The position numbers and the translations under genes are program-made. Below the pieces are notes generated by a model that worked only from the letters and a program-made list of their open reading frames with translations, was not told the DNA's origin and did no database searches. 33,347 nucleotides of DNA, taken from the NCBI GenBank assembly GCA_018830125.1, contig JAHJSY010000030.1:1-33347 (forward strand). Reading direction: 5' to 3'. Numbering within the stretch: the stretch's first letter is position 1; each line of letters begins with the position of its first letter. The stretch is from Patescibacteria group bacterium (GTDB taxonomy: Bacteria; Patescibacteriota; Minisyncoccia; Minisyncoccales; GWA2-38-27). This document shows positions 1 to 33,347 of this stretch, one piece after another.

Positions 1-43
1 TCCGGTTGGCTAATTCATAAACTTATGGTAAAATAATTTATCG

Positions 44-127
44 GCCGTGGTGATGGAACCGGTATACATGCAGGTCTCAAACACCTGTGAGAGCAATCTC
101 ATGTGGGTTCGACTCCCACCCACGGCA
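44..127 (+). tRNA. tRNA-Leu (anticodon CAA), CCA not encoded
   Basis: Acceptor GCCGTGG (44-50) pairs with CCACGGC (120-126); anticodon stem CAGGT/ACCTG with loop CTCAAAC (anticodon CAA); long variable arm; T arm GTGGG-TTCGACT-CCCAC. Confidence 0.93.
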
Positions 128-131
128 CAAA

Positions 132-2129
132 CTAGGTGCAGTCTTTGTTGGAGCATTTAATTTGCTTCTTTTTTGTTTCAATTAATAGAGAATCACATTT
201 TTCACATTTTTTGCCCGTAGGTTTGTCCCATAAGGCGAAATCGCAATCGGGGAATTGATTACATCCATAGAATATCTTTTTTCTTTTAGTTCTTTTTTCA
301 GTTAATTCTCCGTTTTCACACTTAGGGCATTTTATGCCTAAGTTTTTCTTTTCTAACGCTTGAGTATGTTTGCATTCAGGAAAACCAGAACAGGCATAAA
401 ACTTGCCAAATCTTCCCATGCGAATAACAAGAAACTTGCCACATTTAGGACATTCTTTGTCTGTTTTTTCAATAGAGGCCTCTTTTTTCTTAACCTCCTT
501 ATATTTTTCCTGAAGGTTTTCATTAAAGGGTCTATAAAAAGCTTCTGAAACTTTAGTCCATTTTTGTTTTCCTTCGGCAATTTTGTCTAAATCTTCTTCC
601 ATATTTGCTGTGAATTCAATGTCAACTATTTTAGGAAAGTGTTCTACGAGAATGTCGTTTACGACTATTCCGATTTCAGTCGGTTGAAATCTTTTTTGTT
701 CATTTTTTTCAATATAATTTCTGACCTGGATAGTTGAAATTATTGGAGCATAAGTTGAAGGTCGACCAATGTCATTCTCTTCTAATATTTTAATTAAACT
801 GGCTTCTGTGTATCTAGATGGTGGTTGAGTAAAGTGTTGCGAAGGAACAAGTTTAACTAAATTTAAAATTTCATTTTTTTCTAAGTCGGGAAGTTCTTCT
901 TCTTTAAATTTCATTGGATAGACCTTAAGAAAACCATCAAATTTAAGAATTTGTCCATTTGCTTTAAATATGTATTCTCCAGCTCTTATTTCAATAGCAG
1001 TTGAGTCAAAACATGCTTCAGTCATTTGGCAGGCGATAAATCTCCTCCATATGATATCATATAATGCCTGCTGATTCTTGTCCATCCGCCGGCTGGCGGA
1101 TAAAGAGGCGGGTTCTTTGTCAGGGAAAGTTGGTCTAATAGCTTCATGGGCTTCTTGAGCTTTACCTTTAGATTTATACTTTCTTAGTTTGGAATATTTT
1201 TGGCCATAGCTAGATTCAATAAATTTCTTAGCTATAGATAAAGACATGCCAGAAAGATTTACGGAATCGGTTCTATGATAAGTAATATTTCCTTTTTCAT
1301 ATAACTGTTGAGCAATTCGCATTGTGAATCTAGCCGGAAACTTAAATCTTTTCCAAGCTTCTTGTTGAAGCGTGCTAGTGGTAAATGGGGGAAAGGGATT
1401 TCTTCTAGTTTCTTTTTTTTCAATCTTTTTAACTATGTAATCTGCTTTGTCTAGATCTTTAATTATTTTGTTAGCATCTTTTTCTAATTTAATCTCTTCT
1501 TTAAGTAAAGCAGTAAATGTTTGATTATTGTTTCTTGTTTCTTGTTTCTTCAGTTCTGCTTCAATAGTCCAATATTCCTCTGGTTTAAATTTTTCAATTT
1601 CTCTTTCTTTCTCAACGATTAATTTCACAGCTACCGATTGAACTCTTCCAGCTGATAATCCACGAGCCACTTTTTTCCAAAGAAAAGGAGATATTTTATA
1701 GCCAACAATTCTGTCTAAAATTCTTCTGGCTTGTTGAGCATCAACGACATCTTGATTGATTATTCTTGGGTTCTTTAGAGCTTCACTTATTGCTGTTTTG
1801 GTAATTTCATGGAAAACAATTCTTTTAGGATTTTTTAAACCAAGAGCTTCTGAAAGATGCCAAGCAATAGCTTCTCCTTCTCTATCTTCATCTGTTGCTA
1901 AAATTACTTCATCAACTTTTTTAGTTGCTGCTTTTAATTCTTTTATGACTTTTCTGGCTTTGGCTGGAATAACGTATTTTGGCTTAAAATTATTTTCAAC
2001 ATCAACGCCCAATGTGCTAATTGGTAAATCTCGGATATGACCAAAAGAGGACAAGATCTTATAATCCTTGCCTAAAAATTTAGAGATGGTTTTCCCTTTA
2101 GTTGGACTTTCAACGATAACTAATTTCAT
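132..2129 (-). CDS. topA: DNA topoisomerase I
   Basis: N-terminal MKLVIVESPTKGKTISKFLG Toprim, 'GRVQSVAVKLIVEKEREI', active-site region 'GNITYHRTDSVNLS', C-terminal Cys4 zinc ribbons. Confidence 0.97.
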   Translation of the reverse strand: MKLVIVESPTKGKTISKFLGKDYKILSSFGHIRDLPISTLGVDVENNFKPKYVIPAKARKVIKELKAATKKVDEVILATDEDREGEAIAWHLSEALGLKNPKRIVFHEITKTAISEALKNPRIINQDVVDAQQARRILDRIVGYKISPFLWKKVARGLSAGRVQSVAVKLIVEKEREIEKFKPEEYWTIEAELKKQETRNNNQTFTALLKEEIKLEKDANKIIKDLDKADYIVKKIEKKETRRNPFPPFTTSTLQQEAWKRFKFPARFTMRIAQQLYEKGNITYHRTDSVNLSGMSLSIAKKFIESSYGQKYSKLRKYKSKGKAQEAHEAIRPTFPDKEPASLSASRRMDKNQQALYDIIWRRFIACQMTEACFDSTAIEIRAGEYIFKANGQILKFDGFLKVYPMKFKEEELPDLEKNEILNLVKLVPSQHFTQPPSRYTEASLIKILEENDIGRPSTYAPIISTIQVRNYIEKNEQKRFQPTEIGIVVNDILVEHFPKIVDIEFTANMEEDLDKIAEGKQKWTKVSEAFYRPFNENLQEKYKEVKKKEASIEKTDKECPKCGKFLVIRMGRFGKFYACSGFPECKHTQALEKKNLGIKCPKCENGELTEKRTKRKKIFYGCNQFPDCDFALWDKPTGKKCEKCDSLLIETKKKQIKCSNKDCT
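1084..1101. repeat. Intragenic palindrome family A, copy 1 (in topA)
   Basis: ATCCGCCGGCTGGCGGAT. Confidence 0.9.
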
Positions 2130-2137
2130 AATAACTC

Positions 2138-2166
2138 TTGACTTTTTATAATAAATATGATATACT
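2138..2166 (+). promoter_or_regulatory. sigma70-like promoter TTGACT-N17-TATACT for the 2220-2312 small ORF
   Basis: -35 TTGACT 2138-2143, 17-nt spacer, -10 TATACT 2161-2166. Confidence 0.7.
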
Positions 2167-2219
2167 TCTAGTAGTGTATATTAGATTAGTCTTTAGTTCT
2201 TTAAGATTAAGGAGAAACT

Positions 2220-2312
2220 ATGTGTGAAAATGACGAGCCTCTTTGTCCGGTCGAAGAAGCATTAATAAAGGTTTCGACAGGCGAAGAAGACAAAGAAGAC
2301 AAAGAAAACTAG
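2220..2312 (+). CDS. Small acidic protein, 30 aa (MCENDEPLCPVEEALIKVSTGEEDKEDKEN), unknown function
   Basis: ATG preceded by AAGGAGAAACT Shine-Dalgarno, own promoter upstream and own terminator downstream; not in the ORF track (too short). Confidence 0.55.
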   Translation: MCENDEPLCPVEEALIKVSTGEEDKEDKEN

Positions 2313-2320
2313 GTTACTTG

Positions 2321-2356
2321 GCCTGGCTGATTAATTTTCAGTCAGGCTTTTTATTT
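2321..2356 (+). terminator. Rho-independent terminator, overlapping the 3' end of pth
   Basis: GCCTGGCTGA-ttaattt-TCAGTCAGGC followed by TTTTTATTT. Confidence 0.8.
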
Positions 2357-2826
2357 AAATTCTCTAGGGCTTCTAAAATGGCTGGTTTTAATAATTCCTT
2401 TTGCTCTTTTTTAAATTTTTGAAGAACATTATTTGATTCAACGCCTATTCTAATTCTTGTGAAATTTTTTGTTCCCAATTCTTTTATAATTGATTCAACG
2501 CCTTTATGTCCTGCAGAACCCCTATCTTTAGAGATTCTAATTTTACCCAAAGGCAAATCAATATCATCATGAACCACAATTAAATCGGCGGAGGCCCGTC
2601 CTCCGCAGATTTTTTTTACGGATTTACCGGACTCATTCATGAATGTTTGCGGTTTTGCGAGGATTATATTATTGCTTTCTGAAATTAAGGCATTAAATTT
2701 TTTAGATAACTTAAACTCAGGAAAGTTATTTTCCTTGGCAAATTTATCAATAATTTCAAAGCCAATATTGTGCGGGGTGTTGGTATATCTTTTCCCTGGA
2801 TTTCCCAATCCAATTATAATAGTCAT
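2338..2826 (-). CDS. pth: Peptidyl-tRNA hydrolase
   Basis: 'IIGLGNPGKRYTNTPHNIGFEIID', 'KPQTFMNESGKSV', 'VVHDDIDLPLGKIRI', 'GSAGHKGVESI'. Confidence 0.95.
   Translation of the reverse strand: MTIIIGLGNPGKRYTNTPHNIGFEIIDKFAKENNFPEFKLSKKFNALISESNNIILAKPQTFMNESGKSVKKICGGRASADLIVVHDDIDLPLGKIRISKDRGSAGHKGVESIIKELGTKNFTRIRIGVESNNVLQKFKKEQKELLKPAILEALENLNKKPD
2588..2606. repeat. Intragenic palindrome family B, copy 1 (in pth)
   Basis: GCGGAGG-CCCGT-CCTCCGC. Confidence 0.85.
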
Positions 2827-2881
2827 TAGATTATTCTAGCATTGTTGCATAAAATTGTGAAGTTTGGTAGAATATATTAAT

Positions 2882-3481
2882 ATGTATAACATAGATGGGG
2901 AAAATAACGAAGAATATACAGAGGAATATGCTAGAGAAACTAGCCGGGTTAGTAGTTTTTTGGGTTTTGCATGGGAAGTTATTAAAGTAATTATTATTGC
3001 CGCTGTTATAGTAATTCCTATAAGATACTTTTTATTTCAGCCGTTTTTTGTTAGAGGTCAATCAATGGATCCTAATTTTGCCAACGGCGACTATTTAATT
3101 ATAGACGAGATTACCTATAGATTTAGAGGACCAGAAAGGGGGGAGGTAATAGTTTTTAGATATCCTCAAGACCCTTCAAATAGGTTTATCAAAAGAGTTA
3201 TTGGGCTTCCAGGGGAGGAAATAAAGATAAAAGATGGGGAAATTACTATTGGTGGAGACGACATATTAGACGAAAAATACTTACCCGACGATTTAACAAC
3301 ATCAGGTGATGTTCATATTATCTTAGAGTTTAATGAGTATTTTGTTTTAGGCGATAATCGACCTTATTCTTTTGATTCAAGAAGATTCGGGCCCTTATCT
3401 AAAGAATACATAATTGGAAGAGTATATTTAAGAGCTTGGCCGTTTGATTCAATATCAAAATTTGGAGCTCCGGCTTATTAA
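2882..3481 (+). CDS. lepB: Signal peptidase I (ATG at 2882 preferred over the 2864 TTG start of the ORF track)
   Basis: TM segment, 'FVRGQSMDPNFANGDYLIID', 'RGEVIVFRYP', 'FIKRVIGLPGE', 'YFVLGDNRPYSFDSRRFG'. Confidence 0.93.
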   Translation: MYNIDGENNEEYTEEYARETSRVSSFLGFAWEVIKVIIIAAVIVIPIRYFLFQPFFVRGQSMDPNFANGDYLIIDEITYRFRGPERGEVIVFRYPQDPSNRFIKRVIGLPGEEIKIKDGEITIGGDDILDEKYLPDDLTTSGDVHIILEFNEYFVLGDNRPYSFDSRRFGPLSKEYIIGRVYLRAWPFDSISKFGAPAY

Positions 3482-3489
3482 TAACTATT

Positions 3490-4767
3490 ATGGCAAACAA
3501 AAATAAATTTCAAAGTGTAACTGGCATGCATGATATATTGCCAGAGGATCAAAAGTATTATAGGAAGATTTATGATGTTGTTTCTAATATAGCTGAATTT
3601 TATGGCTTTGGGAAAATAGATACGCCTATTGTTGAAGAAACAGAGCTTTTTGCCAAGGGAATAGGTTTAGCCACAGATGTTGTTAAGAAAGAAATGTACA
3701 ATTTAAAAACTAAAGGAGATGATTCTTTAAGTTTGAGACCCGAGTGGACAGCCGGAATTGTTAGATCGTATATTGAAAACGGTATGCATAGCTTACCTCA
3801 ACCATTAAAACTTTGGTATTTTGGACCTTGTTATCGTTATGAAAGACCTCAGGCAGGTAGGTATCGCCAATTTTGGCAATTTGGTTTTGAAATTTTTGGA
3901 GAATCAAGTTCGGTAATAGATGCTCAAATTATTCAGATATTTTACAATATTTTTAAGGAACTTAAATTAAAAGATTTAATTATTGAAATTAATAGCGTTG
4001 GAGACAGTAACTGTCGTCCTTATTATAAGAAGCTTTTGTCAAGTTATTTAAAAAGTAGAGAATCTTCTATTTGCCCAGATTGCAAAAGAAGATTTAAAGA
4101 AAATGTTTTAAGAGTTTTAGATTGTAAAGAAGAAAAATGTCAGCCGATAAAAACCGAAGCTCCGCAAATATTAGATCATTTATGTGATGAATGTCATTCT
4201 CACTTCAAAGAAGTGTTAGAATTTTTAGACGAAATAGAACTTCCCTATACTCTTAATCCTTATTTAGTGAGAGGTCTTGATTATTACACCAAAACAGTTT
4301 TTGAATTATTCTCTGAATCTGAAGGAGGTTGTAAAAACGCCTTGGCAGGAGGCGGAAGATATGATAAACTAGTTAAACTATTGAGGGGCAGGGATACACC
4401 TGCTTGTGGGGCAGCTGCTGGGACTGAAAGAATCGTTTCTTTAATGAAAGCTCAGGACATTGAAGGAGCTAAAGAGCCAGAAACACAAATCTTTTTAGCT
4501 CAATTGGGAAGTATGGCTAAAAGAAAGGGCCTCTGGCTTTTAGAAGAATTTAGAAAGTCAAAAGTTAGGGTTGCTGAATCATTTGGTAAAAATTCATTAA
4601 AAGCTCAATTGAATAGAGCCGATAAATTAGGAGCTAAATATACTTTGATTTTAGGTCAGAAAGAGGCCTTAGATGGAGTGGTTATTGTTAGAAACATGAA
4701 AACAGGGAAACAAGATGTTGTTAAAATAGATGAGGTGGTAGCAATCGTCAAAAAGAGGTTAAAATAA
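3490..4767 (+). CDS. hisS: Histidyl-tRNA synthetase
   Basis: 'GMHDILPEDQ', 'YRYERPQAGRYRQFWQFGFEIFG', 'LVRGLDYYTKTVFE', 'AGGGRYDKL'. Confidence 0.95.
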   Translation: MANKNKFQSVTGMHDILPEDQKYYRKIYDVVSNIAEFYGFGKIDTPIVEETELFAKGIGLATDVVKKEMYNLKTKGDDSLSLRPEWTAGIVRSYIENGMHSLPQPLKLWYFGPCYRYERPQAGRYRQFWQFGFEIFGESSSVIDAQIIQIFYNIFKELKLKDLIIEINSVGDSNCRPYYKKLLSSYLKSRESSICPDCKRRFKENVLRVLDCKEEKCQPIKTEAPQILDHLCDECHSHFKEVLEFLDEIELPYTLNPYLVRGLDYYTKTVFELFSESEGGCKNALAGGGRYDKLVKLLRGRDTPACGAAAGTERIVSLMKAQDIEGAKEPETQIFLAQLGSMAKRKGLWLLEEFRKSKVRVAESFGKNSLKAQLNRADKLGAKYTLILGQKEALDGVVIVRNMKTGKQDVVKIDEVVAIVKKRLK

Positions 4768-4768
4768 T

Positions 4769-5077
4769 ATGGATTGTATTTTTTGTGAAATTAAAAGCGA
4801 TGTTTATGAAAATGATAGTTTTATCGTTGTTAAAGACATAAATCCTAAGGCAGAAATTCATTTTCTAATAATCCCTAAAAAACACATAGAATCAATAAGT
4901 CACTTAGAACCAGAAGACAAGGATTTGATGGGAAAAATGATGCTAATTGCCCAAAAAGTAGCTAAAGATAAAGGGATAGAATCATATAATTTACAAATTA
5001 ATGTCGGTCGGAAAGCTGGTCAAGTAATTGATCATATCCACATGCATTTATTAAGTGGTAAAAAATTATGTCATTAG
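4769..5077 (+). CDS. HIT family protein (HINT-like)
   Basis: 'CIFCEI' start and 'DHIHMHLL' HxHxH histidine triad. Confidence 0.9.
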   Translation: MDCIFCEIKSDVYENDSFIVVKDINPKAEIHFLIIPKKHIESISHLEPEDKDLMGKMMLIAQKVAKDKGIESYNLQINVGRKAGQVIDHIHMHLLSGKKLCH

Positions 5078-5310
5078 AAATCAAAAAAGAAGGCAGAGAA
5101 ACATCTCAAAGTCTAGTTAGACGCTTTTCGCGAAGAGTGAAACAAAGCGGTCTTTTGTTTAGAGCAAGAAGGTCCCGTTTCTGGGAAAAAGATAAAAGCC
5201 CACAAATGGGGAAAAGATCAGCTTTAAGAAGAGAAGAACTTAAAAAAGAATACGAAAAGCTTGAAAAATTAGGTAAAGCTAAATCAGATGCCAGAAGAGG
5301 TAGAAGGTAA
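5068..5310 (+). CDS. rpsU: Ribosomal protein bS21
   Basis: 'EIKKEGRETSQSLVRRFSRRVKQSGLL...RKSR-like' basic S21 pattern and rpsU-yqeY synteny. Confidence 0.8.
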   Translation: MSLEIKKEGRETSQSLVRRFSRRVKQSGLLFRARRSRFWEKDKSPQMGKRSALRREELKKEYEKLEKLGKAKSDARRGRR

Positions 5311-5758
5311 AATTAAAGAGGAACTTAATGTAGCCATTAAAGGCAATGATGAAATCGCCCGTTCTACATTACGGATGCTTTTAGCTGTTATGATTAATAA
5401 AGAAAAAGAAAAAAACTATAAAGAAGATAGAAGTTTAACCGAAGAAGAAAGAATAGATATAATTTTCTCTGAAGCTAAAAAAAGAAGAGAAGCAATTATA
5501 GAATATGAGAAAGGGAATCGCCAAGATTTAGCCGATAAGGAGAAAGCCGAGCTCGAAGTTTTGCAAAAATATTTACCCGAACAATTATCTGAAGAAGAAG
5601 TAAAGGACTTGGTTATTCAAGCTGTGAAAGAGACAGGAGCTGAAACCATGCAAGACATCGGTAAAGTCATGGGATCACTAATGCCAAAAGTAAAAGGCAA
5701 AGCCGACGGCAGTTTAGTTTCCAAAATTGTAAAAGAACTGTTGAATAAAAATGATTGA
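5288..5758 (+). CDS. yqeY: YqeY/GatB-like domain protein
   Basis: 'LRMLLAVMINKEKEKNY', 'KRREAIIEYEKGNRQDLADKEKAELEVLQKYLPEQLSEEE', 'GKVMGSLMPKVKGKADGSLVSKIVKELL'. Confidence 0.92.
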   Translation: MPEEVEGKIKEELNVAIKGNDEIARSTLRMLLAVMINKEKEKNYKEDRSLTEEERIDIIFSEAKKRREAIIEYEKGNRQDLADKEKAELEVLQKYLPEQLSEEEVKDLVIQAVKETGAETMQDIGKVMGSLMPKVKGKADGSLVSKIVKELLNKND

Positions 5759-6209
5759 AAAGAATAGAAACTTTGATAAGATTTTAAATCAAACCTTAAA
5801 ATATGCCAAAAATATAGCTAAAGAATTTTATTTTCAGGAGTGGGGTGAGAATCCACCAAAATGCCCTGCGTTTGATGGAGAGGTTGTTAATATTACTAGA
5901 GAGGGATGGGAGCACATTACTCACGATGAAATTAAAACAAAAACAGATATTCTTGGTCGGCTATTTGTTCTAGAAAGAGCAAAAGTATTATTAGAAACAG
6001 CAACCGTTTATACTACCAGAGAAAGAGAAACTGGAAGAAAAAAGAAATATTGGATATTCGAAGGCGTGATAAGTGATGTAAGAATAAAAGTAGTTGTGAG
6101 AAGTATTGACGATAATCCCAAACACTTTTTGACTGTCATAAAAAAGGGAAGTGTTGAAAAAGATATTAAAAAAATGGTAAACAAAAATAGTGCTGTCTCC
6201 CGCCTGTGA
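5751..6209 (+). CDS. Hypothetical protein, possibly BECR-fold (barnase/EndoU/ColicinE5-D/RelE-like) RNase
   Basis: 152 aa; 'GWEHITHDEIKTKTDILGRLFVLERAKVLLETATVYTTRER...YWIFEGVISDVRIKVVVRSIDDNPKHFLTVIKK' resembles phage-associated BECR nuclease domains from memory; not searched. Confidence 0.5.
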   Translation: MIEKNRNFDKILNQTLKYAKNIAKEFYFQEWGENPPKCPAFDGEVVNITREGWEHITHDEIKTKTDILGRLFVLERAKVLLETATVYTTRERETGRKKKYWIFEGVISDVRIKVVVRSIDDNPKHFLTVIKKGSVEKDIKKMVNKNSAVSRL

Positions 6210-6279
6210 GCATTCAGACCTTTTGAGTCAAACACCCAATAGCGGCGCCGACGAGTGGTTACGTCTCAGCACTATCTCT
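6180..6279 (-). ncRNA. Candidate structured small RNA of unknown family
   Basis: On minus: TTGACA-N16-TATACT promoter, then 9-bp terminal stem ATAGTGCTG/CAGCACTAT (6267-6275 / 6187-6195) followed by TTTTGTTT; interior visibly GC-richer than surroundings. Confidence 0.5.
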
Positions 6280-6285
6280 AATTAA

Positions 6286-6313
6286 AGTATATCAAATCAG
6301 ACACAATTGTCAA
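6286..6313 (-). promoter_or_regulatory. Consensus-like promoter driving the candidate ncRNA
   Basis: Minus-strand TTGACA (6308-6313) - 16 nt - TATACT (6286-6291). Confidence 0.6.
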
Positions 6314-6336
6314 GAGCACGAACGAAAAATGAGCGA

Positions 6337-6396
6337 GAAATGTTTTTCACCGAGTGTCGGGCATCGCAATGTCAGTCACTCGGTGTAGAACATTTC
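6337..6396. repeat. Hairpin repeat unit 1
   Basis: GAAATGTT..CACCGAGTG-TCG-GGCAT-CGCA-ATGTC-AGT-CACTCGGTG..AACATTTC. Confidence 0.85.
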
Positions 6397-6407
6397 GGCA
6401 TAGAATC

Positions 6408-6465
6408 GAATGTTCAACACTCGGTGACTAACACTGCGGTGTTCGACACCGAGTGAAGAACATTC
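6408..6465. repeat. Hairpin repeat unit 2 (diverged, inverted copy of unit 1)
   Basis: GAATGTTC-AA-CACTCGGTG-ACT-AACAC-TGCG-GTGTT-CGA-CACCGAGTG-AA-GAACATTC. Confidence 0.88.
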
Positions 6466-6512
6466 TGAGTCTCTGAAGAAAATATTAAATAATAAAACCC
6501 ATATACCCGTAT

Positions 6513-6860
6513 ATGAATGTAGAAATAAATAACTTGACCAGGAGGAAGATTGACGAAAAGTTTTTAACAGGGGTTGCCAAAAAGGTTTTAAAAGGCGAAA
6601 ATAGAAGAGAGGATATATCTATTGTTTTTGTTGGTGAAAAAAGAATGAGTGAATTGAATAAAAAATATCGCCACCAAGACAAAGTAACAGATGTATTATC
6701 TTTTGGTGAAGGGTTAAACGAAATAGTTATTTGTCTAGCAGTAATTAAAACAAAAAAAGAATTAGTAAAAGTGTTAATTCATGGAGTCTTGCATGTTTTA
6801 GGATATGAACATTCTAAGATAATGCAGGGGAAAGAACAAAAATGGCAAAACCACACATAA
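6513..6860 (+). CDS. ybeY: Endoribonuclease / rRNA maturation factor YbeY
   Basis: 'LNKKYRHQDKVTDVLSF' and 'LIHGVLHVLGYEH' metal-binding motif. Confidence 0.93.
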   Translation: MNVEINNLTRRKIDEKFLTGVAKKVLKGENRREDISIVFVGEKRMSELNKKYRHQDKVTDVLSFGEGLNEIVICLAVIKTKKELVKVLIHGVLHVLGYEHSKIMQGKEQKWQNHT

Positions 6861-8065
6861 TAACGGCTTTAGATATTGGTTCTGATACGGTCAAGTTGCT
6901 TTCGGCTTGTCGCAAGAATAGCGGAGAAGGATTCGAAGTTCTAGCTCAATATCAAGAGCCATCTTTGGGGATTAGAAAGGGTGTAGTTATCAATGTTTCT
7001 CAAGTTTCAAAAACAATTTCTTCTTTAATTGAAAAAGCTGAACAAGATTGTGGAATAAAAATAGATAAGGTTTATGCTAATATCGGAGGAGGTCATATAT
7101 CATCTGTTTCTTCAAGGGGCTTGGTCTCTGTTTCCAGAGCTGATAGAAAGATTTCTCAAGAAGATGTTGATCGAGTTATAAATGCGGCTAGAACTCTTCC
7201 CTTACATTCAAATAAAGAAATTATTCAGGTTTTCCCTAAAGAGTTTATTGTTGATGGTCAGACCGGAGTAAGAGAAGTGGTTGATATGGAAGGGGTGAGA
7301 TTAGAAGCGGAAACATTACTTCTTTGTGGTTTCGCGCCCTATATTAATAATTCAAGTCATACAATTTTAGACGCTGGGCTTCAGGTAAATGATTTAATTC
7401 CGGATCCTTTGGCTAGCGCCAAATCAGTATTAACTCCTAGAGAAAAAGAACTGGGAGTTTGTGTTTTAGATATTGGATCGGGGACAACGGGTATGGCTGT
7501 TTATGAAGAAGGGAGCTTAACTCACGCCGCTGTTTTTCCAGTTGGTTCGGGACATATTACTAATGATATTGCCATTTGTTTAAAGACAGATATTGACACA
7601 GCAGAGAAAATAAAGCTAGAATACGGAAGGTGCAAAGAAGTCACTAAAAAACAAGATAAAAAATCTGAAAAGAATATCAAATTGGATGGGGAGGATCAAT
7701 TGGAGTTTTCAATAAAACTTCTAACGGATATTATTGATGCCAGAGTTTCGGAAATTTTCAATTTAGCTGGGAAGGAATTAAAAAAAATCTCTAAGCAAGG
7801 AATGTTGCCTGCCGGAATTGTTTTGACAGGTGGAGGAGCAAAATTAATTGGAATTAGAGATTTGTCAAAGAAAGAATTAAAACTTCCTTGTCGTGTGGGT
7901 AAGCCAAAAGAGTTTGTTGGATTTGATGCCGAAACTAATTTAGCTACCTTGTGCGGTTTAGTTTTAGAAGGATTTGACATAGAAAGCGATATCAAACATC
8001 TTTCTATAAAAAAAGACAGATTGACTAGTAGGCTCAAGAACATCTTCAGAACTTTTGTCCCTTAA
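6842..8065 (+). CDS. ftsA: Cell division protein FtsA
   Basis: 'ALDIGSDTVKLL', 'VCVLDIGSGTTGMAVYEEG', 'VLTGGGAKLIGI', C-terminal amphipathic 'LTSRLKNIFRTFV'; directly upstream of ftsZ. Confidence 0.95.
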   Translation: MAKPHIITALDIGSDTVKLLSACRKNSGEGFEVLAQYQEPSLGIRKGVVINVSQVSKTISSLIEKAEQDCGIKIDKVYANIGGGHISSVSSRGLVSVSRADRKISQEDVDRVINAARTLPLHSNKEIIQVFPKEFIVDGQTGVREVVDMEGVRLEAETLLLCGFAPYINNSSHTILDAGLQVNDLIPDPLASAKSVLTPREKELGVCVLDIGSGTTGMAVYEEGSLTHAAVFPVGSGHITNDIAICLKTDIDTAEKIKLEYGRCKEVTKKQDKKSEKNIKLDGEDQLEFSIKLLTDIIDARVSEIFNLAGKELKKISKQGMLPAGIVLTGGGAKLIGIRDLSKKELKLPCRVGKPKEFVGFDAETNLATLCGLVLEGFDIESDIKHLSIKKDRLTSRLKNIFRTFVP

Positions 8066-8070
8066 TTATT

Positions 8071-9006
8071 ATGAGTAAAAAACCAGATACAAAAATCAAA
8101 GTTATCGGAGTAGGGGGCTCTGGGGGGAATGCCATTTCAAGAATGATGAAATGTAATATAAGGGGGGTAGAATTAATTGCTATAAACGCAGATGCTCAAG
8201 ATTTGCAAAAAGCAAAATGTCATACCAAAGTTCGCATCGGAAGAAATATCACCAAAGGATTGGGAACAGGAATGAACCCTGAAGTGGGCAGGTTAGCGGC
8301 TGAAGAACAGAGAGATGAAATAGAGGAGGCATTAAGGGGAGCAGATATGGTTTTTATCGCTTGTGGCTTTGGAGGCGGATGTGGTACAGGAGGATCAGTA
8401 GTTGTTGCTGATATAGCTAAAAAATTAGGAGCATTAACATTGGCTGTTGTTACAACGCCTTTTTCTTTTGAAGGAATTCATAGAACAGAAATTGCTCAAG
8501 CTGGTTTAAAAAAGTTAAATGGGAAAGTGGACACTCTTATTACTATTTCTAATAATAAATTACTTTCTGTTTTAGAACCGAAAACAACGGTTATGAGTGC
8601 TTTTTGGTATTGTGATGAAATATTAAGGCAAGCGGTTCAGGGAATATCTGATTTAATTGTTTTGCCCGGAATTATTAATATTGACTTTGCTGATGTTAAA
8701 GCAATTATGAAAGATTCTGGGTCAGCTCTGTTTGGTATTGGTAAGGCCAAAGGTCCTGATAGGGCGCAAGAGGCCGCTAGAAGGGCCTTAAGCTCTCCCT
8801 TATTGGACTTGTCATGCAAGGGAGCCAAAGGTATATTGTTTAATGTCTCCGGAGGAAAAGATATTAGCTTAACAGAGATAGATGAAGCTGCTAAAGTCAT
8901 CACTCAAGAGGTTTCTTCCGATGCTCGCGTCATCTTTGGTGCTATTCAAGACGAAAAACTTAGCAAGGGCGAAATAAAAGTGACTGTCATCGCCACCGGC
9001 TTTTAG
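8071..9006 (+). CDS. ftsZ: Cell division protein FtsZ, core domain only
   Basis: 'IKVIGVGGSGGNAISRM', 'AINADAQDL', 'GFGGGCGTGGS', 'NIDFADVKAIM', ends at 'KVTVIATGF'. Confidence 0.95.
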   Translation: MSKKPDTKIKVIGVGGSGGNAISRMMKCNIRGVELIAINADAQDLQKAKCHTKVRIGRNITKGLGTGMNPEVGRLAAEEQRDEIEEALRGADMVFIACGFGGGCGTGGSVVVADIAKKLGALTLAVVTTPFSFEGIHRTEIAQAGLKKLNGKVDTLITISNNKLLSVLEPKTTVMSAFWYCDEILRQAVQGISDLIVLPGIINIDFADVKAIMKDSGSALFGIGKAKGPDRAQEAARRALSSPLLDLSCKGAKGILFNVSGGKDISLTEIDEAAKVITQEVSSDARVIFGAIQDEKLSKGEIKVTVIATGF

Positions 9007-9015
9007 TTATCCACA
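9007..9015 (+). promoter_or_regulatory. DnaA-box consensus TTATCCACA upstream of nrdD promoter
   Basis: Exact TTATCCACA immediately after the ftsZ stop codon. Confidence 0.45.
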
Positions 9016-9026
9016 GTTTGGGTGAT

Positions 9027-9054
9027 TTGACCTGGGTTTTGTATGGGATATAAT
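9027..9054 (+). promoter_or_regulatory. nrdD promoter TTGACC-N16-TATAAT
   Basis: -35 TTGACC 9027-9032, -10 TATAAT 9049-9054, 35 nt before the nrdD ATG. Confidence 0.7.
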
Positions 9055-9089
9055 GAATTAATTGATTCGTTATTTTTTTTACTAAATTT

Positions 9090-11234
9090 ATGTCTGAACC
9101 CAAGCAAAAGATAAAAAGCAAGATAAAAAAAGTCCAAAAAAGGGATGGCGGTTTTGCTGAATTTAATCAATCTAAGATTGCCGACGCTGTTTATAAAGCA
9201 ATTACTTCAACAGGCCAGGGCGATGGCGTAATATCTAAAAAAGTTTCAGATAGGGTTGTCGATATTTTAAACCGTCGCTTCAAAAAAAATGAAACTCCCC
9301 AAGTCGAACAAATCCAAGACATAGTTGAGGAGGTTTTAATTTTAGAAGGATTAGTTGATACGGCTAGATCATATATTTTATATAGAGAGCAAAGAAGAAG
9401 AATTAGAGAGTCAGTGGAAACAATTGATGAATCAACTGAAAGAATCGATAGATATGTTAAAGAACTCGATTGGCAGGTTTATGAAAATGCTAATATGACT
9501 TTTTCTCTGCAGGGCTTGAACCAGTATGCTATTGCGGACGTTTCTAAAAAATATTGGCTTAACAAAATATATCCGAAAAAAATTAGAGAAGCAGCTTATA
9601 GTGAAGGAATTCATATTCATGATTTAGATGGTATTAGCACTTATTGTTGTGGCTGGGATCTCTATGACTTTTTGAAGAGGGGCTTTAGCGGTGTTCCGGG
9701 AAAACTTGAGTCTCGTCCGCCAAAACATTTAAGAACTGCTCTTGGTCAATTAGTTAATTTGTTTTACACACTTCAGGGAGAATCTAATGGAGCACAGGCT
9801 GTTTCTAATTTCGATACTTTGATGGCTCCGTTTATTCGTTACGATGGCTTAAGTTATCCTCAAGTAAAACAAGCGATGCAAGAGTTTTTGTATAATTGTA
9901 TGGTGCCAACTAGGGTTGGGTTCCAGACACCGTTTTTAAATGTTACTCTGGATATTAAAATACCAAGTTTCTTAGGAAAACAGCCAATTATTATTGGTGG
10001 TAAGCCACAAAATGAAACATATGGAGAATTTCAGGAAGAAGTAAATATGCTTTTGAGGGCCTTTTACGAATGTTTAATGGAAGGTGATGCCAAGGGAAGA
10101 CCATTTACATTTCCCATCCCAACGGTTTCTATTACCAAAGATTTTGAATGGGATAATCCTAGTTTGGAGCCGTTATGGGAAGCAACGGCAAAATATGGAA
10201 TTAATTACTTCCAGAATTTCCTGGGATCAGATATGAACCCAGAAGATTTCAGAAGTATGTGTTGTCGTTTGCGTCTTTCAAATAAAGAGCTATATATGAG
10301 GGGAGGTGGGTTGTTTGGATCGCAACCACTTACTGGTAGTATCGGCGTAGTCACAGTTAATCTTCCAAGAATTGGTTATCTTTCTAAGACCAAAAAAGAG
10401 TTTTTTGACAGATTAACCAATATGATGGATCTAGCCAAAGAAAGTCTAGAGATTAAAAGAAAGGCACTATATAATTTTATGGAAAAAGGTCTTTATCCTT
10501 ATTCTAAATTTTATTTAGATGGTGTTAAAAAGATAAGAGGATCACATTTAGGAAATCACTTTTCAACTATTGGTTTAATGGGAATGAATGAAGCTCTCCT
10601 CAATTTTTTAAATGAAGATATGACTACTAAGGCAGGAAAGAAATTTGCTATAGAGGTTTTAGGATTTATGAGGGCAAGGTTGGTTAAATATCAAAAAGAA
10701 ACGGGTAGTTTATATAATCTTGAAGCCACTCCTGGAGAAGGAACAGCTTTTAAGCAGGCCAAAGCCGATAGGAAGCTTTATCCGGACATTATTACTGCCG
10801 GAACTAAAAAGGCTCCCTATTACACAAATTCTTCTCAATTACCAGTTGGTCATACCGACGATGTTTTCGAAGCATTAGATCTCCAAGATGAAATTCAATC
10901 TAAATATAGCGGGGGAACCGTTTTACATATATTTTTAGGAGAAAAGATTCGAGATGCCCAAACGGCTAAAATGCTTGTTAAGAAGATATTTGAGAATTAT
11001 CATTTACCATATATTACTTTGACTCCAACATTTTCTATTTGTCCGACTCATGGATATTTAGCAGGGGAGCATTTTAAATGCCCTAAATGTACCATTGATC
11101 AGTCATGTGAAGTTTATTCAAGAATAGTTGGTTATCTCCGACCTATTCAGCAATGGCATACAGGAAAGAAACAAGAATACAAAGAAAGAAAAGAATTTAA
11201 ATTATCAAAAAAAGAAGAAGAAATAAAAAAATAA
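9090..11234 (+). CDS. nrdD: Anaerobic (class III) ribonucleoside-triphosphate reductase
   Basis: N-terminal ATP-cone, 'NLEATPGEGTAFKQAKAD', Zn-binding Cys/His near C-terminus, glycyl-radical region 'SRIVGYLRPIQQWH'. Confidence 0.95.
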   Translation: MSEPKQKIKSKIKKVQKRDGGFAEFNQSKIADAVYKAITSTGQGDGVISKKVSDRVVDILNRRFKKNETPQVEQIQDIVEEVLILEGLVDTARSYILYREQRRRIRESVETIDESTERIDRYVKELDWQVYENANMTFSLQGLNQYAIADVSKKYWLNKIYPKKIREAAYSEGIHIHDLDGISTYCCGWDLYDFLKRGFSGVPGKLESRPPKHLRTALGQLVNLFYTLQGESNGAQAVSNFDTLMAPFIRYDGLSYPQVKQAMQEFLYNCMVPTRVGFQTPFLNVTLDIKIPSFLGKQPIIIGGKPQNETYGEFQEEVNMLLRAFYECLMEGDAKGRPFTFPIPTVSITKDFEWDNPSLEPLWEATAKYGINYFQNFLGSDMNPEDFRSMCCRLRLSNKELYMRGGGLFGSQPLTGSIGVVTVNLPRIGYLSKTKKEFFDRLTNMMDLAKESLEIKRKALYNFMEKGLYPYSKFYLDGVKKIRGSHLGNHFSTIGLMGMNEALLNFLNEDMTTKAGKKFAIEVLGFMRARLVKYQKETGSLYNLEATPGEGTAFKQAKADRKLYPDIITAGTKKAPYYTNSSQLPVGHTDDVFEALDLQDEIQSKYSGGTVLHIFLGEKIRDAQTAKMLVKKIFENYHLPYITLTPTFSICPTHGYLAGEHFKCPKCTIDQSCEVYSRIVGYLRPIQQWHTGKKQEYKERKEFKLSKKEEEIKK

Positions 11235-11259
11235 GGCAGCCAAAGAACATAACAAAGAA

Positions 11260-11313
11260 CATAAGTCGGACTTATGCAAGCTTGCATAAGAGCTTGCATA
11301 AGTCGGACTTATG
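11260..11313. repeat. Two identical 17-bp palindromes plus a tandem 12-mer in the nrdD-nrdG junction
   Basis: CATAAGTCGGACTTATG at 11260-11276 and 11297-11313; AGCTTGCATAAG twice in tandem (11279-11302). Confidence 0.9.
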
Positions 11314-11321
11314 CACTCTTT

Positions 11322-12020
11322 ATGATTATAGCTGGTTTACAAAAAACTACTTTAATAGATTATCCGGGCAAAATAGCGGCCACGGTTTTTTTAGCTGGTT
11401 GTAATTTTAGATGTGGTTGGTGTTATTCTTCGGAATTAGTATTACCTGAAAAAATCAAGAATCAACCAAGAATATCCGAAAAAGAATTCTTTGATTTTCT
11501 GGAACAGAGAAAGGAACTCTTAGATGGAATAGTGATTTGTGGGGGAGAACCAACTGTCAATAAAGACCTTCCCGATTTTATAGGAAAAATTAAAAAATTA
11601 AATTATTTAGCAAAACTAGATACCAATGGGTCAAATCCAAAAATGCTCAAACAATTAATAGACGATAAATTAATTGATTATGTAGCCATGGATGTTAAAT
11701 TGCCTAAAGAAAAATATTCAAGAGTATTTTTTGATAATACAGATATCAGAGATATAGAAAAAAGTGTAGAGTTATTAAAAAAATCAGAAATTGATTTTGA
11801 GTTTCGAACAACCATAGTTCCCATAATTCACAAAAAAGAAGATTTTTTGAAAATTGCTGAATGGATAGGAGGACCCAAAATAAAATACTATATTCAGAAC
11901 TTTAGAGCAGAAAAAACAATTAATCCAGAATTTGAAAACATAGAACCGTATCCAGAGAACTATCTTTTAGATATTAAAAAATCAATTTCTCAATACTTTG
12001 ACACTTGCGATATTAGATGA
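11322..12020 (+). CDS. nrdG: Anaerobic RNR-activating protein, radical SAM (start at 11322 preferred; the track start 11274 lies inside the repeat)
   Basis: 'GLQKTTLIDYPGKIAATVFLAGCNFRCGWCYS' CxxxCxxC, 'GIVICGGEPT'. Confidence 0.92.
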   Translation: MIIAGLQKTTLIDYPGKIAATVFLAGCNFRCGWCYSSELVLPEKIKNQPRISEKEFFDFLEQRKELLDGIVICGGEPTVNKDLPDFIGKIKKLNYLAKLDTNGSNPKMLKQLIDDKLIDYVAMDVKLPKEKYSRVFFDNTDIRDIEKSVELLKKSEIDFEFRTTIVPIIHKKEDFLKIAEWIGGPKIKYYIQNFRAEKTINPEFENIEPYPENYLLDIKKSISQYFDTCDIR

Positions 12021-13195
12021 ATAAATCTAAATTATTTTTCTTAGGATTTTGTTTAATTTTAATTATTATAATTTTCTGGAGATACGATATCGTTTTGTCT
12101 GATTTAGAAAATAGCCAGTTAAAAAATTATAATGATTCTGATGAAGAGATTGTTTTAACTGGCAAGATTATTAAAGAGCCAGATGTTAGAGAAAATAATA
12201 TTAAATTAACAATATTGACCCGAGGCCCGTCCTCGGGCAGAATTTTGGTAACGGTTGGACGTTATCCCGAATATGGCTACGGAGATGAATTAGAAATTAC
12301 GGGCAAACTGCAAACGCCTACCGTATTTGAAGATTTTAATTACAAAAAGTATCTATTGAAAGACGGAATTGTTTCTGTAAGCTATTATCCTAAAATTAAA
12401 CTCTTAGAAAAAGGTAGAGGTCCGACATCCATCTTATTAAAGTTTAAAGATAGAGTGCGACAGGGGATATATAGAATATTTTCACCTCCACAGAGCGAGA
12501 TTTTAGGAGCAATGATGCTAGGCGATAAAGGTAGAATGTCTTTAGGGTTGAAAGAGAAACTAAATGTTACTGGGATAAGGCATATAACAGCGATATCAGG
12601 ACTTCATATATTTATACTTTCCACTATTTTAATGTCTTTACTGTTGGGTTTGGGTTTATCAAGGAGCCGAGCTCCTTATGTTTCGCTTGGTATAATATTT
12701 TTGTTTATAGCTATGATTGGTTTTCAGCCATCTTCGGTTAGAGCGGGAATTATGGGTGGTTTGTTTGTTCTAGCCCAGGCTTTTGGCCGAAAATCGGTTG
12801 GGACGAGAGCAATAATACTAACAGCTGGTATAATGCTTCTGATAAATCCATTGCTATTGTTTTATGATATTGGTTTTCAACTTTCATTCTTAGCCGTTCT
12901 TGGAATAATCACTCTAGCTCCTTATTTTAAAAAGTGGGTCAAATCAACTATTTTAGCAACAACACTCTCTGCCTATATTTTCACTTTGCCTATATTATTC
13001 TATAACTTTGGCAGAATTTCTCTAATCGGACCCTTAGTCAATATTTTAGTTATCCCTGTTGTATATTGGATCATGATTCTAGGCCTAGCATTTTCAATAT
13101 TAATTCTCATTTTTCCTCTAGGAGCTTGGCTTATCAGTTTTCCTCTCTGGTTATTAATCACATATATTACCAAAATCGTAGATTTCTTTTCTTAA
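12017..13195 (+). CDS. comEC: ComEC/Rec2-type competence membrane protein without metallo-beta-lactamase domain
   Basis: N-terminal DUF4131-like region, 'HITAISGLHIFILS', 'PSSVRAGIMGGLFVLAQAFGRKS', 'ILLINPLLLFYDIGFQLSFLAVLGI'. Confidence 0.88.
   Translation: MNKSKLFFLGFCLILIIIIFWRYDIVLSDLENSQLKNYNDSDEEIVLTGKIIKEPDVRENNIKLTILTRGPSSGRILVTVGRYPEYGYGDELEITGKLQTPTVFEDFNYKKYLLKDGIVSVSYYPKIKLLEKGRGPTSILLKFKDRVRQGIYRIFSPPQSEILGAMMLGDKGRMSLGLKEKLNVTGIRHITAISGLHIFILSTILMSLLLGLGLSRSRAPYVSLGIIFLFIAMIGFQPSSVRAGIMGGLFVLAQAFGRKSVGTRAIILTAGIMLLINPLLLFYDIGFQLSFLAVLGIITLAPYFKKWVKSTILATTLSAYIFTLPILFYNFGRISLIGPLVNILVIPVVYWIMILGLAFSILILIFPLGAWLISFPLWLLITYITKIVDFFS
12219..12237. repeat. Intragenic palindrome family B, copy 2 (in comEC)
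   Basis: CCCGAGG-CCCGT-CCTCGGG; shares GAGGCCCGTCCTC with copy 1. Confidence 0.85.
12661..12677. repeat. Intragenic palindrome family C, copy 1 (in comEC)
   Basis: AAGGAGC-CGA-GCTCCTT. Confidence 0.75.
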
Positions 13196-13201
13196 AAAGT
13201 T

Positions 13202-13249
13202 CCATAAACTACCACACTCTAGAGTACTGTAGTTTATGGCTGTTTTTGT
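13202..13249 (+). terminator. Rho-independent terminator after comEC
   Basis: CCATAAACTAC ... GTAGTTTATGG (11-bp stem) then CTGTTTTTG. Confidence 0.75.
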
Positions 13250-13306
13250 ATTTATGCTTTTTACTATTCTGGTTTCTTTATTATTCTGCTATAATAGAAG
13301 AACAAT

Positions 13307-14593
13307 ATGAAAAATAAAAAGGCACATATAGTGGCGGTTAATATGGGGTATGGTCATCAGAGAACGGCTTATCCCTTAAGGATTTTTTCTCCTGATGAAA
13401 AAGTTATTAATGCTAATGATTATGAAGGAATTCCTGAAAAAGATAAGAAGGTTTGGGAGTCATCCAGGACTTTTTACGAGTTTATCTCAAGGTTTAAAAG
13501 AGTCTCCTTAATTGGCAATATAGCCTTTGCTACTTTTAATAAATTTCAACAGATTCCTTCTTTTTATCCACGCAGAGATTTGTCTAAACCGACTTTTGGT
13601 TTGAAGAAGATATTTTCTTTGATAGATAAGGGTTGGGGAGAAGATTTGATTTCTAAATTAAGCAAAAATCCCTTACCCATCATTACTAGTTTCTTTATAC
13701 CAGCATTTATGGCCGAGGAGTTTAATTATCCGGGAGAAATTTATTGTGTTGTTTCTGACGCCGATTGTTCAAGGGCCTGGGCTCCTTTAAATCCTAGTCG
13801 AAGTAAGATAAAGTATTTCGCTCCTAATTTATGGGTAATGAACCGGCTGAAACTCTATGGGGTTAAATCGGAGAATATATTTTTAACTGGGTTTCCTCTG
13901 CCTTTGGAAAATATTGGTACCAAAAAACAAGAAGTTGTTAAAAAAGATTTGGGGGCAAGGATTTTGAATTTAGATCCTGAGAAAAGATTCCATGATAAGT
14001 ATAAGTCTTTTGTTGATAGAAGTATGAAAGTTTCTCATAATAAAAAAACACATATTTTGAGCATAATGTTTGCTATTGGTGGAGCCGGGGCTCAAAAAGA
14101 GATGGTCATGGAATATATCAAGAACCTATACGATAAAATTAAGAAAAAAGAGATTAAGATATATTTGTCAGCTGGTATTAGAAAAGAGGTAAGTGATTAT
14201 TTCACTAAAAGTTTAAAGGCGCTGAAGCTACAGGATAATATTGGTAAAAATATAGAAATTATTTATGAGGAAGATATAAATAAATATTTTGAAACTTTTG
14301 ATAAAAAGCTAAGAAAAACAGATGTTCTTTGGACAAAGCCAAGCGAGCTTTGTTTTTATTCCGGTTTAGGAGTGCCGATTCTTATGGCTCCGACAATTGG
14401 TTCGCAGGAAGATTATAATAAAAATTGGCTTTTAGGCATAGGGGCGGGGGTTCCGCAAATAAATCCCAAATATGCTAGTCAGTGGCTATTTGATTACTTG
14501 GATAGTGGAAGGTTTGCTGAAGCAGCTCTGGCTGGATTTATTGAAGTAGAAAATATGGGAACATATAATATAGAAAAAATATGCTTTGGTTAA
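13307..14593 (+). CDS. GT-B-type glycosyltransferase-like protein (MGDG synthase/MurG-like)
   Basis: N-terminal 'VAVNMGYGHQRTAYPL' glycine/His motif, later 'LWTKPSELCFYSGLGVPILMAP'. Confidence 0.5.
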   Translation: MKNKKAHIVAVNMGYGHQRTAYPLRIFSPDEKVINANDYEGIPEKDKKVWESSRTFYEFISRFKRVSLIGNIAFATFNKFQQIPSFYPRRDLSKPTFGLKKIFSLIDKGWGEDLISKLSKNPLPIITSFFIPAFMAEEFNYPGEIYCVVSDADCSRAWAPLNPSRSKIKYFAPNLWVMNRLKLYGVKSENIFLTGFPLPLENIGTKKQEVVKKDLGARILNLDPEKRFHDKYKSFVDRSMKVSHNKKTHILSIMFAIGGAGAQKEMVMEYIKNLYDKIKKKEIKIYLSAGIRKEVSDYFTKSLKALKLQDNIGKNIEIIYEEDINKYFETFDKKLRKTDVLWTKPSELCFYSGLGVPILMAPTIGSQEDYNKNWLLGIGAGVPQINPKYASQWLFDYLDSGRFAEAALAGFIEVENMGTYNIEKICFG

Positions 14594-15483
14594 TAGTAAT
14601 AATTCTTGCTTATTTTCTTTTTGCTTTTGTTTCTTTAGGAGATAAATATTTATTAAAAGGTGCTCCTGAATCGAAAACATACACTTTTTATGTCGGTGTT
14701 TTTAGTAGTTTTGCTTTGATTTTAATTCCATTTGTTGGTTTTTCTGTTCCCGGATTTGTTGAGATTCTCTTTTGTTTTTTAGCAGGTATTCTTCTTATGA
14801 TCGGAGTTTTTGCGACCTATGAGGGGCTAGAAAGGTTTGAGGCCTCTAGAATTATTCCTGCCATGGGTGGATTTATTCCTGTTTTCACTCTCGCTTTTAC
14901 CTATCTTTTTTCAAGAGGCCAGGCTACTTTAGGAATTAAAGAGATTGTAGCTTTTCTTTTTCTTGTTCTGGGGAGTATTCTTATTAGCTATAGTCCAACC
15001 AAAAAACTTCCTTTCAAGAGTCTTGAGATTTCAGCTATTGCTGCTTTATTTTTCTCTTTGGGCTTTATATTATCTAAATACGTTTATTTAATGCTTGATT
15101 TTTGGACTGGTTTTATTTGGATGAGAATAGGAGCTATAATTACGGGACTGCTTTTTCTCTCCGCCAAAAGTGTTCGCCAAGAAGTTTTTACTAAAAAATC
15201 AGTTTTCAATGTAAAAACTGGTGCATTCTTTATTTTTAATCAAGCGGTTGGAGCCGGGGCCTTTGTTTTGCAGAATTGGGCTATTGCCTTAGCTCCCTTA
15301 GCTTTTCTTTCTATTGTTAACGCTTTGCAAGGTATTCAATATCTCTTCCTATTTATCATAATATTTTTAGTTTCCTTAAAATCTCCAAAGATTTTAGAGG
15401 AAAAGATTTCCAAGAAAGTTATTATTCAAAAAGGTTTGGCGATGCTCCTTATAATGTTGGGTCTTGTTATCCTAGCTTTATAA
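14581..15483 (+). CDS. EamA/DMT superfamily transporter
   Basis: About 10 hydrophobic segments; 'PLAFLSIVNALQGIQYLFLFI' C-terminal DMT pattern. Confidence 0.75.
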   Translation: MLWLIVIILAYFLFAFVSLGDKYLLKGAPESKTYTFYVGVFSSFALILIPFVGFSVPGFVEILFCFLAGILLMIGVFATYEGLERFEASRIIPAMGGFIPVFTLAFTYLFSRGQATLGIKEIVAFLFLVLGSILISYSPTKKLPFKSLEISAIAALFFSLGFILSKYVYLMLDFWTGFIWMRIGAIITGLLFLSAKSVRQEVFTKKSVFNVKTGAFFIFNQAVGAGAFVLQNWAIALAPLAFLSIVNALQGIQYLFLFIIIFLVSLKSPKILEEKISKKVIIQKGLAMLLIMLGLVILAL

Positions 15484-15484
15484 A

Positions 15485-15543
15485 AAAATATGGAGGTTCA
15501 ACCTCCATAATTGAAAATTATTGAGGTTGAACCTCCATATTTT
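15485..15543 (+). terminator. Long intergenic inverted repeat, probable terminator
   Basis: AATATGGAGGTTCAACCTC (15487-15505) perfectly complementary to GAGGTTGAACCTCCATATT (15523-15541), extending to 21 bp with flanking A/T. Confidence 0.7.
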
Positions 15544-15544
15544 A

Positions 15545-16549
15545 ATGAAAAAATATAATATTAAAAAAATAATTAAAATGAGCTTATTAATTTTATTAGG
15601 TATATTTTTAATCCTTGTGATTTATTTTTTTGTTGGATTTCCCCAAAAGAATGAAAATATTTCTTGGGGTATTAATTTCTCTCAAAAACATGCTCAAACA
15701 TTAGGCCTTGATTGGAGAAAGGTTTACACGGATATTCTGGATGACCTAGGTGCAAGGAAAATAAAAATAGGAACTTATTGGGATTATATTGAATGGGAAG
15801 ACGATGATTATAATTTTGGTGATTTAGATTGGCAAATAGAGGAAGCCGGAAAAAGAGACGTTGAAGTTATTTTAGTTGTCGGAATGAAAACTCCTGGGTG
15901 GCCAGAATGCCATATTCCTAAATGGGCAAAAGATTTAACCAAAGAAAAACAACAAGAAAAGGTTTTAGAATATTTAGAGAAAGTGGTTGTTAGATATAAG
16001 GATTCAAAAACGATAAAATATTGGCAAGTAGAAAATGAACCATTCTTTCCTTTTGGGAATTGTCCGAAAAGAGACAAAAATTTCTTGAAGAGAGAAATTG
16101 ATTTGGTAAAATCACTTGATAATAGGAAAGTAATAATTTCTGAAAGTGGAGAAGTTCCTTTATGGTTTAAAGCAGCTAAATATGGCGATATTGTTGGTAC
16201 GACAATGTATAGAAAAGTTTGGTTTAAGGAACTGAATTCATATGTCACTTATCCTTTTCCAGCAGTTTTTTATAAAAGAAAAGCAATACTTATAAAAGCA
16301 TTATTTGGTAAAGAGGTGATTAATGTTGAGTTTCAAGCAGAGCCGTGGGGTCCGGCTTTGATTTATGATTTACCAGTTGAAGAGCAGAAAAAATCTATGG
16401 ATTTGGAAAGATTTAAGAAAAATATTGAATTTGCTAAAAAAACTGGTTTGAAAGAATTCTATTTTTGGGGAACAGAATGGTGGTATTGGATGAAAGAAAA
16501 TCAAAACCAACCCGAAATCTGGAACGAAGCCCAAAAGCTATTCCAATAA
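15545..16549 (+). CDS. Glycoside-hydrolase-like (TIM-barrel) exported/membrane-anchored protein
   Basis: N-terminal TM; 'KYWQVENEPFF' acid/base-like motif and 'INVEFQAEPWGP' late Glu; start moved to 15545, outside the hairpin. Confidence 0.6.
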   Translation: MKKYNIKKIIKMSLLILLGIFLILVIYFFVGFPQKNENISWGINFSQKHAQTLGLDWRKVYTDILDDLGARKIKIGTYWDYIEWEDDDYNFGDLDWQIEEAGKRDVEVILVVGMKTPGWPECHIPKWAKDLTKEKQQEKVLEYLEKVVVRYKDSKTIKYWQVENEPFFPFGNCPKRDKNFLKREIDLVKSLDNRKVIISESGEVPLWFKAAKYGDIVGTTMYRKVWFKELNSYVTYPFPAVFYKRKAILIKALFGKEVINVEFQAEPWGPALIYDLPVEEQKKSMDLERFKKNIEFAKKTGLKEFYFWGTEWWYWMKENQNQPEIWNEAQKLFQ

Positions 16550-16587
16550 GTTCAATGAACCTTCAATGAACCTGGTTCATCGAACTT
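16548..16587. repeat. Hairpin AAGTTCAATGAACC ... GGTTCATCGAACTT containing tandem TTCAATGAACC x2
   Basis: 14-bp arms with one mismatch, directly after the GH stop codon. Confidence 0.7.
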
Positions 16588-16596
16588 TATTAAAAA

Positions 16597-16627
16597 AGCC
16601 AGATTCTAATGACAACAGAATCTGGCT
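16597..16627 (-). terminator. Intrinsic terminator readable on minus strand
   Basis: Minus: AGCCAGATTCT-gttgtcatt-AGAATCTGGCT then TTTTTTA. Confidence 0.65.
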
Positions 16628-16688
16628 TCGGAGGAGGGTGATGAAAAGCTCCTTTGATGAACTACTTAAATTTTAACAAAATCAAGAT

Positions 16689-17408
16689 ATGCTGTCAATA
16701 GTTATTCCAACAATGAATGAGGAAAAACATCTAAAAAAACTGCTTCAGTCAATAGAGAAGCAAGATTTTGATAATTACGAAGTAATTATTGCTGATAATG
16801 GTTCTAAAGATAAAACCCTAGAAATTGCCAAGAAATATAAGTGTAAAATTGTTAAGGGAGGATCACCAGCTAGAGGGAGAAATAATGGAGCCAAGGTAGC
16901 CAAAGGAGAGCGACTCTTGTTTTTAGATGCTGATGTTGTTTTACCAAAAAGAGTTTTTGGAAAAATACTGAAAGAATTTAAGAAAAGAAATCTTGGGATA
17001 GCAACATTCTTTTTAGCACCTATTGAAAAGAGTAAAAAGAAAAAATTAGCAAGTTTCTTTTTCACTTTTTTCTATAATATCCCGATCTTTCTTTTAGAAA
17101 AAACTCTTCCCCATGCAGCCATGGGAATTTTGATAGAAAAAAAGCTTTTTAATAAGTTGAATGGATATAATGAAGATATAACTTTGGCTGAAGATCATGA
17201 TTTGGCTAGAAGAGCAGGGAAGCTTAGTAAATATGGAATATTAAAATCAGTCAGGCTTCATGTTTCAGACAGGAGATTTGAAAAAGAAGGTTGGTTTAAA
17301 ACTTATTCAAAATATCTTCTTTGCGAAGGCCATATGATCTTCATTGGCCCTGTCAAAAAAGACATCTTCAAATACAACTTTGATCATTTGAAAAATAAAA
17401 AGAAGTAG
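16689..17408 (+). CDS. Family 2 glycosyltransferase
   Basis: 'SIVIPTMNEEKHLKKLLQSIEKQ', 'VIIADNGSKDKT', 'LLFLDADVVLP'. Confidence 0.88.
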   Translation: MLSIVIPTMNEEKHLKKLLQSIEKQDFDNYEVIIADNGSKDKTLEIAKKYKCKIVKGGSPARGRNNGAKVAKGERLLFLDADVVLPKRVFGKILKEFKKRNLGIATFFLAPIEKSKKKKLASFFFTFFYNIPIFLLEKTLPHAAMGILIEKKLFNKLNGYNEDITLAEDHDLARRAGKLSKYGILKSVRLHVSDRRFEKEGWFKTYSKYLLCEGHMIFIGPVKKDIFKYNFDHLKNKKK

Positions 17409-17415
17409 GTATAAT
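17387..17415 (+). promoter_or_regulatory. htrA promoter with -10 TATAAT 7 nt from ATG (leaderless)
   Basis: TTTGAA/TTGAAA - 16/17 nt - TATAAT (17410-17415), ATG 17423. Confidence 0.6.
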
Positions 17416-17422
17416 AAACGAT

Positions 17423-18592
17423 ATGGGATTATATGATTTGCCACAATTTAATTTTTCTGAAAAGATTAAGAGAATGTTGAGGGGAAGAAGAAAAAATAAT
17501 ATTAAAATCGTTACTTTGGCGGTTTCTCTTTCTATTGTTTTCGGCTTTATATCAGGTGCTGCGACCAGTACCTTCTTTTATTTCCAATTTAGTAATAATA
17601 TCGATAGAACAGATGTTAGGCCATTTGTAAAAGTTGAAGATATCATGCAGATTGAAGAGATTATAGATGACCCAATAGTTAAGGCAGTTGAAAAAAGTTC
17701 GCCGGCTGTGGTTAGTGTTGTTATAGGAGAAAAGGGCGGAGGGACTGGATTTCTTGTTTCTGAAGATGGCCTAATTCTAACTAACAAACATGTGGTCTTA
17801 GATGAAAAAGCAGAATACACGGTTTTCACTAGCGATGGCGAAGAGTTCTCGGCAAAAGTTTTAGCTAGAGATCCTCTCCAGGATTTGGCTATAATAAAGA
17901 TAAGCCAAGAAGATAAATTATTTCCAGTTTTGGAGCTAGGAGATTCAGACGATTTAAGGCCTGGGCAAACCGTAATTGCTATTGGTAATGCTTTAGCAGA
18001 ATTTAAGAACACTGTTTCAACGGGAGTTGTCTCTGGATTAGGTAGAACAATTACCGCTTCTGGTGGTACCTTTGTTGAAACTTTAGAAGACATTATTCAA
18101 ACAGATGCAGCAATTAATAAGGGAAATTCAGGTGGCCCGCTTTTGAACCTAGAAGGAAAAGTTATTGGGATAAATACAGCCATGGCTCTAGATGCTCAAA
18201 GTATTGGTTTTGCTATTCCGATTAATAAAGCCAAAAGAGCTATAGAGCAAATTCAAACAATAGGCAGAATTGTCTATCCGTTTATCGGTATTCGTTACGT
18301 GATGGTTAATGAGAAAGTTAAAGAAGAATATGGCCTAACGGTTGATTACGGTGTTCTAATTACTAAAGGTGGTTTGTTGCAACCATCTATAACTCCTGGC
18401 TCGCCGGCAGAAGAAGTAGGACTGGAAGAGAAAGATGTTGTTTTGGAAATAAATAATGAAAAGATTAATGCTGAAAATTCTTTAGCCGAGATTATTTTAA
18501 AATATAATCCAGGAGAAGAAGTTACTTTAAAGGTTTTACGTGATGATCAAGAATTAGAAATTAAATTAACTTTAACCGAAAGGCCAGAATAA
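17423..18592 (+). CDS. htrA: HtrA/DegP-type S1C serine protease with PDZ domain
   Basis: 'GTGFLVSEDGLILTNKHVV', 'DPLQDLAIIKI', 'AINKGNSGGPLLN', C-terminal PDZ 'ITPGSPAEEVGLEEKDVVLEINNEKI'. Confidence 0.93.
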   Translation: MGLYDLPQFNFSEKIKRMLRGRRKNNIKIVTLAVSLSIVFGFISGAATSTFFYFQFSNNIDRTDVRPFVKVEDIMQIEEIIDDPIVKAVEKSSPAVVSVVIGEKGGGTGFLVSEDGLILTNKHVVLDEKAEYTVFTSDGEEFSAKVLARDPLQDLAIIKISQEDKLFPVLELGDSDDLRPGQTVIAIGNALAEFKNTVSTGVVSGLGRTITASGGTFVETLEDIIQTDAAINKGNSGGPLLNLEGKVIGINTAMALDAQSIGFAIPINKAKRAIEQIQTIGRIVYPFIGIRYVMVNEKVKEEYGLTVDYGVLITKGGLLQPSITPGSPAEEVGLEEKDVVLEINNEKINAENSLAEIILKYNPGEEVTLKVLRDDQELEIKLTLTERPE

Positions 18593-18594
18593 TC

Positions 18595-18623
18595 TTGACA
18601 GGGTCTTTGGATTTTGATAGAAA
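18595..18623 (+). promoter_or_regulatory. Promoter TTGACA-N17-TAGAAA with extended -10 (TGATAGAAA)
   Basis: TTGACA 18595-18600; the -10 lies in a block shared with the clpB start region. Confidence 0.5.
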
Positions 18624-18630
18624 TAAGTAT

Positions 18631-18690
18631 ATGAGAATACAAATTAATCAAATTTTCTTTAACTTTAGCTTTTTTAGAAAAAAGGGTTAG
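18631..18690 (+). CDS. Putative Phe-rich leader peptide, 19 aa (MRIQINQIFFNFSFFRKKG)
   Basis: ATG 7 nt after -10; FFNFSFF stretch; stop UAG lies in a segment that can pair with the downstream terminator arm. Confidence 0.45.
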   Translation: MRIQINQIFFNFSFFRKKG

Positions 18691-18717
18691 TTTGTTTAAA
18701 AAATAAATAGCAAGTTG

Positions 18718-18746
18718 ACCCTTCGAGAAAAGGGTTTTTATTTTTC
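18718..18746 (+). terminator. Attenuator-type terminator
   Basis: ACCCTT-cgagaa-AAGGGT then TTTTTATTTTT; competing antiterminator AAGGGTTAG (18682-18690) with TTGACCCTT (18715-18723). Confidence 0.5.
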
Positions 18747-18773
18747 ATAGTTCTTTAAAAAAGGAGATAGATA

Positions 18774-18965
18774 ATGCATAGATTTTGCAAACTAATATAC
18801 GGAAACAGGGGAGATTGTCATGATTGCGATGGAACAAAAAAATGTCAAAGTTGTAATGGTTCGGGAGAACATCCTAGTTTAAGGGGTTGTAAATGTCCGA
18901 GTTGCGATGGTACGGGAGTATGTTTTTATTCTCCTAATTTCAAAAAGGTGATAGGACAAAATTGA
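18774..18965 (+). CDS. Mini DnaJ-type cysteine-rich zinc-finger protein, 63 aa
   Basis: Three CxxCxG(x)G-like units: CHDCDGT, CQSCNGSG, CPSCDGTG; AAGGAG Shine-Dalgarno upstream. Confidence 0.7.
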   Translation: MHRFCKLIYGNRGDCHDCDGTKKCQSCNGSGEHPSLRGCKCPSCDGTGVCFYSPNFKKVIGQN

Positions 18966-18980
18966 AAAGTTCTTTATATG

Positions 18981-19012
18981 GCCCTGATTTATTTCAGGGC
19001 TTTTCTTTTTTG
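18981..19012 (+). terminator. Rho-independent terminator after mini zinc-finger gene
   Basis: GCCCTGA-tttatt-TCAGGGC then TTTTCTTTTTT. Confidence 0.85.
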
Positions 19013-19036
19013 TGGATTTATGATAGAAAAGAGTAT

Positions 19037-21685
19037 ATGAATGGTGCTAATTTTACCAGAAAAGCTCAAGAAGCCATATTAAAAGCTCAATCTATTGCTC
19101 AAGAAAGAAAGCAACAGCAGGTGGATGCCTTACATCTGCTTTTGGCTTTACTTCTTCAAGAGGAAAGCGTTGTTTTAACCTTGTTTAGAAAACTTAAAGC
19201 CGATGTAGAAACTCTAAAAAGAAGAACCGAAGGAGCTTTAAATAGGTTGCCTAATGTTAATACTCCCCAAGCTTTTGGTCAGTTTTATTTAACCCAAGAC
19301 ATGGCGAAGATTTTAGAAAGGGCTCGTCAAGAATCAATTAAGATGAGCGATGAGTTTATGTCAGTAGAGCATTTGTTTTTAAGTCTTTTAAGTGCTGATA
19401 CAAAAGCAAAAGATATTTTAGAAACAGCTAAAATAGATTATGAAAATGTCTTAAAATTGTTAGCTGAAATTAGAGGTGGAGAGAGAATAACCGACCCAGA
19501 GCCGGAATCAAAATACCAAGTTATTGAAAAATATTCTAGAAATTTAACAGTTCTAGCCCAAAAGGGAAAGCTTGATCCAGTGATTGGAAGAGAAGACGAA
19601 ATTAGAAGATTGATGCAAGTTCTTTCCAGAAGGACTAAAAACAATCCAGTTTTAATCGGGGAGGCCGGGGTTGGTAAAACAGCCATTGTTGAGGGATTGG
19701 CTCAAAGAATTGTGAGATCGGATATTCCAGAGAGCTTGAAAGATAAAGAAGTTATTGCTTTAGATTTAGGAGCTTTGATTGCTGGAACGAAATATCGAGG
19801 AGAATTTGAAAATAGAATCAAGGCCCTGATTAAAGAGATTAATAGAGCTGGCGGTAAATATATATTATTTATTGATGAACTTCATACTTTAGTTGGAGCT
19901 GGATCAGCAGAAGGATCGGCTGATGCCTCTAATCTTTTAAAGCCGTCTTTGGCTAGAGGAGAATTAAAAGCTATTGGGGCAACTACCTTAAAAGAATACC
20001 AAAAATATATTGAAAAAGATGGGGCCCTAGAGAGAAGATTTCAACCAGTTTATGTCCAAGAACCAACGATAGATGACACGGTAGCTATTTTAAGGGGTAT
20101 AAAAGAAAAATACGAAGTTCATCACGGATTAAGAATAAAGGACTCAGCTTTAGTCGCTGCCGTTGAGTTAGCTTCTAAATATATTTCTGATAGATTTCTT
20201 CCGGATAAAGCAGTAGACTTAATGGATGAAGCGATGTCAGCTTTGCGTTTAGAGATTGAATCAAGACCGAGCAAGTTAGACGAACTTCACAAAGAAATCC
20301 AAAAACTTGAAATTGAAAAACGAGCTATTAAAAAAGAAAACGACAATAAGAGATTGATGACTATTAATCGCTCTTTAGCTGACTTGAGAGAAAAAGCGAG
20401 GGCTTTTGAATTGAAATGGAAAGCAGAAAGAGATTTAATCCAAAAAATAAAGAAGTTTAAAAAAGAAATAGATGGGCTTTCTTTTGAAATAGAGGTTGCT
20501 CAAAGAGAAGCTAATTTACAAAAAGTTGCTGAAATTAAGTATGGGACGATTCCTAACCTATTGAAACAAATAAAAGTAACTGAAAAAGAATTAATTAAGG
20601 TTCAAAGAAATAGCAAAATATTGAAAGAAGAGATAGAAGAGGAAGATGTAGCTAGGGTTGTTTCTAGGTGGACAGGTATTCCGGTAATGAGGTTGATAGA
20701 AGAAGAAGCTAGAAAGCTAGAAAAGATGGAAAATATAATTGCCAATAGGGTTATTGGTCAAAAACAGGCCGTTAACGCCATCTCAAACGCAATTCGTCGC
20801 TCAAGAGCTGGAATTTCTGAGCAGGGAAGACCTCTTGGTTCATTTATGTTCCTAGGACCCACTGGTGTTGGTAAGACAGAAACAGCTAGAGCTGTTGCTG
20901 AATTTCTATTCAATGATCAGAACGCTTTGATTAGATTAGACATGTCTGAATATATGGAAAAACATTCGGTTTCAAAAATAATCGGCTCTCCTCCAGGATA
21001 TGTTGGTTATGAAGAGGGAGGACAACTAACAGATAAAGTTAGGAGAAGACCTTATAGCGTAATTTTACTTGACGAGATTGAGAAAGCTCATCCTGAAGTT
21101 TTTAACATCTTGCTTCAGATTCTTGAGGATGGAAGATTGACCGATGCTAAAGGAAGGACAGCTTCTTTTAAGAATGCTATTTTAATTATGACTTCTAACA
21201 CTGGTTCTGAATATATAGCCCAGATGGGGTCTTTAGGTTTCTTAAGAGAAGGAGAAGAAATAGAAAGAAAGTCTTTAGAATCAAAAGTGGGAGCTGCTTT
21301 GAAGGAAGATTTTCGTCCAGAGTTTCTAAACAGAATTGATGAAGTGGTTATTTTTAATTATCTAGGCAAACAAGAAATCAGAAGGATAGTTGATTTAGAG
21401 CTGAATAAAGTTAAAAGTAGATTAAGGCCGAAAAATATTAAAATTAAATTTTCAGAACAATCGAAAGAACTATTAGCTGATCAGGGCTTTGATCCTAATT
21501 TAGGAGCCAGGCCACTTAAAAGAGTAATTCAAAAGAAAATTCTTGATCCCTTGGCTTTAAAGATTGTTTCCGGAACTATAAGAGATGGAGAAGAAATTAC
21601 AATAGATGTAAATGGTCAAAATATTATAATTAAGACCATGGCTGATTTAATAGAAATTAAAAAAGAAGAAAAGGTTTATGTCTAA
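19037..21685 (+). CDS. clpB: ClpB-type disaggregase (start at 19037 preferred over the 18962 track start)
   Basis: Clp N domain, Walker A 'GEAGVGKT' and 'GPTGVGKT', long coiled-coil middle domain as in ClpB, '[13 protein letters not shown]'. Confidence 0.93.
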
Positions 21686-22391
21686 GAATTTTTTAAAGAT
21701 TGTATTGGTTTTTGGAGTGGGGCTATGCGGTGGTATTTTTGCCAATCAGATTTTATGGCCCTCTTTAGTAGAAAGACCCCTTATAGATCAATACCAATTA
21801 GCTAACATTCCTGTTTCTGTAACTGAGACTAAAGAAATTATTATTCAAGAAAATAATGTTTTGCAAAATTCTATTGAAAAAATAGAAAAAGCAATCGTTG
21901 GCATAAAAACCAAAACCGAAAATGGTAAGATTATTTCAGGTTCTGGTTTGGTGGTTACATCGGATGGGTTAATAATCACTTTATCAGATATCATCTCACC
22001 TAAGGGAGATTTTGTTTTCTTTGTTGACGGAGAAACTCCTAATTGGCAAATATTAAAAAGAGACACTAAGAAAAATTTGGCATTAATAAAAGTTGATATG
22101 GATGATTTGAAAACCGTTAGCTTTGCTGATTTTGACGAAACAAAACTGGGTCAAAGAGTATTTTTGCTTGGCATTGTTTTTGATACGAAGCCATTAAGAA
22201 TAGTTAATGAGGGAATTGTTAAGTTCTTTACATCGGAATATATTAGAACGAATATTATAGAAAAAAAGACACTTTCTGGAAGTGCTTTATTTAATATTAA
22301 TGGAGATTTATTGGGGTTAAATACAATTGATGATGACGGAGGAATAACGGCTATCCCAATAACTAAAATCCGAGAATTTTTAGGTTATTAG
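21678..22391 (+). CDS. Degenerate HtrA-like (S1C) protein, predicted catalytically inactive
   Basis: 'ISGSGLVVTSDGLIITLSDIISP', 'DTKKNLALIKV', 'KKTLSGSALFNINGDLLGLNT' aligned by eye with HtrA. Confidence 0.7.
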   Translation: MSKNFLKIVLVFGVGLCGGIFANQILWPSLVERPLIDQYQLANIPVSVTETKEIIIQENNVLQNSIEKIEKAIVGIKTKTENGKIISGSGLVVTSDGLIITLSDIISPKGDFVFFVDGETPNWQILKRDTKKNLALIKVDMDDLKTVSFADFDETKLGQRVFLLGIVFDTKPLRIVNEGIVKFFTSEYIRTNIIEKKTLSGSALFNINGDLLGLNTIDDDGGITAIPITKIREFLGY

Positions 22392-23200
22392 TAAGTATAT
22401 TTATCAACTAAGAGATCGTTACTGTCATAAAGAGAAATAGTATCGTGAAGTTCTTCTACGATATTTTTATTTATATAAATATACCAATATCTTGATAAAA
22501 AATCTTCATCTTTTGAGCTTCTTTTTAGGCAACCGCTATAAGTATAGTAATTTAAGATATACGAAACACATTTTGGATCAGTTGATATTTTGAAATCACT
22601 AGAATAATCAGGCATTTTGCAACTGCTTGATTTAATAATAAAATCTTGACAATAGGGGGTAAGACCAGGAAGGTCTTCTAACTTTGGAGCAGAGCAACGA
22701 GCAGAAAAAGAAGGGGATAGATTTTTTGATTTAGATAAATAACCAAAACATTTATCAGCTCTAAAGCTATCGCCTGTTTGTAGAGGATTAGTATCTCCTA
22801 CTAAATAGACAGTTAGCACTTCTTTAATGATAATACTTTGAGAAATAGTAAAAGTACCTTTTCTTGTTTTAATTTTAAGACCATTAAGATTAATTGGTTC
22901 TCCTTTGTACGGATTGACCCTTAATGTTATTACAGAGGGATTATATGTGTTTGCTTTTTGAAGACGAGAAATATTTACTTTACCTATATATGGAGAAACA
23001 GTTGGATTAACTGGTTCAGGAGTTTCAGTTTCTCTTTTGGGGTCGCTTATCGCTGAATAAGAATAGCTTTTTTCATCATCTGGTTTTGCCTCTTTGATTT
23101 TAGTATTGCCTAGAAAAAACTCCTTAGGCACATATTGATCCATAAGGGCATAAACGAAGACTATGGCTAAAATAATAACTATAAATAAAATAGCTTTCAT
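22388..23200 (-). CDS. Hypothetical N-terminally anchored, Cys-rich exported protein (lamin-tail-like C-terminal region possible)
   Basis: N-terminal TM, 8 Cys in the C-terminal half, beta-rich 'NLNGLKIKTRKGTFTI'. Confidence 0.4.
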   Translation of the reverse strand: MKAILFIVIILAIVFVYALMDQYVPKEFFLGNTKIKEAKPDDEKSYSYSAISDPKRETETPEPVNPTVSPYIGKVNISRLQKANTYNPSVITLRVNPYKGEPINLNGLKIKTRKGTFTISQSIIIKEVLTVYLVGDTNPLQTGDSFRADKCFGYLSKSKNLSPSFSARCSAPKLEDLPGLTPYCQDFIIKSSSCKMPDYSSDFKISTDPKCVSYILNYYTYSGCLKRSSKDEDFLSRYWYIYINKNIVEELHDTISLYDSNDLLVDKYTY

Positions 23201-23260
23201 GTTTCTAATACCATACCATTTTCTTTGAAAAAATTCAACAAAATGGTAGAATTTAATAAT

Positions 23261-24145
23261 ATGAAAAATAAGTTTTATATATTATTTATTTTGTTTTTAC
23301 TGTTTGCTGGAAGTGTTTATGCTACTACGGATCTTTCTATTTCTGTTTCGGATATTACTTTTTCTAAACTGGAACCAATAGAAGGGGACAGCATTCGTGT
23401 TTTTGCCAGAGTTTTTAATTTAGGAAATACCGATGCTTATGGTTTTGTGATATTTACGAGTGATAGTAAGGAAATAGCTGATCCCCAACCAATATCTGTT
23501 AAGGTTAATACTTACGACGATGTTTTTGTTGATTGGGTTGTTAATTCAGGAGCTCACGATATTAAAGCTGAAATTGTTAGTACTAATCCAAAGGATGGCG
23601 ATGATAGTAATAATATTGCAACTAAAACTAATTATTATGTTGATCTGGATACGGATAAAGATAGCATTGGAAATAAAAAGGATTTTGACGATGATGAAGA
23701 TGGTCTCTCTGATGAAGAAGAAATGGTTTCAGGGAGCAATCCGTTTAAAAAAGATACTGACGAAGATGGAATTGGAGATAAGCATGATGCGTTTCCTTTG
23801 AATTCAAGTGAATCTGAAGATGCCGATAAAGATGGAATAGGTAATAATTCCGACTTTGATGATGATAACGACGGAATTAATGATTTAGAAGATGATTTTC
23901 CATTTGATCCTAAAAGAGGGGAGAGATTTCCAGAAAACTCTGACAAAACAGAAGCTGAACCAAAAGTAGAAACTCCCAAAAGTACTAAGTCAGAAGATTC
24001 ATTTTTTTCGTCAATTCTAAAAAAAGCTCAAACTTCTACCATTATAGATACTTATTTATTTGACCCCAAAACTCTTATTGCTATTCATATTGTTGCAGCC
24101 ATATTAATCATAATCTTCTTTCTTTACCGTCGAAAGAGATTGTGA
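23261..24145 (+). CDS. Surface protein: signal peptide, CARDB-like domain, thrombospondin-type-3 (Ca-binding) repeats, C-terminal TM
   Basis: 'FNLGNTDAYGFVIF', repeats DTDKDSIGNKKDFDDDEDGLSDEEE / DTDEDGIGDKHDAFP / DADKDGIGNNSDFDDDNDGIND, terminal TM plus RRKRL; start adjusted to 23261. Confidence 0.8.
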   Translation: MKNKFYILFILFLLFAGSVYATTDLSISVSDITFSKLEPIEGDSIRVFARVFNLGNTDAYGFVIFTSDSKEIADPQPISVKVNTYDDVFVDWVVNSGAHDIKAEIVSTNPKDGDDSNNIATKTNYYVDLDTDKDSIGNKKDFDDDEDGLSDEEEMVSGSNPFKKDTDEDGIGDKHDAFPLNSSESEDADKDGIGNNSDFDDDNDGINDLEDDFPFDPKRGERFPENSDKTEAEPKVETPKSTKSEDSFFSSILKKAQTSTIIDTYLFDPKTLIAIHIVAAILIIIFFLYRRKRL

Positions 24146-24157
24146 TATATTAAAACT

Positions 24158-24760
24158 ATGATTGATAATTTTTATTCGGGAAAATTTATTGTTATAGAAG
24201 GCTTAGACGGGTCTGGGCAGAGTACCCAGGTATCTCGTTTGGCTGAATTTTTAGGTTCAGAAACGGTTATTACAAAAGAACCAACTGGAGATTCTGAATC
24301 TGGAAGAAAGATAAGAAAAATATTAGGAGAACATATTGAAATAGATCCATCGGAATTCCAAAAGCTATATGTTCAAGATAGAAAGGAACATTTAGATAAT
24401 TTAATTATTCCTGCTCTAGAACAAGGCAAAATAGTTATTTCTGACAGATACTTTTTTTCAACCTTTGCTTTTGGAACTGCTCATGGATCTAATTTGGAGC
24501 AACTCATAGAGTTAAACAATAATTTCCTGTATCCCGATATAACCTTTCTTTTAAAAGTAAGTCCTGAAATTTGCATTAAAAGAATCGAAAAAAGAGGATC
24601 TCATAAAGATCTTTTTGAAAAAGAGGAGAAATTATCTAAAGTTTGGGATGTTTATAAAATACTTCCCTTGAGATTTAAAAATATACATGTAATTGATGGT
24701 GAACAGTCGGTCGAAGAAGTTTTTGAACAAATAAAATCAAAATATGAAACAATATATTGA
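24158..24760 (+). CDS. tmk: Thymidylate kinase
   Basis: 'FIVIEGLDGSGQSTQ', 'TKEPTGD', 'ISDRYFFSTFAF'. Confidence 0.92.
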   Translation: MIDNFYSGKFIVIEGLDGSGQSTQVSRLAEFLGSETVITKEPTGDSESGRKIRKILGEHIEIDPSEFQKLYVQDRKEHLDNLIIPALEQGKIVISDRYFFSTFAFGTAHGSNLEQLIELNNNFLYPDITFLLKVSPEICIKRIEKRGSHKDLFEKEEKLSKVWDVYKILPLRFKNIHVIDGEQSVEEVFEQIKSKYETIY

Positions 24761-25568
24761 TGCTTTGAAATTAATAATGGAAAAGGGGATTGATCGGCCC
24801 GATAGAACGGGTATTGGTTCAAGGGCTTATTTTGGAATGCAAATGAGGTTTAATATGAAAGATGGTTTTCCAGCTGTTACCACTAAAAGGCTAGCCTTTA
24901 AATCGATGAAAGCCGAACTTTTATGGTTTTTGAGTGGAAGCAACGATGTCAAAAAACTTCAAGAGTTAGGTTCGCATATTTGGGACGGTAATGCCTATGC
25001 TGACTATTGGACGCCTAAGGCTAAATTTGATGGAGATGTCGGTCGTATTTATGGAGTTCAATGGCGTAAATGGAAATCTCCCTATTCAGAAGAACCAATT
25101 GATCAAATTGCCAATGTTATTAAGAAATTAAAGGAAAATCCTCATGACAGAAGAATAATTGTTAGTGCATGGAATCCGGCGGAAATAGATATGATGGCTT
25201 TGCCTCCATGTCATCTCCTTTTTCATTTTTTTTCTGTTAAAGGTAAGCTTTCTTTGCTTATGTATCAGCGTAGTTGTGATACATTTTTAGGTGTACCGTT
25301 TAATATTGCCTCTTATTCTTTACTTCTACATATGGTTGCTCAAGTAACGGAATTAGAACCATGGGAATTTATTCATACTCTTGGAGATGCTCATATTTAT
25401 TTAAATCACTTTGAGCAAGTAAAAGAACAAATCAAAAGAGAGCCGATGACTTTACCTAAATTGTGGCTTAATCCAGAGATTAAAAATATAGATGATTTTA
25501 AAATGGAAGATATTAAGCTAATTGATTATAATTATCATCCGCCAATTAAGGCGGAAATGGCAGTATGA
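24744..25568 (+). CDS. thyA: Thymidylate synthase
   Basis: 'DRTGIGSRAYFGMQMRFNM', 'ALPPCHLLFHF', 'QRSCDTFLGVPFNIASYSLL', 'GDAHIYLNH'. Confidence 0.97.
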   Translation: MKQYIDALKLIMEKGIDRPDRTGIGSRAYFGMQMRFNMKDGFPAVTTKRLAFKSMKAELLWFLSGSNDVKKLQELGSHIWDGNAYADYWTPKAKFDGDVGRIYGVQWRKWKSPYSEEPIDQIANVIKKLKENPHDRRIIVSAWNPAEIDMMALPPCHLLFHFFSVKGKLSLLMYQRSCDTFLGVPFNIASYSLLLHMVAQVTELEPWEFIHTLGDAHIYLNHFEQVKEQIKREPMTLPKLWLNPEIKNIDDFKMEDIKLIDYNYHPPIKAEMAV

Positions 25569-26050
25569 TTATTTCAATAATAGCTGCGGTAGCAGACAAT
25601 ATGATAATTGGCAAAAACAATTCTTTGCCCTGGAGCTTACCAGCCGATTTAGAATATTTTAAAAAAAATACCCTTGGTAAGCCAGTTATCATGGGAGCTA
25701 AAACATTTCAATCAATCGGTAAGATTTTACCTGATAGAAAGAATATTATTTTAAGTTTTGATAAAGATTATAAAGTAGAAGGGTGTGCGACAGTAACTTC
25801 TATAGAAGATGCATTGAAAGAGGTGGGGGAAAATGAAGAAGTAATGATAGCCGGAGGAGCTTCTATTTATAAACAGTTTCTGCCATTGGCTAATAAGCTA
25901 TATTTAACATTTATTCATCACGACTTTGAAGGCGACACTTATTTTCCAGAATTTGATATTAATCAGTGGAAAGAAGTAAAAAGAATAGACAATGAAGCCG
26001 ATGAGAAAAATCCTTATTCTTATTCATTTGTAATTTTAGAAAAACTATGA
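25565..26050 (+). CDS. folA: Dihydrofolate reductase
   Basis: 'AAVADNMIIGKNNSLPWSLPADLEYFKKNTLGKPVIMGAKTFQSIGK', 'IAGGASIYKQFLP'. Confidence 0.95.
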   Translation: MIISIIAAVADNMIIGKNNSLPWSLPADLEYFKKNTLGKPVIMGAKTFQSIGKILPDRKNIILSFDKDYKVEGCATVTSIEDALKEVGENEEVMIAGGASIYKQFLPLANKLYLTFIHHDFEGDTYFPEFDINQWKEVKRIDNEADEKNPYSYSFVILEKL

Positions 26051-27510
26051 GATATAAACCAACAATAGGATTAGAAATACATGTAGAATTAAAAACAAAA
26101 TCTAAAATGTTTTGTTCTTCTAAGAATGATCCTTTAGAGAAGAGGGCTAATTATAATATTTGTCCTATTTGTACTGCTCAGCCAGGAACTTTACCAGTTA
26201 TTAATCAAGAAGCAGTAAAAAAAGTAATTAAAACAGGTTGGGCCTTGAATTGTAAGATTGCCAAAGAATCAAAATTTGACAGAAAGAATTATTTTTATCC
26301 CGATTTGCCTAAGGGGTATCAGATTTCTCAATATGATAAACCGTTTTGCGAACAAGGTTATTTAGAAATTGACGGAGAAAAAATAAAGATAACTAGAATT
26401 CATTTAGAAGAAGACACAGGTAGACTAATACATAAAGGAAATAATTCGCTAGTTGATTTTAATAGGGCAGGGGTTCCTTTGATGGAGCTGGTTACGGAAC
26501 CAGATATAACTTCTGGCAATCAAGCTAGAAAATTTGCCGAAGAGTTAAGATTAATATTCAGATATTTGGATATATCTAACGCTGATATGGAAAAAGGGCA
26601 GATGAGAGTTGAGGTGAATATTAGTTTGTCTAAAAATGATAAATTAGGCACAAAGGTAGAAATCAAAAACTTAAATTCATTTAGGGCGGTTGAAAAATCT
26701 ATTGATTACGAGATTGAAAGACAGGCAGAAGTTTTAAATAGCGATAAGAAGATTATTCAAGAAACAAGAGGATGGAATGAGGTAAAAGGAGAAACCTTTA
26801 GTCAGAGAGAAAAGGAGGAAGCTCATGATTATAGGTATTTTCCAGAGCCAGATTTGCCAACGATGCATTTCACTAATAGTTTTGTTAAAGAAATTGCTTC
26901 TGAAATTCCAGAACTTCCTCAAGAAAAAAGAGATAGATTGATAAAAGAATATAATTTAAACAACCAAAATGTTGAAATATTTATTACCAATAAAGATTTG
27001 GGAGAATATTTTGAACAAGTGACATCTGAATTAAGAAATTGGGTTAAGGATTTAGAGCAAAAAGAAAAAGTAGGAGAGAAAGAATTCTTTAGATTAACTA
27101 AGATAGCCGTAAACTATATTTCAACAGATTTGCAAGGCCTTCTTGGTGGAATGTCTGTTGAAGATAAAAGATTTTTGATTAATCCGGAAAATTTTGCTGA
27201 ATTTATTGCCTTAATATATGAAGGAAAGATTTCATCTAAAATAGCCAAAACAGTTTTAGAAGAAATGTTTAAAAAGGGGATTGACCCCTCTCATATTATC
27301 GAAGAACAAAGTTTGTCTCAAATGAGTGATACAGATGAATTAGAAGATATTATCAAAGATGTTATTTCTAAAAATCCTAAACCAGTTGAAGATTATAAAG
27401 CAGGAAAAGAAAATGCTCTCCAATTTCTAGCTGGGCAAGTGATGTCAGCAACAAAGGGTCGTGCTAAACCAGATATCGTCCAACAACTCTTAAAGCAACT
27501 TTTGGAGTAA
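26047..27510 (+). CDS. gatB: Asp/Glu-tRNA(Asn/Gln) amidotransferase subunit B
   Basis: 'PTIGLEIHVELKTKSKMFCSS', 'CPICTAQPGTLPVIN', 'DYRYFPEPDLP', C-terminal GatB/YqeY domain. Confidence 0.97.
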   Translation: MRYKPTIGLEIHVELKTKSKMFCSSKNDPLEKRANYNICPICTAQPGTLPVINQEAVKKVIKTGWALNCKIAKESKFDRKNYFYPDLPKGYQISQYDKPFCEQGYLEIDGEKIKITRIHLEEDTGRLIHKGNNSLVDFNRAGVPLMELVTEPDITSGNQARKFAEELRLIFRYLDISNADMEKGQMRVEVNISLSKNDKLGTKVEIKNLNSFRAVEKSIDYEIERQAEVLNSDKKIIQETRGWNEVKGETFSQREKEEAHDYRYFPEPDLPTMHFTNSFVKEIASEIPELPQEKRDRLIKEYNLNNQNVEIFITNKDLGEYFEQVTSELRNWVKDLEQKEKVGEKEFFRLTKIAVNYISTDLQGLLGGMSVEDKRFLINPENFAEFIALIYEGKISSKIAKTVLEEMFKKGIDPSHIIEEQSLSQMSDTDELEDIIKDVISKNPKPVEDYKAGKENALQFLAGQVMSATKGRAKPDIVQQLLKQLLE

Positions 27511-28360
27511 TCCAGTGGATGCGTTTGTCGCGTTTAAACCAGGTCATTTGGCGTTTGGCGTAATGTTCTATTTCTTTTTGTAGTCTTTCTATCATTTCTT
27601 GTTTGGATATTTTATTTTGAAGATAAAGGGCAATATACCTATATTCTAATCCAAATTCTTCTAAGCGTTTCCAAGAAACACCTCCGCCAGCCGGCGGATA
27701 TTTCAAAGCCTTAACTTCGGCTACCATGCCGTTTTTTAATCTTTTTAGTAATCGTTTATTGATTAAGGAGCTAAGCTCCTTTTTATCTTTTTTAACGCCC
27801 AATATTAAAACATCTGAATTTATGGGCTGTTTCTTTAATTCAAGAACGGGTTGCTTTGTTTTCAAAACAATTTCTACGGCTCTAATTAATCTTCTCGGAT
27901 TATCCCTTTCAATGTTTTTAGCTCTTTTGGGATCTATTTTTTTAAGCATTTTAAATAGCTCTGAAGTAGATTTCTTTTCTAGCTCTTTTCTTAATTTCCA
28001 ATCCGGTTTTACTTGGGGGAATATTAGACCATCTACAACAGCTTGAATATAGAAACCAGTTCCGCCAACTAAAAAGGGAAGCTTATTTCTTTTCTGGATA
28101 TCTTTTATTACCTTAAGAGTTTTCTTTCTATACTTAGCAACATCAAATCTTGTCTTTGGCGAAACGACATCTAATAAATAATGGGGGATACCTTGCATTT
28201 CTTTTTTGGTTACTTTTCCAGTTCCAATATCCATTCCCTTGTATACTTGTCTTGAATCAGCTGAAATAATTTCACCATTAAACTTCTTAGCTAATTTTAT
28301 AGATAAATCAGTTTTTCCTGAAGCCGTTGGTCCCAAAATTACAATTAGCTTATTTTTCAT
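27464..28360 (-). CDS. miaA: tRNA dimethylallyltransferase
   Basis: 'VILGPTASGKTDLSIKLAKKFNGEIISADSRQVYKGMDIGTGK', 'GGTGFYIQAVVDG', 'RRLIRAVEI'. Confidence 0.96.
   Translation of the reverse strand: MKNKLIVILGPTASGKTDLSIKLAKKFNGEIISADSRQVYKGMDIGTGKVTKKEMQGIPHYLLDVVSPKTRFDVAKYRKKTLKVIKDIQKRNKLPFLVGGTGFYIQAVVDGLIFPQVKPDWKLRKELEKKSTSELFKMLKKIDPKRAKNIERDNPRRLIRAVEIVLKTKQPVLELKKQPINSDVLILGVKKDKKELSSLINKRLLKRLKNGMVAEVKALKYPPAGGGVSWKRLEEFGLEYRYIALYLQNKISKQEMIERLQKEIEHYAKRQMTWFKRDKRIHWITPKVALRVVGRYLV
27683..27700. repeat. Intragenic palindrome family A, copy 2 (in miaA, inverted)
   Basis: TCCGCCAGCCGGCGGATA, reverse complement of copy 1 core. Confidence 0.9.
27765..27781. repeat. Intragenic palindrome family C, copy 2 (in miaA)
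   Basis: AAGGAGC-TAA-GCTCCTT. Confidence 0.75.
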
Positions 28361-29345
28361 ATTTAGTTTCTTTTATGATGTTTTCTAAAACTTTCTCTCG
28401 GTGCTTTTTTTCTTTGGGTGAAATATCATCTTCAAATTTTTCAGCCACTGTTCCATAACGAGGGGAATATTTATTGATATAAGCTAAGCTAAATTTAATT
28501 TCTTTAAATAATTTGGCGGTGTTTTCAAACTGTTTTTCTGTTTCTCCGGGAAAACCAACAATGACATCTGTTGATAAATTAATGTCTGGAATTATTTTTC
28601 TAATTTTTTTAACCAAGTCCTTATACTGTTTAACAGTATAAGGCCTATTCATTTTTTTTAAAACTTCGTCATCTCCTGATTGAATAGGGAGGTTTAGATA
28701 GTTAGCTACTTTTTTACATTCTGCCATAGCTTTAATTAAATCATCTGAAAAATCTTTTGGATGAGATGAGGTAAATCTAATTAAAAATTTACCAGGAATA
28801 TTATTTATTTTTCTTAATAATTCTGGAAAAGGGATATCTGAATAGGAATTAACATTTTGACCTAATAGCCATATTTCTTTATACCCTCGTTTGATTAAAC
28901 TCTCAACTTCACAGATAATCTCTTTCGCTGGTCTTGATTTTTCTCTACCTCGAGTGTAGGGAACAACACAATAAGAACAAAAATTATTACAGCCAGTCAT
29001 TATGGGAATAACAGCCGAAGACTTTTCATCATGTTTTTGTTCAACTTTTTGAGTCAAGTCTTCTATATTGATAACTTCATCAAATAATTTTCTAAACTTA
29101 TTTCTATCCTTTTTTAAAATGCAGCCGGTTAATATTGTTTTAGTTTTTGAGTTTTTAAGTTTATTTATTATTCCATAAACTCTATCAACAGCTGATTGAC
29201 GAACAGAACACATATTAACAACAACTAAATTAGCTTTATTTATATCTAAAGCTGGCTTATAATTTTTACTTTCTAGAGCCGAAGCAATCTTCTTGCTATC
29301 TGCTTCATTCATCTGACAACCAAATGTAACAACAAAATACTTCAT
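28350..29345 (-). CDS. miaB: tRNA-2-methylthio-N6-dimethylallyladenosine synthase (MiaB), truncated C-terminus
   Basis: 'TFGCQMNEADS', radical SAM 'IMTGCNNFCSYCVVPYTRGRE', 'QSGDDEVLKKMNRPYT', 'DVIVGFPGETE'; no room for a TRAM domain. Confidence 0.92.
   Translation of the reverse strand: MKYFVVTFGCQMNEADSKKIASALESKNYKPALDINKANLVVVNMCSVRQSAVDRVYGIINKLKNSKTKTILTGCILKKDRNKFRKLFDEVINIEDLTQKVEQKHDEKSSAVIPIMTGCNNFCSYCVVPYTRGREKSRPAKEIICEVESLIKRGYKEIWLLGQNVNSYSDIPFPELLRKINNIPGKFLIRFTSSHPKDFSDDLIKAMAECKKVANYLNLPIQSGDDEVLKKMNRPYTVKQYKDLVKKIRKIIPDINLSTDVIVGFPGETEKQFENTAKLFKEIKFSLAYINKYSPRYGTVAEKFEDDISPKEKKHREKVLENIIKETKYEK
28619..28643. repeat. Perfect 25-nt palindrome in miaB
   Basis: CCTTATACTGTT-T-AACAGTATAAGG. 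Confidence 0.85.
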
Positions 29346-29404
29346 AATTTATTATTCTACAACAAAATCTTCTTATTTTCAATAATTTATAGTAGAATTA
29401 GATT

Positions 29405-29847
29405 ATGGAATCAAAGATTTTATATAATCTCCACGAGAAATATATCAAAGGAACAGAAAAAGAAATTTTTGTTATAAATAAAAGAATATTGTTATGTCAT
29501 TTAACTTATGCAGTAAAACGTGGAGGAAGTTTTTCTGCGAATAACGTATATATTACTACAAAAGTTCTAAAACATGCTATGATAAAAAACCTGCTGAGCA
29601 GTATGATTTTATTATCCGAAATTTACATACAATAGTGAAATATCCAGATAGTATATATAAAAATAAAGACGGGAAGAGGGGAGACTTTTGCTTAGTTAAA
29701 GAATTGAAGAATAAAAAATACCTTTGCTCTATAGAAGACAAAGGCATGGGAGAAATAAGCATAGCAACTGCTTTCAGGACAGATGATAAATATCTAGGAA
29801 AATATGAACTTTTGTGGAGCTGGAAGGACGGCACTCCTTCATCGTAA
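29405..29847 (+). pseudogene. Frameshifted BECR-like nuclease/hypothetical gene (ORFs 29405-29635 and 29635-29847 belong together)
   Basis: The -1 frame before ORF 2 reads ...YDKKPAEQYDFIIRNLHTIV joined to KYPDSIYKNKDGKRGDF...; the break lies near 29570-29578 (CTAAAACATGCTATGAT). Confidence 0.65.
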
Positions 29848-29987
29848 TGCTTTCGATACTATTGCTAGCCTAATCGCATTCCGCAGTAGAGCCGGTTTTC
29901 TGCATTTCAACTCCACAAAAAATCATATTTACTATTCTAACTATAACAAAAAAAGAAATAAAAAGCAACAAATCTGTGGAAAACTTA

Positions 29988-31586
29988 TTAATGAAGTTTT
30001 TCTTTTTTTTCTTTAAGAAAGTAGCGCCACTGTTCAATGAATTCTACAAAAATAGTGAAAGGCATATCTATTAGAGCGCTGAAGAAAACGGCTATTATGT
30101 TATAACGTTTCCATTTATTGGTTAACCATTTTCCCAATTGAATAACAGGAATAGCAAAAGGATCTGTAAAGAAGAAAAGAAGAGGCTCTCTCTCGTCTAT
30201 TACTTGTAATTCTTTGGCTCTTTGTCTTATTCTTGATCCAGCAAAAGCAATTAAAGAAAGAAAGATGATAAATATTATATATGAAAGAGGCGGGAAGTTT
30301 ACTTGATAAAGCCCCCATATTATTAAAGCGAGAATGGCTGAAAATCCTGAGAAATAGAAAAGATTAATAATTGCCTCAAAAATAACATTTCTTTTTCTAA
30401 ACCTCTTTATTTCATAAACATCTCCGCCGGCTGGCGGATTACCCTTATCGTAAGCAATTTTCATAACCTCCATTAAGACAACTGGTAAGTTTTCTTTCTT
30501 GGGTGGCTTTATTGTAATAACTAGAACAAGCATTAAAATAGTTGGTCCTAAAATATCAACAACAATAGCCCAATAATTAAAGAAATAACCGGTAACTAAT
30601 TTATTAAAAGGCATTTCTACCAACAGAAGAGAAACAATATTGGTAAGAAAAATTGAGAGGGTAGAATAAAAAGCTGCTCGGCTCAATCTCTTTTTCAGGG
30701 TTTTAACTCTTTGGTTGTAGCTAACTTTAATAGATGCTTCTAGTAATTCTGGATCAGAAAATTTCTCTTTAGATTCCATGGTGTGTTTGGAAAGAGCATC
30801 TCCTAATAATAAAAAAGGAGTATCATATTTTTCACAAATATGGTAAAATTTATTTCCTAGTGGATGATTTAAATATTTCTCTAGATTTTTTTCTATCAAA
30901 TGAATATTTTTAGTAATATAGTTTAACTGTTCTTCGGGAAGGTTCTTCCATTCAGGGTATTTGTATTTTAAAAGATGATAGCTGATTATAGACGAATCTA
31001 AATTAAAGAGAGATCGTTGAACAGCAATGTATGTTTGGATGCTTTTTTCTTCACCGCTAATTTTAATTTTCTCATTGATTTTAATTCGACTATTCATTAT
31101 CTCAAACATATAGTTGATCAGTGCTCTTTCTTTGATAGATGGCGTCAAGATTTCTTCTATTTCACAGGCAGCGATAGCGGATAGCCAGCTATATAGTTGT
31201 ATTCTAGATTTATTTTGATCATAGTCTGTATGATTGAGAATATGGGTATATTTATCAATAGTCGTTTGGACTTCTTGAATCTTTGATTCAGCAATTTTAT
31301 CGTTAGGGAAATGCCCACCCCTTATCAATTCTAAAATTAAAGGTTCAGCAATATCAGAACCTTCTACGAAAAGACGTCTTTTTAAGATTCTTTCAATAGC
31401 TCTTCTTTTTAAAAGATGTTCTTCTTTCCAGTCAATAATACCTCGTATTTTTTCATAAAAAGCAGCCACTCTAGAAGCGACTTCATCGACATGAATAGTA
31501 GCAATCCCTTCTTTGGGCTGAAGGGATTGATGCCATTTTTGATAGCGAGATATCAATGTATTAGTAGCTTGAGATAAATAAACCAT
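29988..31586 (-). CDS. Conserved-looking hypothetical membrane protein (532 aa)
   Basis: Long soluble N-terminal half, then several TM segments; 7 nt downstream of thrS. Confidence 0.7.
   Translation of the reverse strand: MVYLSQATNTLISRYQKWHQSLQPKEGIATIHVDEVASRVAAFYEKIRGIIDWKEEHLLKRRAIERILKRRLFVEGSDIAEPLILELIRGGHFPNDKIAESKIQEVQTTIDKYTHILNHTDYDQNKSRIQLYSWLSAIAACEIEEILTPSIKERALINYMFEIMNSRIKINEKIKISGEEKSIQTYIAVQRSLFNLDSSIISYHLLKYKYPEWKNLPEEQLNYITKNIHLIEKNLEKYLNHPLGNKFYHICEKYDTPFLLLGDALSKHTMESKEKFSDPELLEASIKVSYNQRVKTLKKRLSRAAFYSTLSIFLTNIVSLLLVEMPFNKLVTGYFFNYWAIVVDILGPTILMLVLVITIKPPKKENLPVVLMEVMKIAYDKGNPPAGGDVYEIKRFRKRNVIFEAIINLFYFSGFSAILALIIWGLYQVNFPPLSYIIFIIFLSLIAFAGSRIRQRAKELQVIDEREPLLFFFTDPFAIPVIQLGKWLTNKWKRYNIIAVFFSALIDMPFTIFVEFIEQWRYFLKEKKEKLH
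30423..30439. repeat. Intragenic palindrome family A, copy 3 (in membrane protein gene)
   Basis: TCCGCCGGCTGGCGGAT. Confidence 0.9.
31502..31529. repeat. Inverted repeat in membrane protein gene
   Basis: CAATCCCTT-ctttgggctg-AAGGGATTG. Confidence 0.8.
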
Positions 31587-31593
31587 TTAGTTG

Positions 31594-33345
31594 TTATATC
31601 TTTTTAGATATTTCATTCTGAACCATTTTTGAGAACTTGTCAACGGCTAATTCTCCAACATTTCCTTTGCTTCTTTTTCTGACACTAACTGTTTTATTTT
31701 TCTTTTCGTTGTCACCAGCGATTAAAAGATACGGAATTTTTTGAGTTTCTCCGTGTCTTATCTTTTTAGAAAGTGTTTCGTTTTCATCTCTAAGCTCCAC
31801 TCTCAAATTTAATAAGTTTAACTTATTAAATATGTCTTGAGCATATTTGATGTGTTTTTCTCCGATTGGAATAACATATATTTGAACAGGGGAGAGCCAA
31901 ACGGGTAGAGCACCAGCAAAGTGCTCTAAAATTAAAGCTAAAAATCTTTCGTAGGTTCCTAAAATAGCTCGGTGAACCATAACCGGCGGTTTTTCTTTAC
32001 CATCTTTATCGGTATAAGCTAAATCGAATCTTTTAGGAGTAGCGAAATCAATCTGAACAGTCGGAATTTGTATCTCTTTGCCTAAAGCATCTTTAAACAT
32101 AAAATCAAGCTTGGGACCATAGAGGGCGGCTTCGCCTTCTATTTTCTTGGCTCCTAATTTCATCTCATCTGATACTTCTTTTAAAATCTTTTCGCATAAG
32201 TTCCAGTCTTTAATGTCACCAATGTATTTTTCAGGAGTTTTGGGATCACGAACAGATAAAGAAACCCAATGGTTGTCCCAGAGACCGATTGATTTATAGA
32301 ATTTTTCTATAATCTCAACCATGTTTTTAATTTCTTGTTTTACTTGGTCAATAGTACAGAATGTATGACCATCCTCTATGGTCATAGCGTAAACTCTATT
32401 AAGTCCGCCAACCTCTCCTGCTTTCTCTGCTCGAAATTGTTTTTCAGATTCCATATATCTAATAGGCAGGTCTTTATATGATCTTGGACGAGAAGCATAG
32501 ATTTGTGTTTGATGAGGACATTGAACTGGTTTTAAAACAAATTCGTTAGTTTGTTCCGAGGTAACATGAAATAATTCTTCACTGAATTTCTTAGCGTGAC
32601 CAGAAGCTTCATAAAGAGCAATTTTAGCCAAGTGAGGAGTAATGACCTTTTCAAAACCATAGCCACGACAGATTTTTTCAATCTCTTTTTTAAGTTCTTC
32701 TATTATAATAGTTCCCTTGGGGGTAAAAAGGGGAAGGCCTGATCCAACTAATTCAGAGAAAGTAAATAGATCAAGTAGCTTTCCTAATTTTCTGTGGTCT
32801 CTTTTTTCGGCCTCTTTTCGTATTTCAATAAAGGAACTAAGCTCCTTCTTATTTTCAAAAGCAATGCCATAAATTCTAGTTAGCATTTTATTCTTTTCAT
32901 TTCCTTTCCAGTAAGCTCCGGCAATCCTCTCTAGTTCAAAAGAATCAAAAGGAATCTCTTTTGACGATTTAATATGAGGTCCTTTACATAAATCAACGAA
33001 ATCACCACTCTTATAAACAATAACTTTCTTTTCTTTTAGGTCTTTAATTAATTCCAGTTTGTATTTCTCACCTTTGAATAATTTTTTGGCAGCTTCTTTG
33101 GTGATTGATTCCCTTTCAAATTTAAAATCTTTTTTAATCAGTTCTTTCATCTTCTTTTCTATTTCTTTGAGATTAATCCCACCTTCGCCACTAGCTTCGA
33201 TGGGCAAGGCAAAATCATAATAAAAGCCATTTTCAATAGCCGGCCCCATACCCAACTCAACTTTTGGGTAAAGTTCTTTAACGGCACTTGCCAGTACATG
33301 TGCTAACGAATGCCGAATATTCTCTATTTTTTCTATTTTTTTCAT
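31594..33345 (-). CDS. thrS: Threonyl-tRNA synthetase lacking TGS domain
   Basis: Starts at editing motif 'HSLAHVLASAVKELYP', 'GDFVDLCKGPH', class II motif 'RYMESEKQFRAEKAGEVGGLNRVYAMTIEDGHTFC', 'HRAILGTYERFLALILEHFAGALPVWLSP'. Confidence 0.97.
   Translation of the reverse strand: MKKIEKIENIRHSLAHVLASAVKELYPKVELGMGPAIENGFYYDFALPIEASGEGGINLKEIEKKMKELIKKDFKFERESITKEAAKKLFKGEKYKLELIKDLKEKKVIVYKSGDFVDLCKGPHIKSSKEIPFDSFELERIAGAYWKGNEKNKMLTRIYGIAFENKKELSSFIEIRKEAEKRDHRKLGKLLDLFTFSELVGSGLPLFTPKGTIIIEELKKEIEKICRGYGFEKVITPHLAKIALYEASGHAKKFSEELFHVTSEQTNEFVLKPVQCPHQTQIYASRPRSYKDLPIRYMESEKQFRAEKAGEVGGLNRVYAMTIEDGHTFCTIDQVKQEIKNMVEIIEKFYKSIGLWDNHWVSLSVRDPKTPEKYIGDIKDWNLCEKILKEVSDEMKLGAKKIEGEAALYGPKLDFMFKDALGKEIQIPTVQIDFATPKRFDLAYTDKDGKEKPPVMVHRAILGTYERFLALILEHFAGALPVWLSPVQIYVIPIGEKHIKYAQDIFNKLNLLNLRVELRDENETLSKKIRHGETQKIPYLLIAGDNEKKNKTVSVRKRSKGNVGELAVDKFSKMVQNEISKKI
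31807..31831. repeat. Perfect 25-nt palindrome in thrS
   Basis: ATTTAATAAGTT-T-AACTTATTAAAT. Confidence 0.85.
32831..32847. repeat. Intragenic palindrome family C, copy 3 (in thrS, one mismatch)
   Basis: AAGGAAC-TAA-GCTCCTT. Confidence 0.6.
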
Positions 33346-33347
33346 AA

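Follow-up and report, generated by a model that had tools for sequence, protein, structure and literature searches.

Background

The pheL (pheA leader) and pheM (pheST leader) attenuators of enterobacteria combine a Phe-rich leader ORF with alternative antiterminator and terminator helices and place their genes under the control of Phe-tRNA charging. The window analysed here, a stretch of 33,347 nucleotides from a Patescibacteria genome, contains an element between htrA and clpB that resembles them in its leader ORF and alternative helices, and probably also in its control by Phe-tRNA charging; a comparable run, FFFAFFF, is found in the pheA leader peptide. It differs from pheL and pheM in that the leader ORF appears to be leaderless, without a Shine-Dalgarno sequence, and in that the target gene encodes a small zinc-finger protein. 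The Rfam model Phe_leader (RF01859) gave no match in the window at E ≤ 5 and 32 bits (gathering score 55) on the copy in the related genome G004.

Leaderless Cys-rich uORF attenuators of mycobacteria resemble this element in a run of the regulated codon and in a leader ORF translated from a message that is leaderless, in the window probably so, but belong to another phylum, and the window has a transcription terminator and a four-segment switch. T-box riboswitches (RF00230) are also sensors of tRNA charging; however, the window element has a leader ORF and no T-box motif, and a T-box search of the window genome gave no match.

A small zinc-binding protein, anti-TRAP, is encoded by rtpA of Bacillus subtilis under T-box control by uncharged tRNA-Trp (PMC11255114, whose reference list cites work on the rtpA leader peptide). 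Here, too, a small zinc-finger product would be tied to the uncharged tRNA of an aromatic amino acid, although by a Phe attenuator rather than a Trp T-box and without TRAP. By analogy, anti-TRAP can be regarded as the nearest functional parallel, one limited to control logic because no TRAP gene was found.

Literature searches, in a collection without most subscription papers, listed no relevant result on leader-peptide attenuation for Patescibacteria, for Parcubacteria or for the candidate phyla radiation. From the analysis below, 18595-18745 is probably a ribosome-mediated transcription attenuator that senses tRNA-Phe charging and controls the gene at 18774-18965. The mechanism class is a known one, with a zinc-finger target in place of an amino-acid gene.

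Promoter and leader ORF

The promoter (18595-18623; all window features are on the + strand) consists of TTGACA (18595-18600), a 17-nt spacer and TAGAAA (18618-18623), with TG just 5' forming an extended -10. A first-pass annotation, made from the letters alone, had placed these hexamers and the ATG 7 nt downstream at the correct coordinates. This ATG opens the leader ORF MRIQINQIFFNFSFFRKKG (18631-18690, stop codon included) at about the expected transcription start, and the ORF has no Shine-Dalgarno sequence. Of 43 homologous leaders examined, 35 carry TTGAC 33 to 41 nt upstream of their ATG, compared with a background of 1.4%, and four show a Shine-Dalgarno-like motif; homologous leader ORFs would therefore usually be leaderless. 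Initiation at the leader ATG in the window is probably leaderless as well.

The sequence GATAGAAANNAGTATATG occurs without mismatch at two sites only in the genome, over the leader ATG (18616-18633) and over the ATG of clpB (19022-19039), where it forms a putative extended -10 and leaderless ATG; the next-closest match carries two mismatches. It was considered as a clpB-type heat-shock or stress promoter and rejected. Since the TTGAC spacing and the lack of a Shine-Dalgarno sequence are general among the leaders, GATAGAAANNAGTATATG reads better as an extended -10 plus leaderless ATG.

Five of seven consecutive codons in the leader ORF encode Phe (18655-18660, 18664-18666 and 18670-18675), as first noticed, which gives this short ORF the kind of codon run found in amino-acid attenuators. 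When the core of the ORF was shuffled 5000 times with dinucleotides preserved, 76% of the shuffles acquired an in-frame stop, and just 0.04% (a frequency of 0.0004) stayed open with at least five Phe per seven codons. AT-richness alone, which might have accounted for the TTT codons, is thus no explanation for the run. The window leader has 19 codons, whereas most homologous leaders are longer (24 to 28 codons).

Alternative helices

Segment 1 (ACAAATTAATC, 18639-18649) forms a protector hairpin (1:2) with 18685-18695. Segment 2 (AAGGGTTAGTTTGTT, 18682-18696) holds the leader stop codon and pairs either with segment 1 or with segment 3 (AGCAAGTTGACCCTT, 18709-18723), the antiterminator partner, whose 3' half doubles as the terminator's 5' arm. 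The intrinsic terminator (3:4, 18717-18745) is the stem-loop GACCCTT-CGAGAA-AAGGGTT (18717-18736) followed by the T run TTTATTTTT (18737-18745). The 9-bp pairing first proposed between 18682-18690 and 18715-18723 is real, but its length was understated: the antiterminator (2:3) has 15 bp, joining 18682-18696 to 18709-18723 (P = 0.007 when this locus by itself is compared with shuffles). The 1:2, 2:3 and 3:4 helices are mutually exclusive. The predicted protector hairpin, absent from the first-pass annotation, completes a textbook four-segment attenuator.

Folding, in equilibrium rather than co-transcriptional predictions, switched between antiterminator and terminator as the mechanism requires. 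The whole leader is predicted to form 1:2 and 3:4, with the terminator on. When the fold began at 18664, with segment 1 covered, the minimum-energy structure contained the 15-bp antiterminator and the terminator was gone; from 18697, with segments 1 and 2 covered, the terminator returned. The terminator stem is weak (-7.4 kcal/mol), and the whole-leader fold is moderately better than those of shuffles (z = -1.8).

The Phe codons (18655-18675) precede segment 2, and the stop codon (18688-18690) lies inside it. With a ribosome footprint of textbook size, a ribosome stalled on the run would leave segment 2 free, and one terminating at the stop codon would cover it.

As deduced from this layout, stalling and the direction of regulation would be as follows. 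Transcription would start at the leader ATG or about one base 5' of it, and a ribosome could therefore load on the leaderless message. A shortage of Phe-tRNA would stall this ribosome at the Phe codons, where it would cover segment 1; segments 2 and 3 would then pair, blocking the terminator, and polymerase would enter the zinc-finger gene. With ample Phe-tRNA, the ribosome would reach the stop codon and cover segment 2, and the terminator would form. Without a ribosome, 1:2 and 3:4 would form and the zinc-finger gene would be off.

Covariation and distribution

Relatives were compared at 11 loci chosen on aromatic content and a terminator and not on complementarity, the window itself excepted. 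The region from codon 11 to the terminator, tested against the 5' arm of the terminator and its flank, showed 2:3 complementarity above that of dinucleotide shuffles at all 11 (P = 0.001 to 0.013 each; Fisher 1.8e-19). Pairing of 1:2 was weaker, jointly significant over the 11 loci (Fisher 5e-7) and individually non-significant in G008, G063, G235 and G199.

In an alignment of nine leaders, 91.8% of 2:3 positions were paired, and 10 of the 17 pairs had changed on both sides. This number of both-side changes was matched by one of 500 shuffles, and the percentage paired and the covariation score by none; sliding the alignment by one column lowered 2:3 pairing to 66% or less. For 1:2 and 3:4 together, the outcome was alike, with 83.6% paired and 10 pairs changed on both sides. 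The leaders are short and AT-rich, and their alignment may have biased these figures towards the structure that was taken from G004.

When a covariance model was built with the window left out, it still matched 18631-18743 (44.3 bits, E = 9.9e-6). The nine-leader model (R1) gave approximately 65 matches at E < 1e-4 in 247 genomes of the order; from outside the order there were four such matches in a sample of 387 genomes of the class, so the attenuator family is concentrated in this order. The aromatic codon run is present in the aligned leaders of relatives, and the homologous leader peptides are variable except for their wealth of aromatic residues and the stretch encoding segment 2. Ribosome-mediated attenuation at Phe codons, suggested by the first-pass annotation from the architecture, gains strong support from this comparison, since many relatives share the leader, the two alternative helices and the distance from promoter to ATG, often upstream of genes for aromatic biosynthesis. 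Neither of the refuting conditions set out in that annotation, a lack of conservation of the Phe codons and competing helices or an origin of the TTT codons in AT-richness alone, was borne out.

Genes downstream of homologous leaders

Aromatic-type leaders stand upstream of genes for DAHP synthase, prephenate dehydratase, EPSP synthase and a DeoC/LacD-family aldolase, and also of assorted small ORFs. For Cys-type leaders, the next genes are those of cysK-like PALP enzymes, cysS and the gene of a class II tRNA synthetase (PF01409). Among the enzymes identified, some by Pfam and the rest by recognition of their sequence, aromatic and Cys leaders did not cross. When the 247 genomes of the order were searched, full-length DAHP synthase genes turned up in roughly ten, eight of them with an aromatic-rich leader and terminator upstream. 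Within the order, the window element falls among the attenuators that precede DAHP synthase and other aromatic genes.

Leader ORFs rich in Cys, such as MIYQNEKTCCCCCLISLRKGLV, were seen together with terminators at L149, L150, L156, L158, L161, L162, L163, L164 and L165, just upstream of the cysK-like genes, cysS and the class II tRNA synthetase gene. From their architecture, which is that of the window element, these leaders of the same order are apparently Cys attenuators. At L168 (near 560-690), a manual reading gave an Ile-rich leader, MNKFCFKKSIIISIIINPLLKKG, ending in a stop codon and followed by a terminator and a LeuA/citramalate-synthase-like gene with HMGL-like and LeuA dimerisation domains.

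Stand-alone DAHP synthase ferredoxin-like domains of 66 to 90 aa lie behind Phe attenuators at L085 (2157-2417, - strand), L126, L134 and L143. The match to PF18152 was above cut-off in G008 and G186 and below it in G209 and G205; in the genomes with these domains, the DAHP synthase search found nothing. Two more small ORFs follow Phe leaders: an 81-aa CxxC zinc-ribbon-like ORF preceded by a Phe-rich leader and terminator at L220 (1219-1461, - strand) in G534, from another family of the class, and a 63-aa Cys-rich ORF (CWICEWC...CKNC) at L133 in G038, with a weak Pfam match.

The htrA-clpB slot

Upstream of the attenuator, and outside its unit, is a gene for an HtrA-type serine protease (17423-18592); downstream, clpB (19037-21685) forms its own transcription unit. 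The two serve as synteny markers. In between, the regulated gene (18774-18965), preceded by the Shine-Dalgarno sequence GGAG (18763-18766), encodes P0001, a 63-residue protein of DnaJ zinc-finger type (CxxCxG), and a terminator closes the unit (18980-19011, comprising a stem-loop at 18980-19001 and a T run). Both the zinc-finger gene and clpB had been named as downstream genes in the first-pass annotation. The former stands as the target, but clpB, considered as a second target, was rejected, being separated by the stem-loop at 18980-19001 and having the promoter-like GATAGAAANNAGTATATG at its own ATG. The predicted target is the small zinc-finger ORF alone.

Thirty loci downstream of HtrA were examined, including that of the window. 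A Phe-rich ORF followed by a terminator was found at four, in the window genome (G000), G004, G031 and G008. The gene after the leader encodes a zinc-finger ORF with 39% identity to that of the window in G004, DAHP synthase in G031 (PF00793, 261 bits) and an 86-residue stand-alone DAHP synthase ferredoxin-like domain in G008 (PF18152, 33.7 bits, cut-off 27). As HtrA, the leader, DAHP synthase and ClpB follow one another in G031 and in G211, the slot is shared and the window holds another target in it; the direction in which the target was replaced is one that we infer.

The window genome comprises 617,556 bases in 55 contigs and is listed as 100% complete. Two enzymes, DAHP synthase and prephenate dehydratase, were searched for in G000, G004, G006 and G008, and neither was found. 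The window bacterium seems unable to make phenylalanine. A target in the metabolism of the sensed amino acid is usual, although the mechanism does not require it; many relatives have one, whereas the zinc-finger ORF lies outside Phe metabolism. With this gene in the slot, Phe starvation would therefore induce a zinc-finger protein in a genome without the two enzymes.

The absence of both enzymes is compatible with a decayed relic, in which DAHP synthase was lost, the attenuator was left behind and the zinc-finger ORF lies downstream by chance, so that regulation is irrelevant. The truncated leader, with its stop inside segment 2, and the variety of targets in the slot (DAHP synthase, its stand-alone ferredoxin-like domain, a zinc finger) would fit such decay. 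However, the promoter, ORF and both helices are intact, the bases specific to the window still pair, the leader and zinc-finger arrangement is kept in three genera, and G007 has a related zinc-finger pair behind an independent tRNA sensor. A relic is unlikely, while still deserving consideration.

The first-pass annotation had left the signal as either Phe-tRNA charging or the general state of translation. A leader that responds to slow or blocked translation generally, of the antibiotic or arrest-peptide type, would suit a target that is not an amino-acid gene, and amino-acid specificity does not follow from the architecture alone. Yet codon runs in homologues track the downstream pathway, aromatic or Cys, and the peptide varies beyond its aromatic richness and segment 2-coding part. 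Because the run turns to Cys upstream of Cys genes, Phe is favoured, and a general sensor is improbable. An ordinary htrA terminator beside an incidental Phe-rich ORF with chance complementarity, as a stem-loop about 125 nt 3' of htrA might suggest, is contradicted by the comparative data (covarying alternative helices, conserved promoter-to-ATG spacing and attenuator units away from htrA upstream of aromatic genes) and is hardly credible.

The zinc-finger protein and other tRNA sensors

Attenuation in response to Phe-tRNA charging remains the preferred reading, and its target, P0001, resembles known families below their cut-offs. It scored 18.9 bits (E = 0.0019) against the central zinc finger of DnaJ (PF00684, gathering threshold 32.7), and its best match of solved structure by sequence was a DnaJ chain, 1exk. 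The best NCBIfam match was RtpA (17.8 bits, cut-off 65, E = 0.0027), which in Pfam gave 15.6 bits against a cut-off of 32. AlphaFold2 on the single sequence gave a pLDDT of 43.5, too low for use. Zinc binding and the function of P0001 are thus putative. It was also considered as a literal anti-TRAP and rejected, as the TRAP partner is absent: PF02081 found nothing in G000 and 19 relatives, while the B. subtilis control was found.

Three genera, represented by G000, G004 and G006, combine a leader with a DnaJ-type Cys-rich ORF downstream. A zinc-finger scan of genome contigs added two distant Clostridia loci only. Since the zinc-finger homologues are few and divergent (identity 39% in G004 and 24% in G006), selection can be claimed with less certainty for this target than for the leader. 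In G007, from a fourth genus, a related pair of zinc-finger ORFs lies behind a T-box that scored 57 bits, below the Rfam gathering score of 93, although it carries GGGUGGUACCGCG and CGUCCC motifs. Its specifier is UGG (Trp) in a manual reading, matched by position to SerRS T-boxes of the order with a Ser codon in the apical loop.

T-boxes whose stem I is very short and whose specifier is apparently UGG (Trp) were seen at L194, L204, L206, L209, L212 and L215. Those at L204, L206, L209 and L215 precede small CxxC zinc-ribbon-like ORFs, themselves upstream of a TyrRS-like gene.

It is conceivable that small zinc-binding proteins act as effectors when amino acids run short and that sensors of tRNA charging have recruited them repeatedly, which would amount to an anti-TRAP-like response without TRAP in small, apparently auxotrophic bacteria. 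We propose this tentatively, from the DnaJ-type fingers with Phe attenuators (G000, G004 and G006) and with the Trp-specifier T-box (G007). Other small Cys-rich ORFs lie behind both types of sensor (G038 and G534; G208, G211, G212 and G215).

Conclusions

An apparently leaderless leader ORF, which most homologues share, departs from textbook enterobacterial attenuators. In these mostly uncultured bacteria, the element would serve as a natural reporter of Phe limitation. A biosynthetic switch would have been retained where the biosynthetic genes searched for are absent and coupled to a small zinc-finger protein, which makes testable the role that a small Cys-rich protein may have when an apparently auxotrophic cell lacks an aromatic amino acid.
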